Positions 1 to 64,000 of a DNA stretch of 64,000 nt are shown one piece after another (the stretch's first letter is position 1; each line of letters begins with the position of its first letter). Under the pieces are notes generated by a model. The model ran no database searches. It saw only the letters and a list, made by a program, of their open reading frames with translations, and was not told the origin of the DNA. The stretch covers positions 310,001 through 374,000 of the forward strand of contig NZ_JAIEZQ010000003.1 of the NCBI RefSeq assembly GCF_019679455.1. Reading direction: 5' to 3'. The translations under genes were made by a program, and so were the position numbers. The stretch comes from Nocardioides jiangsuensis. GTDB taxonomy: Bacteria; Actinomycetota; Actinomycetes; Propionibacteriales; Nocardioidaceae.

Positions 1-94
1 CCAGGCGCGGATGTCGTCCCGATTCCGGAAAACCGGCCACGCGACGCCTTTACCTTTCCTACCCTTTACCAGGGGCACGACCAGGGGAGGACAC

Positions 95-679
95 ATGGCT
101 CGGGAGGCCGTCCGGGAGCAGCGCAGGCCAGGGGATCTGGCCCGCCTGGCCGAGATCCGGTGGCGGCACGTCCGCGACGTACGGCGTCCGGACCGGCCCG
201 AGGAGAAGGTCGACCACGTGTCGATCGGGCCGAGCGGCATCCATGTGATCGGTTACTGCACCCACGAGCCGGTCGAGGCCGGCGACGCCGCGCTCCGTGA
301 CCGCCGCGAGGCCGCGCGGGCCGTCGCCGCGCTGCTGCCCGAGCGCTACCGGTCCCGGACGCTGCCGGTGCTGTGCTTCCGCGAGGAGGTGCCGGTGTCG
401 ACGACCCTCGACGAGGTGCTGGTGACCTCCACGATGACCTATGACCACGTGCGCCGCTCGTCGCCGGTCGTGCTCTCCACCTCCGAGGTCAACGAGGTCG
501 CCGGGCTGCTGGAGGCCCGCCTCGAGCCGTACCCGGTCGTCCCGGTCCAGGCGCGCCGCAGGCCTCTCTGGCGCCGGCCCGCCCTGGTCGCGGCGGCGCT
601 GCTCACCGTCGCCGGCGGGGCCGGAGGGCTCGCCGGGCTGGCCGCCGTGGACGCGGTCGCGGTGGCCTGGCCCTGGTAG
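95..679 (+). CDS. NERD-like protein with C-terminal membrane segment
   Basis: 194 residues from the ATG at 95, which follows an AGGGGAGG ribosome site; an in-frame ATG at 11 has no such site. The stretch VDHVSIGPSGIHVIGY (about residues 35-50) resembles the core strand of NERD (nuclease-related) domains. Family members normally continue with an active-site Lys; here CTHEP follows, so nuclease activity is doubtful. An Arg-rich stretch followed by an Ala/Gly/Leu/Val-rich segment near residues 160-185 looks like a C-terminal membrane anchor. A hairpin follows the stop, so it is probably transcribed apart from the stress operon downstream. The NERD resemblance rests on one motif; the function is unknown. 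Confidence 0.6.
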   Translation: MAREAVREQRRPGDLARLAEIRWRHVRDVRRPDRPEEKVDHVSIGPSGIHVIGYCTHEPVEAGDAALRDRREAARAVAALLPERYRSRTLPVLCFREEVPVSTTLDEVLVTSTMTYDHVRRSSPVVLSTSEVNEVAGLLEARLEPYPVVPVQARRRPLWRRPALVAAALLTVAGGAGGLAGLAAVDAVAVAWPW

Positions 680-688
680 GACCCCGTG

Positions 689-707
689 CGCCCCGTTGCC
701 CGGGGCG
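689..707 (+). terminator. Hairpin after the NERD-like gene
   Basis: CGCCCCG and CGGGGCG form a perfect 7-bp stem around the loop TTGCC, starting 10 bases past the stop codon. There is no strong T-run, which is common for high-GC actinobacterial terminators. It would insulate the stress operon from the gene upstream. Confidence 0.5.
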
Positions 708-773
708 GTGACCCCGGCGTCGTACCCCGGCCACGTGCCCGGCACGGGCGGCCTTCTCTCTCGCGCGTTCCGC

Positions 774-805
774 TTGGACGGCGGAACCCCGCGTGCGACT
801 ATGCT
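774..805 (+). promoter_or_regulatory. Possible promoter of the stressosome operon
   Basis: TTGGAC at 774-779 and TATGCT at 800-805 resemble -35 and -10 hexamers, but the 20-base spacing is longer than the usual 17-18. The position, about 45 bases before the rsbR-like start, is suitable. Weak evidence by sequence alone. Confidence 0.3.
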
Positions 806-848
806 TCGGGCCCTCCGGGGGCACATCGTCGACAACGAGGAGAGGCCA

Positions 849-1709
849 GTGGCTGACGCAGCCGTGGACAAGGGCTGGGCGACGCTGCTCAGGCGCAACG
901 GTGACGAGGTCGTCGCCCGCTGGAGCGAGGCCGCGGCCCAGTCGCTCGAGGGCCGCATGACGCGTGCCGAGCTCGAGCGCGACGTCCGTGAGATGTACGA
1001 CGCGCTGGTCGCCGGCGTCGGTGAGGGCGACCGCCACACCCTGGCCGACGCCTCCTTCGCGGAGCTGCGCGCGCTGCTCGCCGACGTCAGCCACACCCGG
1101 GCCCGGCAGGGCTTCTCCTCGACCGAGACGGCGGTCGGCGTCTTCGCGCTGAAGGAGGCGATGCTCGGCGTGCTCGAGGAGCACGGCGACCTCGCCGCCT
1201 ACCGCAGCTTCGCGGACTTCTCCCGGCTGATCGACGAGCTCGGCCTCTACATGCTCGAGGTCTACGCGCAGGCCCGCGAGGCGGTCATCGGCGAGCAGGC
1301 CGACGCGCTGCTCGAGCTGTCCACGCCCGTGGTCAAGCTGTGGGACGGGATCATCTCGCTGCCGCTGGTCGGCACCCTCGACTCCGCACGCACCCAGGTG
1401 GTGATGGAGAAGCTGCTCCAGGCGCTGGTCGACACCGGCTCCGAGCACGCGATCATCGACATCACCGGTGTGCCCGCGGTCGACACCCAGGTCGCCCAGC
1501 ACCTGCTCAAGACGGTGCAGGCCGCCCGGCTGCTCGGCGCCGAGTGCATCATCTCCGGCATCCGCCCGCAGATCGCGCAGACCGTGGTCGCCCTCGGCAT
1601 CGAGTTCGGTGACATCTCCACGAAGGCGTCGCTGTCCGAGGCGCTGTTGGCCGCGCTGCGCAAGCAGGGCACCGACGTCGTACGCCGCACCGGACGCCGG
1701 GACCGCTGA
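849..1709 (+). CDS. rsbR: RsbR-type stressosome co-antagonist
   Basis: 286 residues from a GTG preceded by GAGGAGAGG. The N-terminal ~140 residues are a helical, globin-like RsbR sensor region; a STAS domain occupies about 160-275. The motif ELSTPVVKLWDGI places Thr159 at the position of the phosphorylated linker Thr of Bacillus RsbR. ITGVPAVDTQVA places Thr213 at the STAS phosphosite that RsbT uses. In the known system RsbR and RsbS build the stressosome and hold RsbT until stress. It overlaps the next gene (TGATG), so translation is coupled. The family call is firm; what the sensor region detects is unknown. Confidence 0.92.
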   Translation: MADAAVDKGWATLLRRNGDEVVARWSEAAAQSLEGRMTRAELERDVREMYDALVAGVGEGDRHTLADASFAELRALLADVSHTRARQGFSSTETAVGVFALKEAMLGVLEEHGDLAAYRSFADFSRLIDELGLYMLEVYAQAREAVIGEQADALLELSTPVVKLWDGIISLPLVGTLDSARTQVVMEKLLQALVDTGSEHAIIDITGVPAVDTQVAQHLLKTVQAARLLGAECIISGIRPQIAQTVVALGIEFGDISTKASLSEALLAALRKQGTDVVRRTGRRDR

Positions 1710-2131
1710 TGGACCGCGTCCCCATCCTGAAGATCGGCGACATCCTGCTCGTCTCGATCCAGGTGGACCTGCAGGACCACATCGCGCTGGCCCTGCAGGA
1801 GGACCTCGGCGACAAGATCGTCGCCACCAGCGCCCGGGGTGTCCTCATCGACATCTCGGCGCTGGAGATCGTCGACAGCTTCATCGGCCGCATGCTCTCC
1901 ACGATCGCCTCGATCTCGCGCGTCCTCGACGCGGAGACGGTGGTCGTGGGCATGCGCCCCGCCGTCGCGATCACCCTCGTGGAGCTCGGGCTCTCCCTCG
2001 GCGGTGTCAGGACCGCCCTCGACGTCGACCGCGGGATGGCGATGCTGGCCGCCTCCACCGAGGTGCGCGACGACGAGCTCGAACCGGACGAGCACGGAGC
2101 CATCGACACCGTGTCCGCCCCGGGAGACTGA
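1709..2131 (+). CDS. rsbS: RsbS-type stressosome scaffold (single STAS domain)
   Basis: 140 residues, a lone STAS domain with a short acidic tail. The segment LIDISALEIVDSFIG carries Ser57, matching the serine of Bacillus RsbS that RsbT phosphorylates; this phosphorylation releases RsbT. The start ATG overlaps the rsbR stop, and its own stop overlaps the rsbT start in the same TGATG pattern, giving a tightly coupled R-S-T unit with matched stoichiometry. Order and domain content equal the classical rsbRST module. Confidence 0.92.
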   Translation: MDRVPILKIGDILLVSIQVDLQDHIALALQEDLGDKIVATSARGVLIDISALEIVDSFIGRMLSTIASISRVLDAETVVVGMRPAVAITLVELGLSLGGVRTALDVDRGMAMLAASTEVRDDELEPDEHGAIDTVSAPGD

Positions 2132-2550
2132 TGCCCACGCCGGTCGTGGTGGAGTCCGGGGAGATCCACGAGATCCACACCGACGCCGACGTCGTCCGGG
2201 TCCGGCAGGCGGCGCGGACCCTCGCGCTCTCCGCCAAGCTGTCCCTGGTGGACCAGACCAAGCTGGTCACCGCGGCCAGCGAGCTGGCCCGCAACACCCT
2301 CGTCTACGGCGGGGGCGGCCGGGCCACCGTCGAGGTCGTCAGGCTCGGCCCGCGCCGCGGCGTGCGTGCGGTGTTCGTCGACGAGGGACCGGGCATTCCG
2401 GACCTCGACCTCGCGCTCACCGACGGCTGGACCAGCGGCAGCGGCATGGGCCTGGGCCTGTCCGGTGCCCGCCGGCTCGTCGACGAGTTCGAGGTCAGCA
2501 CCGATGTCGGCACCGGGACCACGGTCAGTGTGGTGAAGTGGACGCGATGA
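2131..2550 (+). CDS. rsbT: RsbT-type switch kinase
   Basis: 139 residues, a complete GHKL/HATPase fold. The N box is SELARNTL (Glu51, Asn55), G1 is DEGPGI (84-89) and G2 is GMGLGL (105-110), so ATP and Mg binding residues are intact. In the known system RsbT phosphorylates RsbR and RsbS, leaves the stressosome and activates a PP2C phosphatase such as RsbU. Two downstream genes here (2547-3578 and 5041-6648) carry PP2C domains and are candidate targets. It overlaps the following gene by four bases. Confidence 0.92.
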   Translation: MPTPVVVESGEIHEIHTDADVVRVRQAARTLALSAKLSLVDQTKLVTAASELARNTLVYGGGGRATVEVVRLGPRRGVRAVFVDEGPGIPDLDLALTDGWTSGSGMGLGLSGARRLVDEFEVSTDVGTGTTVSVVKWTR

Positions 2551-3578
2551 CTCATGCCGCGGACGACTCGTACGGCCTCGCCGTCGTCGAGGACGTCGGC
2601 TGGCTGCGCGTGGACGACCCCAGCTCGCCGGGCACGGTGCGCCGCCGCCTGGTCGAGCTCGCCCGCCAGGTGGGCTTCTCCGAGACCCGGACCGGTGAGG
2701 TCGGGATCGTCGCGACGGAGCTCGCCACGAACCTCGTCAAGCACGCTCGCGACGGCGCCGTGCTCCTGCGGCTGCTGCGCTCCGACGGGGTCGGCGGTGT
2801 CGAGATCGTGACCGTCGACAGCGGGCCCGGGATGCGCGACCCGCGGGCGGTGTTCGCCGACGGCCGGTCCACGGCCGGCACCCTCGGCATCGGGCTCGGC
2901 GCCGTGGCCCGGCTGTCGAGCCGGTACGACGTCCACTCCGCCCCCGGCCACGGCACCGTGGTCACCGCCACCCTGTGGCCGGCCGGGGTCGAGGTCTCGC
3001 CCGAGCCTGCCGCGGGGCTGACCCGGGTGATGAGCGGCGAGGAGATCTGCGGCGACGCCTACGCCGTGCGCAGCGTCCACGACGGCCTGCTACTGATGGT
3101 CGCCGACGGGCTGGGCCACGGGCCGCTCGCCGCCCGCGCCTCGTCGGAGGCGGTCCGGGTGTTCCGCGAGTCCACCCACCACAGCCCCGCCGAGCTGCTC
3201 CGCGAGCTGCACCGCGCCCTCCAGCCGACCCGCGGCGCCGCGATCGCGATCGGCCACCTCCAGCCGCGGCGCGCGCTGCTCACCTACGCCGGGATCGGCA
3301 ACATCGCCGGCCGTGTGGTCGACAACGGCGCCACCAAGGGGCTGGTCAGCCACCCCGGCATCGTCGGCCACCACGCGCGCGTGCCGCGGTCGCTGGTGTA
3401 CGACGTCACCCCGACCTCCTACGTCGTCATGCACAGCGATGGTGTCCGCGACCGGTGGGACACCGCCGAGCTGCCGGGGCTGCTGAACCACACGCCGCTC
3501 GTCGTCGCGACCTCGATCCTCCGTGACGCGGGGGTCCGTCCCGACGACGCCAGCGTCCTGGTCGCGCAGGTGGCCTGA
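2547..3578 (+). CDS. Fusion of RsbT/RsbW-like HATPase and RsbX/SpoIIE-like PP2C phosphatase
   Basis: 343 residues from an ATG overlapping the rsbT stop. Residues ~20-145 are a HATPase domain with N box ELATNLVKHA, G1 DSGPGM and G2 GTLGIGLG, all intact. Residues ~155-343 are a compact PP2C/SpoIIE-type domain with SGEEICGD and DGLGHGPLA. The short PP2C half resembles RsbX, which resets the stressosome by dephosphorylating RsbR and RsbS. One chain thus joins a kinase-like and a phosphatase domain acting in opposite directions. Which half is active on which partner cannot be told from sequence. Confidence 0.85.
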   Translation: MTHAADDSYGLAVVEDVGWLRVDDPSSPGTVRRRLVELARQVGFSETRTGEVGIVATELATNLVKHARDGAVLLRLLRSDGVGGVEIVTVDSGPGMRDPRAVFADGRSTAGTLGIGLGAVARLSSRYDVHSAPGHGTVVTATLWPAGVEVSPEPAAGLTRVMSGEEICGDAYAVRSVHDGLLLMVADGLGHGPLAARASSEAVRVFRESTHHSPAELLRELHRALQPTRGAAIAIGHLQPRRALLTYAGIGNIAGRVVDNGATKGLVSHPGIVGHHARVPRSLVYDVTPTSYVVMHSDGVRDRWDTAELPGLLNHTPLVVATSILRDAGVRPDDASVLVAQVA

Positions 3579-3580
3579 GC

Positions 3581-5044
3581 ATGGGCGTCCAGGAGGTGTA
3601 CGCGATCGAGCTCGGCTCCGAGGTCGACGTCTTCGCCGCGCGCCAGGGCGGGCGAGAGGTCGCCGCCGCGGTCGGCATGGACGGCCAGGACCTGGTCCGG
3701 GTCGCCACCGCGCTCAGCGAGGTCAGCCGGGACGTGGTCGCGTCCGGCGGTGGCCGGGTGGTGTTCTCGCTGCCCAGCCCGGGGCTGCTCCGGGTCGTGG
3801 TGACGTGCAACGCCGTGGACAGGCTCCCGCCCAGCGAGGACTCGGCGGGCCTCGCCGCTGCCGGCCGGCTCGTCGACGGGGTCACCGAGTCCACCGACGC
3901 CGCGGGTCACGCCGTGGTGACGCTGGAGAAGCGGATCACCTCACCGGTCCTCCTCGACGACGTCCGCGGCTCGGACCTGCGCCGCAGGCTCGCCGCCTCG
4001 GTCCATCGGAGCCCGCTCGACGAGCTGCGGACGCAGAACGCCGAGCTGCTCGCGGCGCTCGACGAGGCGCAGGCCCGCAAGCAGGAGCTGCTCCGGGTCA
4101 ACGCGGAGCTCGAGGAGACCAACCACGGGGTGCTCGCGCTCTACAACGAGCTGTCGACCGAGCTCGAGGACACCAACCGCGGTGTCGTGGCGCTCTACGC
4201 CGAGATCGACCAGAAGAACGCGCTGCTGCGCGAGGCCAGCGAGAGCAAGACCCGCTTCCTGCGCAACATCAGCCACGAGCTGCGCACCCCGGTGAACAGC
4301 GTGCTGGGCCTGGCCCGGCTGCTGCTCGACCGCAACGGCGTCGACCCGCTCACCGACGAGCAGCGACACCAGATCGAGTTCATCAACTCCAGCGGCGAGG
4401 ACCTGCTCCGGCTCGTCAACGAGCTGCTCGACCTGGCCAAGGCGGAGTCCGGGCGGATCGAGCCGGTCATCGACGACGTGGACCTCGCGACGCTCTTCCG
4501 CGAGCTGGAGGGGACCACGCGTCCGTTGATCACGCGGGACGACGTACGTCTCGTGGTCGACGAGCCCACCGAGGTGACCCGGCTGCGCACCGACGGCACC
4601 CTGCTCCGGCACGTGCTGCGCAACCTGCTCAGCAACGCGGTCAAGTTCACCGAGCACGGCGCGATCACGCTGGCGGCCACCCCGGTCGAGGACGGGCGGG
4701 TGGTGCGGGTCTCGGTCCGCGACGAGGGCATCGGCATCTCGCCCGAGGACCAGGCCAAGGTGTTCGAGGAGTTCTACCAGGTGCGCGGCCGGCTGCAGAC
4801 CAGCGCGAAGGGGACCGGTCTCGGGCTCGCGTTCGCGCGGCGGGTCGCGGTCATCCTTGGCGGCGACCTCCGGGTGCAGAGCACCCCGGGGAAGGGCAGC
4901 ACGTTCCTGGTGGAGCTGCCGGTCGACGGCCGGCCACCCTCGGCGGCCGACGAGACCGGCTCCGCGACCACCACCGAGCCGGGACCGGGACCGGCGCACC
5001 ACCATGACCCGTCCCGGGGAGGACAGGAGAACGACGGCCGATGA
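3581..5044 (+). CDS. Histidine kinase with degenerate RsbT-like N-terminal domain
   Basis: 487 residues, three bases after the previous stop. Residues ~8-118 align by eye with RsbT: VATALSEVSRDVV sits where RsbT has the N box, with Asp51 in place of Asn, and the glycine boxes G1 and G2 are lost. A coiled coil (~145-225) holds two copies of an ELEETNHGVLALY-like unit. The kinase core follows: H box ISHELRTP with His232, N box LLSNAVKF, G1 DEGIGI, G2 GTGLGL. No membrane segment, so cytoplasmic. The dead RsbT domain could dock on the RsbR/RsbS stressosome and link it to phosphorelay; that is inference. The 3' end overlaps the next gene by four bases. Confidence 0.88.
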   Translation: MGVQEVYAIELGSEVDVFAARQGGREVAAAVGMDGQDLVRVATALSEVSRDVVASGGGRVVFSLPSPGLLRVVVTCNAVDRLPPSEDSAGLAAAGRLVDGVTESTDAAGHAVVTLEKRITSPVLLDDVRGSDLRRRLAASVHRSPLDELRTQNAELLAALDEAQARKQELLRVNAELEETNHGVLALYNELSTELEDTNRGVVALYAEIDQKNALLREASESKTRFLRNISHELRTPVNSVLGLARLLLDRNGVDPLTDEQRHQIEFINSSGEDLLRLVNELLDLAKAESGRIEPVIDDVDLATLFRELEGTTRPLITRDDVRLVVDEPTEVTRLRTDGTLLRHVLRNLLSNAVKFTEHGAITLAATPVEDGRVVRVSVRDEGIGISPEDQAKVFEEFYQVRGRLQTSAKGTGLGLAFARRVAVILGGDLRVQSTPGKGSTFLVELPVDGRPPSAADETGSATTTEPGPGPAHHHDPSRGGQENDGR

Positions 5045-6648
5045 ACGACCCCTCCACGGTGTCGATCCTGGTCTGTGACGACACCGACGCCAAGCGCTAC
5101 GTGATCTCGAGCTGGCTGCGCCGCGCGGGATACCAGGTGGTCGAGGCGGCCACCGGCAACGAGGCGCTGGACCTGGTCGCGGGTGGCAGCCTGGACCTCG
5201 CGGTGCTCGACGTGCACCTGCCCGACATGAACGGCTTCGAGGTGTGCCGGGCGATCAAGCAGGGCCCGCGTACGGCGGCGATGCCGGTGCTGCACATCTC
5301 GGCCATCGCGGTCGACCCCGAGCAGCGCAGCGCCGGGCTCGACTACGGTGCCGACGCCTACCTGATCGACCCGATCGAGCCGCTGGAGCTGCTCTCCACG
5401 GTGCGGGCGCTGCTCCGGTCTTCCGGCGCCCGTCGCAGCGCCGAGCGGCTCGCCACCCGGCTCAGCCGGCTCAGCACCGCCAACCTGCGGATCAACGTGG
5501 CGGTGAACCTGGCCCGGCTGGTCGGCGCCGCCGCCGAGGGAACGGCCCGGGTCCTGGAGTCGGAGTCGGTGGCGATGCTCGTGGGCGACGACGGCCGCAG
5601 CCTCGCCGCGCGGACCAGCGCCGACGGCGTCACCACCACCTGGAGCATCCCCGCCGACGTCGTGGCGACCCTGGTCACCGAGGCGAAGGGCGCCACGCTC
5701 GTCGAGGGAAGCCACGAGCCCTGGACGACGCTGCTGCCCGAGGCCGGCCAGGGGACCTGGTCGGTGATGCCGGTGCGCGAGGGCCACGAGGTCGTGGGCC
5801 TCGTCGGGGCGCCGGGCACTCCTGAGTCCGAGGCGGACGACCGGCTGCTCCTGCGCCAGCTGGCGCAGTCGGTGTCGGTCGCGCACTCCAACCTGCGCGT
5901 CTTCGCCGAGGAGCACCGGATCGCGCTCACCCTGCAGCGCAGCCTGCTGCCGGCGACCCTGCCGCCGCTGCCCGGCCTCGACGTGGCCGCGCGCTACAAG
6001 GCGTCGGGGGAGCAGGCGGAGATCGGCGGCGACTTCTTCGACGCGTTCCAGACCGACGACGGCAGCAGCGTCGTGGTGATCGGCGACGTCCAGGGGCACT
6101 CACTCGCCGCTGCGGTGCTGATGGCGGAGCTGCGCTACTCGCTGCGGGCCTATGCGCACGACGGCTACTCGCCGCCGGAGGTGATGCAGCGGATCAACGC
6201 GGTCCTGCTGCGCAGCCACCCGGAGATGACCGCGACGGTCTGCATGCTCGTCTTCCCGCCGGACCGGCGCAGCGTCACCGTGATGAACGCCGGCCATCTG
6301 CCGCCGCTGGTCGTCAAGGACGGGGTCGCGGAGTACCTCGAGCCGGGCGGCCCGCTGCTCGGCGTGGACGTCCCGCCGGGTGAGCCGGAGACGATCGCAC
6401 TGGTGCCCGGCGACCGGATCGTGCTGATGACCGACGGCCTGGTCGAGCGCCGGGACGAGTCGATCAGTACGGCGCTGGAGCGGCTCTCACGTGATCTGCT
6501 GGCCGGGGTCGGCACCGCGGAGGAGCTGTGCGACGAGCTCATGGCCCGATGGGGCGCCGGCGAGGACGACGTCGCCCTCGTGCTGCTCGACGTGGTGGAG
6601 CAGCACGAGGACGCCGACCGTGCAGACGACCTGACCTCGTCGGTCTAG
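5041..6648 (+). CDS. Response regulator-GAF-PP2C phosphatase (RsbU-like)
   Basis: 535 residues. A receiver domain (1-125) has the acidic pocket DD (13-14) and phospho-acceptor Asp57. The usual Lys before the conserved Pro is replaced by Asp110 (LIDPIEP). A GAF-like region (~150-290) and a SpoIIE/PP2C domain (~310-535) follow, with GGDFFD, IGDVQGH, NAGHLPPL and TDGLVE; the metal-binding Asp residues are present. It likely dephosphorylates an anti-anti-sigma factor, driven by the kinase encoded just upstream. It ends the stress operon; the next gene is on the other strand. Confidence 0.9.
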   Translation: MNDPSTVSILVCDDTDAKRYVISSWLRRAGYQVVEAATGNEALDLVAGGSLDLAVLDVHLPDMNGFEVCRAIKQGPRTAAMPVLHISAIAVDPEQRSAGLDYGADAYLIDPIEPLELLSTVRALLRSSGARRSAERLATRLSRLSTANLRINVAVNLARLVGAAAEGTARVLESESVAMLVGDDGRSLAARTSADGVTTTWSIPADVVATLVTEAKGATLVEGSHEPWTTLLPEAGQGTWSVMPVREGHEVVGLVGAPGTPESEADDRLLLRQLAQSVSVAHSNLRVFAEEHRIALTLQRSLLPATLPPLPGLDVAARYKASGEQAEIGGDFFDAFQTDDGSSVVVIGDVQGHSLAAAVLMAELRYSLRAYAHDGYSPPEVMQRINAVLLRSHPEMTATVCMLVFPPDRRSVTVMNAGHLPPLVVKDGVAEYLEPGGPLLGVDVPPGEPETIALVPGDRIVLMTDGLVERRDESISTALERLSRDLLAGVGTAEELCDELMARWGAGEDDVALVLLDVVEQHEDADRADDLTSSV

Positions 6649-6652
6649 CGGC

Positions 6653-6856
6653 TCAGGCGCAGCACCGGGCCGGGGTGGCCGCGGTGCGCAGCGCCCGCCG
6701 CTCCGCGAAGCGGGACCGCAGCCGCTGCGTCGTCTCCGCGATCCACGACGGCCGGCAGCAGCGGGCCAGCGCGGCGAGGCGGGAGCGGGTGGCCGTGGCA
6801 CGCAGCTCGCGGGCGCGGTCGGCGGCCAGGGCGGTGGCGATGTCGGGGTGGGTCAT
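6653..6856 (-). CDS. Small Cys- and Arg-rich protein downstream of arsI
   Basis: 67 residues from an ATG with GAGGAG ten bases upstream. It starts 12 bases after the arsI stop, so the two are almost surely co-transcribed. Two CC pairs are visible (ARCCRP near residue 33 and the C-terminal RCCA), in an otherwise Arg/Ala-rich basic chain. Paired cysteines next to an arsenic gene suggest As(III) or metal binding, but this is inference. No known family recognised. Its 3' end meets the PP2C gene tail to tail with four bases between stops. Confidence 0.6.
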   Translation of the reverse strand: MTHPDIATALAADRARELRATATRSRLAALARCCRPSWIAETTQRLRSRFAERRALRTAATPARCCA

Positions 6857-6868
6857 GGTGTCTTCTCC

Positions 6869-7378
6869 TCAGCAGCAGGCCGGGGCACGCCCGGCGGTGG
6901 GTTGGTGGGTGGTCTCGCCGGCGGTGGCGCCGACGGTGACGTCGGCGGTCTCCTCGGCGCCGGGGGCGCAGCAGGTCGCGCCGCCGTCGGCCGGCTCGGC
7001 GTCGAAGGTCGGGCTGTCCGCGAGGACCGTGTAGACCTCCCAGAGCTCCCCGTCGGGTGCGCCCTGCACCCAGAACTTGTCCTGCTTGGCGTAGCAGCAG
7101 GTGGTGCTGCGCTCGTCGACCGAGGCGAGGCCGCGCTCCGCGAGCCGGGTCTGCTCGGCGTCGACGGTGTCCACGTCGGCGACCTCGACCCCGAGGTGGT
7201 TGAGGCTGCCGCCCTGGCCGGGGTTCTCCAGGAGGACGAGCTTGAGCGGTGGCTCGGCGATGGCGAAGTTCGCGTAGCCGGGGCGGCGCTTGGCCGGCTC
7301 GGTGCCGAAGAGGGCGCTGTAGAACGCGACGGCCGAGTCGACGTCGTCGACGTTGAGCGCGAGCTGGAGACGGGACAT
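6869..7378 (-). CDS. arsI: ArsI-like C-As lyase (VOC/glyoxalase family)
   Basis: 169 residues. The N-terminal ~125 form one vicinal-oxygen-chelate domain beginning SRLQLALNVDDVDSAVAFY. Metal-ligand positions are in NHLGVEV and in GELWEVYTV, and STTCCYAKQDKFWV is the paired-Cys arsenic-binding motif of ArsI, the Fe(II) dioxygenase that splits trivalent methyl- and aryl-arsenicals. CadI-type proteins are close relatives. The low-complexity tail has more Cys (TCCAP and a C-terminal ACC). It is divergent from the arsR gene, with a likely shared operator at 7391-7417. Confidence 0.85.
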   Translation of the reverse strand: MSRLQLALNVDDVDSAVAFYSALFGTEPAKRRPGYANFAIAEPPLKLVLLENPGQGGSLNHLGVEVADVDTVDAEQTRLAERGLASVDERSTTCCYAKQDKFWVQGAPDGELWEVYTVLADSPTFDAEPADGGATCCAPGAEETADVTVGATAGETTHQPTAGRAPACC

Positions 7379-7390
7379 GGTGGGCTCCTC

Positions 7391-7417
7391 CTAGATATCG
7401 ACGAGTATCGATGTATG
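7391..7417. promoter_or_regulatory. Likely ArsR operator in the arsI/arsR divergent promoter
   Basis: The otherwise GC-rich intergenic region turns AT-rich here: TATCGA occurs twice, 11 bases apart, inside an imperfect inverted arrangement (ATATCGA...TATCGATGTAT). ArsR/SmtB repressors bind such AT-rich sites. Position between the divergent arsI and arsR genes supports autoregulation and arsenite-induced release. The exact site is not proven. Confidence 0.45.
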
Positions 7418-7465
7418 GCTGAGACAGAGGTTGCCAGTCAGTTCGACGGCTGTCAATATGTTGGC

Positions 7466-7825
7466 GTGACCAATTCTCTGATCGAGCTCACGCCGGTGGA
7501 GACCGTCGCGTGCTGCCCCCCGCTGGCCACCGAGCCGTTGTCGACGGAGCAGGCGACCCAGGTCGCGCCCCTGCTCAAGGCGCTCGCCGACCCGGTGCGG
7601 CTGCGGCTGCTCTCGCTGGTCGCCTCGCACGAGGGGCAGGAGGCGTGCGTCTGCGACCTCACCGACTCTTTCGACCTCTCGCAGCCGACGATCAGCCATC
7701 ACCTGAAGGTGATGCACGAGGTCGGGCTGCTCGACCGCAGCAAGCGCGGTGTGTGGGTCTACTACAAGGTCCGCGGCGAGGCGCTCAGCGACCTGGCGAA
7801 GCTCATCGGCGGCGCCGCCGGCTGA
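7466..7825 (+). CDS. arsR: ArsR-family repressor (arsI-linked)
   Basis: 119 residues from a GTG at 7466; an in-frame ATG at 7415 lies within the probable operator and is less likely. A CC pair near the N-terminus (VACCPPL) and ACVCDLTDSF before the recognition helix are the paired-thiol positions of actinobacterial As(III)-sensing ArsR. The winged helix includes SQPTISHHLKVM. No clear ribosome site precedes the GTG, suggesting a leaderless message. It should repress arsI and itself. It belongs to a different subtype from the ArsR at 13444-13752. Confidence 0.85.
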   Translation: MTNSLIELTPVETVACCPPLATEPLSTEQATQVAPLLKALADPVRLRLLSLVASHEGQEACVCDLTDSFDLSQPTISHHLKVMHEVGLLDRSKRGVWVYYKVRGEALSDLAKLIGGAAG

Positions 7826-7891
7826 CCCGGGGCCCCCCGCAGGGGACCGGCGGTGTTGCCGCGGTCTCCGTCGGCGGAGCATGCTGGCGAG

Positions 7892-8197
7892 ATGACCCGG
7901 GCCCGCTCCGTCGTGGTGCTGGTCGCGGTGGCGGCCTTCCTGCTCGCGTCCTGCGCGGCAGGCCCCAACCCGGCAGTCGACGCCGGGCAGGACCCGGCCG
8001 GGTTCTGGCTCGGCCTGTGGCAGGGGATCATCAGCCCGGTCACCTTCGTGATCTCGCTGTTCACCGACGACGTGAACATCTACGAGGTGCGTAACAACGG
8101 GAACTGGTACGACTTCGGCTTCATCCTCGGGGTGTCCGTCGCGTTCTCCGGGGCCGGCGCCGGCGGTGGCTCGGCGTCCCGTGGCCGCAGGGGCTGA
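7892..8197 (+). CDS. Small lipoprotein of a widespread actinobacterial family
   Basis: 101 residues. A signal peptide runs to the lipobox LLAS-Cys21. The body has the hydrophobic stretch FWLGLWQGIISPVTFVISLF and then NNGNWYDFGF, a pattern I recognise in small uncharacterised actinobacterial membrane lipoproteins. A second hydrophobic segment and a Gly/Ser/Arg tail follow. It probably sits on the outer face of the cytoplasmic membrane. It starts 66 bases after arsR on the same strand, but no function links them. Confidence 0.75.
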   Translation: MTRARSVVVLVAVAAFLLASCAAGPNPAVDAGQDPAGFWLGLWQGIISPVTFVISLFTDDVNIYEVRNNGNWYDFGFILGVSVAFSGAGAGGGSASRGRRG

Positions 8198-8337
8198 GGC
8201 GGGTCCCGGGCGCCCGTCGTACGCGGTGGTCGGGACCTCCGGCCCGGTCAGCGACCGGGTGGAACCGGAGTAGTCTGGAGATACCGAACAGGAAGCCTCG
8301 TCCGACCCTTCCTGAACCGGTTCGAAAGGCGGACGTC

Positions 8338-8901
8338 ATGACGACGTCTATCGGCTCCCCGACGCGCGCGGAGCTTTCCGAGACCCCCACGACCACCGGC
8401 CCCGCGACGGCCCCCGCACCCCTGCGGCTGGTCCTCTCCACGCACCCCGGCCACGGCTCCCTCGACGGCGCGTGGTGGCCCCGGTCGCGGAACCTCGCGA
8501 CCGAGCTCGCAGACCTGGTCGACCACTTCCCGACGAGCGCCGGCAGGGTGATCCGCGCGGTGTACTCCCCGCCCGACTGGCTGCCGGTGTCCCGCCGGGT
8601 GGACATCGCCCGCGGGTACATCAAGGTGGGGTTCTTCCCTCACGACGACACCCACGTCCTCGCGCTGCGGCTGTCCACCGGAGAGGTGCTGCGCCTGCTG
8701 GTGGTGCCGCCGGCCACCCCCGCCGACGAGGCGCTCGCGGTCATGAAGCTGGCCTCGTCCCCGACGACACTCTCGGCAACCACGCTGCTGGGCTCCGTGC
8801 ACCGCAACTACGGCGAGGAGCCCGTGGAGCACTGGAACGACGACGGTGGGTCGTGGTGGGACCCGCATCCCACCCCGCCGTCGCAGCGACCTCCCCGATG
8901 A
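8338..8901 (+). CDS. DUF5994 family protein
   Basis: 187 residues from an ATG preceded by GAAAGGCGG. After a Thr/Pro-rich leader, LDGAWWPRSRNLATEL and DWLPVSRRV are typical of DUF5994, a family confined largely to actinobacteria with no assigned role. No signal peptide or membrane segment. The end (HWNDDGGSWWDP) is Trp- and Asp-rich. It is followed after 38 bases by the SPFH gene, so co-expression is possible. Confidence 0.8.
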   Translation: MTTSIGSPTRAELSETPTTTGPATAPAPLRLVLSTHPGHGSLDGAWWPRSRNLATELADLVDHFPTSAGRVIRAVYSPPDWLPVSRRVDIARGYIKVGFFPHDDTHVLALRLSTGEVLRLLVVPPATPADEALAVMKLASSPTTLSATTLLGSVHRNYGEEPVEHWNDDGGSWWDPHPTPPSQRPPR

Positions 8902-8939
8902 CGTGGTGACCGCGAGGTCCCACGGGAAGGAGCACTCTC

Positions 8940-9878
8940 ATGAGCACCTGGGTCATCGTGCTGATCGTCCTCGTCGTGGTCGTGGGGGTGACGCTCGCGC
9001 TGGCGATCCGGATCGTGAAGCAGTACGAGAAGGGCGTCGTGTTCCGCTTCGGGAGGCTGAACGGCGTCCGTGAGCCGGGCCTACGGCTGATCATCCCGCT
9101 GGTCGACGTCATGCACCGGGTGTCGCTGCGGATCGTCACCATGCCGATCCAGTCCCAGGGCATCATCACCCGCGACAACGTCAGCGTGGATGTCTCGGCG
9201 GTGGCCTACTACCGCGTCGTGGACGCGGTGAAGTCGGTGATCGCGATCGAGAACGTGCGCGCCGCGATCGACCAGATCGCCCAGACCACGCTGCGCAAGG
9301 TGGTCGGCCAGCACAGCCTCGACGAGACCCTCGCGGAGACCGACCGGATCAACGCGGACATCCGCGAGATCCTCGACGTCACCACCGCCGAGTGGGGCGT
9401 CGAGGTCACCCTGGTCGAGCTGAAGGACATCCAGCTGCCCGACACCATGAAGCGGGCGATGGCCAAGCAGGCCGAGGCCGAGCGGGAGAAGCGCTCCAAG
9501 ATCATCAACGCCGAGGGCGAGCACCTCGCTGCCGCGGAGCTCGGCAACGCCTCGGACATCATGATGACCCACCCGCTGGCGCTCCAGCTGCGCAACCTGC
9601 AGACGCTGGTCGAGCTGGGCGTCGACAAGAACTCCACCGTCGTGTTCCCCGCCCCGCTGATGAGCACCATCGGCGAGCTCGGGAGCTTCCTGGCACGGGA
9701 GGCGACCGCGGCGGAGGCGCGGCGGAAGGACACCGCGGCGCGTGAGGCGGCCGAGGCGGATGCTCTTGCGGAGGCTCTCGAGGAGGCGGAGGCGAAGGCT
9801 CCCACCATCCCGGCGCAGCCGGGGCCGCGCGTCACCGAGCCGGTGATGAGGAAGCGGCGCATCAACGAGCCGTTCTAA
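8940..9878 (+). CDS. SPFH/band-7 membrane protein (slipin/stomatin-like)
   Basis: 312 residues. One N-terminal membrane segment (residues ~4-24), then the SPFH domain (RIVKQYEKGVVFRFGRL), then the Ala/Glu-rich coiled-coil region typical of slipins (KQAEAEREKRSKIINAEGE). The tail after residue ~250 is a further Ala/Glu/Arg helix. Family members form ring-shaped membrane oligomers that organise microdomains and often bind partner proteases. No NfeD-type partner gene lies next to it, which is the usual context for slipins. Confidence 0.88.
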   Translation: MSTWVIVLIVLVVVVGVTLALAIRIVKQYEKGVVFRFGRLNGVREPGLRLIIPLVDVMHRVSLRIVTMPIQSQGIITRDNVSVDVSAVAYYRVVDAVKSVIAIENVRAAIDQIAQTTLRKVVGQHSLDETLAETDRINADIREILDVTTAEWGVEVTLVELKDIQLPDTMKRAMAKQAEAEREKRSKIINAEGEHLAAAELGNASDIMMTHPLALQLRNLQTLVELGVDKNSTVVFPAPLMSTIGELGSFLAREATAAEARRKDTAAREAAEADALAEALEEAEAKAPTIPAQPGPRVTEPVMRKRRINEPF

Positions 9879-9903
9879 CCGGCGCGGAGTAACGGGGTGT
9901 CCC

Positions 9904-10797
9904 ATGAGGGTCGTGCGCATCGTCGCTCCGCTTCTCCTCGCCGGGCTGGTGGTTCCGGCCTTCGCGCCCGTCAGCGCGCCGGCCGCACCGGCCGCACCGG
10001 CCGCGCCCGTCCCGACGTTGGTCGGCGTCCGGGCCGCGCACCATCCGGGCTTCAACCGGGTCGTCTTCGACTTCGAGGGCGGGCTGCCCTCGGACCGCCG
10101 GGTGCGGTACGTCGACGAGCTGGTCGGTGACGCCTCGGGCCTGCCGGTCCGGATCGCCGGTCGGGCTGTCCTCCAGGTGCGGCTTTCCCCGGCGAACGCG
10201 CACGACCAGGACGGCTCCACGGCTCCGGCACGGAGAGCCTTCGCGTTGCCCAACGTCATGACGGCCGTGCGCTCCGGTGACTTCGAGGCGGTGACGACGT
10301 ACGGCATCGGTCTGGCCAAGCGCACCCACGTCGACGTGTTCACGCTCCGCCGGCCGAGCCGGGTGGTCGTCGACATCAGGGCGGCCTTCCGCACCGTCGA
10401 CCGCAAGGTCTACCTCTTCGACGAGAAGCGGTACCTCGCGAACAAGGAGCCGTTCTTCACGCCGCGGTGGCGCCCGGTGCGGCCGCACACGCCGGCCACC
10501 GGAGTCATGGACCGGCTCTTCGCGGGGCCGCTGAAGGCCGAGCGGGCGACGGGGCTGCGCCTCCTGCGGTCCCGGGCGACCGGGTTCGCCGACCTCGCCG
10601 TCGACGACGGCGTCGCGCGGGTCCGGCTGACCGGTCGTTGCAGCAGCGGCGGGTCGACGGTGACGGTCGCCGGCGAGATCATGCCGACGCTGCGGCGGCT
10701 CGGCCCGGTCGACTGGGTGAAGATCTACGACCCGGACGGCGACACCGAGCGGCCGATGGGGAGGACCGACTCCATCCCCGAGTGCCTGGAGCCGTGA
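9904..10797 (+). CDS. Secreted AMIN-like/GerMN-domain protein
   Basis: 297 residues with a signal peptide (residues 1-28) followed by an Ala/Pro linker. The first half (HHPGFNRVVFDFEGG through RRPSRVVVDI) matches the AMIN-like domain of actinobacterial exported proteins. The second half (residues ~205-285) resembles a GerMN domain, with TGVMDRLFAGPL, RLTGRC and EIMPTLRRLGPVDWVKIYD. Both domains occur in envelope-associated proteins thought to bind the cell wall. A long hairpin follows (10812-10848). Confidence 0.75.
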   Translation: MRVVRIVAPLLLAGLVVPAFAPVSAPAAPAAPAAPVPTLVGVRAAHHPGFNRVVFDFEGGLPSDRRVRYVDELVGDASGLPVRIAGRAVLQVRLSPANAHDQDGSTAPARRAFALPNVMTAVRSGDFEAVTTYGIGLAKRTHVDVFTLRRPSRVVVDIRAAFRTVDRKVYLFDEKRYLANKEPFFTPRWRPVRPHTPATGVMDRLFAGPLKAERATGLRLLRSRATGFADLAVDDGVARVRLTGRCSSGGSTVTVAGEIMPTLRRLGPVDWVKIYDPDGDTERPMGRTDSIPECLEP

Positions 10798-10811
10798 CCG
10801 ACGACCCTGCC

Positions 10812-10848
10812 GGGTCGATCACCGGCACCCGGTGCGGGTGATCGACCC
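10812..10848. terminator. Strong bidirectional terminator hairpin
   Basis: GGGTCGATCACC (10812-10823) pairs perfectly with GGTGATCGACCC (10837-10848). The intervening bases themselves pair as GCACC/GGTGC, so the whole 37-base stretch is an almost complete palindrome. It lies between two convergent genes (10797 and 10891) and would end transcription from both sides. Confidence 0.75.
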
Positions 10849-10890
10849 CGTTGCGCGTTGCGTCACCGCCACGCCGTCGTGGCGGTCGCG

Positions 10891-11436
10891 TCAGACGTGG
10901 CCCATGGCGATGGCGAGGCGGAGCACGTCGGCGTGCAGCGGGTCGTGCAGCGCGAGGTACTCCGCCGCCTCGGACGGGGGCAGCGCGAGTACCTCGACCA
11001 CCCGCTCGCCGTCGGGCGGGTTGCCCGGTGGGCCGGTGACCTCCACCTCCGCCACGGCGTAGGACCAGTACGTGCGGGGGTGGGGCAGGTGCGGGCGGAA
11101 GGGCTGGGCGCGGTTGCTGTCCGCGACGTGGGTGGCGAAGTGCCGGACGGAGCCGGTGAGGACGGCGCCGGCCTCCTCGAGCAGCTCCCGGCGGGCGAGG
11201 TCCTGGAGGGTCTCCTCCGGCTCGCGGGTGCCGCCCGGAAGGAACCTCCAGCCCTGCTCGCTCCGGCAGGCCACGACGTGGCCCTGTGGCGTGACCGCGA
11301 CGAGGTGCAGCCGGGACACCAGATGGTCGGGTGCGTCCGCCGTGGTGAAGCCGGTCGTGCAGTCCGCGTAGCCGACATGGGCCTCCGCGAACAGCTGCGG
11401 GAAGTGCTCGCGCCACCGGGCGTCGTCGTCGCTCAC
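10891..11436 (-). CDS. Nudix hydrolase
   Basis: 181 residues from GTG at 11436; upstream in-frame residues are Arg/Pro-rich and not protein-like. The Nudix box starts GTREPEETLQDLARRELLEE and ends AG, fitting Gx5Ex7REUxEExGU, so Mg binding and pyrophosphohydrolase chemistry are expected. The substrate (a nucleoside diphosphate linked to X) cannot be told. It is alone on its strand, convergent with the AMIN/GerMN gene across the hairpin. Confidence 0.8.
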   Translation of the reverse strand: MSDDDARWREHFPQLFAEAHVGYADCTTGFTTADAPDHLVSRLHLVAVTPQGHVVACRSEQGWRFLPGGTREPEETLQDLARRELLEEAGAVLTGSVRHFATHVADSNRAQPFRPHLPHPRTYWSYAVAEVEVTGPPGNPPDGERVVEVLALPPSEAAEYLALHDPLHADVLRLAIAMGHV

Positions 11437-11563
11437 GGCCACATCCTGGCAGGGCGCACCGCGCGGAGCGCGCTCACTTGGACGATTCCCGTGTGCCGGG
11501 TGGTGCGGCTCGCGCAGACTGACCCTCGCGACACATGGGACTCGACGGAGGGGTTGGGGGCTG

Positions 11564-12799
11564 GTGGGCTCAGGTCCGGTCAACGGCACGGCGGCGGACG
11601 ACGCACGGCCTCGGTCCCGCCCGCGTCGACGGCGGTGGCGCAGGCTGACGGCAGGTCTGGTGGTGCTCGTGCTCGTCGTGCTCGGCGGGGTCTACGGCGC
11701 GGCGCACCTGCTCACCTCGCAGTTCGCCTGGGCCCGGGCCGTGGCCTGGATGGAGTCCGACGTCGAGGACCAGTTCCGGTTCCCCGCACGTACGGTCCCG
11801 GCCGCTCAGGACGTGAGCCCGCTGCCTCGAGGCCCGGAGCCGGAGGCCCTGTCCGCGCCGGTGAACGTCGGCCTCGTCGGCCGCCCGCTCGACGTGTTCC
11901 TCGAGCAGAGCGACACCCGGGCGTTCCTCGTCGTACACCGGGACCGGCTGGTCTACGAGCGGTACTTCGACGGGGCGAGCGCCGAGGACCGGCAGACGTC
12001 GTTCTCCGCCGCTAAGTCGTTCCTGTCCACGCTGGTCGGCATCGCCGTCGACGAGGGGCACATCGCCGGCGTCGACGACCCGGTGACGACGTACCTCCCG
12101 GAGCTCGCCGAGCGCGACCCCCGTTTCGCTCGCATCACCGTGCGCGACCTGCTGACGATGTCGTCGGGCATCCGGTACGTCGAGGAGGGGCTGCCGTGGA
12201 GCGACGACACGCTGACCTACTACGGCACGGACCTGCGGGAGCTCGCGCTCACCCACACCAGCATCGAGGAGCCGCCCGGGCGGACCTGGCGCTACGACAA
12301 CTACCACCCGCTGCTGCTCGGGCTGGTGCTCGAGCGGGCGACGGGGATGCCGGTCAGCACGTACATGTCCACCCGGCTGTGGCAGCCGCTGGGCGCCGAG
12401 GCCGATGCCACGTGGTCGCTGGACTCCGCCGACAACGGGTTCGAGAAGATGGAGAGCGGGTTCAACGCGCGGCCCGTGGACTACGCCAGGTTCGGGCTGA
12501 TGATGCTGCACGAGGGCCGGTGGAACGGCCGGCAGATCGTCTCGGCGGACTGGGTCGCGGAAGCGACCGCCGCCTCCCGGACCACGGACCCGGCGGACTT
12601 CTACCAGTACCTGTGGTGGGTCGGCCCGCCGGACGGCAGCGACCGGCCGCCGTTCTTCGCACAGGGCAAGTTCGGGCAGATGGTCGGGGTGTTTCCCGCG
12701 CACGACATGGTGATCGTCCGGCTCGGCGCCACCAGCGGCGACGTCGACTGGCCGGCCCGGCTGCTCGAGATCGCCGACCGGGTCGCCGCCGGCCGGTGA
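11564..12799 (+). CDS. Membrane-anchored serine hydrolase of the beta-lactamase/PBP fold
   Basis: 411 residues from GTG at 11564. A basic leader (RPRRRRWRR) precedes one membrane segment (~29-52), so the domain faces outwards. The catalytic motif SAAKSF (SxxK) and TMSSGIRY fit the class C beta-lactamase/esterase family; YDN in RYDNYHPLLLG takes the YxN place. Roles in this family range from esterase to peptidase, so the substrate is unknown and antibiotic resistance should not be assumed. Confidence 0.8.
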   Translation: MGSGPVNGTAADDARPRSRPRRRRWRRLTAGLVVLVLVVLGGVYGAAHLLTSQFAWARAVAWMESDVEDQFRFPARTVPAAQDVSPLPRGPEPEALSAPVNVGLVGRPLDVFLEQSDTRAFLVVHRDRLVYERYFDGASAEDRQTSFSAAKSFLSTLVGIAVDEGHIAGVDDPVTTYLPELAERDPRFARITVRDLLTMSSGIRYVEEGLPWSDDTLTYYGTDLRELALTHTSIEEPPGRTWRYDNYHPLLLGLVLERATGMPVSTYMSTRLWQPLGAEADATWSLDSADNGFEKMESGFNARPVDYARFGLMMLHEGRWNGRQIVSADWVAEATAASRTTDPADFYQYLWWVGPPDGSDRPPFFAQGKFGQMVGVFPAHDMVIVRLGATSGDVDWPARLLEIADRVAAGR

Positions 12800-12872
12800 G
12801 CGCCGGGGCGGGCTCCGCTACTCGGTGGGCGGCGCGCCGACGGCGCCGCTCAGCGCGGCTGCCCGGGGCCCT

Positions 12873-13340
12873 TCACGTCTCGCCGCCGATGTCCACCTGG
12901 TAGGCCTCGAAGACCAGGTCGGCGCCGCGCTGCCGGTGACGGACGAGCGCACCGAGCAGCGTCGTGCCGAGCTCGCGCACGTGGTCGACGTCCCCGTCGC
13001 CGCCCTGTCCCCGGACCCTGGCCAACAGCTCGTCGACGAGCCCTCGGATGCGGGCGTGGTCGTGGGTGAGGCGGGCCATGGCACCGGAGAGCCGGGGTGC
13101 CCTGCGGAGCAGCTCCTGGTACAGCCCGTCGGGACCCTCGGTGAGGTCGACGTGCACACGGAAGTCGGCGGTGAGCTCCACGAGCGCGACGTGGACGCGC
13201 TCGGCCCAGCGCGCCGGGTCCTGGGGTGCGGGGGCGGCCAACGCGAGCTCCAGGGCGCTCATCGAGTCGCGCAGCTCGGAGCGGCGCCGACGCAGCTCGT
13301 CGAGAAACGCCGGCTCCGACGTGGCCGGACTCTGGTCCAT
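12873..13340 (-). CDS. Hemerythrin-like (HHE domain) protein
   Basis: 155 residues from an ATG with GGAGG seven bases upstream. A four-helix pattern with spaced His/Glu is visible: FRVHVDLTEG, LTHDHARI and VRHRQRGADLVFEAYQVD. These fit the hemerythrin-type di-iron family, although the His set is not complete by eye. It lies just downstream of the arsR-type gene (13444-13752) on the same strand, 103 bases apart, so it may be read with it. No role in arsenic handling is known. Confidence 0.65.
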   Translation of the reverse strand: MDQSPATSEPAFLDELRRRRSELRDSMSALELALAAPAPQDPARWAERVHVALVELTADFRVHVDLTEGPDGLYQELLRRAPRLSGAMARLTHDHARIRGLVDELLARVRGQGGDGDVDHVRELGTTLLGALVRHRQRGADLVFEAYQVDIGGET

Positions 13341-13443
13341 CGAGCCTCCAGGGGCGGGCGACCCCGCTACGTCGAATGTAGCGCCCGCGAACCCCTCCTT
13401 CGGGTCCGTCGGGGGACGGGCGGTCCGTGCGACGCCGCCCGCT

Positions 13444-13752
13444 TCACTCGCAGGCGCGCTTGGGGAGCTCCCGCGTGCGGGCCGCCCGGGCGAGGTCGGA
13501 CAGCTCGGCGGCGAGCCGCTCGAGGGCGTCGGGCCGTAGCCGGTAGTAGGTGTAGCGGCCCTGGGGCTCGGTCTCCACCAGCCCGGCCTCGCGCAGCGCG
13601 CGCAGGTGGTTCGACACGTTGGTCTGCCGGGCGCCGGTCTCCTCGACCAGGTGGCAGTTGCACAGCTGCTCGCGGGAGAGGAGCTCGACGATCTGGCGTC
13701 GGAGCGGGTCCGCGAGGACCCGTAGAGCATCACTCTGCGCTGACATCACCAT
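13444..13752 (-). CDS. arsR: ArsR-family repressor divergent from acr3
   Basis: 102 residues; three possible starts lie together (13752, 13749, 13746). The winged helix reads QTNVSNHLRALREAGLVE. ELLSREQLCNCHLVEETG gives the Cys-x-Cys pair used by one class of ArsR to bind As(III). The wing GRYTYYRL follows, and a third Cys is close to the C-terminus. It is divergent from the efflux gene with 48 bases between starts, so one operator can control both. Without a ribosome site it may be leaderless. Confidence 0.88.
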   Translation of the reverse strand: MVMSAQSDALRVLADPLRRQIVELLSREQLCNCHLVEETGARQTNVSNHLRALREAGLVETEPQGRYTYYRLRPDALERLAAELSDLARAARTRELPKRACE

Positions 13753-13775
13753 AGTCTGATACTTTACCGTACGAC
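13747..13775. promoter_or_regulatory. Divergent arsR/acr3 promoter-operator
   Basis: An AT-rich patch (ATAGTCTGATACTTTACC) in otherwise GC-rich DNA lies between the divergent arsR and acr3 starts and overlaps the arsR start codons. It probably holds the promoter elements and the ArsR site. No perfect palindrome is visible, so limits are approximate. Confidence 0.4.
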
Positions 13776-13800
13776 GTCCCCCGCAGTGAGTGAGGCATGC

Positions 13801-14913
13801 ATGAGCGAGCGCTCGAGGCTCGTCCAGGAGACCCGTCCCGACCACGAGGAGGTCGTCGGCGGGCTCTCCACGCTGGACCGGTTCCTCCCGGTCTGGATCG
13901 GCCTCGCGATGGTGGTGGGACTGCTCGCCGGCCGCTGGGTCCCCGGGCTCGCCGAGGCCCTGGACGCGGTCAAGGTGGCCTCGGTGTCGCTGCCGATCGC
14001 GCTGGGCCTGCTGCTGATGATGTACCCGGTGCTGGCGAAGGTCCGCTACGACCGGCTCGACACGGTCACCGCCGACCGGAAGCTGCTGGTCCTCTCGCTG
14101 CTGCTGAACTGGGTGATCGGGCCTGCGTTGATGTTCGCGCTCGCCTGGCTGCTGCTGCCGGACCTTCCGGAGTACCGCACCGGCCTGATCGTCGTCGGCC
14201 TCGCCCGCTGCATCGCGATGGTCATCATCTGGAACGACCTCGCCTGCGGCGACCGCGAGGCCGCGGCCGTCCTCGTCGCGCTGAACTCGCTCTTCCAGGT
14301 CCTCGCCTTCGGCCTGCTCGGCTGGTTCTACCTGTCGGTGCTTCCCGGCTGGCTGGGCCTGGACACCGCCGGGCTCGACGTGTCGTTCTGGACGATCGCG
14401 GGCAGCGTCCTGGTCTTCCTCGGCATCCCGCTCGCCGCCGGCTACCTGACCCGCCGGCTGGGCGAGGCGCGCAAGGGCCGCGACTGGTACGAGGGACGGT
14501 TCCTGCCGAGGATCGGTCCGGTCGCGCTCTACGGGCTGCTGTTCACGATCGTGCTGCTGTTCGCGCTGCAGGGGAGCGCGATCACCTCGCAGCCGCTCGA
14601 CGTGGCCCGCATCGCCGTACCCCTGCTGGCCTACTTCGCCCTCATGTGGACCGGCTCCCTCGTCGCCGGCTGGCTCGCGGGACTGGACTACCCGCGCGCC
14701 ACCACGCTCGCGTTCACGGCCGCCGGCAACAACTTCGAGCTCGCCATCGCCGTCGCGATCGCGGTCTTCGGCGTCACCAGCGGCGAGGCGCTCGCCGGCG
14801 TGGTCGGCCCGCTGATCGAGGTGCCGGTGCTGGTCGCCCTCGTGTACGTCGGCCTCCGCACCCGCCGCTTCTTCCCCCGCCACCGCACCCCAGGAAGGGT
14901 CACCCATGTCTGA
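13801..14913 (+). CDS. acr3: ACR3-type arsenite efflux permease
   Basis: 370 residues from the ATG at 13801 (GTGAGG upstream; a GTG at 13786 is in frame). About ten membrane segments run from residue ~25 onward. The ACR3 signature is present: CIAMVIIWNDLACGD has the conserved Cys of the permease, and LAFTAAGNNFELAIAVAI is the second characteristic helix. It exports As(OH)3 with the proton-motive force. The arsC start lies inside its last codons (14906-14913), so the two are coupled. Confidence 0.93.
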   Translation: MSERSRLVQETRPDHEEVVGGLSTLDRFLPVWIGLAMVVGLLAGRWVPGLAEALDAVKVASVSLPIALGLLLMMYPVLAKVRYDRLDTVTADRKLLVLSLLLNWVIGPALMFALAWLLLPDLPEYRTGLIVVGLARCIAMVIIWNDLACGDREAAAVLVALNSLFQVLAFGLLGWFYLSVLPGWLGLDTAGLDVSFWTIAGSVLVFLGIPLAAGYLTRRLGEARKGRDWYEGRFLPRIGPVALYGLLFTIVLLFALQGSAITSQPLDVARIAVPLLAYFALMWTGSLVAGWLAGLDYPRATTLAFTAAGNNFELAIAVAIAVFGVTSGEALAGVVGPLIEVPVLVALVYVGLRTRRFFPRHRTPGRVTHV

Positions 14914-15322
14914 CAAGCCCAGCGTGCTCTTCGTCTGTGTCCACAACGCCGGCCGCTCGCAGATGGCCGCCGCCTACCTCACCCACCTCTCGGCGGGCCG
15001 CGTGGAGGTCCGCTCGGCCGGGTCCGAGCCGGCCGACCAGGTGAACCCGTCGGCGGTCGAGGCGATGGCCGAGGAGGGCATCGACATCACCGCGGAGACC
15101 CCCAAGATCCTCACCACCGAGGCCGTCCAGGACTCCGACGTGGTGATCACCATGGGCTGCGGGGACACCTGCCCGATCTTCCCGGGCAAGCGGTACGAGG
15201 ACTGGGAGCTCGAGGACCCCGCCGGCAAGGGCGTGGACAGCGTCCGGCCGATCCGCGACGACATCAAGGCCCGGATCCTGAACCTGCTCGAGGAGCTGGG
15301 CGTCGAGCCCGCCACCGCGTGA
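14906..15322 (+). CDS. arsC: Arsenate reductase, low-molecular-weight phosphatase type
   Basis: 138 residues overlapping the acr3 stop by eight bases. The P-loop is CVHNAGRSQ with the nucleophilic Cys at ~11, and MGCGDTCPIFPGKRYEDW supplies the further catalytic cysteines. This is the actinobacterial arsenate reductase type, which uses thioredoxin or mycothiol/mycoredoxin to regenerate the enzyme. It turns arsenate into arsenite, the substrate of the Acr3 pump encoded upstream. Confidence 0.93.
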   Translation: MSDKPSVLFVCVHNAGRSQMAAAYLTHLSAGRVEVRSAGSEPADQVNPSAVEAMAEEGIDITAETPKILTTEAVQDSDVVITMGCGDTCPIFPGKRYEDWELEDPAGKGVDSVRPIRDDIKARILNLLEELGVEPATA

Positions 15323-15338
15323 CCCCCCGCGCGGCCCG

Positions 15339-16409
15339 ATGAGCACCCGACAGGTCGACGTCCTGGTGGTCGGCGGGGGCCAGGCCGGGCTGGCGGTCGG
15401 CTACTACCTGCGCCGCGCCGGCTACCGGCCCGAGGACCAGTACGTGCTGCTCGACGCCGCCGACCGTCCCGGCGGTGCGTGGGCGCGGATGTGGCCCTCG
15501 CTGCGCGCCTTCTCCCCGCCCGAGTACTCCTCGCTGCCCGGCTGGCGGATGCCCGCCTGGGGCGGCGACCCCGGCTTCCCGCCGGCGGCGCACGTGCGGG
15601 ACTACCTGACGGCGTACGAGCGTCGCTACGAGCTGCCCGTGCACCGGCCGGTCCGGGTCCGCACGGTGCGCCGCGAGAACGACGACCCGGCCGGCCCCCT
15701 GCGGGTGAGCACGACCGACGGCGACTACCTCGCGGGCGTCGTGGTCTCGTGCACCGGCACCTGGTCGCGGCCGTTCGTCCCGACGTACCCGGGGCAGGGC
15801 GACTTCGCGGGCCGCCAGCTGCACGCCGCCGAGTACACCGGCCCCCAGGAGTACGCCGGCGGGCGCGTGGTCGTCGTGGGAGGCGGCAACTCGGCCGCGC
15901 AGGTCCTCGCGGAGGTCTCCGCGGTGGCCTCGACGACCTGGGTGACCCAGCGGCCTCCCAAGTTCCTGCCCGACGACGTCGACGGGCGGGCGCTGTTCAT
16001 GGTGGCCACCGCGCGACGGCGCGCCCTCGAGAGCGGGGGCACGGACACCGGCGGGGTGGCCGCCCTGGGGGACATCGTGATGGTGCCCGTCGTACGCGAG
16101 GCCAGGGAGCGCGGCGCGCTGCGGGCCGAGCCGATGTTCGAGCGGGTCACCCGCGACGGCGTCGCGTGGGCCGACGGCCGGGAGCAGGCGGCGGACGCCA
16201 TCATCTGGTGCACCGGGTTCCGGCCCGAGCTCCGGCACCTCGCGCCGCTCGGGCTGCGGTACGCCGACGGGCACCTCGCCGTCCTCGGGACGCAGGCGGT
16301 CGACGAGCCGCGGCTGCACCTCGTCGGGTACGGCGACTGGACCGGCCCGGCGTCGGCCACCCTCATCGGCGTCGGCCGCACCGCCCGCGATCTCGTCGCC
16401 TCCCTCTAG
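15339..16409 (+). CDS. arsO: ArsO-like flavin-dependent monooxygenase
   Basis: 356 residues, 16 bases after arsC. The FAD fold is GGGQAGLAVGYYLRRAGY near the N-terminus. A second dinucleotide site, VVVVGGGNSAAQVLAEV (~170-186), is for NADPH. The C-terminal CTGFRPEL and YGDWTGPASATL are typical of the ArsO/CzcO branch found in ars operons. ArsO is proposed to oxidise arsenic compounds, but its reaction is not firmly established. Last gene of the arsR-acr3-arsC-arsO cluster. Confidence 0.82.
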   Translation: MSTRQVDVLVVGGGQAGLAVGYYLRRAGYRPEDQYVLLDAADRPGGAWARMWPSLRAFSPPEYSSLPGWRMPAWGGDPGFPPAAHVRDYLTAYERRYELPVHRPVRVRTVRRENDDPAGPLRVSTTDGDYLAGVVVSCTGTWSRPFVPTYPGQGDFAGRQLHAAEYTGPQEYAGGRVVVVGGGNSAAQVLAEVSAVASTTWVTQRPPKFLPDDVDGRALFMVATARRRALESGGTDTGGVAALGDIVMVPVVREARERGALRAEPMFERVTRDGVAWADGREQAADAIIWCTGFRPELRHLAPLGLRYADGHLAVLGTQAVDEPRLHLVGYGDWTGPASATLIGVGRTARDLVASL

Positions 16410-16425
16410 CCAGGGGGGCCGCAGG

Positions 16426-17349
16426 TTACGGCGCGGCCTCGTCGGCGGGGTCCGGCAGGGTCTCCGGGGCTGCTTGCCTGCCGCCGAGCCGGAGGACCAT
16501 CACCCCCACCAGGATCAGCAGGACCGCGGCCGCGTCGAGGACGTCGAGCGGCTCGCCGACCAGCAGCCAGCCGATGGCGAGGGCCACGACGGGCGGGATG
16601 TAGGTCGCGCTGGAGGCGGTGATCGCCCCGAGCCGGTCGACGATGAAGTAGTAGAGGATGTAGGCGACCCCGGTGCCGAGCAGGCCGAGCCCGAGCACCA
16701 GGGCGAGCAGCGCCCGCGGGTCCTCGCCGATCGCCGTGATGCCGTCGTAGTCGGTGACGACCGCGAGCGTGAGCAGGCCCAGCCCGATCTGGTACGTCGT
16801 GAGCGCGGCCCCCGGGATGTCCAGGCCCACCAGGAACCGCTTCGCGTAGACGAAGGAGAGCCCCACGCTCGCCGACCCCAGCAGCATGCAGACGACGCCG
16901 GTCATGTCGAGGTCACCGTCGGCGACCCACGGCCGCGCGATGAGGAGCACGCCCCCGAAGCCGATCAGCACGCCCAGCAACCGGGTCGGCGTCACCCGTT
17001 CGCTCCGGAGGAAGAGCGCCGCGGCTACGAAGGAGAACAGCGGGATGGCGCCGCTGAGCGCGCCGGCGATGCCTGAGGGCAGCAGGGCCGTGCCGGCGGC
17101 GTACGCGAAGTAGTAGACGCTGGTCGCGAGCACCGACATCACGAAGAAGTGGTGCACGTGGCGAAGGTGCCTGCGCTCGAGCACCCGCCGGACCGCCGCG
17201 TAGACCACGATCGGCAGGAAGCCGAACAGGACGCGCAGGAAGGTGACCTGGCCGGCGGTGATCGTCTCCGAGGCCCACTTCATGAAGATGAAGTTGCTGC
17301 CCCAGATCAGGCCCAGGCTGACGAACGCAGCGGTGGCCGGGTTACGCAT
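16426..17349 (-). CDS. EamA/DMT-family transporter
   Basis: 307 residues from ATG at 17349. Ten hydrophobic segments in two EamA repeats; the first begins SLGLIWGSNFIFMKWAS, which is typical, and the second ends LIGWLLV...DVLDAAAVLLILVGV-like. Members export amino acids, drugs or metabolites; the substrate cannot be assigned. It is convergent with the arsO-like gene and divergent from the hydrolase at 17417, with 67 bases between starts. Confidence 0.85.
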   Translation of the reverse strand: MRNPATAAFVSLGLIWGSNFIFMKWASETITAGQVTFLRVLFGFLPIVVYAAVRRVLERRHLRHVHHFFVMSVLATSVYYFAYAAGTALLPSGIAGALSGAIPLFSFVAAALFLRSERVTPTRLLGVLIGFGGVLLIARPWVADGDLDMTGVVCMLLGSASVGLSFVYAKRFLVGLDIPGAALTTYQIGLGLLTLAVVTDYDGITAIGEDPRALLALVLGLGLLGTGVAYILYYFIVDRLGAITASSATYIPPVVALAIGWLLVGEPLDVLDAAAVLLILVGVMVLRLGGRQAAPETLPDPADEAAP

Positions 17350-17416
17350 CCGCCGAGTCTTGCACTGGGCGTCGCGGACCGTGGAGGCGCATCCTGGGAC
17401 GGAGGAGGGCAGTGGC

Positions 17417-18229
17417 ATGGGCGAGCACGTGCGCGGCGGTGACCTCGACATCTGGGTCGAGCAGGTCGGCGAGGGCCCGGACGTCCTGCTGATCGGGGGA
17501 CTGGGGGACACCGTCGAGTCCTGGCAGTTCCAGCTCGACGGGCTCGCCGACCGTTACCGGCTGACCGCGTTCGACAGCCGCGGGGTGGGGCGGACGGCGA
17601 TGCCGAGCGGACCGGTCTCGGTGGAGCAGATGGCCGACGACGCCGCCGAGGTGCTCAGGGCCCTCGGCATCACCAGCGCGCACGTCGCCGGCTTCTCGGG
17701 CGGCAGCATCGTCTCCCAGGAGCTGGCACTGCGCCATCCCGCGCTGGTGCGCAGCCTCGTGCTGCAGAGCACGTGGCCGGTGATGGACCCCTACATGCGG
17801 ACCTGGGTGCTGTTCGTGCGCTGGCTCGTCGAGGTCGCTCCGAGCGAGCGGGCATTCCTCGAGGGGTTCTACCTGGACATCTACACGCCACGCGCGCACA
17901 ACGACGGTACGGTCGCGGAGTTCATCGAGGAGGTCCTCGCCTTCCCGCACAAGCAGACCACCGACGAAGTGCAGCGCTACATCGACGCCCTGGTCGACTA
18001 CGACACGAGCGAGCGGCTCGGTGACATCAAGGCGCCCACGCTCGTCCTCGCCGGCGGCAGCGACGCGACGAGCAGGCCCACGCTCTGCCAGGCCGTGGCG
18101 GAGCGGATCCCCCATGCCCGGTTCGAGGTGCTGGACGGAGAGGCCCACCAGCCGTTCCAGGAGGTGCCGGACCGGTGGAACGCGCTCGTCGACTCCTTCT
18201 GGCGGGTGGTGGAGGCGGGCTGGCCCTAG
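17417..18229 (+). CDS. Alpha/beta-fold hydrolase
   Basis: 270 residues from an ATG preceded by GGAGGAGGG. The nucleophile elbow is GFSGGS (Ser near 96), the acid is probably the Asp in GGSDATS and the base the His in GEAHQPF. The oxyanion-region pattern LLIGGLGDTVESW fits esterases and 3-oxoadipate enol-lactonase-like enzymes. It ends overlapping by four bases the convergent hydrolase gene on the other strand. The substrate is unknown. Confidence 0.82.
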   Translation: MGEHVRGGDLDIWVEQVGEGPDVLLIGGLGDTVESWQFQLDGLADRYRLTAFDSRGVGRTAMPSGPVSVEQMADDAAEVLRALGITSAHVAGFSGGSIVSQELALRHPALVRSLVLQSTWPVMDPYMRTWVLFVRWLVEVAPSERAFLEGFYLDIYTPRAHNDGTVAEFIEEVLAFPHKQTTDEVQRYIDALVDYDTSERLGDIKAPTLVLAGGSDATSRPTLCQAVAERIPHARFEVLDGEAHQPFQEVPDRWNALVDSFWRVVEAGWP

Positions 18230-19089
18230 CCACCTGCGGTGGTGGAGCGGGTGCGGGCGTTGGTGATCGCCCAGTCGAGCGCGTAGTCGGCGACCTCTTC
18301 CCAGCCGGGCTCCCCGCAGGTGAAGTGCGAGCGCCCCGGGAACTCGTGGACCTCGGTCCGTGCCGCCGAGTGCTTGTAGTGCCGGGCGTTCGACATGGTC
18401 ACGGACGTCGGCATGATGTGGTCGGCCCCGCCCGCGATGAACAGCAGGGGAGCGCGGTCGTCGAAGTCGTAGTCGACCCACGTCTCCTGCTTGCCGGGCT
18501 TGAAGTTGGCGATCAGGCCGTAGGCCCACACCCAGTTGCCGGGGGCGGGAATGTGGTAGCGGTCGTAGACCTGGTCCGACTCCTCGCGGGTCATCGTGTT
18601 GGTGAAGGCGTAGTGGAACTGGTCGGGCGTGAACCCCACCGCTTTGTGCCGGTTGGCCGGGTTGGCCAGGAACGGGAACAGAGACTTGATCTGGGACGGC
18701 GGGTTGACGCGCACCCCCTCCGTCGGGGCGGAGTCGATGGTGACGCCGGCGGCCCCCAGGCCGCGGGCGAGCAGCAGCTGGGTGAGGGCCCCGCCGAAGG
18801 AGTGGCCCATGATGATCGGCGGCTTGTCGAGCTGCCCGATGACACCCGCCAGGTGCTCGACGGTCTCCGGCACCGTCAGCTCCGCGATCACCGCGGGGTT
18901 CTCGCGCAGGGCCTCGACCTCGACCTCGAAGCCCGGGTACCCGGGGGTGAGGACCCGGTAGCCGCGGGCCTCGAAGTGCGGCACCCAGTGCTCCCAGCTG
19001 CGGGGGGTCATCCACAGCCCGTGCACGAGGACGACGGTGTCCGGACCCTCCTGGCCGGGCGGACGTGGCTGGTCGAACTGTGTGCTCAT
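18226..19089 (-). CDS. Alpha/beta-fold hydrolase
   Basis: 287 residues. VVLVHGLWMTPRSWEHW is the HG oxyanion region, GHSFGG the nucleophile elbow, GGADHIMP holds the Asp and GRSHFTC the catalytic His. No signal peptide, so cytoplasmic. It resembles the AB-hydrolase proteins of unknown substrate common in actinobacteria. Its tail overlaps the tail of the neighbouring hydrolase. The two differ clearly in sequence and are not recent duplicates. Confidence 0.82.
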   Translation of the reverse strand: MSTQFDQPRPPGQEGPDTVVLVHGLWMTPRSWEHWVPHFEARGYRVLTPGYPGFEVEVEALRENPAVIAELTVPETVEHLAGVIGQLDKPPIIMGHSFGGALTQLLLARGLGAAGVTIDSAPTEGVRVNPPSQIKSLFPFLANPANRHKAVGFTPDQFHYAFTNTMTREESDQVYDRYHIPAPGNWVWAYGLIANFKPGKQETWVDYDFDDRAPLLFIAGGADHIMPTSVTMSNARHYKHSAARTEVHEFPGRSHFTCGEPGWEEVADYALDWAITNARTRSTTAGG

Positions 19090-19219
19090 GGTTCCTCCAC
19101 CGGGTGGGTCGGATGGTCGGAAGTTCGTCGCGACGTCGGCGGGTCGGCCGTGAGGCGCCGCGCGTTCCGCACGACGCTTCCTTGCCGCCCGGCGTTCGAT
19201 CAATAGCCCGTCCTGAGGG

Positions 19220-19249
19220 TTGACCGCTGGGTCCGTGGACGGTCTTAGA
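19220..19249 (+). promoter_or_regulatory. Possible promoter of the 19282 hydrolase
   Basis: TTGACC at 19220-19225 and CTTAGA at 19244-19249 with 18 bases between resemble a housekeeping promoter, 33 bases before the start codon. Weak evidence. Confidence 0.3.
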
Positions 19250-19281
19250 CTGAGCAGGTCCAGAGGTCCGGGGAGAACGCG

Positions 19282-20106
19282 ATGACTGTGGCGCGGGTGA
19301 ACGGGGTCGACCTCTACTACGAGGTCCATGGAGCCGGGGAGACACTGGCTCTGGTCCATGGGTCGTGGAGTGACGCCATGACCTGGCGCCAGGTGGTCCC
19401 CGGAATGGCGGACAGCTTCCGGGTGCTGGTCTACGACCGGCGCGGACACTCGCGCAGCGAGCGGCCCGCTACCCAGGGCAGCCTGGACGAGGACGCCGAC
19501 GACCTCGCCCGGCTGCTGGAGGCACTCGACCTCGCTCCGGCGCACGTCGTGGCCAGCTCGCTCGGCGGGAACATCGCGCTGCGCCTGGCGGCGAGGCGGC
19601 CCGACCTCTTCCTGTCGCTGACCTGCCACGAGCCCCCGCTGTGGGGAGTGCTGGTGGACGACCCGGAGAGTCAGGCGATGCTCGCTCAGGGAGCCCGGAG
19701 CCGCGAGGCCGTCCGGGTGCGGCTCGTCGAGGGTGATCACGAGGGTGCGGCCCGCCAGTTCGTCGACGAGATCGCGTTCGGACCGGGCGCGTGGGACAAC
19801 CAGCTGCCGGCCGAGGTGAAGGCGACCATGATCAGGAACGCGCCGACGTTCCTCGACGAGATCCAGGATCCCACCCAGCTCACCATCGACGAGGACTCGC
19901 TGGCCGGGCTCGCGGTGCCCGTACGGCTCACCCAGGGCTCCGAGAGCCCGCCGCTGTTCCCGCGTGTGATCGACCGGCTCGAGCCCCTGATCCCTCACGT
20001 CGTACGCGAGACGATCCCAGGAGTCGCGCACGTGCCACACCTGACCGACGCCGCCGTGTACGTCGAGGCCACCAAGCGGGCGCTGGAGGCGGTCCCGAGG
20101 CGCTGA
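19282..20106 (+). CDS. Alpha/beta-fold hydrolase
   Basis: 274 residues. Features: VNGVDLYYEVHGAG start, LVHGSWSDAMTW, elbow ASSLGGN (Ser near 93) and VAHVPHL with the catalytic His. The acid position may be Glu in TQGSESPPL rather than Asp. Similar to haloperoxidase-like and lactonase-like enzymes; substrate unknown. It begins with the same layout as the hydrolase at 31392 (GxDLYYE, DRRG) and may belong to the same subfamily. A hairpin lies downstream. Confidence 0.82.
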   Translation: MTVARVNGVDLYYEVHGAGETLALVHGSWSDAMTWRQVVPGMADSFRVLVYDRRGHSRSERPATQGSLDEDADDLARLLEALDLAPAHVVASSLGGNIALRLAARRPDLFLSLTCHEPPLWGVLVDDPESQAMLAQGARSREAVRVRLVEGDHEGAARQFVDEIAFGPGAWDNQLPAEVKATMIRNAPTFLDEIQDPTQLTIDEDSLAGLAVPVRLTQGSESPPLFPRVIDRLEPLIPHVVRETIPGVAHVPHLTDAAVYVEATKRALEAVPRR

Positions 20107-20120
20107 CCGCGCCGGCATCC

Positions 20121-20146
20121 CGCACGAAAGACGCGCAGATCGTGCG
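20121..20146. terminator. Putative bidirectional terminator
   Basis: CGCACGA (20121-20127) pairs with TCGTGCG (20140-20146) around a 12-base loop, between two convergent genes. No T-run. Confidence 0.4.
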
Positions 20147-20161
20147 TGGCGCGGCTGACTA

Positions 20162-20335
20162 TCAGGCGATGAAGCGGGGCTCCTCGCCCTCGGTCTCGAC
20201 GTCGCGGAACTTCGCGATCACGCTCTTGATCTCCCGTACGACGTCGGCCTCGTCGTGCCCGAACACCTGCAGGTATGCCTGCAACGCGTTGCGCGCCATC
20301 CTGAGCTCGGTGTCGGTGAGGCGGATCGTGTTCAT
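20162..20335 (-). CDS. Small hypothetical protein
   Basis: 57 residues from an ATG with TGGAGG directly upstream. Mostly helical and charged: IRLTDTELRMARNALQAYL, then VVREIKSVIAKF and an acidic tail. The ribosome site, amphipathic helices and clean boundaries favour a real gene. No family recognised, no membrane segment. Confidence 0.6.
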   Translation of the reverse strand: MNTIRLTDTELRMARNALQAYLQVFGHDEADVVREIKSVIAKFRDVETEGEEPRFIA

Positions 20336-20466
20336 GCCTCCACTGTAGGTCTCCTGCGTGGCTCTGAGGAGCCGTGGATTCCCACTGCTGGGCAGGGCCC
20401 CGATGGCACTACCGGCGCGGACCGTGCAGTCCGCTCGAAGCGCCCCGCCGTTTCGGCGCGACGGGC

Positions 20467-20994
20467 TCAGACGCGGTCTTCGACCATCTTCCACACCTGG
20501 TCAGCGGCGTCCTGCGGAGTCAGGTCGGTGGTGTCGAGCACCAGATCCGCGCTCGCGGTCATCCAGGTGCGAGCCGCGGCGTACGTCGGCAGGTGGTCGA
20601 TTCGCCAGGTCACGGCCTGTGGCTCGTTCTCGTCCCCGTGAATGCGCTGCCTCATGACCTGCTGATCGGCCTCGATCACGACATGGAGGACTTCGTGACC
20701 CAGCGCCGTCAGCCCCGACATCAGCTCACGCCAGTAGTCCTCGTCCAGGACTGTCTGTACAGCCACGAGATGCTGGTTCGTGACCCGGATCAGCTCGTCC
20801 GCGACCAGCGGGGTGAGCCGCCGCCACGAGGTGAGCTGCTGGAAGTCGGTGAAGTCGTGGTCGGCCAGGTTGTTCCTGAGCATGTAGCCGACCCACTCCG
20901 GGTCGAACAGGCGTAGTCGCGGGTCATGCGCAGCGACGAGGCTTCCGGTCGTTGTCTTGCCCGCGCCGAACGTGCCGTTGAGCCAGATGATCAC
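20467..20994 (-). CDS. P-loop nucleotide kinase/ATPase (TmrB-like)
   Basis: 175 residues from GTG at 20994, where the product would begin MIIWLNGTFGAGKTT, the usual opening of this family; a TTG at 21036 would add 14 residues. The Walker A is GTFGAGKTT. LFDPEWVGYMLR and VIEADQQVMRQRIHGDE follow the layout of small kinases and TmrB-type ATP-binding proteins. A ribosome site is not evident, so the start is uncertain. Substrate unknown. Confidence 0.7.
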   Translation of the reverse strand: MIIWLNGTFGAGKTTTGSLVAAHDPRLRLFDPEWVGYMLRNNLADHDFTDFQQLTSWRRLTPLVADELIRVTNQHLVAVQTVLDEDYWRELMSGLTALGHEVLHVVIEADQQVMRQRIHGDENEPQAVTWRIDHLPTYAAARTWMTASADLVLDTTDLTPQDAADQVWKMVEDRV

Positions 20995-21202
20995 CTGCCG
21001 ACGGTAGTGGTTCGGCAGGTCCAGGGCGGCGCGCAACGCGGCACCATGAGCTCGTGATGCGGCACCCCGGCGCTGCTGTCGCGTTCCGCCCAGATCCGGT
21101 GGACCGCCCGCTCGCGATCCCCAGGGGAGCCCTTTCGTGTCATGCGGGTGGTGACCGTGGCGTCCTAGCGTCGTGCACGGGGCCTACGTCCGAGGAGGAG
21201 AC

Positions 21203-21568
21203 ATGACCGGTATCGAGATCAAGGGGTTCGCGTCACCGGAGGAGAAGCGCCCCTTCGTCGACAACGGAGAGGCGCTCGTCGTCACGCTCGGCGGGCGGAC
21301 GATCATGAAGGGAACGTTCGAACCGGGCTGGCACTGGAAAGAGCACCTGGGCCCTATCGCGGGCACCGAGTCCTGCCAGTCCACGCACCTGCTCTACGTT
21401 CTCTCCGGGCGGATGGCAGTACGCATGGATGATGGAACCGAGGGCGAGTGCGGCCCCGACGACACGGTCAGGATCGACCCTGGACACGACGCCTGGGTCG
21501 TGGGTGACTCGCCGTGTGTGGTCGTCGACTTCGGCATCACGCCGACCTACGCACAACACCAGGACTGA
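21203..21568 (+). CDS. Cupin-domain protein
   Basis: 121 residues from an ATG with GAGGAGGAG upstream. A single cupin barrel: HWKEHLGP and THLLYVLSGRMAVRMDDG carry the His/Glu positions, and DDTVRIDPGHDAWVVGD the second motif. Such single cupins bind a metal or small ligand; function unassigned. It is convergent with the DinB gene at 21601. Confidence 0.78.
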   Translation: MTGIEIKGFASPEEKRPFVDNGEALVVTLGGRTIMKGTFEPGWHWKEHLGPIAGTESCQSTHLLYVLSGRMAVRMDDGTEGECGPDDTVRIDPGHDAWVVGDSPCVVVDFGITPTYAQHQD

Positions 21569-21600
21569 GCCCACGTCAGGTCGCCCGTGGAGGCCACAGG

Positions 21601-22155
21601 TCAGCCCATGGACTTCTGGCCGTCGATGGTCTCGCGGATGATGTCGGCGTGGCCGGCGTGCTGGGCGGTCTCAGCCAGGATGTGGGTGAAGACTCGCCGG
21701 GCGCTCCACGACGCACCTGGCTCGAACCAGGGAGCCTTGGGCAGCGGCTGCAGCGCGTCGAGTTCGACGCTGAGTACCAGTTGGTCCGTGGCGGCGGCCA
21801 CCTCGTCGTACCTCGCGAGGAGACCGGCCAGGCCCTCGTCCTCGAGCATCCGGAAGCCATCGGCGTACTGCTGCACCTCGGGCGGCGGATCCGACCAGTC
21901 GATGTTCGCCCAGTCGATGTCGGGGGACGGGGCCGGTCCGTCGACGACGAAGCTCGCCCACTGCTGCTCGACGGCCGTCACGTGCTTGATGAGCCCGCCG
22001 AGGCTGAGGGTGCTGACCGTCGGGGTGAGCCGAGCCTGCTCGTCGGTGAGCCCTGCCACGGTCACCCGGAACAGGCCGCGGTGCGTGCGCAGGACGTCGA
22101 CGAGGTCGGCACGCTCTCGGGTGGCCGGGGGCGGGGTGCTGTGCGGTGTGGTCAT
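21601..22155 (-). CDS. DinB/DUF664-family protein
   Basis: 184 residues. A four-helix DinB fold: LGGLIKHVTAVEQQW provides one metal-ligand His and THILAETAQHAGHADIIRE the others. Actinobacterial members include mycothiol-dependent transferases, so thiol transfer is possible. It is related in type to the gene at 46724-47278. It is divergent from the lipid-kinase-like gene across a 156-base gap. Confidence 0.8.
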   Translation of the reverse strand: MTTPHSTPPPATRERADLVDVLRTHRGLFRVTVAGLTDEQARLTPTVSTLSLGGLIKHVTAVEQQWASFVVDGPAPSPDIDWANIDWSDPPPEVQQYADGFRMLEDEGLAGLLARYDEVAAATDQLVLSVELDALQPLPKAPWFEPGASWSARRVFTHILAETAQHAGHADIIRETIDGQKSMG

Positions 22156-22311
22156 GTCGCCAACGCTACGGACCAGATAGGTCGGTGCGGTCCTGAACGG
22201 GTGGCGTAGACCGTGGTCTCCGAGGCCGGGGTCGGGGCACGCTGTACGCATGGTTACTTCACGGTGTGTCGCCGATGCCGTCGCCATGCTTCCCTGTGCT
22301 TCTCGCCTGCC

Positions 22312-23277
22312 ATGAGTCCCTTCCCGGAGAGGCCAAGCCCGGGATGGCAGCCCGCAGACCCACCCCGGCGGCCGGTCTTGTTCGTCAACCCCAGGTCCGG
22401 CGGGGGGAGGGCCGCTCGCGCCAAGCTTGCCGAGTTGGCCCGCGACCAAGGGATCGAGACCATCGTCCTCGCCCCGGGCCAGAGCCTGGCGACGCTGGTC
22501 GGTGCGGCCCTGGCAGGCGGCGCCGACGCCCTGGGGATGGCCGGCGGCGACGGGTCGCTGTCGGTGGTGGCCGCAGCCGCCGCGGCGCACGATGTGCCGT
22601 TCATCTGCGTTCCGGCCGGCACGCGCAACCATTTCGCGCTCGACCTGGGCGTAGACCGGCATGACGTGCGCGGCGCGCTTGACGCGTTCACCAATGGAGT
22701 GGAACGGCGGATCGACGTCGCCGAGGTGAACGGCCGCGTGTTCTTGAACAATGTCTCGCTCGGGATCTACGGGGAGGCGGTCCGCCGGACGGCCTATCGC
22801 GATGCCAAGGTACGCACCCTCGCGGAGACCGCAGAAACGGTGCTGGGCCCCACCGAACAGGTGCCCGCGTTGCGCCTCGTCGACGACGCCGGGCGTCAGC
22901 ACACTCAGCTCGCGGTGGTGCTGGTGTCGAACAACCCCTATGCGCTGGATCCGCCTTTTGGCGGCACCCGGCCCGCGCTCGACAGCGGCCAGCTCGGGAT
23001 CCTCGTGCTCGACACACCGGATGACAGTCCGCACCGTCCGGGGCGCGCCTGGAGCGCGCCCCACCTGGAGGTAGGCGCCGCGGCGCCGGTGCACGCGGGG
23101 ATCGATGGCGAGCCGGTCACTCTCGAGCCGCCGCTGCGGTTCGCGATACGGCCCGCGGTACTGCGCGTGCGGATCTCGACCCGCCATCCCGGCGCCTCAC
23201 CCTCGGCCCGGTTCGCACCGGGCAGATCACTCGGCACGACATCGCCGGAACCCGGGACCACGTCGTCCAGCGGCTAG
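22312..23277 (+). CDS. Diacylglycerol-kinase-type lipid kinase
   Basis: 321 residues from ATG at 22312; the reading frame is open further upstream but not protein-like. LFVNPRSGGG and MAGGDGSLSVVA are the nucleotide-binding motifs of the DAGK catalytic domain, and VPAGTRNHFALDLG follows as in YegS/DgkB-like kinases. The substrate could be diacylglycerol or another lipid. The last ~30 residues are Pro/Ser/Thr-rich. GC skew and codon use begin to look less core-like from here to 35 kb. Confidence 0.85.
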   Translation: MSPFPERPSPGWQPADPPRRPVLFVNPRSGGGRAARAKLAELARDQGIETIVLAPGQSLATLVGAALAGGADALGMAGGDGSLSVVAAAAAAHDVPFICVPAGTRNHFALDLGVDRHDVRGALDAFTNGVERRIDVAEVNGRVFLNNVSLGIYGEAVRRTAYRDAKVRTLAETAETVLGPTEQVPALRLVDDAGRQHTQLAVVLVSNNPYALDPPFGGTRPALDSGQLGILVLDTPDDSPHRPGRAWSAPHLEVGAAAPVHAGIDGEPVTLEPPLRFAIRPAVLRVRISTRHPGASPSARFAPGRSLGTTSPEPGTTSSSG

Positions 23278-23338
23278 TTTTCGAAGCTTGGCTTCAGACG
23301 TGGGCATTCGTCGCCTTGGGCAGGCTGACATCCGCCCG

Positions 23339-23383
23339 CCCATTCCGGCGGTTGCGCTCTGATGGAGGTGGCGTAAAACCGTG
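23339..23383 (+). repeat. Dispersed repeat element, copy 1
   Basis: A stretch containing TGATGGAGGTGGCGTAAAAC is repeated at about 32507-32551, with weaker match for some 20 bases upstream. Both copies have the same orientation and both lie just past the 3' end of a small minus-strand membrane-protein gene. No coding role seen. Confidence 0.6.
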
Positions 23384-23385
23384 AC

Positions 23386-23610
23386 CTACGGAGCTTCGGT
23401 ACGGCTGGGTGGCAGCGCCCATCCCTCGCGCGGCATGGGTTCGATTCTCGGCTCGATGGCCGGAAGCACGACGATGAGAAACGTCGCCAAGGGCCCGAGC
23501 AGCAAGGACGCGAGGAACCATCCGAGGCCGCTTCGGCCTTTGCCTTGTGCAAGGCCAGCGTTGATGAGTGTCAGAGTTCCCCAGCCGATGGCACCTTCGG
23601 TCTGATCCAT
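23386..23610 (-). CDS. Small membrane protein
   Basis: 74 residues from ATG at 23610. WGTLTLINAGLAQGKGR and WFLASLLLGPLATFLIVVL form hydrophobic segments, so one or two membrane helices, with a Pro-rich end. The pattern resembles small uncharacterised membrane proteins with a GRS-G-W-F-L turn. A repeat element (23339-23383) lies directly past its stop. Confidence 0.6.
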   Translation of the reverse strand: MDQTEGAIGWGTLTLINAGLAQGKGRSGLGWFLASLLLGPLATFLIVVLPAIEPRIEPMPREGWALPPSRTEAP

Positions 23611-23783
23611 GACGGTAGGTGTCCTTCCTCTGTCGGGCTCTTGGCTGGGGCTTGGTCGACGGCCCGTCCAGATGCTGTCACGACGCGATCGGCGCGCGGG
23701 CGGAACATGCACAATCCGCGCCACAGTTGCCCCGTCCCCTGCCAAACCGACCCGGTGGAAGCCCTTAGATCCGGACGTACGTA

Positions 23784-24245
23784 CTAAGCGCCCGACTGAG
23801 GAGCCACGGTTGACTGGCGCGGCGCGTCGGAGGGGGCTCCCTGCTCAGCAATCCCCATGAAGGCCACGCCCAGATTCAGGCCGCCCACGAGCGAGGCGGC
23901 AACCAAGAGCGCCCAGCCCCACGCGCCCGTAGTGGGGTCCACGATCGGGGACGCTCCAGATCCGACCAACATGATGCCCAACATCGCGAAGGGGGCTTTC
24001 ATCTTCGCGAGCACTACAGCGTCGGCGGGTGGCCGCTTCGCGCGTTTCGGCGCAATCACGATCCAAGTTACCGAGCCGAGGGCGAACCCCACGAGCACCA
24101 GCGCCGCGCATGCGAACAGAGCTTTGACGGACGGATCGCTGTCCATGACGATGGCGCGCAGCCCAAGGGAAGCCCACATGGACGCGGCAACAAGTCCAGC
24201 TCCCAAGGTGAGCCACTCGTGTGGCTGGCGTGCAGTTCGCGTCAT
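23784..24245 (-). CDS. Hypothetical four-helix membrane protein
   Basis: 153 residues. Hydrophobic segments near residues 12-34, 42-65, 83-100 and 108-130 separated by a basic loop (APKRAKRPP). Ser/Gln-rich tail. No known motif. It precedes the small membrane gene at 23386 on the same strand, but a 173-base gap argues for separate promoters. Confidence 0.65.
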   Translation of the reverse strand: MTRTARQPHEWLTLGAGLVAASMWASLGLRAIVMDSDPSVKALFACAALVLVGFALGSVTWIVIAPKRAKRPPADAVVLAKMKAPFAMLGIMLVGSGASPIVDPTTGAWGWALLVAASLVGGLNLGVAFMGIAEQGAPSDAPRQSTVAPQSGA

Positions 24246-24394
24246 GTTGACTTCGCCTTTCGACCTCGTTCGCGGACGAGGTACCCCTGCCCGGACGGAT
24301 GCGAGTCTAGGTCGGCCTGGTGGTCGATCTCCACGGAATGCAAGCGGCGCTTCGGCACATCGAGCCTTCCTGAGACATCCCGATCTCTGCGACG

Positions 24395-24832
24395 ATGGAC
24401 GGCGTGGAACAGCGCACCAGCATCGATGTGGCCGCCTCGCCGGACCGGGTGTGGGAGGTGCTCGTCGACGTCGAGCGGTGGCCGGAGTGGACGGACTCAG
24501 TGAGCAGCGTCCGGCCGCTGGACGCCGGTCCCCTCGCCGTCGGGTCGCGAGTCGAGGTCTCCCAGCCGCGAGTCCCGACCGGCACGTACACGGTGACCTC
24601 ACTCGAACCCGGCAGCGCCTTCACCTGGGAGCAGCGGCAGCCAGGCAGCACGGTGTCTGCGCACCACGAGTGCGCGCCGCTGCCCGACGGTGGCACCCGG
24701 GTCGAGCTGAGAGTCGTGATGAGCGGGGTGGTCGGGGGGGTCGTGGGACGGCTGTACCGAAAGCTCACCGAGCAATACCTCGCCATGGAGGCGGCCGGCC
24801 TCAAGCTCCGCGCTGAGAGCGTCGCTCGCTGA
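24395..24832 (+). CDS. SRPBCC/polyketide-cyclase-like protein
   Basis: 145 residues. The opening IDVAASPDRVWEVLVDVERWPEWTD is the classic START-like/SRPBCC pattern, and FTWEQRQPG and RVELRVVMSG form the rest of the lipid-binding barrel. These proteins bind hydrophobic ligands; no ligand can be named. A hairpin (24866-24905) follows before the convergent gene. Confidence 0.8.
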   Translation: MDGVEQRTSIDVAASPDRVWEVLVDVERWPEWTDSVSSVRPLDAGPLAVGSRVEVSQPRVPTGTYTVTSLEPGSAFTWEQRQPGSTVSAHHECAPLPDGGTRVELRVVMSGVVGGVVGRLYRKLTEQYLAMEAAGLKLRAESVAR

Positions 24833-24865
24833 AGCGCCGCGGCTCGACGCCGCCAGGGCACCGCG

Positions 24866-24905
24866 CCGAATGGGAGGCTGACGGCTCCCGCGCTTCGCCA
24901 TTCGG
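24866..24905. terminator. Putative bidirectional terminator
   Basis: CCGAATGG (24866-24873) pairs perfectly with CCATTCGG (24898-24905) between two convergent genes. The long loop contains GGGAG/CTCCC, which may add an inner stem. Confidence 0.45.
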
Positions 24906-24936
24906 TAGGCGCCCGCTCATGGGCCGTTCCGTTTAC

Positions 24937-24954
24937 CTGTCCGCGGCAGATCCG
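24937..24954 (+). repeat. Short interspersed repeat, copy A
   Basis: CTGTCCGCGGCAGATCCG is found identically at 26010-26027 and in partial form at 25507-25524 and 27887-27900, always between genes. Confidence 0.6.
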
Positions 24955-24955
24955 G

Positions 24956-25408
24956 TCATTCATTTCGCGAGGCGGCCGCGTCGAGCACCCGCTGGATCAA
25001 CTGGGTGGTTGAGATTCCTCCCGTGCGCCGAACGTAGGTGAGTTTCCCGGCTGCTGCAGCGGGCCCGTATACGAAGTCGGCCCCCTCGGGCGACAAGTCG
25101 TCGCCGTGCACCACGGTGGTGATCCCGTGCTCGGCAAGAAACTCTTCGGTCACTTGGAGCGGGGCGTCCTCAATCACCTCGTCGACGTACCTGCATGACT
25201 CGATCACGGCGACGCGCTCGGCAAGGGTCATGATGGGACGACGCTTGTAGGAGGCTGCGGTGTCGTCGGACAGCACGCCAACGACCAGCCGGTCACCATG
25301 GCGGCGTGCCTCCCGGAGGAGCGACACATGGCCCGCGTGGAATAGGTCTCCAACCATGTCGACGTAAACCCACGAAATGCCAGGCGCACTCACGTCTGGG
25401 TTCTCCAC
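24956..25408 (-). CDS. Cytidylyltransferase-like nucleotidyltransferase
   Basis: 150 residues. HAGH in VDMVGDLFHAGHVSLL is the catalytic HxGH motif, and RRTGGISTTQLIQR matches the RTxGISTT signature of glycerol-3-phosphate, ethanolamine- and choline-phosphate cytidylyltransferases. The length fits a single catalytic domain. It likely makes a CDP-activated polyol or alcohol for envelope polymers, but no partner genes are nearby. The stop codon abuts repeat copy A. Confidence 0.82.
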   Translation of the reverse strand: MENPDVSAPGISWVYVDMVGDLFHAGHVSLLREARRHGDRLVVGVLSDDTAASYKRRPIMTLAERVAVIESCRYVDEVIEDAPLQVTEEFLAEHGITTVVHGDDLSPEGADFVYGPAAAAGKLTYVRRTGGISTTQLIQRVLDAAASRNE

Positions 25409-25506
25409 AACAACTCACCTGCTCCTTAGCCCACACCAGTCGCGGTCGCTCACCGTTCTAGCGCACGAGACCGGGAGGTGCGCACGTCGGCACGACCGAG
25501 CTTTCA

Positions 25507-25524
25507 CTATCAGCGGCAAATCCG
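25507..25524 (+). repeat. Short interspersed repeat, copy B (diverged)
   Basis: CTATCAGCGGCAAATCCG differs at four positions from the 18-base repeat at 24937 and 26010. Intergenic. Confidence 0.4.
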
Positions 25525-25592
25525 GACGTTGGTCTCTAGCATGACCGCATCTTCGAAGACGGCCTCGACCGTCCAGTCTCGAGAGGTCGGAC

Positions 25593-25985
25593 GTGGCGTA
25601 CACAGTCGGCGTGCTCTGCCGTTCGCCCATGTCCGTCAACCTGGTTGCCGTGCTGGACGATCTGGTGAGTCACGCCGGCATCATCCGTAGTGGTCCCCGT
25701 AGTGAAGCCGAGGGCTGGTGTGCCTGCGACGTCCAGCTCGGGCAGTCCCAATGGATGGCGACGCTTCAGGTGTCGCGGGTGGCCAAGCACTTAACCACGC
25801 TCGTCGACTCAGCCACTGCCGACGGCTTCGCCCTCGATGCTTCCCAGGGCCACTTCGCTATTGATCTCACGTTGTCGGGAGACGTCGATTTGCTCCCGCT
25901 CCTGACGTTCCTTCGCTGGGTGATCGAACAGCATGATGGCCTCCTCTACGACGAGGTAGCAGGGTTCAAGGCAGCGCTCACCTGA
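25593..25985 (+). CDS. Hypothetical protein
   Basis: 130 residues from GTG at 25593 with GAGAGG upstream. Alternating strands and helices with a Trp/Cys patch (EGWCACDVQL) and VDLLPLLTFLRWVIEQHDGLL near the end. No membrane segment and no family recognised. The ribosome site and protein-like composition support a real gene. Gene-poor DNA follows. Confidence 0.6.
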   Translation: MAYTVGVLCRSPMSVNLVAVLDDLVSHAGIIRSGPRSEAEGWCACDVQLGQSQWMATLQVSRVAKHLTTLVDSATADGFALDASQGHFAIDLTLSGDVDLLPLLTFLRWVIEQHDGLLYDEVAGFKAALT

Positions 25986-26741
25986 GCAAGTCTCGGCGCC
26001 TAGCCCTACCTGTCCGCGGCAGATCCGTGCATCTGCGCGGAGACGTGTCGGCGCACAGATGCTTGCGGCGGAGGCATGCCGAAGTGGGTCGTGAGTGAGA
26101 CATGGCGCCTCCTACGTGCGGCATTGCACTCGCAGGGCTCTCGGCATGTTCATCGTCGGCTGCGGAGGTGAATGACGAGGTCCCGGGCTTGGCGTCGCCT
26201 GCCCGGATTGATGCTGCGTCGGGTGAAGCGGTCCAGCCGGCCGAACGCCTCCCCCGATCGGTCCGATCAAGGCCTACCCGTGCGGCGTAGTCACGCACGT
26301 CCTCATCTCGGCTACGTCGGCACCAACGGGTGGGTGCCCCACCCAGCTGTCGCGGCGCAGACGGATCAGAACAGTGCGACCACAGCCGGCTCTCCGTTCC
26401 GGCAGCACGCCGTGCCGGAGATCAAGCCGCGAGAGTTACGAGCAGGCGCAGCGTGGCGGGAGGGGCTCAGCGGCCGATGAGGATGGCGACGCCACGAGAG
26501 GCTCCGCTGGCGACCGCATTCACTCCGCTGCCGGCCGACGACCGGCTAACGTCACCCACCAGGTCGTCGGCACGGCGACGGCCTGACAACGCCGCCCGCC
26601 TTCTGAGCAGCGAGTGACGTCGAGCCCGGACTGCGATCGGTGGCCTGCCTGCTCCTGGTTCCGGCGGGATCGCCCCAGAACGCCTTCGGGACACCTCACG
26701 CCGAGGCTCGGGGTGTAGGGCGATGCTATGAGTCAGGTAGT
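25986..26741. other. Gene-poor intergenic stretch (756 bp)
   Basis: No convincing gene on either strand. Short open frames are Arg/Ser/Pro-rich, as expected of GC-rich noncoding DNA. One frame from ATG 26102 begins with a lipobox-like LAGLSAC, but the rest is not protein-like. Repeat copy C is at 26010-26027, where GCAGAT...ATCTGC makes a hairpin. It may be decayed sequence. Confidence 0.5.
26010..26027 (+). repeat. Short interspersed repeat, copy C
   Basis: Identical to copy A. Here the repeat runs into an inverted match, GCAGATCCGTGCATCTGC, giving a 6-bp stem and a REP-like hairpin. Confidence 0.6.
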
Positions 26742-27764
26742 TCATGAGCTGATCTCCTCGAGGCGGACCGGCCGCGCCGGTCGCGACGCTTCTGGCGCTG
26801 GGGGCGGGAACGCGGTGACGTTCGTCGTGCGGAATCGCTCTCGATACTCCGAGGGTGCGATGCCGACCAATCGGTGGAATGTCCTGCGCAGTGTCTCGGC
26901 GGTGCCGAAGCCGCAGCGTCGGGCGATGGTCTCCACCGGGTCGTTACCTTCCGCGAGGCACCGCTGCGCCGCCTCGACACGGACCCGTTCGACGTACATC
27001 GCTGGCGGTAGACCGGTCTCCTGGGTGAACCGCCGCTGGAGGTGTCGCGGGCTCAGCCCGGCGAGCGACGCTAGCTGGTCGATCCCGTGTCGCTCGCCGG
27101 GATCGAGGTGGATGGCTTCGACGACGCGGCGTACCGCATCGGTTGCGGGCTGCGCCGACCACAGCGGCACGCTGAACTGCGACTGGCTCCCCGGCCGGCG
27201 CAGGAACAGCACCAGCTCTCGGGCGACCCGGAGGGCGGTCTGTGGTCCGAGGTCTGCCTCGACCAGCGCAAGCGCCAGGTCCATGCCCGCTGCCACGCCT
27301 GCGGAGGTCCAGATCCGCCCGTCCTGGATGAAGATGGGGTCGCTGTCGACGATGACGGCGGGGTACTCGCGCGCCAGCCGGTCCGCTTCCCTCCAGTGCG
27401 TGGTCACGCGACGCCCGTCGAGCAGCCCGGCCTCGGCGAGGATGAACGCGCCACAGCAGACAGACGCGACCCGGTCGGCCGTGGTGGCGGCCGCGGCCAC
27501 CCAGTCGAGCAGGCTGCGGTCGAAGCCCGCCGCGTCCACGCCGTCGCCGCCCACGACCACCAGCGTGCCTGGACGGCTCGGATCCAGGCTCGCCACCGAG
27601 CTTTGCGCGTGGATCGTCAGCCCCATGTCCGAGCGGACCGGACCGGCTTTCGGGGCCACGAGCATGAGCTCGTACCCGGCTTCGCCGAAGACTTCGAACG
27701 GGCCGGCCAGATCGAGGCCGTCGAAGCCGTCATAGATCACGAAGGTGACTGCGCGGGAGTTCAT
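26742..27764 (-). CDS. GlxA-family AraC-type transcriptional regulator
   Basis: 340 residues from ATG at 27764. The N-terminal ~190 are a DJ-1/PfpI-like domain (FVIYDGFDGLDLAGPFEVF) with ASVCCGAFILAEAGLLDGR at the nucleophile elbow. The C-terminal ~110 carry two AraC helix-turn-helices: IDQLASLAGLSPRHLQRRF and IARRCGFGTAETLRRTFHR. Such regulators often control neighbouring catabolic genes; the target is not evident. It is divergent from the broken membrane gene at 27943. Confidence 0.88.
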   Translation of the reverse strand: MNSRAVTFVIYDGFDGLDLAGPFEVFGEAGYELMLVAPKAGPVRSDMGLTIHAQSSVASLDPSRPGTLVVVGGDGVDAAGFDRSLLDWVAAAATTADRVASVCCGAFILAEAGLLDGRRVTTHWREADRLAREYPAVIVDSDPIFIQDGRIWTSAGVAAGMDLALALVEADLGPQTALRVARELVLFLRRPGSQSQFSVPLWSAQPATDAVRRVVEAIHLDPGERHGIDQLASLAGLSPRHLQRRFTQETGLPPAMYVERVRVEAAQRCLAEGNDPVETIARRCGFGTAETLRRTFHRLVGIAPSEYRERFRTTNVTAFPPPAPEASRPARPVRLEEISS

Positions 27765-27886
27765 GGCTCTAGCGTGAAACTCAGCATGGGATGTCGTCCA
27801 CGACAACCTGCCCACAGTTCGCGCCAACAGATCGGGTCGGGACGCTCCGTGGCGTCAGCACGGATCTCGGCAGTTCCGCGCTTTCG

Positions 27887-27900
27887 CTGTCCGCGGCAGA
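27887..27900 (+). repeat. Short interspersed repeat, partial copy D
   Basis: CTGTCCGCGGCAGA matches the first 14 bases of copies A and C and then diverges. Confidence 0.4.
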
Positions 27901-27942
27901 CGAGTGACGCGAGCCAGCGATAGCTGGGGCACATCGCCTCGC

Positions 27943-28468
27943 ATGGTCGATAGTGGGTACGTGGGGAGCGAACAACTCGCGTGGTCCGGCCGCGACTGGC
28001 GGATGCCGGTATGGCTCTGGGTCGGCCTGGCGACGATGTTCGTCAGCGTGCTGCACATCATCCTCGACTTCGGCGTCGGCCTGTTCGACCTGCACGGGAC
28101 GCTGTCTCTGACCGAGGCGGCAACGATTGTCGGCGTTGCGCTCATCCAGCTCTGGTGGGCGGTTTCCTTCATGGCGGGCGCTCGGGGCAACGGCAGCGGC
28201 GTCGCCCAGCGCCGGGATCCTCGGCGCCGGCTGGGCGGCGCTGACCAACGGCTTCCCGATCGTCTACTGCCCGCCCGTGTGTGAGGAGGCGCGGCCGCTG
28301 ACAGACCTTGGCCACGTTGGCAGCATCGTGTTCGGCATCCTGCTCGCGTTGGTCGCCATCTGGTCGCTGTGGCGCGCCCGGGCGCGCCCGGGTTGGTTCA
28401 TGCCGGCCGTTGCGGCAGCCTTGGTGGTCGGGACTGTCGTGTCGCTGGCGAACACCCCGATCACATAG
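27943..28468 (+). pseudogene. Frameshifted membrane protein gene
   Basis: Frame 1 from ATG 27943 gives membrane helices (VWLWVGLATMFVSVLHIIL, IQLWWAVSFMAGA) and then turns into Arg-rich sequence. From about 28185 frame 2 takes over with protein-like sequence: AGWAALTNGFPIVYCPPVC, IVFGILLALVAIWSLW and FMPAVAAALVVGTVVSLA, ending at the stop at 28468. Together they would make a ~175-residue protein with four or more membrane helices. A one-base indel in a GC-rich run near 28180-28200 explains it. It may be a true pseudogene or a sequencing error. Confidence 0.7.
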
Positions 28469-28499
28469 CGCGCCGACAGCGGCATGGTCGGACATTGCG

Positions 28500-29201
28500 T
28501 CAGAGGTGTTCGAGCCAGACGACCGAGATCTCGACGCCCGGGTGGGCATGCGGCCGACGCGCTTCCTGAACGTCCGACCATCCCCAGGAACGCAGGCAAT
28601 GTGCGATCTTCGACTCCCCGCGGTTCTCGTTGTTCTTCCCCACGATCAACCGCCCTCCGGGGGCCACGACGTTCTCGACGAGGTCGCGCACGAACGTCTC
28701 GCGCCGGCCAACAGGCACGTACTCCAGACCGGTGCGCACGAACTGGAAACGCATCGGAGGCCGCCACCCATCCGCGTTCGCGGCCCAGATTCGATCCCGC
28801 CACTGTGGGTAGCGACTCCGTGCCAGGGCGGCTAGACGTGGCGAGATCTCGACACCGTAAGGATCCACGACCAGCCTTCGTTCCCGAGACCAACGCTCGA
28901 CGGACGCCATCAAGAGCCCGTTCGCACACCCGACATCAAGGAACGTTCCCGACCCATCGATCGCCTCCATGATGAGTCCCCGCGACTCCTCCCATTCCTC
29001 GCGAGTGCCTGAGTGGCCGGATCCCATCTGCTCAGTCGTCGCGGAAAGATAGGCCGATTCGACGACAGCCAGAATCCGCGCATGCCACTCATCCTGCGTG
29101 ATCTCACCACGCTCGAACGCCTCATCAATCGGCGCGAGAGCGTCGTACCCACGCTCCTTCGCGAGTTCAACGCTGCGATCAAGGTCTGACACGGAGATCA
29201 C
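28500..29201 (-). CDS. Class I SAM-dependent methyltransferase
   Basis: 233 residues from GTG at 29201, with CGGAGGG eight bases upstream. Motif I is FLDVGCANGLLMASVERW (~90-107), followed by acidic DPYGVEISP and later GGRLIVGKNN. The N-terminal ~70 residues form a charged helical region with DEAFERGEITQDEWHARI. The substrate is unknown. It is convergent with the broken membrane gene and downstream of the hypothetical gene at 29377 on the same strand. Confidence 0.8.
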   Translation of the reverse strand: MISVSDLDRSVELAKERGYDALAPIDEAFERGEITQDEWHARILAVVESAYLSATTEQMGSGHSGTREEWEESRGLIMEAIDGSGTFLDVGCANGLLMASVERWSRERRLVVDPYGVEISPRLAALARSRYPQWRDRIWAANADGWRPPMRFQFVRTGLEYVPVGRRETFVRDLVENVVAPGGRLIVGKNNENRGESKIAHCLRSWGWSDVQEARRPHAHPGVEISVVWLEHL

Positions 29202-29376
29202 CCTATTGGCCCTCCGATTGACGTGGGCGCGGACGGCGGCAGGTCCGTGCGTCTTGCCTCCTGGTCGGCGGCTGCCCTCGTTTACGCCTCGCGTCAGTGA
29301 ATCTCGTTCTGGTCGTCCTACACGAAGGATGAGTCCGCGACGCGAGAACAGCGTCTCGACTGGGAGGGGCAACGGG

Positions 29377-30072
29377 TCAGTCAGCGGGGTAGTAGCACAC
29401 CAGTGTGCCGGTCTCCAGCAGAGCATTCCGGATCCGGAAGTCCAGGAACCCGTCGGCGTACAGGTCCTCGCTCGCGAGGTCACGCATCGCTCGCCAGATC
29501 TCGACTGGTACGGCGGCTTCCCCGATGACCGTGCTGCCGAGGAGCACAGACGCGCGCGCCTGGTCCGGTTGCATGTCGAACCACACGGAAGGTTGGTGCC
29601 ACGTGCTGCGCCGGTCGGTGAGGTCGGCGTAGCGCGCCAAAAGAGGCTCGGCACCTTCTGCGGGTTCGAAGGTCAGCGAGGCTGACGCCGGATGGTCGTA
29701 GTTGTCGAGCACACCCTCCTTGTCCTCGGGCATCTCCTCCAGATCGGCTTGCCGGTCCAGCGCCTCCTCTTCGTCGCTCCCTGCGGGACGGAACGTCTGG
29801 AGGAGTGACCGGCCGGTGGTGATGAGATGGAGCGCGGCGCGCCCTGTCGCCTTCCACACTTCACGGCCCACACGCTCGGGCGGCACGTCCCGTCGCCAGA
29901 GATCGAAGATGAAGCCATGGATGGGAGTCGTCTCGTCCAGGACTTCAGAGAGCTGGTGGGCACGCAGCCTGGCCCGGAGCACCACATCACTGTCGCCCGA
30001 TTCGGATCGTGCCGCCCAAGCTTCCGCATAGGCTTGACGAAGTCGTCTACTCGCCTCGCTGTCCGCGCTCAT
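29377..30072 (-). CDS. Hypothetical protein
   Basis: 231 residues, acidic, no signal peptide or membrane helix. Notable stretches are VLDETTPIHGFIFDLWRRD, TWHQPSVWFDMQ and the C-terminal LETGTLVCYYPAD. Composition and conservative codon use look like a real gene. No family recognised. It precedes the methyltransferase gene on the same strand with a 175-base gap. Confidence 0.65.
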   Translation of the reverse strand: MSADSEASRRLRQAYAEAWAARSESGDSDVVLRARLRAHQLSEVLDETTPIHGFIFDLWRRDVPPERVGREVWKATGRAALHLITTGRSLLQTFRPAGSDEEEALDRQADLEEMPEDKEGVLDNYDHPASASLTFEPAEGAEPLLARYADLTDRRSTWHQPSVWFDMQPDQARASVLLGSTVIGEAAVPVEIWRAMRDLASEDLYADGFLDFRIRNALLETGTLVCYYPAD

Positions 30073-30488
30073 GCCCGGAGCATAGAAGCCTCCGGGACGC
30101 CTTCACCTCCCGAATCTTCCTCCCGGGCTGGCAGCGATCGGATACGAGTCCGAGGAACCGTTGGAAGGCAATGGACGCCTTGCCGGCAGGCCAGGATGGT
30201 CGGCCCCCGTCAATGTGACCTTCGGCCCTGTCTGGGGGTGGTCCCGACGACGACGCTGCGTAAGTGGAGGACAGAGGGGGTTTGGCCATGAGCCGGACAG
30301 CGACCCCCGATGGAGCGGGCCACCGGGTTCATGCGCCCCGACGGTGCGTGCACGCTCGTGCTTGAACCGACCTCAGACTTCGGCGACAAGGTCATGCGTG
30401 TGATCTGCACGGGTCACGTCCCGACGACCGTTTGACCGCCGACGCGGGTCGCGAGGGGAGCCCTTCCATCCGACGAGAGGAGGAACTC
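30073..30488. other. Intergenic stretch with one very short reading frame
   Basis: 416 bp upstream of the ABM-like pair. The only sensible frame is 30310-30435 (+), 41 residues ending VICTGHVPTTV. It lacks a ribosome site and may be the remnant end of a larger gene. The rest shows nothing recognisable. Confidence 0.4.
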
Positions 30489-30866
30489 ATGGCTCACCTG
30501 GAAGTCATCGTTCGAGCCAAGATCCGCCCAGGTCAGCTCGAGGGGGTCAAGGCCCAAGCGGCCGAGATCCTCCGGGTGACCCGGGAGAAGGACACGCACA
30601 CTCTGCGTTGCGACTGGTTCATCAACGAGCACGGAACCCAGTGCGAGGTCCACGAGATGTTCACCGACGAACAAGCACTGATCGAGCACAAGATGCACAC
30701 CATGGAGGCGGCGGATCGGCTCTTCCGCGACTTCGCGTTCGACCACCGGTCGACCCTGTACGGCGAGGTCTCCGAGAACTTTCTCAACCTCGTCAAAGAG
30801 CGGATGGGGACGACGCCAGCCGTCTTCTCGTTCCTGCAGGGACTCGACCGGTCGGCAACGGTCTAG
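30489..30866 (+). CDS. Antibiotic-biosynthesis-monooxygenase-like (ABM/dimeric barrel) protein, first copy
   Basis: 125 residues from an ATG with GAGGAGGAA upstream. One ferredoxin-like ABM domain: VIVRAKIRPGQLEGVKAQAAEI, TLRCDWFINEHGTQCEVHE and the long helix ALIEHKMHTMEAADRLF. Such domains form dimers and act as small monooxygenases, isomerases or ligand binders. About 60% identical by eye to the next gene, a tandem duplication. The true substrate is unknown. Confidence 0.75.
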   Translation: MAHLEVIVRAKIRPGQLEGVKAQAAEILRVTREKDTHTLRCDWFINEHGTQCEVHEMFTDEQALIEHKMHTMEAADRLFRDFAFDHRSTLYGEVSENFLNLVKERMGTTPAVFSFLQGLDRSATV

Positions 30867-30915
30867 CCACCGGCGGTCAGAGTCAACGCGCGCCCGAGAC
30901 AGTGAGGGAGGAGTC

Positions 30916-31290
30916 ATGGGACACCTGGAAGTGCACGCTCACTTGAAGATCCGACCTGGTCAGCTGGAAGGGTTCAAGGTCCAGGCGGCCGAGATCATGC
31001 GGCTGACGCGAGAGAAGGACACGCAGACCATCCGCTACGACTGGTTCATCCACGAGGATGGAACCGAGTGCGAGGTCCACGAGACGTACCTGAGCGGACG
31101 AGCTCTGATCGAGCACAACGCTCACGTCATGGAGGCACGGGCGATCCTCTTCGAGAGGTACGCGTACGACCATCGCATGACCGCCTTCGGCGAGGTCTCT
31201 CAGGAGCTCAGGGAGCTCGCGGACAAGCACGCCGGAGGAATCGCTGTGTACTCGTTCCTCCAGGGCCTCGAGACCGCGGCGGCCGTCTAG
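30916..31290 (+). CDS. ABM-like protein, second copy
   Basis: 124 residues, 49 bases after its paralog and with its own ribosome site (GAGGGAGGA). It keeps the same layout: LKIRPGQLEGFKVQAAEIM, TIRYDWFIHEDGTECEVHE and a final YSFLQGLE matching FSFLQGLD in copy one. Conserved W, H and E positions in both copies are candidate active-site residues. The pair plus the hydrolase at 31392 may form one operon. Confidence 0.75.
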   Translation: MGHLEVHAHLKIRPGQLEGFKVQAAEIMRLTREKDTQTIRYDWFIHEDGTECEVHETYLSGRALIEHNAHVMEARAILFERYAYDHRMTAFGEVSQELRELADKHAGGIAVYSFLQGLETAAAV

Positions 31291-31391
31291 GCGGCGAGCA
31301 ACGGGCGTGACGTCTTGGCGGGTACCGGTCGGCTGGAACGGCTGAGTGCTTTCCTGCGGTCCGACGGCGGAGCAGCGATCGAAGGAGGCCA

Positions 31392-32213
31392 ATGATGGGT
31401 TACGTGAGGTCGGACGGATGCGACCTCTATTACGAGGAGGCGGGCGACGGCGTACCGATCCTTCTGATCCCCCCGGCCGGCACGACGGCCTCAACCTGGG
31501 GTCCCGTGACCGAGGAGCTCGCCCGCCTGGGACGCGTGATCACCTACGACCGTCGCGGCTACGCCCGCAGTGTCAGCGAGCCGGTCCGCTCGATCTCCAC
31601 GCATACGGGCGACGCAGCCGCGATCCTGGAGTACCTGCGGGCCGTGCCCGCCCTCGCCGTCGGCACGAGCGCCGGGGCGACGATCGCGGTCGACCTTGCG
31701 GTGCGCCGTCCGGACCTCGTGCGGGCCGTCGTCGCTCATGAGGCGGCATGGCGGGCGAGTCGTCACCTTCCGAACGGCTCCCAGGTCGCGGCCCTGGCCA
31801 AGATCGGATGGCTGGTCCTCCGCGGCCGATACGGCGACGCCGCCGAAACGCTCTTGCGCGCCGCCTACGCCTACCGTGACGGAGGAACCGCGTGGGACGC
31901 CTTTCCCGAGGAGTGGCGGCGCGTCGGTAGGGAGAACGCTCGGGCCGCGCTGTGGGACTTCCGAAACTCGATCGGCAACTATCCATCGCCGACGGACCTC
32001 GCGACCGTCGAGGTCCCCGTCGTCTGTACCTACGGCGCACGGAGCCCGGCCAACATCGTCCGGCTGACCCGCTCTCTCGCCTCGGCCATCTCCACTGCGA
32101 GAGTGCAGGAAATCGAAGGCGCTGGTCACGCAGCCCCCTTCGACGCAACATCCAACTTCGTGAACCTGGTCGGCGACACCATCACCCCCGAACGGCGTCG
32201 GGCCTCCGGGTGA
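31392..32213 (+). CDS. Alpha/beta-fold hydrolase
   Basis: 273 residues from ATG 31392 (ATG 31395 is equally possible), with GAAGGAGG upstream. VGTSAGATIAVDLA is the nucleophile elbow (Ser near 94) and GAGHAAPFD holds the catalytic His. The opening SDGCDLYYEEAGDGVPILL and TYDRRGYARS resemble the gene at 19282. It probably follows the ABM pair in one transcript (101-base gap). Substrate unknown. Confidence 0.8.
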   Translation: MMGYVRSDGCDLYYEEAGDGVPILLIPPAGTTASTWGPVTEELARLGRVITYDRRGYARSVSEPVRSISTHTGDAAAILEYLRAVPALAVGTSAGATIAVDLAVRRPDLVRAVVAHEAAWRASRHLPNGSQVAALAKIGWLVLRGRYGDAAETLLRAAYAYRDGGTAWDAFPEEWRRVGRENARAALWDFRNSIGNYPSPTDLATVEVPVVCTYGARSPANIVRLTRSLASAISTARVQEIEGAGHAAPFDATSNFVNLVGDTITPERRRASG

Positions 32214-32338
32214 TGGAGGTCGACGACAAGTTGCCCCTACCGCACCAAGGAGCGGCACACGGCGGCTTGGCGGCAAAGGGACGCGTCCTTCGCGGATCGC
32301 AACTGGCGCCCTCGCGCGTCGCGCATGGCAGGCGCTGT

Positions 32339-32411
32339 GGTCAGGCCACGTGATGCGGCCTGACCTGGGGTTTCTGGTGCGCCATCAGGGACTCGAACCC
32401 CGAACCCGCTG
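32339..32411 (-). repeat. Distal attachment site (direct repeat of tRNA-Lys 3' half and terminator)
   Basis: Matches 35496-35566 over its whole length: 35 identical bases with the hairpin GGTCAGGCC...GGCCTGACC, a two-base length difference, then 35 identical bases from the tRNA-Lys T arm, acceptor stem and anticodon-stem edge. No 5' half of the tRNA is present here. This is the pattern left by integration into a tRNA 3' end. Confidence 0.85.
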
Positions 32412-32506
32412 GAAATTGGCCGCGTGGCTGCTGGCAGTTCTTTGGTTTGCACTGAAGTGCCCTCTGACCTGCGCGTTTGTCGGTCGATGGAGTCTGGCGT
32501 TCACCA

Positions 32507-32551
32507 GCAGTTTCGGGCGTCTGCGTGCTGATGGAGGTGGCGTAAACCGTG
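32507..32551 (+). repeat. Dispersed repeat element, copy 2
   Basis: TGATGGAGGTGGCGTAAACC matches copy 1 at 23339-23383 except for one base in the A run, with weaker similarity upstream. It lies just past the 3' end of the small membrane gene at 32567-32818. Confidence 0.6.
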
Positions 32552-32566
32552 GCCTGAGCCGGGTGA

Positions 32567-32818
32567 CTATGGCGCAGTGGGCGGCCGGCCTTGCTGGTTC
32601 GACCGTGCCACGAGGATGCCCTGGGCGATTGCTCCAGTCAGGAGCAAACCGAGGCCCAGACTTCCAAGCAATCCGAACAGCACCACCACGAAGCCCGGGT
32701 CGGAGAAGCCATCGGACAGGAGCGGGATCCAGGCTGCTACGGCGATCAGTGCCGCGCCGCTCCAGATGTAGCTGGAGGGGGGCAGGACGGCGGTCCCATT
32801 CACGTTGGTCTCATCCAC
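32567..32818 (-). CDS. Small membrane protein within the element
   Basis: 83 residues with two hydrophobic segments: YIWSGAALIAVAAWIPLL and VVLFGLLGSLGLGLLLTGAI. Basic, Gln/Pro-rich C-terminus. No family recognised. It could be element cargo or a gene that inserted after the element decayed. Confidence 0.6.
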   Translation of the reverse strand: MDETNVNGTAVLPPSSYIWSGAALIAVAAWIPLLSDGFSDPGFVVVLFGLLGSLGLGLLLTGAIAQGILVARSNQQGRPPTAP

Positions 32819-33007
32819 GTGCGGATGATGGCACGCGGTCGTTGCCTCGAGGTAAGGGACACTCCCGACCTCAGGCTGGAAACGTAGAGACTCGAGAGTG
32901 AGCGGAGCGAATCACGCGTGACGGCGAAGCCGCTCTTGACGCTGCGGGCGGTGGCCGAACAGTCAAGTGTCAGGGGGACGGGGCTCTGGACTCGGGAGCG
33001 GACCGGA

Positions 33008-33286
33008 TCAGAGTTGGAGATCCTTGAGGTCGAGGTAACCAAGGATGAGCATCGTCGCGAGCACAGCTCCCAGAACGATGTTGGCCCAGAGTGGCCGACT
33101 CTTGTGCCAGCGTAGGTATTGGAGGGCGAAGATCATCTGCGCGGCTGCCATGGTCAGCGCCCACGTGGCCATGAGGTAGTCCCTGGTGCTGAAGTTGAGG
33201 GCGCTTAGACCGACGAAGGCGATGCCCAAGACGGCGACGGCGCTGCCCATCACCCGAGATTCGTTGCTGTGAGCCGTGCCAGACAT
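33008..33286 (-). CDS. Small membrane protein within the element
   Basis: 92 residues with three likely helices: VMGSAVAVLGIAFVGLSAL, YLMATWALTMAAAQMIFAL and ANIVLGAVLATMLILGYL. Unknown family. A hairpin at 33343-33361 lies upstream of its start. Same strand as the small genes at 32567 and 33716. Confidence 0.6.
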   Translation of the reverse strand: MSGTAHSNESRVMGSAVAVLGIAFVGLSALNFSTRDYLMATWALTMAAAQMIFALQYLRWHKSRPLWANIVLGAVLATMLILGYLDLKDLQL

Positions 33287-33342
33287 GCCTGGATTGTAGG
33301 GGAGAGCGCCGAGGACGGCGCGCGAGCGCCGCCCGCAGGCGC

Positions 33343-33361
33343 GCGCCGGCGAAGCCGGCGC
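33343..33361. other. Hairpin GCGCCGGC-GAA-GCCGGCGC
   Basis: A perfect 8-bp stem with a 3-base loop sits between the membrane gene (33008-33286) and the rep remnant. It could be an old terminator of the element or just GC-rich palindromic DNA. Confidence 0.4.
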
Positions 33362-33387
33362 TTAACGGAGTACAGAGATTATCTCGG

Positions 33388-33719
33388 GTGCCGTCTGCGA
33401 ATATCGCGCGCCACGCTCTCGGCGCCTACGAGCGCCTGTGGCACAGCCTCGCGACGCTCGGCTACCGCGGACACCCCATCACTAAGTCGCGTCGGTACTC
33501 GATCAACTTCGGCCACCTACGACGGGCGCGGCCACTGTTCAAGAGCCAGCCCGCTGCACTCGAGCCTGACGCGGACGTGCGCCTGGTGTCGACGTCGACG
33601 AGGACGTGCCCGAGGGCTTCGAGGTGGTGTCCAACTTCGCCTTTGCTGGGACGGGCTACCTCGACCTCGACGAGGCGGCCGCTGTCGTCAGAAGTGCAGC
33701 TCTGGCGAGGACCCGCTAG
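33388..33719 (+). pseudogene. Remnant of an AICE-type replication initiator (RepSA-like)
   Basis: Only a C-terminal part is left. Frame 1 reads SLATLGYRGHPITKSRRYS and NFGHLRRAR, which I recognise as the GHxxTKSRRYS region of replication initiators of actinomycete integrative conjugative elements. Near 33575 the frame must shift; frame 3 then reads VVSNFAFAGTGYLDLDEAA and ends at TAG 33719, like the FAGxGY end of those proteins. No N-terminal half is visible. The position before xis and int fits the rep-xis-int module of such elements. Confidence 0.6.
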
Positions 33720-33997
33720 GCAAACACCGCGACCAAGACGCTGATGAGAAAAGCGGCCACCGCAGTGATGAGAAATGACCCGACAACTTGCCGATCGCGT
33801 GAGAGCCCGACCGGGACCAATGCAGCGAAGGCAATCAGTAGGAGCAGGAGTCCGACTGTGTCTGAGTTCCAGAGTCCCTGGTCATGGATGGCACGCCCGG
33901 CGTTGTCGAGGCTCGACACGATCAGGTAGGTCAGCAGGAGCGCTCCGACCCAGTATCTCGGGCGGTGCATTCGACGTTCGAAGTGGCTCTCTGGCAC
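33716..33997 (-). CDS. Small membrane protein between rep and xis remnants
   Basis: 93 residues from GTG 33997, or 84 from ATG 33970. Three hydrophobic stretches: YWVGALLLTYLIVSSL, VGLLLLLIAFAALVPVGL and GSFLITAVAAFLISVLVAVF. Its stop overlaps the stop of the rep remnant by four bases. Being on the opposite strand inside a rep-xis-int module, it may have entered later. Family unknown. Confidence 0.55.
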   Translation of the reverse strand: MPESHFERRMHRPRYWVGALLLTYLIVSSLDNAGRAIHDQGLWNSDTVGLLLLLIAFAALVPVGLSRDRQVVGSFLITAVAAFLISVLVAVFA

Positions 33998-34075
33998 GCG
34001 GACAGGTTAGCCGCTCGCTGACCAGCACACGGGATATGGATGCCGACGTCCGTCGGACTGATGAAGGAGTTCGTT

Positions 34076-34277
34076 ATGAATGAAGTGCCGAGCAGGTTCG
34101 AGCAGCTGTGGTCGATCGAGCAGACCGCGGAGTACCTCGCGCTCTCGACCAAGACCTTGTACGGCTGGCGCTGCCGGAGTCCGGGCCGCCGAGCCACCGT
34201 CTCGGCAACAAGGTGCGCTACCGCCCCGAGGAAGTGTGCGCGCCTGGGTTGATGCCCAGAACGCGCTGGCCTCCTGA
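34076..34277 (+). pseudogene. xis: Excisionase (xis) remnant with two frameshifts
   Basis: ATG 34076 follows a good ribosome site (GAAGGAG). Frame 2 reads LWSIEQTAEYLALSTKTLYG, the MerR/HTH-17-type excisionase helix-turn-helix. The frame shifts to give PPSHRLGNKVRYRPEEV and shifts again to give WVDAQNALAS and stop. The three pieces join into the normal order of an actinobacterial Xis of ~65 residues. Two one-base losses make it nonfunctional. It stops 9 bases before the integrase start. Confidence 0.75.
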
Positions 34278-34286
34278 GGCGAGCCG

Positions 34287-35447
34287 GTGGGACGTAAGCC
34301 GCTGCCGATCGGGTCGTGGGGACTGATCCGCACGTACCCGATCGGCAAGGACGAGAAGGGGAAGCCGAAGCGCTTCCGGGCGTTGGCTCCGTATCGCGAC
34401 TTCGACGGGGTGACGCGGGTCGTTCAGGCGAGCGGCAAGACCGCGACGCAGGCCTCGCAGAACCTCAGGCAGGCACTGCAGAACCGGACCCAGTCTGGCC
34501 GGCACGGAGAGTTGACCGCGATGAGTCGCTTCTCCGACGCGGCCGACCTGTGGCTGTCGAAGGTCGACGGGAGGGTCCAGGACGGGCGGCGGTCGCCGGG
34601 AACGGTGGACACCTACCTGCGGCAGCTGAAGAACCACGTGTTGTCCGCGATGGGGGAGGTGCGGCTCGGTGAGGCCACGACGCCCATGGTCGACCGGGTG
34701 ATCGCCTCGATCGAGGCGAAGGTGAGTGCTTTCGACGGCCAAGAGCTGCCGAAGCGTCATCTCCCGCGTGATGGGCCAGGCGGTTCGGTACGGGGCGATC
34801 ATGGCGAACCCGGTCCGTGAGGTGGAGCGGATCGAGGCCAAGCCCAAGCGTGAGCCGCGGGCGCTGACCATGAAGGAGCGGGTTGCGCTGCTGACGAAGT
34901 TGCAGGAGGACGAGGAGGCTCGACGCCGTGACCTTCCGGACCTGGTGTTCTTCATGTTCGCAACCCGCGTCCGAATCGGTGAGGCCCTTGCCGTCGTCAG
35001 GTCGCAGGTGAACCTTCAAGGGGCACGGTTCAGATCACGACCACACTGGTCCGGGTCAAGGGCGAGGGCCTGCTACGCAAGGGCACCAAGAGTCGAGCGG
35101 GGGAGCGGACACTGCCTCTGCAGATGAGCGCGGTCGCGATGCTGCAACGCCGCTTCATGTCCGGAGCCCGACTCGACCAGCCTGTGTTTCCCGACGTGAA
35201 CGGCGGCTTTCGGGACCCGGCCAACACGCGGCGCGAGTTTCGCGAGGCGAGGGGCAAGGAGACGCTGGCGTGGATCACCTCGCACACCTTCCGCAAGACG
35301 GCCGCGACGATCCTCGACGAGGCCGCGCTGTCGGCTCGCCTGATCGCGGATCAGCTCGGGCACAGCCGGCCGTCGATGACCCGGGACGTCTGTTGGGCTC
35401 TCGCTCGGGTGGACTCCCAGGCGGCGCCGGCCCGGGAGGTCGCATAA
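34287..35447 (+). pseudogene. int: Tyrosine integrase remnant (two frameshifts, catalytic Tyr lost)
   Basis: GTG 34287 opens an SAM-like N-terminal half (FSDAADLWLSKVDGRV). Near 34745 the frame shifts to MGQAVRYGAIMANPVREVER and the first catalytic Arg (TRVRIGEALAV). Near 35020 it shifts back, giving LPLQMSAVAM, HTFRKTAATILDEAAL (His-x-x-Arg) and QLGHSRPSM. Where the family has Tyr (DVY), the sequence reads DVCWAL with Cys. Together ~385 residues, a normal length. Dead on three counts, yet most of the gene is intact, so decay is fairly recent. It sits beside tRNA-Lys, its likely target. Confidence 0.85.
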
Positions 35448-35495
35448 GGGTCGACGGCGACGAAATACGGTGGCAAAGGGTGGTCAAAGAAAGAA

Positions 35496-35605
<110 letters not shown>

Positions 35606-35783
35606 GTGAAGCGAGTGGAACTTTAGCAGCGTCCCGCGCCTAGGATGAAATCGAGCCCCGGTCGCGGTGGCGGGACCTGCGTCACACCGTATGCGAGGTT
35701 TGCCGCGCCGCCCCACCAATCCGTGAGCCCGGGGACGACGAACCAGTGTCAGATACCGCGCCGGACCATGCCAGGAGGCCTCG

Positions 35784-36365
35784 ATGTCACCCGAGCCCGA
35801 ACTCAGGCTGGTGCCCTCACATGAGGGTGCCGACGTCGACCTGTTGCTCCAACAAGTGTCCCGGGGGGACTCCAAGGCGTTCGACGCCTTGTACGACGAG
35901 GTGTCCTCCTCGGTGTACGGCGTGGCGCGGCGGGTCGTGCGCGACCCGAGCCGGGCCGAGGACGTCACGCAGGAGACCTTCCTCGAGGTGTGGCGCAAGG
36001 CGGCCCGGTTCGACGCGGACAAGGGCCGGGCCAAGACGTGGATCATGACGATCGCGCACCGGCGGGCGGTGGACGCCGTACGCCGGAGCGAGTCGCAGAA
36101 ACGGCAGGACACCTACACCGCCCCGGACGAGGTCTCGCACGACGAGCCGGCCGACGCGGTGATCGAGGCCGAGGAGCACGGCGCGGTCCGGGAGTGTCTG
36201 GAGACACTGACCGACCTGCAGCTGGAGTCCGTGCGGCTGGCGTACTTCAACGGCTACACCTACGGAGAGGTGGCGACCTTGCTCGAGAAGCCTCTCCCGA
36301 CCATCAAGACGCGAATGCGGGACGGCCTGATCCGTCTCCGTGACTGCCTGGAGGGGGCGCGATGA
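35784..36365 (+). CDS. sigK: ECF sigma factor, SigK type
   Basis: 193 residues. Region 2 includes DALYDEVSSSVYGVARRVV and AEDVTQETFLEVWR with TWIMTIAHRRAVDAVRR. Region 4 ends YFNGYTYGEVATLLEKPLPT and IKTRMRDGLIRLRDCL. The two halves are joined by an acidic linker. The stop overlaps the start of an anti-sigma gene, the sigK-rskA arrangement of mycobacteria and relatives, where the pair controls secreted antigens and envelope genes. Confidence 0.9.
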   Translation: MSPEPELRLVPSHEGADVDLLLQQVSRGDSKAFDALYDEVSSSVYGVARRVVRDPSRAEDVTQETFLEVWRKAARFDADKGRAKTWIMTIAHRRAVDAVRRSESQKRQDTYTAPDEVSHDEPADAVIEAEEHGAVRECLETLTDLQLESVRLAYFNGYTYGEVATLLEKPLPTIKTRMRDGLIRLRDCLEGAR

Positions 36366-37078
36366 GCACCGATCTTCACACGCTGTCGGGTGCCTACGCC
36401 CTGCATGCGCTGAGCTCGGAGGAGGCCGAGGAGTTCCAGAAGCACCTCGACGCCTGCCCCGCATGCCGGCAGGAGGTCAAGGAGCTCCAGCAGGCCGCGG
36501 CACAGATGGGTGCCAGCGAGGCGATCCGCCCGCCGGCCCACCTCAAGGCCCGCGTGATGGCGGCGGCCGACCAGATGCCGCAGATGCCGCCGCGTGTCTC
36601 CAGGTCCAACGTGATCGAGGTGCCGCGCGGACGCTGGGGCGCCCGGCTGCTCGCCGCGGCGGCCGCTGTGGTCGTGATCGTGGCCGGCGTGGTCGGGATC
36701 GGCGTGCTGCAGAGCGAGGACGAGCCGTCCACCCGCCTCGCCTCCGGCGTGGTCGAGGTGTTCCAGGCCGAGGACGCGCACACCGCCACGATGGACACCG
36801 CCAACGGCGGCAAGATCTCGGTGGCCACCTCGCCCTCGCTGAACCAGATGGCCGTCGACACCGACGAACTGCCCGCCCTCGATGACAAGCACGTCTACCA
36901 GCTCTGGGCGATCGAGGACGGCGCGATCGCCTCGGTCGGCGTCCTCGAGCCGGAGAAGGGCGCGTTCATGGACATGCCCGGTCCGAAGACCGAGGTGGCG
37001 ATCACGATCGAGCCGGCCGGTGGCTCGCAGCAGCCCACCACCGACCCGATCATGCAGGTGGAGCCGGCGGCGGTCTGA
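36362..37078 (+). CDS. rskA: Zinc-type anti-sigma factor, RskA type
   Basis: 238 residues overlapping sigK by four bases (ATGA). The N-terminal anti-sigma domain holds HLDACPACRQE, the His-x3-Cys-x2-Cys zinc motif. One membrane helix follows (~98-120: LLAAAAAVVVIVAGVVGIGV), then an extracytoplasmic domain with YQLWAIEDG typical of RskA. Regulated proteolysis would release SigK. The stop codon is inside the terminator stem. Confidence 0.9.
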   Translation: MSTDLHTLSGAYALHALSSEEAEEFQKHLDACPACRQEVKELQQAAAQMGASEAIRPPAHLKARVMAAADQMPQMPPRVSRSNVIEVPRGRWGARLLAAAAAVVVIVAGVVGIGVLQSEDEPSTRLASGVVEVFQAEDAHTATMDTANGGKISVATSPSLNQMAVDTDELPALDDKHVYQLWAIEDGAIASVGVLEPEKGAFMDMPGPKTEVAITIEPAGGSQQPTTDPIMQVEPAAV

Positions 37079-37114
37079 CCGCCCGGCTCCACCGACCCGG
37101 GGGAGGGGCGGTCA
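37076..37114. terminator. Bidirectional terminator containing both stop codons
   Basis: TGACCGCCC (37076-37084) pairs perfectly with GGGCGGTCA (37106-37114). The first three bases are the rskA stop and the last three the stop of the convergent oxidoreductase gene, so the two genes share one hairpin. Confidence 0.6.
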
Positions 37115-38695
37115 GCCGGCCCGGTGGGCCTCCAGCACCGCCTGCGCGGCGTTGTGCCCACCGATACCGCTGACCGCCCCGCCCCGTCGGGCGCCGGAGC
37201 CGCACAGCAGCACGTTGGGGATGTCGGTCGAGACGCCCCAGCGCTGCGCGGGGGTGTCCAGGCGCGAGCGGTTCGGGGCCCACGGCCACGACAGGTCGCC
37301 GTGGAAGATGTGGCCACCCGGCATCGCGAGCGCCTTGTCCACGTCCTGCGGGGTCTTCGCCTCCAGGCACGGGTTGCCGTTCCCGTCCACCGCCAGGCAG
37401 CCCTCGATCGGCTCCTCGAGGTGCACGTTGATCGCGTCCAGGACGCGCTCCACGGCGTGGTCGCGGTTGGCCGCGACGTTGTCGCCGAACACCGGCGGCG
37501 GCATGTGCACGCCGAAGTAGGTCAGCGTGTGCTTCCCGGTGCCGGCCAGGCTGCCCAGGATCGACGGGTCGGTCAGCGAGTGGCAGTACAGCTCGCCGGG
37601 CGGCACGGACGGGATCTTGCCGGCGGCCGCCTCGTCGTACGCCGCCTGGAGCTGGGTGTAGTCCTCGGCCACGTGGAAGGTCCCGGCGAACGCGACCTCC
37701 GGGTCCACGCCGGAGCGCAGCCGGGGGAGCCGGTCGAGGAGGAAGTTGATCTTGAGCTGGGAGCCCATCGGCGGCTCGCCCGGCTCCTCGCCGAGGAGGA
37801 TCTGGAGCACCCACGGCGCCACGTTCGACAGCACCCAGCGGGCCTCGACGTTGTGCGTGAGGCGGCCGTCGTGCCACATCACGTCGGCGGTGGTGCCGTC
37901 GGACTCGATCCGGCTCACGCCGGCGCCAGTGACGATCTCCACGCCCGCGAGCCGGGCCGCCTCGGCGAGTGCGTCGGTGACCGCGCCCATGCCGCCGACC
38001 GGCACCCGCCACTCGCCGGTGCCGTTGCCGATCACGTGGTAGAGGAAGCAGCGGTTCTGCACGAGCGACGGGTCGTTCATCCCGGCGAAGGTGCCGATCA
38101 GCGCGTCCGTGGCGACCACGCCGCGCACGGTGTCGTCGGCGAAGCGCTCCTCGATCACCTTGCCGAGCGGGTGGGCGACGAGCGCGTCCCAGGTCTCCGC
38201 CTCGACCTGCTCGCGGATCTCCTTCTCGGTCCGCAGCGGCGAGAGCAGCGTCGGGGCGATCGCCTCGGCGAAGTCGGTCACCTCGCCATAGAACGCGCGC
38301 CACGCGTCGTACTCCGCGTCCGACCCGGTGAGGGCCTTGAACGACTCCTCGGTCAGCGTGCCCTCGGGCCGCTCGACGAGCAGACCGGTGTGCTTCCCGT
38401 CGCGGACCACCGGGGTGTACGACGCGGTCCGGCGCGACCTGAGCTCGAGCCGGAGGTCGAGGTCCTCGATGATCTGCTCGGGCAGCAGGCTGACCAGGTA
38501 GGAGTAGCGGGAGAGCCGCGCGTCGAGGCCGGAGAACACCGGCGCGCTGATCGCCGCGCCCCCGGTCTGGTCCAGCCGCTCGAGGAGCAGGACGGACAGC
38601 CCCGCCTTGGCCAGGTAGGTGGCCGAGACCAGCCCGTTGTGGCCGCCCCCCACGATGACGACGTCGTACCTGCGCTGCTTGCTCCCAGAAGTCAC
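37112..38695 (-). CDS. CrtI/PYROXD2-like FAD-dependent oxidoreductase
   Basis: 527 residues. FAD-binding start: YDVVIVGGGHNGLVSATYLA. The middle has WRVPVGGMGAVTDALAEAAR, as in phytoene-desaturase relatives, and the end has LCGSGARRGGAVSGIGGHN, the FAD-binding C-terminal motif. No carotenoid genes are nearby, so it is more likely a PYROXD2-type oxidoreductase of unknown substrate than a true desaturase. It is divergent from the pirin gene across a palindrome. Confidence 0.82.
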   Translation of the reverse strand: MTSGSKQRRYDVVIVGGGHNGLVSATYLAKAGLSVLLLERLDQTGGAAISAPVFSGLDARLSRYSYLVSLLPEQIIEDLDLRLELRSRRTASYTPVVRDGKHTGLLVERPEGTLTEESFKALTGSDAEYDAWRAFYGEVTDFAEAIAPTLLSPLRTEKEIREQVEAETWDALVAHPLGKVIEERFADDTVRGVVATDALIGTFAGMNDPSLVQNRCFLYHVIGNGTGEWRVPVGGMGAVTDALAEAARLAGVEIVTGAGVSRIESDGTTADVMWHDGRLTHNVEARWVLSNVAPWVLQILLGEEPGEPPMGSQLKINFLLDRLPRLRSGVDPEVAFAGTFHVAEDYTQLQAAYDEAAAGKIPSVPPGELYCHSLTDPSILGSLAGTGKHTLTYFGVHMPPPVFGDNVAANRDHAVERVLDAINVHLEEPIEGCLAVDGNGNPCLEAKTPQDVDKALAMPGGHIFHGDLSWPWAPNRSRLDTPAQRWGVSTDIPNVLLCGSGARRGGAVSGIGGHNAAQAVLEAHRAG

Positions 38696-38770
38696 GGCTG
38701 CACGCTACCGGGCGCCGGGTCGCGAGGGCATGCGGGCACTTCCGTTTCCGGCCGGTGGCGGAATGTTTAG

Positions 38771-38791
38771 CGTTCAACTATCGTTGTGAAC
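38771..38791. promoter_or_regulatory. Palindromic site in the divergent promoter before pirin
   Basis: GTTCA (38772-38776) and TGAAC (38787-38791) flank ACTATCGTTG, an imperfect 20-base palindrome typical of an operator for a dimeric regulator. It lies 33 bases before the pirin start and 76 before the oxidoreductase start. The regulator is not identified. Confidence 0.35.
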
Positions 38792-38823
38792 AGGGAACAC
38801 ACTCGTAGAGGAAGGTGCCCGCC

Positions 38824-39807
38824 ATGCCAGCCGTGACCGTCGACGACCTGACCGTCCTGCCCCGGATCAAGAGCCCCGGGCTCGGGGACACGGTGCGCCC
38901 GGTCGCCCAGGTGACCGAGGCACCGCGAGGCTTCGAGGGGGAGGGGTTCCCGGTCCGCCGCGCGTTCGCCGGCGTCGACCTCAGCCTGCTCGACCCGTTC
39001 ATCCACATGGACCAGATGGGCGAGGTGGAGTACGCGCCCGGTGAGCCCAAGGGCACCCCGTGGCACCCGCACCGCGGCTTCGAGACCGTGACCTACATGC
39101 TCGACGGGCTGCTCGACCACCAGGACTCCCACGGTGGCGGCGGCAGCATCACCGACGGCGACACCCAGTGGATGACCGCCGGCTCGGGGCTGCTGCACAT
39201 CGAGGCGCCGCCGGAGTGGCTGGTGCAGAAGGGCGGCCTCTTCCACGGCGTGCAGCTGTGGGTGAACCTGCCGCGCGACCAGAAGATGTCCGCGCCCCGC
39301 TACCAGGACCTGCGCGCCGGCCAGGTCGCGCTGACCACGAGCGCCGACGCCGGCGCCCTGGTCCGGATCATCGCCGGCGAGGTCGACGGGCAGAAGGGCC
39401 CCGGCTCCACGCACACCCCGATGGCCATGGTGCACGCCACGGTCGCCCCCTCCGCCGGCCTCGACCTGCCGTGGGACCCCGGGTTCAACGCCCTCGTCTA
39501 CGTGCTCTCCGGCCACGGCACGGTCGGCCTCGAGAAGCGCCCGGTCCGGGCCGGGAACCTCGCCGTCCTCGGCCGCGGCGACTTCGTGACGCTGGCCGCG
39601 GACAAGGCGCAGGAGAGCCGTACGGCGGCCCTCGAGGTGCTCGTCATCGGCGGCCGTCCGATCCGCGAGCCGCTCGCCTGGGCGGGCCCGTTCGTGATGA
39701 ACACGAAATCTGAGGTCATGCAGGCATACGAGGACTTCCAGCGGGGAAGGATGGGGCAGATCCCGGCCGTCCACGGTGCACCGACCCAGGTCGTGAGCAA
39801 GGACTGA
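38824..39807 (+). CDS. Pirin-family bicupin protein
   Basis: 327 residues from ATG 38824, with AGGAAGG nine bases upstream; GTG 38815 is a close alternative. The N-terminal cupin has the pirin metal motif: WHPHRGFETVTYML and later GSGLLHIEAPPE. The second cupin covers ~190-290 (NALVYVLSGHG). Pirins act as quercetinase-like oxidoreductases or as regulators. A 13-bp hairpin ends the gene. Confidence 0.88.
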   Translation: MPAVTVDDLTVLPRIKSPGLGDTVRPVAQVTEAPRGFEGEGFPVRRAFAGVDLSLLDPFIHMDQMGEVEYAPGEPKGTPWHPHRGFETVTYMLDGLLDHQDSHGGGGSITDGDTQWMTAGSGLLHIEAPPEWLVQKGGLFHGVQLWVNLPRDQKMSAPRYQDLRAGQVALTTSADAGALVRIIAGEVDGQKGPGSTHTPMAMVHATVAPSAGLDLPWDPGFNALVYVLSGHGTVGLEKRPVRAGNLAVLGRGDFVTLAADKAQESRTAALEVLVIGGRPIREPLAWAGPFVMNTKSEVMQAYEDFQRGRMGQIPAVHGAPTQVVSKD

Positions 39808-39820
39808 CCTGTGGATCGCC

Positions 39821-39858
39821 GCGAGACCGCCGTTGCCCCCCGTCGACGGCGGTCTCGC
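39821..39858 (+). terminator. Strong terminator after pirin
   Basis: GCGAGACCGCCGT (39821-39833) and ACGGCGGTCTCGC (39846-39858) form a perfect 13-bp stem, 14 bases past the stop. Confidence 0.75.
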
Positions 39859-40012
39859 CCGTCCTGCCCTTTTCCTGCACGAACGTGCAGCCGCAGAAAC
39901 CTGCAGAAAGCAGTTCTCTCCTCGCTATTGGAACTTCCCAGTTCCACACATACCTTGACCGGGTTCACAACACGCCCGGATCGGACGTGTCCAAGCGAGG
40001 GGAACCCACTCC

Positions 40013-41923
40013 ATGCACTATCGCTCACTCATAGCGATGTCAGCCGCAGCGGCGCTGGCCGCGGGCACGACGCTGGTCACCGCCGGCGCGTCGTCCGCCG
40101 TCGACACCCCGCGGGCGGCTCAGGCCGCGAAGGAACAGCCGTCGGGCTCGTTCGCCTTCAGCGGCGCGGCGGCCGCGAAGTTCAGGCTGCCCAACGACGT
40201 ACGCGAGCTCCGCAGCACCACCTTCCCGGACGGTCGCACCCAGACCCGCTACCAGCAGATGGTCGGCAAGGCGGCGGTGTTCGGCGGCCAGATCACGGTC
40301 ATCGAGGACACGGCCGGTGAGGCGGAGTCGGTCATCGGCGCCTACTTCCCGGGCCTCTCCCCGAGGAACACGGTCCGGCTCACCAAGGCCGAGGCCAGGG
40401 AGAAGTTCGTCAACCGCGCCGGCGGCGGCGGGCAGATCGACAACGACCTGCGCCTGGACCCGAAGACCGGCCGCCTGTTCTACGAGGTCGAGAGCATCCG
40501 CGACGACTCGCGCCCGGTGCGCTGGCTCGACGCGACCTCCGGCTCGACGCTCAAGGCGTACGACGCGCTCGCCCACGGCGAGGGCATCGGCGTGAAGGGT
40601 GACAAGAAGCAGCTCGACACCACCAGGAGCGCCACCTCGGGCCTGTACCGGCTGGTCTCCGGCGACAACCGGCAGCTGACCGCCGACGTGCAGAACGAGA
40701 AGCTCCAGCCGGTCGTCATGACCGACGCCGACGACATCTGGGACCTCCCGGGCAACACCAGCCCCGGCCAGGCCGCCGGCGTCGACGCGCACTACTACGC
40801 GAACGTGGTCGACGACTTCTACCGCGACTTCTTCGGCCGCAACAGCATCGACGACAACGGCATGCAGATCCGCTCGTTCGTCCACTACGGCACGAACTAC
40901 TGCAACGCCTTCTGGAACGGCGCCTACATGACGTACGGCGACGGCAACGGCACCACCTGCAAGTCGCTCTCCGGTGGCCTCGACGTGGACGCCCACGAGC
41001 TGACCCACGGCGTCACGGACTACACCTCGAACCTGATCTACGAGAACGAGTCCGGCGCGCTCAACGAGGCGTTCAGCGACATGATGGGCAACACGGCGGA
41101 GTTCTACGCCCAGCGCAACCAGCTCGACCGCGCCGCCAAGGCCGACTGGCTGATCGGCGAGGACGTCATCAACACGCCGAACGACGCCACCCCGGGCTTC
41201 CGCAACATGGGTGACCCCAAGCAGGACGGCGACCCGAGCCACGTCTCGCAGAAGTACACCGGCGACGCCGACAACGGCGGCGTGCACACCAACAGCGGCA
41301 TCGCCAACCACGCGTACTACCTCACGGTCAACGGCGGCTCGAACGCCAGCTGCACCGCGAACCAGTACCACGGCGTGCTGCTCGAGAGCCCGGACTGCGA
41401 CGTCGTCGTCCCGGCGCTCGGCGTGAACCGTGCGGCGCAGGTCTACTACGAGGGCTTCAGCGGCCTCACCGAGTACGCCAACTTCTGCGACGCCCGCAAC
41501 GCCACCGTGGCCACGGCCGGTGCGAAGTACTCCGTCGCCATCGGCAAGGCGTGGGACGCCGTCGGTGTCCACACCGGCTGCACCGAGGGCACCCCGCCCC
41601 CGCCGCCGTGCGTGGGCTCGGACAACGCGACCCTGCCGATCGAGTCGCCCCACCCGTACGGCCACAACGGTGACTGCACCTGGATCTACGACAACGGCGC
41701 GCCCGGCTTCTCCTTCCACTTCACGCTGCTCGACATGGAGGAGGACTACGACTACGTCTACGTCAAGGACGCCACCGGCGCCACGCTGGCGAGGTACACC
41801 GGCACTGCCACCGAGGAGTTCGACTCGCCGTGCATCAGCACGTCGACCGGCGCGGTCCAGATGACGAGCGACCCGGCCGTCAAGGGCCAGGGGTTCATCA
41901 TCGACTCGGTGACGCCCTGCTGA
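40013..41923 (+). CDS. Secreted M4 (thermolysin-type) metalloprotease with CUB domain
   Basis: 636 residues. A signal peptide (~1-29) is followed by an FTP-type propeptide region. The zinc site is HELTH (His328, Glu329, His332) and the third ligand lies in NEAFSDMMG. The active His is probably in GGVHTNSGIANHAYYL. The last ~105 residues, after a Pro-rich linker (TPPPPPC), are a CUB domain beginning CVGSDNATLPIESP with paired Cys and DYVYVKDATG. It is exported and self-processed; CUB tails usually bind substrate. Confidence 0.92.
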   Translation: MHYRSLIAMSAAAALAAGTTLVTAGASSAVDTPRAAQAAKEQPSGSFAFSGAAAAKFRLPNDVRELRSTTFPDGRTQTRYQQMVGKAAVFGGQITVIEDTAGEAESVIGAYFPGLSPRNTVRLTKAEAREKFVNRAGGGGQIDNDLRLDPKTGRLFYEVESIRDDSRPVRWLDATSGSTLKAYDALAHGEGIGVKGDKKQLDTTRSATSGLYRLVSGDNRQLTADVQNEKLQPVVMTDADDIWDLPGNTSPGQAAGVDAHYYANVVDDFYRDFFGRNSIDDNGMQIRSFVHYGTNYCNAFWNGAYMTYGDGNGTTCKSLSGGLDVDAHELTHGVTDYTSNLIYENESGALNEAFSDMMGNTAEFYAQRNQLDRAAKADWLIGEDVINTPNDATPGFRNMGDPKQDGDPSHVSQKYTGDADNGGVHTNSGIANHAYYLTVNGGSNASCTANQYHGVLLESPDCDVVVPALGVNRAAQVYYEGFSGLTEYANFCDARNATVATAGAKYSVAIGKAWDAVGVHTGCTEGTPPPPPCVGSDNATLPIESPHPYGHNGDCTWIYDNGAPGFSFHFTLLDMEEDYDYVYVKDATGATLARYTGTATEEFDSPCISTSTGAVQMTSDPAVKGQGFIIDSVTPC

Positions 41924-41970
41924 CCTGAGCGGCAACCGCTGACCTGACCGTTGGCCCGTCCAGCGGACGG

Positions 41971-42006
41971 AGGCCCCGGACCCGACACATCGTCGACCCG
42001 GGGCCT
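41971..42006 (+). terminator. Terminator of the M4 protease gene
   Basis: AGGCCCCGG and CCGGGGCCT form a perfect 9-bp stem with an 18-base loop, 48 bases past the stop. Confidence 0.6.
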
Positions 42007-42042
42007 TCGTGCGTCGTGGGGCGGTGGGGGAGCGGAGACGCG

Positions 42043-42076
42043 AGAAGGGCCCTCGCCGTACGACGGGGGCCCTTCT
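42043..42076 (-). terminator. Terminator of tRNA-His
   Basis: AGAAGGGCCC (42043-42052) and GGGCCCTTCT (42067-42076) form a 10-bp stem just past the tRNA 3' end on the minus strand. Confidence 0.6.
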
Positions 42077-42085
42077 CATCCTCGG

Positions 42086-42159
42086 GGTGAACGACGGGAC
42101 TTGAACCCGCGACTTCCTGGACCACAACCAGGTGCTCTACCAACTGAGCTACGCCCACC
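42086..42159 (-). tRNA. tRNA-His (GTG anticodon)
   Basis: Cloverleaf with acceptor GTGGGCG/CGTTCAC, plus the extra 5' G opposite C73 that marks bacterial tRNA-His. Anticodon loop contains GTG; T arm GGTTCAAG is present. CCA is not encoded. Confidence 0.93.
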
Positions 42160-42288
42160 ATGCCCGTGACCGTGAACAGTCACGTCGGCCCCTCTCGGCA
42201 TGCGCCGTGAGAAGCCGAAGCAGAGAAGAGTGTACCTGTTTCCGAGGGGTGCTCCCACCCGGGGGCCGGGCGGTGTCGCGGGGAGGTT

Positions 42289-42978
42289 CTAGGCGGTGGC
42301 CGGACCCGCGTCGGGCGTCGTGCCCGGCTCGGTCGCGGCCTCGCTCGGAGCCGCCTCCTCGGCCTTCCCGTTCGCGCCGGTGAGCGCGCCGCCGTGCTCG
42401 GTGGCCAAGGCGCGGGCCGCCTGCGAGTCGGGGCCCGGGGCGGGGACGAACACGGCCGCGCGGTAGTAGCGCAGCTCCTCGATGCTCTCCTGGATGTCGG
42501 CGAGCGCGCGGTGGTTGCCGGTCTTCGCGGGCGCGTTGAAGTAGGTCCGGGGGTACCAGCGGCGGGCGAGCTCCTTGATCGAGGAGACGTCGACGATCCG
42601 GTAGTGCAGGAAGCCCTCCAGGGTCCGCATGTCCCGCGCCAGGAACGCCCGGTCGGTGGCCACCGTGTTGCCGGCCAGCGGCGGCCGGCTGCCGTCGGCG
42701 CAGTGCTTCTTGATGTAGGCGAGCACCTGCTCCTCGGCCTCCTGCATGGTCACCCCGTTGTCGAGCTCCTCGAGCAGCCCGGACACGGTGTGCATGTTGC
42801 GCACGAAGTCGTCCATCTGGTCGAGCGCCTCCTGCGGAGGCTTGATGACGACATCGACCCCGTCGCCGATCACGTTCAGCTCGAAGTCGGTGACGAGGGC
42901 CGCGACCTCGATCAGCGCGTCGGCGCCGAGGTCGAGCCCGGTCATCTCACAGTCGATCCACACAAGACGGTCGTTCAC
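42289..42978 (-). CDS. orn: Oligoribonuclease
   Basis: 229 residues from GTG at 42978. The DEDDh exonuclease motifs are intact: WIDCEMTGLD (Asp9, Glu11), DRAFLARDM, and HRALADIQESI with the catalytic His and Asp. It degrades 2-5-nucleotide RNAs and pGpG. The core matches the ~180-residue family length; about 45 Ala/Glu/Thr/Pro-rich residues are added at the C-terminus, which is common in actinobacteria. Confidence 0.93.
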   Translation of the reverse strand: MNDRLVWIDCEMTGLDLGADALIEVAALVTDFELNVIGDGVDVVIKPPQEALDQMDDFVRNMHTVSGLLEELDNGVTMQEAEEQVLAYIKKHCADGSRPPLAGNTVATDRAFLARDMRTLEGFLHYRIVDVSSIKELARRWYPRTYFNAPAKTGNHRALADIQESIEELRYYRAAVFVPAPGPDSQAARALATEHGGALTGANGKAEEAAPSEAATEPGTTPDAGPATA

Positions 42979-43071
42979 GCCTAGCACCCTACTCACCGTG
43001 ACCAACGGCGCCCACGGCGGCAGCGACCTAGAGTGGTCGCCGTAGAGCACCCGTGGACGAGGACGGACTGC

Positions 43072-43566
43072 GTGACGACTGTCGAGACTGCGCCCGAGAC
43101 CCGTCGTGCCTGGCTGCCCTGGGTCGGGGTGTTCGCCCGCCTCCTGGTGGGTGGCGTGTGGATCGCCGCCGGGCTGCTCAAGATCCCCGACCCTGCCGAG
43201 AACGTCCGGGCGGTGCGCGCGTACCGGCTGCTCCCGGAGGCCGTCGTCCCCACCCTCGGCCACTCGCTGCCGTTCGTGGAGCTGCTGCTCGGGCTGTGCC
43301 TGGTCATCGGGCTGCTGGTCCGCGTGAACGCCGTCCTCTCCTGCCTGCTGCTGGTCGCCTTCGTCGTCGGGATCGCCTCCGCGTGGGCACGCGGCCTCCA
43401 GATCGAGTGCGGCTGCTTCGGCGGAGGTGGCGGGTCGGCCGCGAACGCGGCGGAGAAGTACCCCTGGGAGATCGCACGGGACTTTGGTCTCCTCTTGTCC
43501 TCGGCATGGCTGGTTTGGCGGCCGCGCAGCCCCTGGGCGCTGGACAATCGAGTACTACCTGAATGA
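43072..43566 (+). CDS. MauE/DoxX-like membrane protein
   Basis: 164 residues from GTG at 43072. Four hydrophobic segments (for example VGVFARLLVGGVWIAAGLL and LPFVELLLGLCLVIGLLV) and the motif IECGCFGGGG between the third and fourth, typical of MauE-like proteins. MauE supports disulfide formation in the periplasm in methylamine users. Here the next gene is a DsbA-like thioredoxin, so a disulfide-exchange pair is plausible. Confidence 0.82.
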   Translation: MTTVETAPETRRAWLPWVGVFARLLVGGVWIAAGLLKIPDPAENVRAVRAYRLLPEAVVPTLGHSLPFVELLLGLCLVIGLLVRVNAVLSCLLLVAFVVGIASAWARGLQIECGCFGGGGGSAANAAEKYPWEIARDFGLLLSSAWLVWRPRSPWALDNRVLPE

Positions 43567-43590
43567 ACCCGATTTCTTGCGAGCGCACCG

Positions 43591-44373
43591 ATGACCAAGA
43601 AGCAGTCCCGAGCCACCAAGCAGGCCCATGCGCAGCGCGCCGCGGAGCGTGCGGCGGCGATCCGCGCGGAGAGCGAGCGCAAGGAGCGGCGGCGCCGGAC
43701 CATCGTGGTCACCGCGGTCGTGATCGGCGTGCTCACCCTGGTCGTCGCGATCGCCACGATCGTGCAGTCCGGCCGCGACACCACGGGGGAGTCGGCCACC
43801 CCGCCCGCGGGCGTGGTCGACACCTACGGCCTGCCGCGCGGTTCCGACGGCGCACCGGTCACGGTGGAGATCTACGAGGACTTCATGTGCCCCTTCTGCG
43901 GTGACCTCGAGGCAGCGGCCACGGACATGCTCGTGGGGTACGTCGACGCCGGGGACGTGCAGGTGCAGTACAAGATGCTGTCCTTCCTCGACAGGGCCTC
44001 CGACGGCTCCGACTACTCCACGCGGGCGATGAACGCGGTCGGAGTGGTGCTCGACACCGCGGGGCCCGAGGCAGCGGTGCGGCTGCACGACCTGCTCTAC
44101 GAGAACCAGCCGGCCGAGGGCACTCCCGGCCTCGACGACGACCAGCTCGTCGCACTGGCGGTCGAGGCGGGCGCCGACGAGGAACAGGTGCGCGGCCCGA
44201 TCGAGGACCGGGCGTTCGAGGTTTGGGTGAAGAACGCCACCGACCAGGCGAACCAGGACGGGGCGACCTCGACGCCGTACGTCGTGGTGAACGACGAGCC
44301 GCTCGATCAGGTGCCGACCGAGCAGCTGGTGGCCGACCTGGAGGCGGCGATCGAGGCCGCGAAGGCCGAGTAA
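43591..44373 (+). CDS. Membrane-anchored DsbA-like thioredoxin-fold protein
   Basis: 260 residues. A basic leader and one membrane helix (~37-58) place the domain outside. The active site CPFC (Cys100, Cys103) lies in EIYEDFMCPFC, and the cis-Pro region is ATSTPYVVVN. The DsbA/DsbG-like insert is helical. It likely makes or isomerises disulfides in exported proteins, with the MauE-like protein (24 bases upstream) as partner. Confidence 0.85.
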   Translation: MTKKQSRATKQAHAQRAAERAAAIRAESERKERRRRTIVVTAVVIGVLTLVVAIATIVQSGRDTTGESATPPAGVVDTYGLPRGSDGAPVTVEIYEDFMCPFCGDLEAAATDMLVGYVDAGDVQVQYKMLSFLDRASDGSDYSTRAMNAVGVVLDTAGPEAAVRLHDLLYENQPAEGTPGLDDDQLVALAVEAGADEEQVRGPIEDRAFEVWVKNATDQANQDGATSTPYVVVNDEPLDQVPTEQLVADLEAAIEAAKAE

Positions 44374-44412
44374 CTAGACAGGTTTGCTCGACAATCCTCT
44401 AGAGTCTCCGGC

Positions 44413-45786
44413 ATGACCTCCCCGCAGTCCGGGCCCACCCGCGACCTCGTGCCGTTCCGCGACGCGGTGCGGACCTGGGGCGCGATCTCGCTGCAGACCT
44501 TCGGCGGTCCGGCGGGCCAGATCGCGGTCATGCAGCACACGCTGGTGGACCAGAAGCGGTGGATCGGCCAGCAACGGTTCCTGCACGCGCTCAACTTCTG
44601 CATGCTGCTGCCCGGGCCGGAGGCGCAGCAGCTCGCGATCTACACCGGCTGGCTGCTCAACGGCATCCGCGGCGGGCTGGTCGCGGGGATCCTCTTCGTG
44701 CTGCCCGGCGCCGCCGCGCTGCTCGCGCTCGCCGCGGTCTACGTGGCGTACGGCGACACGTTCCTCGTCTCGGCGATCTTCGCCGGGCTCAGCCCTGCCG
44801 TGGTGGCGATCGTGGTGCAGGCGGTGGTCCGGATCGGTCGCCGCGCCCTGCGGCACGGGATCCTGGTCGGCTTCGCGGTGGCGGCGTTCGTGATGCTGGC
44901 CGTGCTCGGCGTCCCGTTCCCCGTCGTCGTGCTCGGCGCCGGACTGCTCGGAGGGGCGCTGCACCTCCGGGTCCCGCACGCCTTCGACCCGCCGCAGGCC
45001 GGCGCTGAGACGGACACCGGTCCGCGTCCGGTGATCGCGGACGACACGCTGCACGAGGTGGTCCCGTCGTGGCGTCGGGCCCTGGTGGTCCTGGCGGTCG
45101 GGCTCACCCTCTGGGTCGTCCCGGTGGCGCTCGCCTGGGGACTCACCGGTCGCCACGGGGTTCTCACCGAGCAGGGGTTGTTCTTCTCCGGGACCGCGCT
45201 CGTCACGTTCGGTGGCGCCTACGCGGTGCTCGCCTACGTCGCGCAGCGCGCCGTCGAGGACTTCGCCTGGGTCACGCCGGGGGAGATGGTGCAGGGGCTC
45301 GCGCTGGCCGAGACCACTCCCGGGCCGCTGATCATGGTGGTGCAGTTCGTCGCGTTCCTCGGCGCCTACGGCCAGCCCGGCGGCCTCGACCCGTGGACGG
45401 CCGCCGTACTCGGGGCGCTGCTCACCACCTGGGTCACGTTCGTGCCCTGCTTCGTGCTGATCTTCCTCGGAGCGCCGTACGTCGAGCGGCTGCGGCGGAA
45501 CCGGTCGCTGTCCGCGGCGCTGACCGGGATCACCGCCGCGGTGGTCGGCGTGATCGCGAACCTGGCGCTCTACTTCGCGCTGCACACGTTCTTCGCGTCG
45601 AGCCGCGACGTGTCCTGGGGCGTGGTCGACCTCGAGGTGCCGGTCTGGTCGACGTTCCAGCCCGGCGCGGTCGCGATCGCCGTGGTCGCGGCGGTGCTGC
45701 TGTTCCGGCTGGCCTGGTCCGTGCCGCGGGTGCTGGTCGCCGGCGCGGTGCTCGGCGTCGCGCTCTCGCTCGCGGGGGTTGCCTGA
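44413..45786 (+). CDS. chrA: Chromate transporter (ChrA family)
   Basis: 457 residues in two homologous halves. FRDAVRTWGAISLQTFGGPA and then FCMLLPGPEAQQLAIYTGW are the signature of the first half. FSGTALVTFGGAYAVLAYV and LAETTPGPLIMVVQFVAF repeat it in the second. About ten to twelve membrane helices. ChrA exports chromate with the proton gradient. No regulator (ChrB) is next to it. A weak promoter-like AT patch precedes the start. Confidence 0.9.
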   Translation: MTSPQSGPTRDLVPFRDAVRTWGAISLQTFGGPAGQIAVMQHTLVDQKRWIGQQRFLHALNFCMLLPGPEAQQLAIYTGWLLNGIRGGLVAGILFVLPGAAALLALAAVYVAYGDTFLVSAIFAGLSPAVVAIVVQAVVRIGRRALRHGILVGFAVAAFVMLAVLGVPFPVVVLGAGLLGGALHLRVPHAFDPPQAGAETDTGPRPVIADDTLHEVVPSWRRALVVLAVGLTLWVVPVALAWGLTGRHGVLTEQGLFFSGTALVTFGGAYAVLAYVAQRAVEDFAWVTPGEMVQGLALAETTPGPLIMVVQFVAFLGAYGQPGGLDPWTAAVLGALLTTWVTFVPCFVLIFLGAPYVERLRRNRSLSAALTGITAAVVGVIANLALYFALHTFFASSRDVSWGVVDLEVPVWSTFQPGAVAIAVVAAVLLFRLAWSVPRVLVAGAVLGVALSLAGVA

Positions 45787-45829
45787 CCGGCTCGCGCGGT
45801 GGCCGTCCGGGTGGGCGGAGACACGGAAG

Positions 45830-45903
45830 CGCCCCCGGCAGGATTCGAACCTGCGACCAACAGATTAGAAGTCTGGCGCTCTATCCAGCTGAGCTACGGG
45901 GGC
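45830..45903 (-). tRNA. tRNA-Arg (TCT anticodon)
   Basis: 74 bases: acceptor GCCCCCG/CGGGGGC, D arm, anticodon loop CTTCTAA with TCT, T arm GCAGG-TTCGAAT-CCTGC. CCA is not encoded. Its 3' end faces the chrA gene. Confidence 0.94.
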
Positions 45904-46181
45904 GGGGGATCGGAACTTACATCGGACTCAAGATCGGGACTACATCCCTGGTGCGTCTAGTTCGTTGCTCGCACGATCCGGTGGCAAGTATGCCTGATCT
46001 GCCCGAAGTCCGCTGTCCGGCCGGGGTCCCGGTGCGCACACCGGAAGCGCGGTCCGAGCTCGCTGGTGTCGAGCATGGCCCTGAAGCGACGTCTGTCGGC
46101 GGCGGCGTTGGTCATGACTGGCGGCCAGCTGTCCTTTTCGAGCGGGCGACTTCGGTCGCCTGCCACGACAGACTGGTGAGC

Positions 46182-46655
46182 ATGGTCGAGACCCTTACCG
46201 GGAGTGCGAGCAGCAATGGGCTCGCCGACGCGGCGCAGCTACTGCACGACTTCAACGTGGAGTACCACGAGCCGGCGCCTCCGCCCGACGAGCTGGCGTC
46301 CCGATTGGCGGAGCTGATCGTGGGCGACCACGTCACGGTCCTGCTCACCCGCGCGCATGAGACCGGCGCACCGACCGGGGTCGCGGTCATGCGGGTGCAA
46401 CCGTCGGTGTGGAGCCGGGCCCAGGAGGCCTACCTGGCCGAGCTGTACGTCGTACCGAGCCGGCGGGGCCAGGGGTACGGTCGGGAGCTGATCACCGCGA
46501 CCCTGCGGGTCGCACGCGAGCGGGGTGCCGACTACGCATTCCTGGTCACGAGCGAGGACGACCGGCCTGCCCAACGCCTGTACGAGGCGGCCGGGTTTCG
46601 CCGAACCGAAGGCGAAGGCGGTCCGCTCATGCTGGCGTACGAGCGCGAGCTGTAA
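46182..46655 (+). CDS. GNAT-family N-acetyltransferase
   Basis: 157 residues from ATG 46182; the frame is open upstream but that part is not protein-like. The acetyl-CoA loop is VPSRRGQGYGRELI, preceded by AEAYLAELYV-like strand 4 (EAYLAELYV). The C-terminal ASxxAxRLYEAAGF pattern appears as PAQRLYEAAGF. The acceptor substrate is unknown. Confidence 0.85.
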   Translation: MVETLTGSASSNGLADAAQLLHDFNVEYHEPAPPPDELASRLAELIVGDHVTVLLTRAHETGAPTGVAVMRVQPSVWSRAQEAYLAELYVVPSRRGQGYGRELITATLRVARERGADYAFLVTSEDDRPAQRLYEAAGFRRTEGEGGPLMLAYEREL

Positions 46656-46723
46656 GTCACCTGCCCAAGGACGTGGCGACGGTGCTCGACCGAGACGCCT
46701 CGACGACGTACTAGTGTCCAGGC

Positions 46724-47278
46724 ATGAGCGAGGATCAACGGGTCAGCAGGAACGCTCAGGAGCCGGAGAAGACCGGGCCGGCGGGGGCAGAGCGCTGGGC
46801 CGCCTATCTCGACTGGCTACGCGAAGATCTGATCGAAGGCATCCTGTCGTTGCCTCCGCAGGAGCAGCGAAGATCACGCCTACCCAGCGACTGGTCTCCT
46901 ATCGAGCTGTTGAGCCACCTGGTGCACATGGAACAGCGCTGGTTCATCTGGGGCTTCCTCGGCGAACCGGTCGCCGAGCCGTGGGGGGACTGGAACGTTG
47001 CCGAACCCTGGAGAGCAAGCGGCGCCGACGATGGTCCGGACGCACGATGGGCCGTCGGCGATCACGTCACTGCCGAGCAGCTGGCCGCGCAGCTGCGCGC
47101 AGTGGGTGAGCGCACGCGGTCAGTCCTTCGTGACCACCCACTCGAGGCCCGCGCTCTGACGGGGGGACGCTTCACTGAAGATCCGCCCACGCTGGAGTGG
47201 ATCTGTTTCCACGTCTTGGCTGAGTACGCCCGGCACGCCGGCCAGTTCGACATCGTCGCGGAGCTCTCAAGCGCGTAG
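46724..47278 (+). CDS. DinB/DUF664-family protein
   Basis: 184 residues. SPIELLSHLVHMEQRWFIWG and HVLAEYARHAGQFDIVAEL give the three His of a DinB-type metal site. Actinobacterial relatives include mycothiol S-transferases. Similar in type to the gene at 21601-22155. A hairpin follows the stop. Confidence 0.8.
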   Translation: MSEDQRVSRNAQEPEKTGPAGAERWAAYLDWLREDLIEGILSLPPQEQRRSRLPSDWSPIELLSHLVHMEQRWFIWGFLGEPVAEPWGDWNVAEPWRASGADDGPDARWAVGDHVTAEQLAAQLRAVGERTRSVLRDHPLEARALTGGRFTEDPPTLEWICFHVLAEYARHAGQFDIVAELSSA

Positions 47279-47287
47279 CCGAACGAT

Positions 47288-47308
47288 CGACTGGACTCAC
47301 CCCAGTCG
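47288..47308. terminator. Putative bidirectional terminator
   Basis: CGACTGG and CCAGTCG form a 7-bp stem around a 7-base loop, 10 bases past the DinB-type stop and in the gap before the convergent LLM gene. Confidence 0.5.
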
Positions 47309-47434
47309 TCCGATGTGCGGACGCCTGCGCCGGACCGTCGCCGGCCATCGCCATCGCCAGCCCTGCCAGGACTGCCGCTGCCGAGCCACTCGCGACCGCC
47401 GTGTCGAAGCGGTCGCGCTCGCGGTGGTCGAAGG

Positions 47435-48325
47435 TCAGCCACGGCGATGTCGGGTGACCTGTTCGCGCACCGCGGGCGCCACTTCTGCCGCGAAGCGCTG
47501 CAGCTGGGGGACGGGATCCTCGGAAGGGCCGAACATGAATGTGTCCATTCCATGCTCGACCGCGAGCTCGGTGAGCTCGGCTACCCACTGTGCAATCCCG
47601 CCTTGGAGGAAGCCGCCCGTTCCATCGATCGCGCCCCACACGTTGTAGATCCGCGCGATCACGGCGGGGTCGCGGCCGGCAGCGACCGCGGCCTCATCGA
47701 TGCGCGCCTGCATGTCGGGAAGCCTGTCGGGCGTGGCCCATCCGCTCGAGGGCACCCAACCGTCGGCGGTTCGGCCGACCAGGGCGAGCGTTCGGCGGCC
47801 GCCGACTCCGAGCCAGATGCCGATCGGGTGCACCGGCGATGGCCCTGGCTTGACTCCGTCTAGCCGGTAGTAACGGCCGTCGAAGCGGACCGAGCGCTGG
47901 TCCGACCACATCAGGCGGATGACCTCGATGGCCTCGACGAGAGCGTCGACCGCCTCGCCCGGCGACCGCCGTGGTCCGCCCATGGCCTCGACCGCCTCCC
48001 AGAACGATCCCGTGCCGAGCCCGAGCTCGAATCGCCCGTCCGACAACACGTCCAGGCTGGCGGCCGACTTGGCCAGAACGGCGGGCGGACGAAGCGGCAG
48101 GTTCGCCACATCTGGGAAGACGGAGACGCGCTCGGTCTTCGCGAGCACGGTCGCCATCAGCATCCACGTGTCGAGGAAGCGCCGCTGATAGGGGTGGTCC
48201 TGGATGCCGACGTACTCCAGGTCCTCCTCGTCCGCGACTCGGGCCAGCGCAAGAACCTCATCCAGCTTCCCCGCTTCGGGCGTGGGAAAGACGCCGAATC
48301 GAAGTGGTCGCCCGTAGTCCGGCAT
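47435..48325 (-). CDS. LLM-class (F420-type) oxidoreductase
   Basis: 296 residues from ATG 48325 with GGAGGG upstream. A luciferase-like TIM barrel: FGVFPTPEAGKLDEV, EYVGIQDHPYQRRFLD, RFELGLGTGSFWEA, and GGRRTLALVGRTADGW with PSSGW. These match actinobacterial F420-dependent oxidoreductases, although FMN users cannot be excluded. Substrate unknown. Confidence 0.83.
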   Translation of the reverse strand: MPDYGRPLRFGVFPTPEAGKLDEVLALARVADEEDLEYVGIQDHPYQRRFLDTWMLMATVLAKTERVSVFPDVANLPLRPPAVLAKSAASLDVLSDGRFELGLGTGSFWEAVEAMGGPRRSPGEAVDALVEAIEVIRLMWSDQRSVRFDGRYYRLDGVKPGPSPVHPIGIWLGVGGRRTLALVGRTADGWVPSSGWATPDRLPDMQARIDEAAVAAGRDPAVIARIYNVWGAIDGTGGFLQGGIAQWVAELTELAVEHGMDTFMFGPSEDPVPQLQRFAAEVAPAVREQVTRHRRG

Positions 48326-48535
48326 CAGCCCTCCCGGAGTGCAAGGTTGCCTCCCGCGCCGCGAAGACGAAGGATCCCTCGCAGAGCACGCTACGGGGCT
48401 CTCGGACCTCCGGCCAGATCGCACGAGACGGCGGGTCGTGAGCGCCCGTCATGGCGCCTGTAGGGCCTCACCGCGTCGTCGTCCGCCGGCTGAGCCCACT
48501 CGGTGTCCATCACGAGCGCGATCGCTTCAGGCTGG

Positions 48536-49849
48536 TCACGCCAGGAACTTGTCGGCCTCAGCCAGAGCTTCGCCCACGATGGCTAGCCCGGTGGCGGCCT
48601 CACTGTCCTTCACGTTGAGCGGTGGGGCGACATGGATGCGGTTGCCCAGGACGAGCGGGACCAGACCGTGGCCGAGACACGCCTTGGTGAACGCAGCCAT
48701 CGGTGCATTCGCCTCGCCAGTGGCACCTACCGGGACCAGCGGCTCCTTGGTCTGGCGGTCACGCACCAGCTCGACGGTCCACAGTGCACCGATGCCACGG
48801 ACATCCCCGATGCAGGGGTGGTTCTCGGCAAGCTTCGTGAGTCCGGGTCCGAGGATGTCCGTGCCGAGCTGAGCGGCTGCCGCCACCGTGCCCTCGGAGT
48901 GCATGGCGCGGATGGCGCCGACGGCGGCCGCGCAGGCGAGCGGGTGTCCGCTGTAGGTCATCCCCGCCGGGTAGGGGCGGCGGGTGAACGTCTCGTAGAT
49001 CGCGTCGCCGACCAGCACCCCGCCTAGTGGCACGTACCCGGAGTTGACGCCCTTCGCGAACACGAGGAGGTCGGGGGCGACCCCGTCGTGGTCGACGCCG
49101 AACCACGCTCCGGTGCGGCCGAAACCGACGAGCACCTCGTCGGCGATGAGGACGATGCCATGGCGGGTGCACAGGTCCCGGACCCCTTGCAGATAACCGG
49201 CGGGCGGCACGATGACCCCCGAGCTGCCGATCACCGGTTCCAGGACCAGCGCGGAGACGGTCGACGGACCTTCGAGAAGAATCACCTGCTCCAGATGCGC
49301 CAACGCACGCCCGCACTCTTCCTCGGGCGTGCTCGACCCGAACGCCGAGCGGTACAGGAAGGGGCCGAAGAAGTGGACGACACCTGCAGCCCCGGTGTCC
49401 GAAGCCCAGCGGCGCGGGTCACCGGTGAGGTGGATCGAGGTCGTCGTGGAGCCGTGGTAAGAGCGGTAGGCGGCGAGCACCTTGGGCCGCCCGTTGTGCA
49501 GGCGCGCCATCCGTACCGCGTGCTCGATCGCCTCCGTACCTCCAGTGGTGAACAGCACGTGCCCGAGGCCCGCTGGGGCGACCTCGACGATCAGCTGTGC
49601 CGCTTCGCCGCGGACGTCCGAGGCATAACCGGGGGCAAGGGTGCACAGCCGGTCGGCTTGCTCCTTGACTGCCGCCACGATGCCTGGATGCTGGTGGCCG
49701 AGGTTGGTGAAGACCAGCTGTGAGCAGAAGTCCAGGTAGCGTCGACCGTCGGCGTCCATGACGTAGCTACCCGAGCCGCCGACGAAGGTCGGCACGCTGC
49801 GCGGCCCTTGCACCGACCAGGGGTGGAAGACCAGCTCGTCGAGATCCAT
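48536..49849 (-). CDS. Class III (omega-) aminotransferase, PLP-dependent
   Basis: 437 residues. PLP-binding features: TTGGTEAIEHAVRMAR, YRSYHGSTT, IADEVLVGFGRTG and the Schiff-base Lys in VFAKGVNSGYVPLGG. Relatives convert omega-amino acids, taurine or beta-alanine with pyruvate or 2-oxoglutarate. It follows the ACC deaminase gene by 97 bases on the same strand and may be co-transcribed. The substrate is not determined by sequence. Confidence 0.87.
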   Translation of the reverse strand: MDLDELVFHPWSVQGPRSVPTFVGGSGSYVMDADGRRYLDFCSQLVFTNLGHQHPGIVAAVKEQADRLCTLAPGYASDVRGEAAQLIVEVAPAGLGHVLFTTGGTEAIEHAVRMARLHNGRPKVLAAYRSYHGSTTTSIHLTGDPRRWASDTGAAGVVHFFGPFLYRSAFGSSTPEEECGRALAHLEQVILLEGPSTVSALVLEPVIGSSGVIVPPAGYLQGVRDLCTRHGIVLIADEVLVGFGRTGAWFGVDHDGVAPDLLVFAKGVNSGYVPLGGVLVGDAIYETFTRRPYPAGMTYSGHPLACAAAVGAIRAMHSEGTVAAAAQLGTDILGPGLTKLAENHPCIGDVRGIGALWTVELVRDRQTKEPLVPVGATGEANAPMAAFTKACLGHGLVPLVLGNRIHVAPPLNVKDSEAATGLAIVGEALAEADKFLA

Positions 49850-49946
49850 CGCGCACCTCGCTCACCTGATCGGACAGTCAACCCCCACTGTCCGGCTCGC
49901 ACGGGTGCATCACAAGATCAAACCTGAACCCGCTGCTGCCTCACGC

Positions 49947-50972
49947 TCACCTCGTGTCGAAGATGCTGCTGTAAGCGCTGAGGGCAGGCTGGCCGCCGAG
50001 GTGGGCGTACAGCACGGTGGAATCTGTGCCGACCTCACCGGACGTGACCAGGTCGATGAGGCCGGCCATGGACTTTCCCTCGTAGACCGGGTCGATGATC
50101 ATGGCTTCGAGACGGCCGGACAGCCGGATGGCTTCGACCGTCGACTCGACGGGAATGCCGTAGCGGTCGCCGGCCCAGCCCTCGAGCACGACCATCTCCT
50201 CGGCGCGCAGCTCGCGGCCGAGTCCGATCAGTTCGGCGGTGTGGCGGGCGATGCGACCGACCTGGTCCCGGGTCTTCTCGATGGTGGCGGAGGCGTCGAT
50301 CCCAAGCAGTCGTCGTGGTCGTCCGCCGGCCTCCTCCAGCGCGGCGAATCCGGCGATCATCCCGGCGTGCGTGGACCCGGTGACCGTGCACACGACGATG
50401 GTGTCGAAGAAGACGCCGAGCTGCTTCTCCTGCTCGGCCACCTCGTAGGCCCAGTTGACGAAGCCGAGTCCGCCGAGCCTGTGCTCGGAGGCGCCGGCGG
50501 GGATGGGATAGGGCTTGCCGCCGTGTGCTGTGACGTCGTCGAGGGCTTCCTGCCACGACTTGCGGATGCCGATGTCGAACCCGGCCGGGTCGAGCCTCAC
50601 GTCGGCGCCCATGATCCGCGACAGCAAGATGTTTCCGACCTTGTCGTAGCCAGGGTCATCCCAGTCGACCCAGCGCTCCTGCACGAGCCTGACCTTGAGC
50701 CCGAGCTTGGCGCCGACCGCGGCGACCTGACGGGTGTGGTTGGACTGGTAGCCGCCGATCGAGACGAGAGTGTCGGCACCGGAGGCGAGCACGTCGGGGA
50801 CGATGTACTCGAGCTTGCGTATCTTGTTGCCGCCGAAGGCGAGCCCGGAGCTGCAGTCCTCGCGCTTGGCCCAGATCTGGGCTCCGCCCAGGTGCCGGGT
50901 AAGTCGGTCGAGCTGGTGGACGGGGCTGGGCCCGAAGGTGAGCGGGTAGCGGTGGAAGTCCGTGATCGGCAT
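49947..50972 (-). CDS. acdS: 1-aminocyclopropane-1-carboxylate (ACC) deaminase
   Basis: 341 residues from ATG 50972, GAGGAGGA upstream; the usual family length. The PLP Lys is in [47 protein letters not shown] and [14 protein letters not shown] match AcdS closely. The discriminating Glu in VYEGKSM and Leu in YAHLGG, which separate true ACC deaminase from D-cysteine desulfhydrase, are both present. It splits ACC, the plant ethylene precursor, to 2-oxobutyrate and ammonia. No acdR-type regulator is adjacent. Confidence 0.9.
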
Positions 50973-51557
50973 GGTTCTCCTCCTCCTGCGCAGGCCGCGG
51001 GGCCAGCACACCAGCATCGACCATTCTCGTGGGTGACCCGGTGCCGGTCTACAGCGTCCGATGGTCGGCATCCAGCGGGCCCACGTCTTGCTGTTCGTCA
51101 GCCACCTCGGCATCGACGCCCCACACGCCTCCGAAGCCGGGCATGGACTCGCGCGCGTCGCGCGCGTGGCGAGTTCGTGGAGGGTCAGGCGCTCTCAGCC
51201 ACATGAGCGCGGCATCGCCTCGCTGGAAGCCCACGGTGAGTATCGCTGGCATTCCCGGGCATCCCCCGCCGCGGAGCATGCTCACGGCAGTCACTGCCCT
51301 GCAGGGATGACGCATGGGTGTAGGTAACGCGGTCCTGTTTCGCGCCCACGACTTCGACGCTCCGCCGCCGATTGCGCTCGAAGCCATGCAGCAGAGCGAC
51401 GCGGGTACGTCGTGACTCCACGGGGAGCGCCGCGACGAAGATGGGCTGAAGGCACTGTCCGGAGCGGGACCTAGTCCTCTCGGAGCCGCCCTCGCGACCG
51501 CACTAACGTGCACCCGAGGAGGACGTGCAGACGACTGTGCCCGGCGAGGAGACCAGC
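50973..51557. other. Intergenic stretch (585 bp) without a recognisable gene
   Basis: It lies between acdS (read leftward) and the PP2C gene (read rightward), so it must hold both promoters. Small open frames on both strands are not protein-like. An AcdR/Lrp-type regulator, often found here, is absent. Confidence 0.5.
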
Positions 51558-52598
51558 ATGGCTGCAGGCCGGTGGTCGCAGCAGTACGGACAGGCGGTGG
51601 GCTTCGCCACCCTGGCGGCCATCGTCGTCCTCGACGTCATCCTCGACACCGTGGTGATCAGTGCTTCGTACGCCGTGGCTGCCGTGGTTGCCGGGGCGAT
51701 GACGACGGTGCGTCGTACCGCGGTGGTCGCGGTGGTGGCGGTTTCCCTCACGGTCCTGTCCGGGGCCTGGAACCAGAACTTCGGCACCCTGGACTGGGTG
51801 ATCCGGCTGTCGCTGAGCGCCGGCCTGGGCGTGGTCGCCGTGCTCTCGGCGAGGGTCCGGGTCCACCGCGAACAGGACCTGCGACACATGACCGTCATCG
51901 CGGAGACCGCCCAGCGTGCGGTGCTCCGGGTCATGCCCAGCGCGGTCGGCTCGGTGGGGTTCGCGGCGCGCTACGTCTCGGCGACCCGGGAGGCGCTCGT
52001 CGGCGGCGACCTGTACGAGGTGGCGGCCAGCCCGTACGGCGTCCGGGTCATCGTGGGCGACGTGCGCGGCAAGGGACTGGACGCCGTGGGCATGGCCGGG
52101 ACCGTCCTCGGAGCGTTCCGCAGGGCGGCCTTCATCCAGCCCTCCCTGACCACCATCGCCACCGAGCTGGATGCGGTGGTGACGGCCGTCGCCGGAGACG
52201 AGGACTTCGTCACCGTCCTGCTCGCGGAGTTCCACGACGACCACACCGTGACCCTGGTGAACTGTGGGCACCACCCGCCGTTGCTGGTCACCGGGGCCGA
52301 CTCCGCCGACGCGCTGTCGACCGGCGAGCCGGCCCCGCCGCTCGGGCTCGGACCGACTCCGAGGCCGGTCACGACCGCGTGGCCAGGAGGCTCCCGCATG
52401 CTGATCTACACCGACGGTCTGATCGAGGCCCGAGACCGTCGAGGAGCTTTCTTCCCGCTCGCCGACTATGCCCTGGCCCTGCGTGAAGGCAGCCTGGACG
52501 AAGCCCTGGAACGACTGCTCAAACGCCTGGACGACTTCGCCGAGCACCAGATGAGCGACGACCTGGCCCTCGTCCTGGTCGAGCACCGGACAGACTGA
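51558..52598 (+). CDS. Membrane-bound PP2C/SpoIIE-type phosphatase
   Basis: 346 residues from ATG 51558 with GAGGAGA upstream. Three to four membrane helices in residues ~10-90 (VGFATLAAIVVLDVILDTVV), then a PP2C domain: GGDLYEVAASPYGVRVIVGD, VRGKGLDA, NCGHHPPLL, YTDGLIEARD and MSDDLALVLV. The metal-binding residues are intact. It probably dephosphorylates an anti-anti-sigma protein. First gene of a signalling cluster with the two genes that follow. Confidence 0.87.
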   Translation: MAAGRWSQQYGQAVGFATLAAIVVLDVILDTVVISASYAVAAVVAGAMTTVRRTAVVAVVAVSLTVLSGAWNQNFGTLDWVIRLSLSAGLGVVAVLSARVRVHREQDLRHMTVIAETAQRAVLRVMPSAVGSVGFAARYVSATREALVGGDLYEVAASPYGVRVIVGDVRGKGLDAVGMAGTVLGAFRRAAFIQPSLTTIATELDAVVTAVAGDEDFVTVLLAEFHDDHTVTLVNCGHHPPLLVTGADSADALSTGEPAPPLGLGPTPRPVTTAWPGGSRMLIYTDGLIEARDRRGAFFPLADYALALREGSLDEALERLLKRLDDFAEHQMSDDLALVLVEHRTD

Positions 52599-52605
52599 GG
52601 CGCGT

Positions 52606-54609
52606 ATGAACCGGGATCCGGTCACGATCGTGGTCGTGGACGACGCCTCCGAGGTCCGCCTGCTGGTGAAGACCCGCCTCCGCATGTCCGGGTTGCTGAG
52701 GGTCGTCGGTGAGGGAGCAGACGGAGCGCAGGCGGTAGCCCTGGCGCGCGAGCACCAGCCGGCCTTGATGCTGCTGGACGTCTCGATGCCCGGCATGGAT
52801 GGGCTGGCGGCGTTGCCCCGGGTGCTGGAGGTCTCGCCCTCGACACGCGTCGTGCTGTACAGCGGCTTCGAGGAGCAAGGTCTGGCCGGTGAGGCGCAGC
52901 GCCTCGGCGCTGCGGCGTTCATCGAGAAGTCCTCACCCATCGACTCCCTCAGCGACCGCCTGCTGGACGTGCTGGCCCCGGACGAGCGGCCCGAACCGGC
53001 GGGCGGACAAGGGGCGCCCCTGGCTTCCGGCGGGCCACATGGTGTGCCCGCGGTCGACCAGCAGGTACTGGACGACCACGTCGAGCGGTTCCGGGAGGTC
53101 TTCGAGGAGGCCGCGATCGGCATGGCCACCCTGACCCTGACCGGCCGGCTGGTGCGAGGCAACCGGGCCTTGGCGGCGCTGCTGCGGCGCCCCGTCACGG
53201 AGCTGACCGGCCTGTTCTACGGACAGTTCACCGACGGACGGGGCGAGCAGGTCACCGCGGCCCTCGAGGAGATTCGCAGGCGCCCCGTGGACATCGTCCA
53301 GCTGGAGCATGGGCTGGCCGGCGCCGCCGATGACCGACGAGTCCGCGCGATACTGGCGCCCGTCCGGGACTCCTTGGGCAGGGTCCTGTACCTGTTCCTG
53401 CAGGTCCAAGATGTCACCGCCGAACGAGCGGCAGTCGAGCAGCTGCGCAAGAGCGAGGAGCGGTTCCGGCTGCTGGTCGAGGCGGTGGAGGACTACGCGA
53501 TCTTCATGCTGGACCCGACCGGTCATGTCGTCAGCTGGAACAGCGGCGCGCAACGCAGCAAGGGTTACACCGACGAGGAGATCATCGGGCAGCACTTCCG
53601 GGTGTTCTACCCGCCCGAGGCCCAGGCTCGGAGGCACCCCGAACACGAGCTGGAGCTGGCCCTGCGCGACGGCCACTACGAGGAGGAAGGCTGGCGCGTC
53701 CGCAAGGACGGGAGCCGCTTCTGGGCCAACGTCCTCATCACGGCGGTGTTCAACGAGGTCGGCGAGCACATCGGGTTCGCCAAGGTCACCCGGGACAACA
53801 GCGAGCGTCGCCGGCTCGAACAGGAACGGGAGCACGCGGTACAGGCACTGGCGTCGACCAACGCCGAGCTGGAGTCCGCTAACGCCCGGCTCGAGCAGGT
53901 CGCCCAGGACCAGGCACAGTTCCTGGCCGTGACCGCGCACGAGCTGCGGACTCCCGTCGGGGTTCTCGGCGGCTCCGCGGAGACCCTGACGCGGCACGGG
54001 GGCGATCTCACCGACGAGGAACGCGCCGATCTCCTGGAGGCGATGGAAACCAGCAGCCGTCGGCTCCGGAGACTGTTGGCTGACTTGCTGACTGCATCCC
54101 GGCTGCAGGCGAGCTCCCTCGAGATTCACCCGGCACCGATCTCGGTCAGCGACATCGTCGCGGAGGCGGTGACCACCGTGTCTCGTACGACGTCCGATGC
54201 GGAGATCCTCGTCGAGACGCCCGCGGACCTGGTGGTGTACGGCGACCGGGACCGGCTCGGCCAGGCCGTGGACAACCTGCTCGCCAACGCCCTTCGTCAT
54301 GGCACGCCACCGGTCCGGATCACCGCTCGCCGCGGTTCCGGTCGGGTGGAGATCCGGGTGAGCGACCACGGCTCCGGCGTGACCGCCGAGGCACAACCCC
54401 GGCTGTTCAAGCGTTTCGCCACCGGACGCAGCAGCGGTGGCAGCGGTCTAGGCCTCTTCATCGTGCGCGAGCTCGCCCGCGTTCACGGCGGCGAGGCCTT
54501 CTACGAGCAGGGTTCCCCGCAGCAACCGAGCGGTGCGTTCGTGATCAGCCTTCCCAGCGGAGACGGGCCCTCCGATCCGCATCCGGGCGACCCGCCAGGA
54601 ACAGGCTGA
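52606..54609 (+). CDS. Hybrid REC-PAS-PAS histidine kinase
   Basis: 667 residues. Receiver (1-125) with DD at 12-13, phospho-acceptor Asp58 and a Lys in FIEKSSP. Two PAS regions (~145-270, ~285-405; the second begins RFRLLVEAVEDYAIFMLD). A coiled coil leads into the H box TAHELRTP with His445; N box NLLANALRHG, G1 DHGSGV and G2 GSGLGLFIV follow. It is cytoplasmic. The receiver precedes the kinase, as in sensors that take input from another kinase. It starts 7 bases after the phosphatase gene. Confidence 0.88.
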   Translation: MNRDPVTIVVVDDASEVRLLVKTRLRMSGLLRVVGEGADGAQAVALAREHQPALMLLDVSMPGMDGLAALPRVLEVSPSTRVVLYSGFEEQGLAGEAQRLGAAAFIEKSSPIDSLSDRLLDVLAPDERPEPAGGQGAPLASGGPHGVPAVDQQVLDDHVERFREVFEEAAIGMATLTLTGRLVRGNRALAALLRRPVTELTGLFYGQFTDGRGEQVTAALEEIRRRPVDIVQLEHGLAGAADDRRVRAILAPVRDSLGRVLYLFLQVQDVTAERAAVEQLRKSEERFRLLVEAVEDYAIFMLDPTGHVVSWNSGAQRSKGYTDEEIIGQHFRVFYPPEAQARRHPEHELELALRDGHYEEEGWRVRKDGSRFWANVLITAVFNEVGEHIGFAKVTRDNSERRRLEQEREHAVQALASTNAELESANARLEQVAQDQAQFLAVTAHELRTPVGVLGGSAETLTRHGGDLTDEERADLLEAMETSSRRLRRLLADLLTASRLQASSLEIHPAPISVSDIVAEAVTTVSRTTSDAEILVETPADLVVYGDRDRLGQAVDNLLANALRHGTPPVRITARRGSGRVEIRVSDHGSGVTAEAQPRLFKRFATGRSSGGSGLGLFIVRELARVHGGEAFYEQGSPQQPSGAFVISLPSGDGPSDPHPGDPPGTG

Positions 54610-54684
54610 ACCGCACCGGTCCACGATGGACAGGTCGGTCTGCTCCGGGTGGTCGGTCGGCTGCGCTGTGCCTAGGCTGCGGGA

Positions 54685-55425
54685 ATGGGGATCCGTGTCC
54701 TGCTGGTCGACGACGTCGTCGACGTGCGCCGCCTGGTACGCACGGCACTGCGCGTTCGCGGCGGGTTCGAGGTGCTGGGCGAGGCCGGCGACGGCAGTGA
54801 GGCCGTTCGACTCGCCGAGTCCCTGCAACCGGACCTGGTCGTCCTGGACCTCGGCCTTCCCGACATCGCGGGGCGCGACGTGCTCACCCATATCCGTGAC
54901 GTGTCCCCGGTGTCGAAGGTGGTCGTGTTCTCGGGGGCCGACACCCCTGACCGGTCCTGGATCACGGAGCGCGTCGATGGGTTCGTCCTCAAGGACAGCG
55001 ATCTGGAGTACTTGGTCGACCTATTGGAGTCGGTGGGGCAGCGGCGCGACAACGAGGCGACGCTCGACCTGCCACGGGCGTCGACGAGCGCCGGCGCTGC
55101 GCGACGCTTCGTCACGCAGATCGTCACGGAGTGGAAGCTGGAGCAGCTTCTCGACGACGCCGTACTGGTCGCGAGTGAGCTGGCCACGAACGCGGTCACC
55201 CACGCCGACTCGTCCTGCCGGATCAGGCTGTCGCTCAGCCCGGCCGCCTTGCGGATCGACGTCATCGACGAGGGCGCCGGGACCCCCGACCCGCGGGCCG
55301 CCGGCTCGACGGACGAGCACGGGCGCGGCCTGCTGCTTGTCGCTGCACTCACCACCGCCTGGGGACTCGAAGTCCTGCCTGGTGACGGCAAGCTGGTGTG
55401 GGCCGAGCTCACGCGACCCACCTGA
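54685..55425 (+). CDS. Fusion of receiver and HATPase (anti-sigma-kinase-like)
   Basis: 246 residues. Receiver (1-118) with DD 9-10, Asp55 and Lys103 (FVLKDSD). The C-terminal ~110 are an RsbW-type HATPase: N box ELATNAVTH (165-173), G1 DEGAGT (195-200), G2 HGRGLLLV (212-219). A phosphorelay would therefore act straight on a serine-kinase/anti-sigma domain. It follows the hybrid kinase gene by 75 bases, most likely in one operon. Confidence 0.87.
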   Translation: MGIRVLLVDDVVDVRRLVRTALRVRGGFEVLGEAGDGSEAVRLAESLQPDLVVLDLGLPDIAGRDVLTHIRDVSPVSKVVVFSGADTPDRSWITERVDGFVLKDSDLEYLVDLLESVGQRRDNEATLDLPRASTSAGAARRFVTQIVTEWKLEQLLDDAVLVASELATNAVTHADSSCRIRLSLSPAALRIDVIDEGAGTPDPRAAGSTDEHGRGLLLVAALTTAWGLEVLPGDGKLVWAELTRPT

Positions 55426-55497
55426 GCCCGCGAAAACCGCCTTTACGAGCGGCAGCGCGCGCGTACCGTGAAGTGACGGCCGCATTCGGGAGGCGCG

Positions 55498-56655
55498 ATG
55501 GACATCCTGACGAGAGCAGACCTGGACGACCTGGCCCGGCAGAACGACGCGAGCGCGCACGTCTCGCTGTTCCTGCCGACCCACCGCCTCGGGTCCGAGG
55601 ACCGCACCGACCCGGTGCGCTGGAAGAACCTCCTCACCAGCACCGAGTCGGCGCTCGCGGACCGGGGCCTGCGGCGTGGGGAGGTCGAGGAGCTCCTCGC
55701 TCCCGCGCGGATGCTGCAGGAGGACGCCCTGGCCTGGCAGCACATGAGCGACGGCCTGGCGATGTTCCTCCGCCCGGGCTGGCACAGCAGCTACCGGGTA
55801 CCGGTCTCGCTCCCGGAGCTCGCCACCGTGGGGGAGCGGTTCGTGACCGGTCCGCTGATGCGGGTGGTCACCCGGGACAGCCATTTCCTGCTCCTGGCGC
55901 TGAGCCAGCGTCATGTGCGCCTGTTCGAGGGGAACATGCAGCGCCTCGAGGAACTCGAGCTGCGCGATGTGCCTGGCAGCTTGCGCGCGGTGGTCGAGGC
56001 GCCGCAGCCCCGCGCGGACTCGATGGCACGCACGCTGTCCTCCGGCGGCCGCGGCGGCGGACGGGCGGTGTTCTACGGCTACGGCGCCGCCGACGGGAAC
56101 TTCAAGAAGGAGGAGATGCACGAGTTCCTGCGACAGGTCGCGAACGGCCTGGGGGAGTACCTCCGCGGCGAGAGCCTGCCCATGGTCCTCGTGGGGCTCG
56201 CCGAGACGGTGGCGGCGTACCGCGCGGTCAGCACCTACCCGCACGTCCTCGAGGAGGAGGTCCGGACCAACCCCGACCAGCTCGGGCCGGAGAAGCTGCA
56301 CGAGGCGGCGTGGCCGGTGATCGAGGTCGCCCTCGACGGCGAGCGGCTCCGCGCGATGGACCGGTTCGGTGCGCTGCACGGCACCGGCCAGGCCTCGGAC
56401 GAGACCGCGCAGATCGCGGAGGCGGCGACGCAGGGCCGGGTCGACACGCTGTTCGTCGCCGCCGAGCCGTGGTGCTGGGAGCAGGTCACCGACGGCGGCC
56501 GGGTCGTCCAGCTCGGCATGGACGAGGCGTTCGCCCCGTGCGAGCAGCTGGACCGTGCCATCACCGACACCCTCTCGCACGGCGGTCAGGTGTACGCCGT
56601 ACAGGCGGCCGAGGTCGCCGGCGGGGGCACCGCCGCCGCGAGCTTCCGCTACTGA
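55498..56655 (+). CDS. baeRF3-type protein (bacterial release-factor-1-like family)
   Basis: 385 residues. HVSLFLPTHRLGSEDRTDP is the typical opening of the baeRF3 family, and WKNLLTSTESALADRGL follows. The middle (RHVRLFEGNMQRLEEL) and end (VDTLFVAAEPWCWEQV) match the eRF1-like core. These proteins are predicted to act on ribosomes or nucleotide signalling, often in stress contexts; no member of this type has a firm role that I know of. Placed after the signalling cluster and before an aldolase. Confidence 0.78.
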   Translation: MDILTRADLDDLARQNDASAHVSLFLPTHRLGSEDRTDPVRWKNLLTSTESALADRGLRRGEVEELLAPARMLQEDALAWQHMSDGLAMFLRPGWHSSYRVPVSLPELATVGERFVTGPLMRVVTRDSHFLLLALSQRHVRLFEGNMQRLEELELRDVPGSLRAVVEAPQPRADSMARTLSSGGRGGGRAVFYGYGAADGNFKKEEMHEFLRQVANGLGEYLRGESLPMVLVGLAETVAAYRAVSTYPHVLEEEVRTNPDQLGPEKLHEAAWPVIEVALDGERLRAMDRFGALHGTGQASDETAQIAEAATQGRVDTLFVAAEPWCWEQVTDGGRVVQLGMDEAFAPCEQLDRAITDTLSHGGQVYAVQAAEVAGGGTAAASFRY

Positions 56656-56675
56656 CCGGCGGAGGGGGGAACGCG

Positions 56676-57686
56676 GTGGACACCGAGTCGATGATCCGGA
56701 CGGCGCAGGCGCTGGTGTCGCCCGGTAAAGGCATCCTGGCCGCCGACGAGAGCACCCCGACGATGGCCAAGCGCCTCGCGGGGGTGGGTCTGGAGTCGAC
56801 CGAGGAACGGCGCCGGGCCTACCGCCAGATCCTGTTCACGACCGCCGGGATCGACGCGGCCGTCAGCGGCGTGATCCTGTTCGACGAGACCATCCGCCAG
56901 CAGACCGACGACGGCACCCCGTTCGTGGAGGTGCTGCGACGGCAGGGCGTGATCCCGGGCATCAAGGTCGACGGCGGGACGCGGCCGCTCGCCGGCTTCC
57001 CGGACGAGGTGGTCACCGAGGGCCTCGACGGGCTGCGCGGGCGGTTGGAGGCGTACGCCGCCCTCGGCGCCCGCTTCGCCAAGTGGCGCGCGGTCATCCG
57101 GATCGGCGACGGGCGCCCGACGTCCACCGGCGTCGAGGCGAACGCCCACGCGCTGGCCCGCTACGCCGCGCTCGCGCAGGAAGCGGGCCTGACCCCGGTC
57201 GTGGAGCCCGAGGTGCTGATGGACGGCACGCACACCCTCGAGCGCTGCGCGGAGGTCACCCTGGCGACGATCCGCGCCGTGTACGAGCAGCTCGGCCGCC
57301 ATCGGGTCGTCCTGGAGGCCAGCCTGCTCAAGCCGAACATGGTGCTGGCGGGCAAGGCGTGCCCGGTCCAGGCCAGTGACGAGGAGATCGCCCGTACGAC
57401 GATCGCGGTGATGCGGCAGACCGTGCCGGCGGCGGTGCCGGGGCTCGTGTTCCTGTCCGGCGGCCAGACCGACGAGCAGGCCACCGCCCGCCTGGACGCG
57501 ATGAACCGGCTGGCGCCCCAGCCGTGGGAGCTGAGCTTCTCCTTCGGCCGCGCGCTGCAGGCCCCGGTCCTCCGTGCCTGGGCCGGTGACCGGGCCAACG
57601 TCGGCGCGGCGCAGGCCGCCCTGCTCCACCGCGCCGAGCTCAACGGGGCCGCCCGCCGCGGCTGCTACGAGCCCGCGATGGAGTGA
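56676..57686 (+). CDS. fda: Class I fructose-bisphosphate aldolase
   Basis: 336 residues from GTG 56676 with GGAGGGGGG upstream. The Schiff-base Lys is in EASLLKPNMV and GKGILAADESTPTMAKRL is the family's N-terminal signature; KWRAVIRIGDGRPTS follows. It splits fructose 1,6-bisphosphate in glycolysis and forms it in gluconeogenesis, without a metal. It starts 20 bases after the baeRF3 gene, so they may share a transcript. Confidence 0.92.
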   Translation: MDTESMIRTAQALVSPGKGILAADESTPTMAKRLAGVGLESTEERRRAYRQILFTTAGIDAAVSGVILFDETIRQQTDDGTPFVEVLRRQGVIPGIKVDGGTRPLAGFPDEVVTEGLDGLRGRLEAYAALGARFAKWRAVIRIGDGRPTSTGVEANAHALARYAALAQEAGLTPVVEPEVLMDGTHTLERCAEVTLATIRAVYEQLGRHRVVLEASLLKPNMVLAGKACPVQASDEEIARTTIAVMRQTVPAAVPGLVFLSGGQTDEQATARLDAMNRLAPQPWELSFSFGRALQAPVLRAWAGDRANVGAAQAALLHRAELNGAARRGCYEPAME

Positions 57687-57738
57687 CGGCAGGGCGCGGG
57701 ACGGGGCCGGGGTGCGCCGCGGCCGGTGCGCCACGAGC

Positions 57739-57801
57739 GCACACGTGTGCCGTTGTGACACGTCGGCGCCCGAGAACCGTGTCACAACAGCACACCTGTG
57801 C
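57739..57801. repeat. Large inverted repeat/terminator between convergent genes
   Basis: A 24-base arm at 57739-57762 (GCACACGTGTGCCGTTGTGA...) and its near-perfect complement at 57778-57801 (two mismatches) enclose a 15-base loop with its own mini-stem (TCGG/CCGA). TGTGCCGTTGTGAC and TGTGCCGCTGTGAC also form direct repeats at 57746 and 57797. It can end transcription in both directions. Confidence 0.7.
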
Positions 57802-57835
57802 CGCTGTGACGGCCCGGGCCCGCCCGGGGACCCGG

Positions 57836-59302
57836 TCAGGCGCGCAGCGCGGCCATCCACTCCTCGATGTCCGTGATGTCGCGGGGCAGCGCCTCGGACA
57901 GGTTCCGCGCGCCGTTCTCGGTGACCACGATGTCGTCCTCGATGCGGATGCCGATGCCGCGCAGCTCCTCGGGGACGAGCAGGTCGTCCTCCTGGAAGTA
58001 CAGGCCGGGCTCCACGGTCAGCACCATGCCCGCCTCGAGGTCGCCCTTGGGGTAGATGTCCGTCGACGCCCGGGCGCAGTCGTGCACGTCCATGCCGAGC
58101 ATGTGGCTGGTGCCGTGCAGCGTCCAGCGGGCGTAGACCTTGCTGTCGGGGGAGAGCGCCTCCTCCGCGGAGACCGGGAGCAGCCCCATGTCCTCCAGCC
58201 CGTGCGCGATCACGTGCATCGCGGCCTGGTGCGCGGCGAGGAACGGGGCGCCGGGCCGTACGGCGTCGATCCCCGCCTGCTGCGCGGTCAGCACGAGCGT
58301 GTACAGCTCACGCTGCACGGGGGAGAAGGTGCCGTCGACCGGGATCGTGCGGGTCACGTCGGCGGTGTAGAGCGTCGACGCCTCGACGCCCATGTCGAGC
58401 AGCACCAGGTCGCCGGGCGTGATCGGACCGCTGTTGTCGATCCAGTGCAGGGTCGTCGCGTGCCGGCCGCCGCCGACGATCGAGTCGTAGCCGATGTCGT
58501 TGCCCATGGCCCGGGCCCGGCGGAAGAACGTGCCCTCGATCCAGCGCTCGCCGTACTTGAGCACGTTGTCCCACTCGCGGACGCTGTCGGCGAAGCCGAG
58601 GGTGGTGACGTCGCAGGCCTCCTGGAGCTGCTCGAGCTCCCAGGAGTCCTTGACCAGCCGCATCTCGCTGAGCACCCGGGCGAAGTCCTCGTCGCGGACG
58701 TCGTCCCCGGCGACCGCACGGTCCACCGCCGCGTCGGCGCCGCGCAGCACCCGGGTCTTGCCGGAGGCCCGCAGCCGCTCGGGCAGCTCGTCGATGTGGC
58801 GGCAGGGGAGGCCGAGCGAGGCCTCCATCTCGCGCAGCGAGGGGCGGCGGCCGGCCCACAGCTCGCCGTACTGCCGGTCGCGGAAGAACTCGTCGGTGTC
58901 GCGGGAGGACCGGGGGCGCGCGTAGAGCGTCGACTCGCCGTCCTCGACCACGAGCACCGCATCGGTGGTCTGGTTGCCGCTCAGGTAGGTGTGCGCGGTC
59001 TCCGGGCGGAACCGGTAGTCGGTGTCGTTGGACCGGACCTTGAACGTCCCGGCCGGCACCACCAGTCGCTCGCCGGGAAACATCTCCGCCAGCCGGGCAC
59101 GACGGGCGGCGGCCCACGGCGCCACCGGGTGCGCGGGCAGGTCCAGCTCGCGGTCGCCCCAGCCGGTGCGCATGAACGCGGCGTACGCCTCCGGCACGGC
59201 CGGGTCGTGGCTCTCGGTCCTGGGCTGGGAGTCCGTGCCCTCGGGCGGGGTCGCCGTGTCCGCGGGGGTGGGCTGCGTGGGAGATTCGGTGTTGTCGCTC
59301 AC
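57836..59302 (-). CDS. pepP: Xaa-Pro aminopeptidase (aminopeptidase P family)
   Basis: 488 residues. An acidic, Thr/Pro-rich leader (~1-35) precedes an N-terminal creatinase-like domain (~55-215). The pita-bread catalytic domain has the five metal ligands: LLDMGVE (Asp), YTADVTRT (Asp), GTSHMLGMDVHD (His), TVEPGLYF (Glu) and RIEDDIV (Glu). It removes N-terminal residues preceding Pro. Divergent from the PrsW-like gene. Confidence 0.9.
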   Translation of the reverse strand: MSDNTESPTQPTPADTATPPEGTDSQPRTESHDPAVPEAYAAFMRTGWGDRELDLPAHPVAPWAAARRARLAEMFPGERLVVPAGTFKVRSNDTDYRFRPETAHTYLSGNQTTDAVLVVEDGESTLYARPRSSRDTDEFFRDRQYGELWAGRRPSLREMEASLGLPCRHIDELPERLRASGKTRVLRGADAAVDRAVAGDDVRDEDFARVLSEMRLVKDSWELEQLQEACDVTTLGFADSVREWDNVLKYGERWIEGTFFRRARAMGNDIGYDSIVGGGRHATTLHWIDNSGPITPGDLVLLDMGVEASTLYTADVTRTIPVDGTFSPVQRELYTLVLTAQQAGIDAVRPGAPFLAAHQAAMHVIAHGLEDMGLLPVSAEEALSPDSKVYARWTLHGTSHMLGMDVHDCARASTDIYPKGDLEAGMVLTVEPGLYFQEDDLLVPEELRGIGIRIEDDIVVTENGARNLSEALPRDITDIEEWMAALRA

Positions 59303-59377
59303 ACGCGCACTCTACGACCCGTCGCGCGCCGCCCGCGACGCGATCAGGGCGTGCCGTCCTTGGCTAGGCTTCCGTCC

Positions 59378-60601
59378 ATGAACGGGGCCGGCGCGGGACA
59401 GGGGCAGTACGGCGCCCCGCCGCCCGCACCCGTCCTCCCGCCTCCGGCGGGCAGGAGCCGCCAGGGCGGGGCGGCGTTCACCGTCCTGGTCTCGGTCGCG
59501 ATGCTCCTCGGCGCCGGCGTGATGGCGCTGGTCCTGCTGGGCTCCGGCGCGCCCGGCGCGCTCGTGGTGGGCACCCTGCTCGCGGCGCTCCCGGTCGGCC
59601 CGCTCGTCGCCTGCTTCCTGTGGCTGGACCGCTACGAGCCCGAGCCGCGCGGGCTGATCCTGCTCGCGCTCGGCTGGGGCGCCCTGGTCGCCACCGCCGC
59701 CGCGCTGGTCCTGCAGCTGGTGGGCCAGTTCGCGTTCGACCGGCCCGAGACGTTCACCGCCGCGATCTCGGCGCCGGTCTCCGAGGAGGCCGTGAAGGGC
59801 CTGTTCGTGGTGCTGCTGCTCGTCGCGCGGCGGCACGAGATCGACGGGGTGCTCGACGGGATCGTCTACGCCGGCATGGTCGGGATCGGGTTCGCCTTCA
59901 CCGAGAACATCCTCTACCTGGCCGCGGCGTACATGGGTGGCGACGGCGCGGGCCCGGGCGGCATCGAGGGCGCGACGGGCACGTTCGTCGTACGCGGGGT
60001 GTTCAGCCCCTTCGCGCACCCGTTCTTCACGGCGGCCACCGGGATCGGCGTCGGCGTGGCCGTGGTGACCCGCAGCCGGTTCTGGCGCGTGGCCGCGCCG
60101 CTGCTGGGGTACTCGGTGGCCGTGCTCTGCCACGCGCTCTGGAACGGCACCGCCTACTTCGACGGCGGGCAGCTGTTCCTGCTCACCTACCTGTTCCTGA
60201 TGGTCCCGGCGTTCCTGCTCACCGCCGGGTTCGCGGTCTGGGCGAGCACCCGCGAGGGCCGGATGCTGGCCCGGGCGCTCACCGACGCCGCCGACCGGGG
60301 CTTCCTCGCACGCCACGAGGTGCCCTGGCTGGTCCGGGTCGCGGGCCGGCGCGCCGCGCGCTCGCACGCCCGCGCGCAGGGCGGTGCGCCCGCGCTGCGG
60401 GTGATGCGGGAGTATCAGCAGCAGGCCATCGAGCTCGGCTTCCTGCACGACCGGTACCTGCGCGGCACCGCGCCGGCCGACTTCGCCCGCCGGGGGCAGG
60501 CGAAGGTGGAGCGGATGGCCGTGCTCCGCCCCCACGTGGTGTTCCCCACCGCGGCTGGTACAACTTGGACGACCCAACCTCGACGAGAAGGTGGACGGTG
60601 A
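59378..60601 (+). CDS. PrsW-family intramembrane metalloprotease
   Basis: 407 residues from ATG 59378. About eight to nine membrane helices. The three PrsW motifs are present: SAPVSEEAVKGL (EExxK), GIGFAFTENILYL (FTEN-type) and LCHALWNGTAYF (H-x3-N). PrsW releases anti-sigma factors by site-1 cleavage in Bacillus; actinobacterial members are largely untested. A soluble, basic C-terminal ~110 residues is extra. The stop overlaps the start of the GTPase gene by four bases. Confidence 0.85.
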   Translation: MNGAGAGQGQYGAPPPAPVLPPPAGRSRQGGAAFTVLVSVAMLLGAGVMALVLLGSGAPGALVVGTLLAALPVGPLVACFLWLDRYEPEPRGLILLALGWGALVATAAALVLQLVGQFAFDRPETFTAAISAPVSEEAVKGLFVVLLLVARRHEIDGVLDGIVYAGMVGIGFAFTENILYLAAAYMGGDGAGPGGIEGATGTFVVRGVFSPFAHPFFTAATGIGVGVAVVTRSRFWRVAAPLLGYSVAVLCHALWNGTAYFDGGQLFLLTYLFLMVPAFLLTAGFAVWASTREGRMLARALTDAADRGFLARHEVPWLVRVAGRRAARSHARAQGGAPALRVMREYQQQAIELGFLHDRYLRGTAPADFARRGQAKVERMAVLRPHVVFPTAAGTTWTTQPRREGGR

Positions 60602-62409
60602 CCGCGCCCGCGAGCACGACGGACATGATCACGGCGCTGGTACGTCTGCGTGAGGCCCTGCACGGCGCCGCCCTCCCGCTCGACGTACCCGGAGCCGCCG
60701 CCCAGCGCACCGCGCGCACCGAGATGGTCGACCAGATCGAGGACTACGTCCTGCCCCGGCTGGTCCAGATCGACGCGCCCCTGCTGACCGTCGTCGGCGG
60801 GTCCACCGGCGCCGGCAAGTCGACCCTGGTCAACTCGTTGGTCGGCCGCCGGGTCACCGAGCCCGGCGTGCTCCGCCCGACCACCCGGTCGCCCGTGCTC
60901 GTGCACAACCCGGTCGACGCGGACTGGTTCGACCACTCCCGGATCCTGCCCGACCTGGCCCGCACCACCGGCGCCACCGGCGACCCGGGCGCGCTCCAGC
61001 TCGTGGCCAGCGACACCGTGCCGCCGGGCCTGGCGATCCTCGACGCCCCCGACATCGACTCGGTCGAGGAGCGCAACCGCACCCTCGCCGCGCAGCTGCT
61101 CGCCGCGGCCGACCTGTGGCTCTTCGTCACCTCCGCCGCCCGGTACGCCGACCAGGTCCCCTGGGGCTTCCTCAAGGCCGCCGCCGAGCGGAGCACCGCA
61201 GTCGCGATCGTGCTCGACCGGACCCCGGCCGACGCCGTGGACGAGGTCGGCGGCCACCTGGCCCGGATGCTCACCACCCGCGGCCTGCGCGACTCGCCGC
61301 TGTTCACGGTCACCGAGGGCGTCGTCGACGACGACGGGCTGCTGCCGGCCGAGTCGGTGGCGGAGATCCGCGGCTGGCTGCACCTGCTCGCCGCGGACGC
61401 GAACGCCCGGGCCGCGGTCGTGAAGCAGACCCTCGACGGCGCGGTCCGCAGCCTCGCCCGCCGTACCCACCTCGTCGCCGACGCGGCCGCCGAGCAGGCC
61501 ACCGCGGTCGCCCGGCTCCGCGAGGACGTGGACCGCGCCTACGACGACGCGGTCACCAAGGTCGACGAGGCCTCGGCCGACGGCACCCTGCTCCGCGGGG
61601 AGGTGCTCGCGCGCTGGCAGGAGTTCGTCGGCACCGGCGAGCTGCTCCGCTCCCTGGAGACCCGGGTCGGCTGGCTCCGCGACCGGATCGTCAACCTGGT
61701 CAAGGGCCAGCCGCAGCAGGCCCAGAAGGTCACCGTCGCGGTCGAGTCCGGCCTGGAGACGCTGATCCTCGAGCACGCCGAGAACGCCGCGGAGCAGGCA
61801 GCCCGGTCCTGGCGCTCGACCGAGGCCGGCCAGCACCTGGCGGAGGACTCCGGACGCGACCTCGGCCGCGCCTCCCGCGACTTCCGGGCCCGCGCGGAGC
61901 GGTCCGTGCGCGACTGGCAGCAGGACGTGCTCGACATGGTCCGCCGCGAGGGCGCCCAGAAGCGCTCCACCGCGCGGTTCCTCGCCTTCGGCGTCAACGG
62001 CCTCAGCGTGGCGCTGATGATCGTGGTCTTCGCGCACACCGCCGGGGTCACCGGGGCGGAGGCAGGTATCGCGGGCGGCTCCGCGGTGGTCGGCCAGAAG
62101 CTGCTCGAGGCGGTCTTCGGCGACCAGGCGGTACGCCGGCTCGCCGACAACGCGCGGACGTCCCTGCGGACGCGCGTGGAGGAGCTGCTCGACGCCGAGC
62201 GCGCCCGCTACCTCGAGGTGCTCGACGACCTCGCGGTCGACCCCGACACCGCGGAGAACCTGCGCGCGGTCTCCCGCCGGATCGACGACCTGCGCTTCGC
62301 GTCCCAGCTGGCCCCCACCTCCGCCGAGGAGAGCTCGTTGCAGGAGATCGCCCCCGACGACACCGTGGGCGCGGAACGTCCCGGCGGCACCCCCGGGAGC
62401 GGCGCGTGA
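60598..62409 (+). CDS. Dynamin-like GTPase, first of a pair
   Basis: 603 residues from GTG 60598. The P loop is GGSTGAGKST (~67-76), G2 is TTRSP and G3-like is LDAPDIDSVEERN. G4 is the weak VLDRTPAD. The middle is long and helical, and one hydrophobic stretch (~460-480, VNGLSVALMIVVFAHTAGV) allows membrane insertion. Layout matches bacterial dynamin-like/YfjP-type GTPases of actinobacteria, which occur in adjacent pairs. Coupled to prsW-like and to the next GTPase gene. Confidence 0.85.
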   Translation: MTAPASTTDMITALVRLREALHGAALPLDVPGAAAQRTARTEMVDQIEDYVLPRLVQIDAPLLTVVGGSTGAGKSTLVNSLVGRRVTEPGVLRPTTRSPVLVHNPVDADWFDHSRILPDLARTTGATGDPGALQLVASDTVPPGLAILDAPDIDSVEERNRTLAAQLLAAADLWLFVTSAARYADQVPWGFLKAAAERSTAVAIVLDRTPADAVDEVGGHLARMLTTRGLRDSPLFTVTEGVVDDDGLLPAESVAEIRGWLHLLAADANARAAVVKQTLDGAVRSLARRTHLVADAAAEQATAVARLREDVDRAYDDAVTKVDEASADGTLLRGEVLARWQEFVGTGELLRSLETRVGWLRDRIVNLVKGQPQQAQKVTVAVESGLETLILEHAENAAEQAARSWRSTEAGQHLAEDSGRDLGRASRDFRARAERSVRDWQQDVLDMVRREGAQKRSTARFLAFGVNGLSVALMIVVFAHTAGVTGAEAGIAGGSAVVGQKLLEAVFGDQAVRRLADNARTSLRTRVEELLDAERARYLEVLDDLAVDPDTAENLRAVSRRIDDLRFASQLAPTSAEESSLQEIAPDDTVGAERPGGTPGSGA

Positions 62410-64000
62410 CCGCCCTCGTCGAAGGCGCCAAGAAGCTCGTCGGGCGCGGCTCCTCGGACGTCGCGGTCCGGGTCGAGGGCCTGGAGCGGGCGGTCACCGC
62501 GGGCCGCGGCCGGCTCGACGACGGGCTGGTCGACGACGCGGCCGGGGTCGTGGAGCGGGCCGGCACCCGGCTCAAGCTCTCCGCCGAGCACACCGTCGTC
62601 GCACTCGCCGGGGCCACCGGGTCCGGCAAGTCCTCGACCTTCAACGCGCTCACCGGGCTCGACCTGGCCGCGGTCGGCGTGAGGCGGCCCACCACGTCAT
62701 GGACGATGGCCTGCACCTGGGGCGCCGAGGGGTCCGGGGAGCTCCTGGACTGGCTGGGCGTGCCCAAGCGGCACCAGGTCTCGCGCAACAGCATGCTCGA
62801 CGCGCCGGTCAGCGACGACCGCGACCTGCAGGGCCTGGTCCTGCTCGACCTTCCCGACCACGACTCGACCGAGGTCTCCCACCACGTCGAGGTGGACCGG
62901 CTGGTCCGGCTCACCGACATGCTGGTCTGGGTGCTCGACCCGCAGAAGTACGCCGACGCGGCGATCCACGACCGGTATCTCCGGCCGCTCGCGTCGCACA
63001 GCGACGTGATGCTGGTCGTGCTCAACCACATCGACGAGGTCCCCGAGAACCGGCGCGCGTCGATGATCGACGACCTGCAGCGGCTGCTCGACGCGGACGG
63101 CCTCGCCGGCGTCCCCGTGATCGCCACCTCCGCCCGGCACGGCGACGGCATCCCCGAGCTGAAGCAGGCGATCGCCGCCCGGGTCGCGGCGAAGAAGGCC
63201 ACCAAGGCGCGGCTGCTGGCCGACGTCACCGACGCGGCGCGGTCGATGCAGACGGTGAGCGGTACGGCGAAGCCGACCGACGTCGCGCGGGCCCGCAAGA
63301 ACGAGCTCGTCGACGCGTTCGCCGACGCCGCCGGTGTGCCCACCGTGGTCCACGCCGTCGAGCAGGCCACCCGGGTCCGGGCCAACCGCGCCACCGGCTG
63401 GCCGGTCACCGCCTGGCTCGGGAAGCTCCGGCCCGACCCGCTGAAGCGCCTGCACCTCGACCTCGGCCGCGACGGCCGGCTGCTCACCGGCGCGGCCCGG
63501 GCCTCGGTGCCGGAGGCCTCGCAGGTGCAGCGGGCCCGGGTGGACACCGCCGTACGCGCGGTCGCCGACGACGCCGCCGCGGAGCTGACCCGGCCCTGGG
63601 TGGCCGCGGTACGCAACGCGTCCGTCTCCCGGCTGCCCGACCTGAACGACGCGCTGGACAAGGCGGTCTCCACCACCGACCTCGGCGTCTCGCGGACCCC
63701 GGTGTGGTGGCGGCTGGTGCGCGTCCTCCAGTGGGCGCTGATCCTCACCGCGCTCGCCGGCGGGCTGTGGCTCGGCGGGCTCGCGGTGATGGGCTACCTG
63801 CAGCTGCCCGCGCCGGAGACGCCGGACTACCGGGGCTTCCCGGTGCCGACGCTGATGCTGCTCGGGGGAGTGGCCGCCGGGATCGTGCTGGCGCTGCTGT
63901 GCCGGGTGCTGACCGGGCTGAGCGCGCGTGCGAAGGCGCGGTCGGCGGACCGGCGTCTGCGGACGGCGATCGGGGAGGTCACCGAGCGGCTGGTGGTCGA
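62406..64000 (+). CDS. Dynamin-like GTPase, second of the pair (runs off the window)
   Basis: Starts at GTG 62406, overlapping the previous stop by four bases, and is open to the end (531 codons, no stop). P loop GATGSGKSST near residue 64, G2 RRPTTSW, G3 DLPDHDS and G4 NHID (VVLNHIDEV), all intact, unlike its partner. Near the visible end are two membrane helices (WALILTALAGGLWLGGLAVM and LMLLGGVAAGIVLALL). Such pairs remodel membranes as heterodimers in characterised systems. Function here is unknown. Confidence 0.85.
   Translation, partial: MTALVEGAKKLVGRGSSDVAVRVEGLERAVTAGRGRLDDGLVDDAAGVVERAGTRLKLSAEHTVVALAGATGSGKSSTFNALTGLDLAAVGVRRPTTSWTMACTWGAEGSGELLDWLGVPKRHQVSRNSMLDAPVSDDRDLQGLVLLDLPDHDSTEVSHHVEVDRLVRLTDMLVWVLDPQKYADAAIHDRYLRPLASHSDVMLVVLNHIDEVPENRRASMIDDLQRLLDADGLAGVPVIATSARHGDGIPELKQAIAARVAAKKATKARLLADVTDAARSMQTVSGTAKPTDVARARKNELVDAFADAAGVPTVVHAVEQATRVRANRATGWPVTAWLGKLRPDPLKRLHLDLGRDGRLLTGAARASVPEASQVQRARVDTAVRAVADDAAAELTRPWVAAVRNASVSRLPDLNDALDKAVSTTDLGVSRTPVWWRLVRVLQWALILTALAGGLWLGGLAVMGYLQLPAPETPDYRGFPVPTLMLLGGVAAGIVLALLCRVLTGLSARAKARSADRRLRTAIGEVTERLVV

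Follow-up and report, generated by a model that had tools for sequence, protein, structure and literature searches.

The window (the whole stretch of 64,000 nucleotides of Nocardioides jiangsuensis DNA that was analysed) carries near its start six genes, from an RsbR-like gene to one for a REC-PP2C protein, which its sequence places all in one direction:

849 to 1709, + strand: RsbR-like co-antagonist, RsbRD_N plus STAS (Pfam RsbRD_N 2.7e-22, STAS 3.1e-15)
1709 to 2131, + strand: RsbS-like STAS protein (Pfam STAS 1.2e-8; sequence)
2131 to 2550, + strand: RsbT with intact N, G1 and G2 boxes (Pfam HATPase_c 3e-12, HATPase_c_2 1.2e-8; sequence)
2547 to 3578, + strand: RsbX-like protein, an intact GHKL domain plus a SpoIIE phosphatase (Pfam HATPase_c_2 4.2e-15, SpoIIE 4.6e-12)
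3581 to 5044, + strand: sensor histidine kinase of 487 aa with an N-terminal pseudo-RsbT (Pfam HisKA 2.1e-19, HATPase_c 1.9e-27)
5041 to 6648, + strand: response regulator of REC, weak GAF and SpoIIE PP2C (Pfam Response_reg 7.5e-20, SpoIIE 4.4e-45)

The start codon of the RsbR-like gene is uncertain (ATG 801 or GTG 849), and in the RsbS-like protein we take Ser57, in the motif VDSFI, to be the expected phosphorylation site by equivalence. Overlaps of 1–4 bases are found at the RsbR/RsbS, RsbS/RsbT, RsbT/RsbX and kinase/REC-PP2C junctions and the RsbX/kinase gap is two bases, so that the kinase gene is directly preceded by rsbR-rsbS-rsbT-rsbX, the arrangement that defines an RSTX module. An Rfam scan of 600–7400 gave no match. 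Directly downstream of the operon lie genes for what are presumably a CadI/ArsI-like protein (6869–7378, − strand) and an ArsR-like regulator (about 7410–7825, + strand). RsbW-like genes are present in the genome, and at the two loci examined no link to a sigma factor was established. Elsewhere in the window (54685–55425, + strand) a 246 aa protein joins a receiver domain to an RsbW-like HATPase_c_2 domain and is preceded by a REC-PAS-PAS histidine kinase (52606–54609), REC and PAS being assigned by eye.

The initial annotation placed an RsbT-like domain at 3581–4000 of the kinase gene; the RsbT-like stretch is indeed there, although these limits run slightly beyond the domain itself (about 3590–3934). 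The features of the kinase, in which ‘dead’ refers to fused RsbT domains that have lost the ATP-binding motifs, are:

3590 to 3934, + strand: pseudo-RsbT domain, residues 4–118 (AlphaFold2, VIA-align, profile matches to RsbT)
3641 to 3643, + strand: Arg21, the equivalent of RsbT Arg19; Arg in 85/85 dead domains
3719 to 3721, + strand: Glu47, the retained N-box Glu; E or D in 84/85 dead domains
3731 to 3733, + strand: Asp51, in place of the RsbT N-box Asn (alignment)
3959 to 4000, + strand: helix 127–140, following the pseudo-RsbT (AlphaFold2)
4013 to 4273, + strand: predicted signalling helix, residues 145 to about 231 (full-length model, pLDDT about 80, monomer)
4106 to 4213, + strand: two tandem 18-residue coil units, ELEETNHGVLALYNELST and ELEDTNRGVVALYAEIDQ (sequence)
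4244 to 4453, + strand: HisKA with phospho-acceptor His232 at 4274–4276 (Pfam; H232 invariant, 12/12)
4592 to 4927, + strand: active-looking catalytic domain (Pfam; conserved residues)

The HisKA histidine and the N, G1 and G2 boxes of the catalytic domain are all present, which identifies the protein as a HisKA-type sensor kinase, and N348/N352, D381, G383, G385, G411, G413 and G415 of the catalytic domain are invariant (12/12). In the full-length model (a monomer; pLDDT 83.6, pTM 0.51) a single helix is predicted from residue 145 to 249, running into HisKA helix 1. The 18-residue coil occurs as two units in 66/85 dead proteins and as one unit in 19/24 intact ones, and differing unit number, hence helix length, may retune signalling.

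That the N-terminus is RsbT-like is agreed on by BLASTP, profile and fold. Residues 1–138 match the operon’s own RsbT (29%, 126 columns) with an E value of 1e-5 that holds for that single comparison. A profile built from 18 relatives found the same RsbT at 2.6e-13 in a search of the phylum, far better than RsbX; in the locus set it scored RsbTs at about 1e-11 to 1e-19, the window’s own RsbT at 2.4e-14 and the RsbX GHKL domain at 2.2e-3. Pfam gave no match on residues 1–134, NCBIfam gave one weak match below the cut-off on the N-terminus (RsbA_anti_sig, 1.3e-3), and PDB sequences, searched with the single sequence and with a profile, returned only unrelated matches and no GHKL protein. The structure prediction and superposition originally suggested as a check came out in favour of a GHKL fold: AlphaFold2 folds residues 1–145 confidently (mean pLDDT 91.6, pTM 0.86), and the solved structures nearest to the model are those of RsbW, UsfX and SpoIIAB (Foldseek E 3e-5). 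By VIA-align the model superposes on RsbW (6m37_C) with Z 16.2 and an rmsd of 1.7 over 108 residues; RsbW, UsfX, SpoIIAB and the RsbW domain of Rv1364c span Z 16.2 to 13.8, followed by SiaB (11.3) and Leptospira LvrC (10.9), with the catalytic domains of histidine kinases at 8.6 or less. A tree of the domains separates RsbT, intact fused and dead fused copies from the RsbX N-terminal domains (100/100) and puts most dead copies in one group (82/99) within RsbT; two long branches float, the finer order is not firm, row L154_T1 is the fused Massilia domain, and L213 is dead although a loose pattern carried it as intact both here and in the earlier kinase tree. Residues 4–118 are thus confirmed as an RsbT-derived GHKL switch-kinase fold from which the ATP site has gone, and the identity of the domain as a pseudo-RsbT is near certain.

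The losses reported from the first inspection (N-box Asn replaced by Asp, G1 and G2 boxes missing) are reproduced in the alignment, where Asp51 stands for the Asn and the glycines are absent; the window domain lacks the N-box Asn, the G1 Asp, the G1 and G2 glycines and the lid. With dead-domain positions counted by B. subtilis RsbT numbering, the N-box Asn (Asn49) and the G1 Asp each occur in 0/85 dead domains, and the position of lid residue Asp92 is a gap in 71/85 of them and Gly in 22/24 intact fused domains. The corresponding 120/120 for stand-alone RsbT rows is circular since these were picked for their N and G1 motifs. Among the dead domains the columns vary most at G1 (mean entropy 2.98 bits) and Asn (2.25) and least in alpha2 (0.81). 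In intact fused domains the same averages are 0.44 for G1, 0 for Asn and 0.44 for alpha2, and both there and in the RsbX domains few columns are better conserved than those of Asn and G1. Besides Arg21 and Glu47, the equivalent of RsbT Arg109 is kept in 83/85 dead domains and that of Arg23 is R or K in 77/85 (lost in 8/85). As RsbX domains also keep the equivalents of Arg19 (83/86) and Glu45 (85/86), these two are not specific to RsbT, and only the second Arg, which RsbX domains mostly lack, is RsbT-like. Arg21 is matched to RsbW Arg23 by equal spacing only, because the RsbT and SpoIIAB alignments missed alpha1; the N-box Glu lies 26 residues after this Arg in RsbW, in RsbT and in the window pseudo-RsbT. 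RsbW Arg23 and Glu49 bind Asp23 and Ser56 of RsbV in the RsbW–RsbV crystal structure (PMC7340262), RsbT Arg19 and Arg23 are implicated in RsbU binding and the lid residue Asp92 has been mapped near the RsbU linker (both PMC12143880).

Relatives were sorted by downstream domain (kinase, PP2C or RsbX), near-identical domains being removed and 86 RsbX rows set aside, which left 115 distinct fused proteins. From their N-terminal motifs these could be divided into three groups. Intact proteins (24/115) are all kinases, 22 from Burkholderiaceae and one each from Sphingomonas and Deinococcus. Mixed proteins (6/115), in which part of the motifs is left, come from Rariglobus and five Burkholderiaceae. 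Dead proteins (85/115) comprise 77 kinases (12 from Burkholderiaceae, one, G680, from the Gammaproteobacteria sample and, by subtraction, 64 from Actinomycetota) and 8 PP2C phosphatases. A length filter excluded one further Paraburkholderia protein (L238; N and G1 present by eye) from these counts. In Massilia sp. Root418 the gene after an R-S-T-X module encodes a kinase with the N-box Asn, G1 and G2 present in its first domain, and in the Burkholderiaceae-level sample 73/195 match this domain at 1e-10, a figure that counts stand-alone RsbT too; the best 30 loci carry a kinase of this type (20 distinct), and in all of them another RsbT lies about 1.4 kb upstream (30/30). Plasmids of Sphingomonas and Deinococcus have the order R-S-T-X-(intact RsbT)-kinase, where the annotation of the kinase is no more than ‘ATP-binding protein’. 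The pseudo-RsbT is found at E ≤1e-20 in 28/324 genomes of the window’s class; in the window’s own family 19/100 genomes match at 1e-5, but clear cases of this kinase are limited to the window and five others. In Streptomycetaceae 57/247 have a match to the dead domain of a Streptomyces protein together with its coil.

A tree of kinase cores (64/107 fused kinases and 12 ordinary ones; root fork weak at 42, deep forks weak) requires at least five changes between intact and degraded. An earlier kinase tree, in which L142 of the ordinary set is the same protein as L113, groups the fused kinases, whether intact or dead, apart from ordinary ones (98) and pairs the kinase core of G680 with an ordinary kinase (99), so that the RsbT–kinase fusion there is probably a separate one. 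The G680 gene (locus L167, 1578–4283, in a genome whose family comprised only 2 genomes) comes after STAS, RsbT-like and SpoIIE genes and encodes a hybrid kinase in which the RsbT domain is degraded. Chance resemblance to RsbT is ruled out by the fold, the profile and the intact relatives, and an RsbX-type rather than RsbT-type GHKL domain by the profile scores and the tree. A recent pseudogene does not fit the open frame and conserved partner face, nor local decay of a single gene the 85 distinct dead copies.

The order RsbR-RsbS-RsbT-RsbX-kinase-REC/PP2C is found in 21/22 loci carrying a fused kinase (in L036 RsbX and REC-PP2C are split across frames). The exception is Rariglobus (Verrucomicrobiota), where the fused kinase is not beside R-S-T and an RsbR/S/T/X cluster lies elsewhere in the genome with an RsbU_N kinase. 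Profile and neighbourhood searches placed no RsbR, RsbS, RsbT or pseudo-RsbT domain near any of 68 ordinary kinase loci, two of which gave a weak local match, within a kinase, to the RsbX query. With one Pfam model (PF08673) RsbU_N was found in 0/11 actinobacterial genomes with the dead domain, the window’s own included, nor was it matched in Massilia or in the window kinase; the same search was positive in the B. subtilis control and in three genomes where an RsbU_N kinase adjoins R-S-T-X. In the R-S-T-X operons at loci L169–L175 the kinase begins with a bundle resembling RsbU_N, and PF08673 was confirmed in three of the genomes concerned. Eight distinct Streptomycetaceae proteins run from a dead RsbT and coil straight into a SpoIIE PP2C, and in Streptomyces microflavus such a gene comes after genes for STAS, STAS, anti-sigma regulatory factor and SpoIIE proteins. 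These fusions lead us to read the dead domain as an input module whose natural end point is the PP2C, with the HK-REC relay as an inserted step.

The domain therefore descends from RsbT, has lost its ATP motifs, occupies a fixed six-gene operon, has intact relatives in the same slot and has decayed repeatedly; fold, profile, phylogeny and those relatives uphold the initial annotation’s pseudo-RsbT fused to a sensor kinase. As to its function, docking on RsbR/RsbS is the best-supported mechanism and is inferred indirectly, from the operon order (21/22 loci), the retained STAS-contact residues, the failure to find RsbU_N and the occurrence of the dead domain on PP2C as well. Counting against it are the equivalents of Arg19 and Glu45 that RsbX domains share, the loss of the Arg23 equivalent in 8/85 dead domains and the position of the Rariglobus kinase away from R-S-T. 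The explanation that we prefer as a whole, and rate at slightly better than even, is that a dead-RsbT input domain docks the kinase at the stressosome and so drives the His-Asp relay and the PP2C. The catalytically dead copy, at the tip of one long helix, would bind the STAS surfaces of RsbS and RsbR with the alpha1 Arg and N-box Glu that it still has, and keep the kinase at the stressosome. Stress and phosphorylation by the real RsbT (with RsbX resetting the system) would alter this docking, the long helix would carry the change to HisKA, and HisKA would phosphorylate the REC of the next gene and switch its PP2C phosphatase. Having lost ATP binding the kinase could not phosphorylate its own dock, and release would therefore depend on the real RsbT and on RsbR/RsbS conformation; in B. 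subtilis stressosome activation has been reported without RsbS phosphorylation (PMC3944199). The broader proposition is that of a bacterial GHKL pseudokinase adaptor: a switch kinase would have been fused to signalling outputs (histidine kinase, PP2C) and then repeatedly made into a pseudokinase, the docked dead copy letting the stressosome act directly on a His-Asp relay or a phosphatase. This seems to us evenly balanced.

Alternatively the pseudo-RsbT could be the receptor of released real RsbT, an RsbT:pseudo-RsbT dimer switching the kinase in place of RsbU_N. This would supply a target for free RsbT, which is left without a known one where RsbU_N was not found (11/11 genomes), and the proposed pairing resembles the RsbW and SpoIIAB dimers; RsbW dimerises via alpha1 and beta1 (PMC7340262), both kept in the model, and RsbU, a helix-linked dimer, binds RsbT (PMC12143880). 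Against this, no report of RsbT homodimerisation was found in the literature examined and the intact fused copies of Burkholderiaceae resemble a second RsbT and not a receptor, and we consider this reading rather unlikely. Less likely still is that the domain simply caps the coil as a dimerisation or scaffold element, the operon being only a regulatory neighbourhood with no link to stressosome state. The continuous helix 145–249 of the model, the strong divergence outside alpha1/alpha2 and the orphan kinase of Rariglobus would suit such a cap, but the constant operon slot in 21/22 loci, the retained partner-face residues and the movement of the same domain onto PP2C would not. That the emptied pocket binds another small ligand and makes the domain an independent sensor is very improbable: Trp often stands where the G1 Asp used to be (38/85 dead domains), but variability is greatest in the former pocket and no conserved new pocket was seen.

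Docking of the pseudo-RsbT at the stressosome would bear on a problem raised by Heinz 2022, who describe eleven downstream architectures of stressosome loci, note that most downstream proteins lack RsbU_N, suggest that RsbT might phosphorylate the kinase, and leave open for Vibrio and others the route from stressosome to RsbU_N-less kinases (PMC9237108). A fused RsbT domain, intact or dead according to lineage, offers a concrete route; the working-looking copies in close relatives suggest how the stressosome could reach ordinary two-component signalling, and the series from intact to dead is natural material on roles of switch kinases besides catalysis. The available parts of PMC9237108 and of the eLife 2025 paper on RsbU_N kinases (PMC12143880) contain no mention that we found of an RsbT-like domain on a kinase. 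The statement that no such protein had been described holds for the open-access full texts searched (the 2005 Pane-Farre RsbRST survey may hold one), but the protein is common and not singular.

Compared with B. subtilis RsbT, the window domain shares the fold, the alpha1 Arg pair, the N-box Glu and an operon with RsbR/RsbS, but it lacks the ATP site, is fused to a histidine kinase and coexists with a real RsbT. The intact RsbT-HK of Burkholderiaceae, Sphingomonas and Deinococcus (labelled by NCBI as ‘ATP-binding protein’ or ‘sensor histidine kinase’) have the same architecture and operon slot as the window kinase but keep the N, G1 and G2 boxes. RsbU_N-coupled kinases by RSTX likewise have the histidine kinase directly after RsbX but carry the RsbT-binding RsbU_N bundle, where the kinases described here carry RsbT itself, intact or dead (PMC9237108; PMC12143880). 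RsbK/RsbY (B. cereus) and RsfS/RsfR (M. smegmatis) also pass from HK to REC-PP2C into a sigma-factor partner switch, but no report of an RsbT-like domain on them was found in the sources examined, and they are not coupled to a stressosome there.
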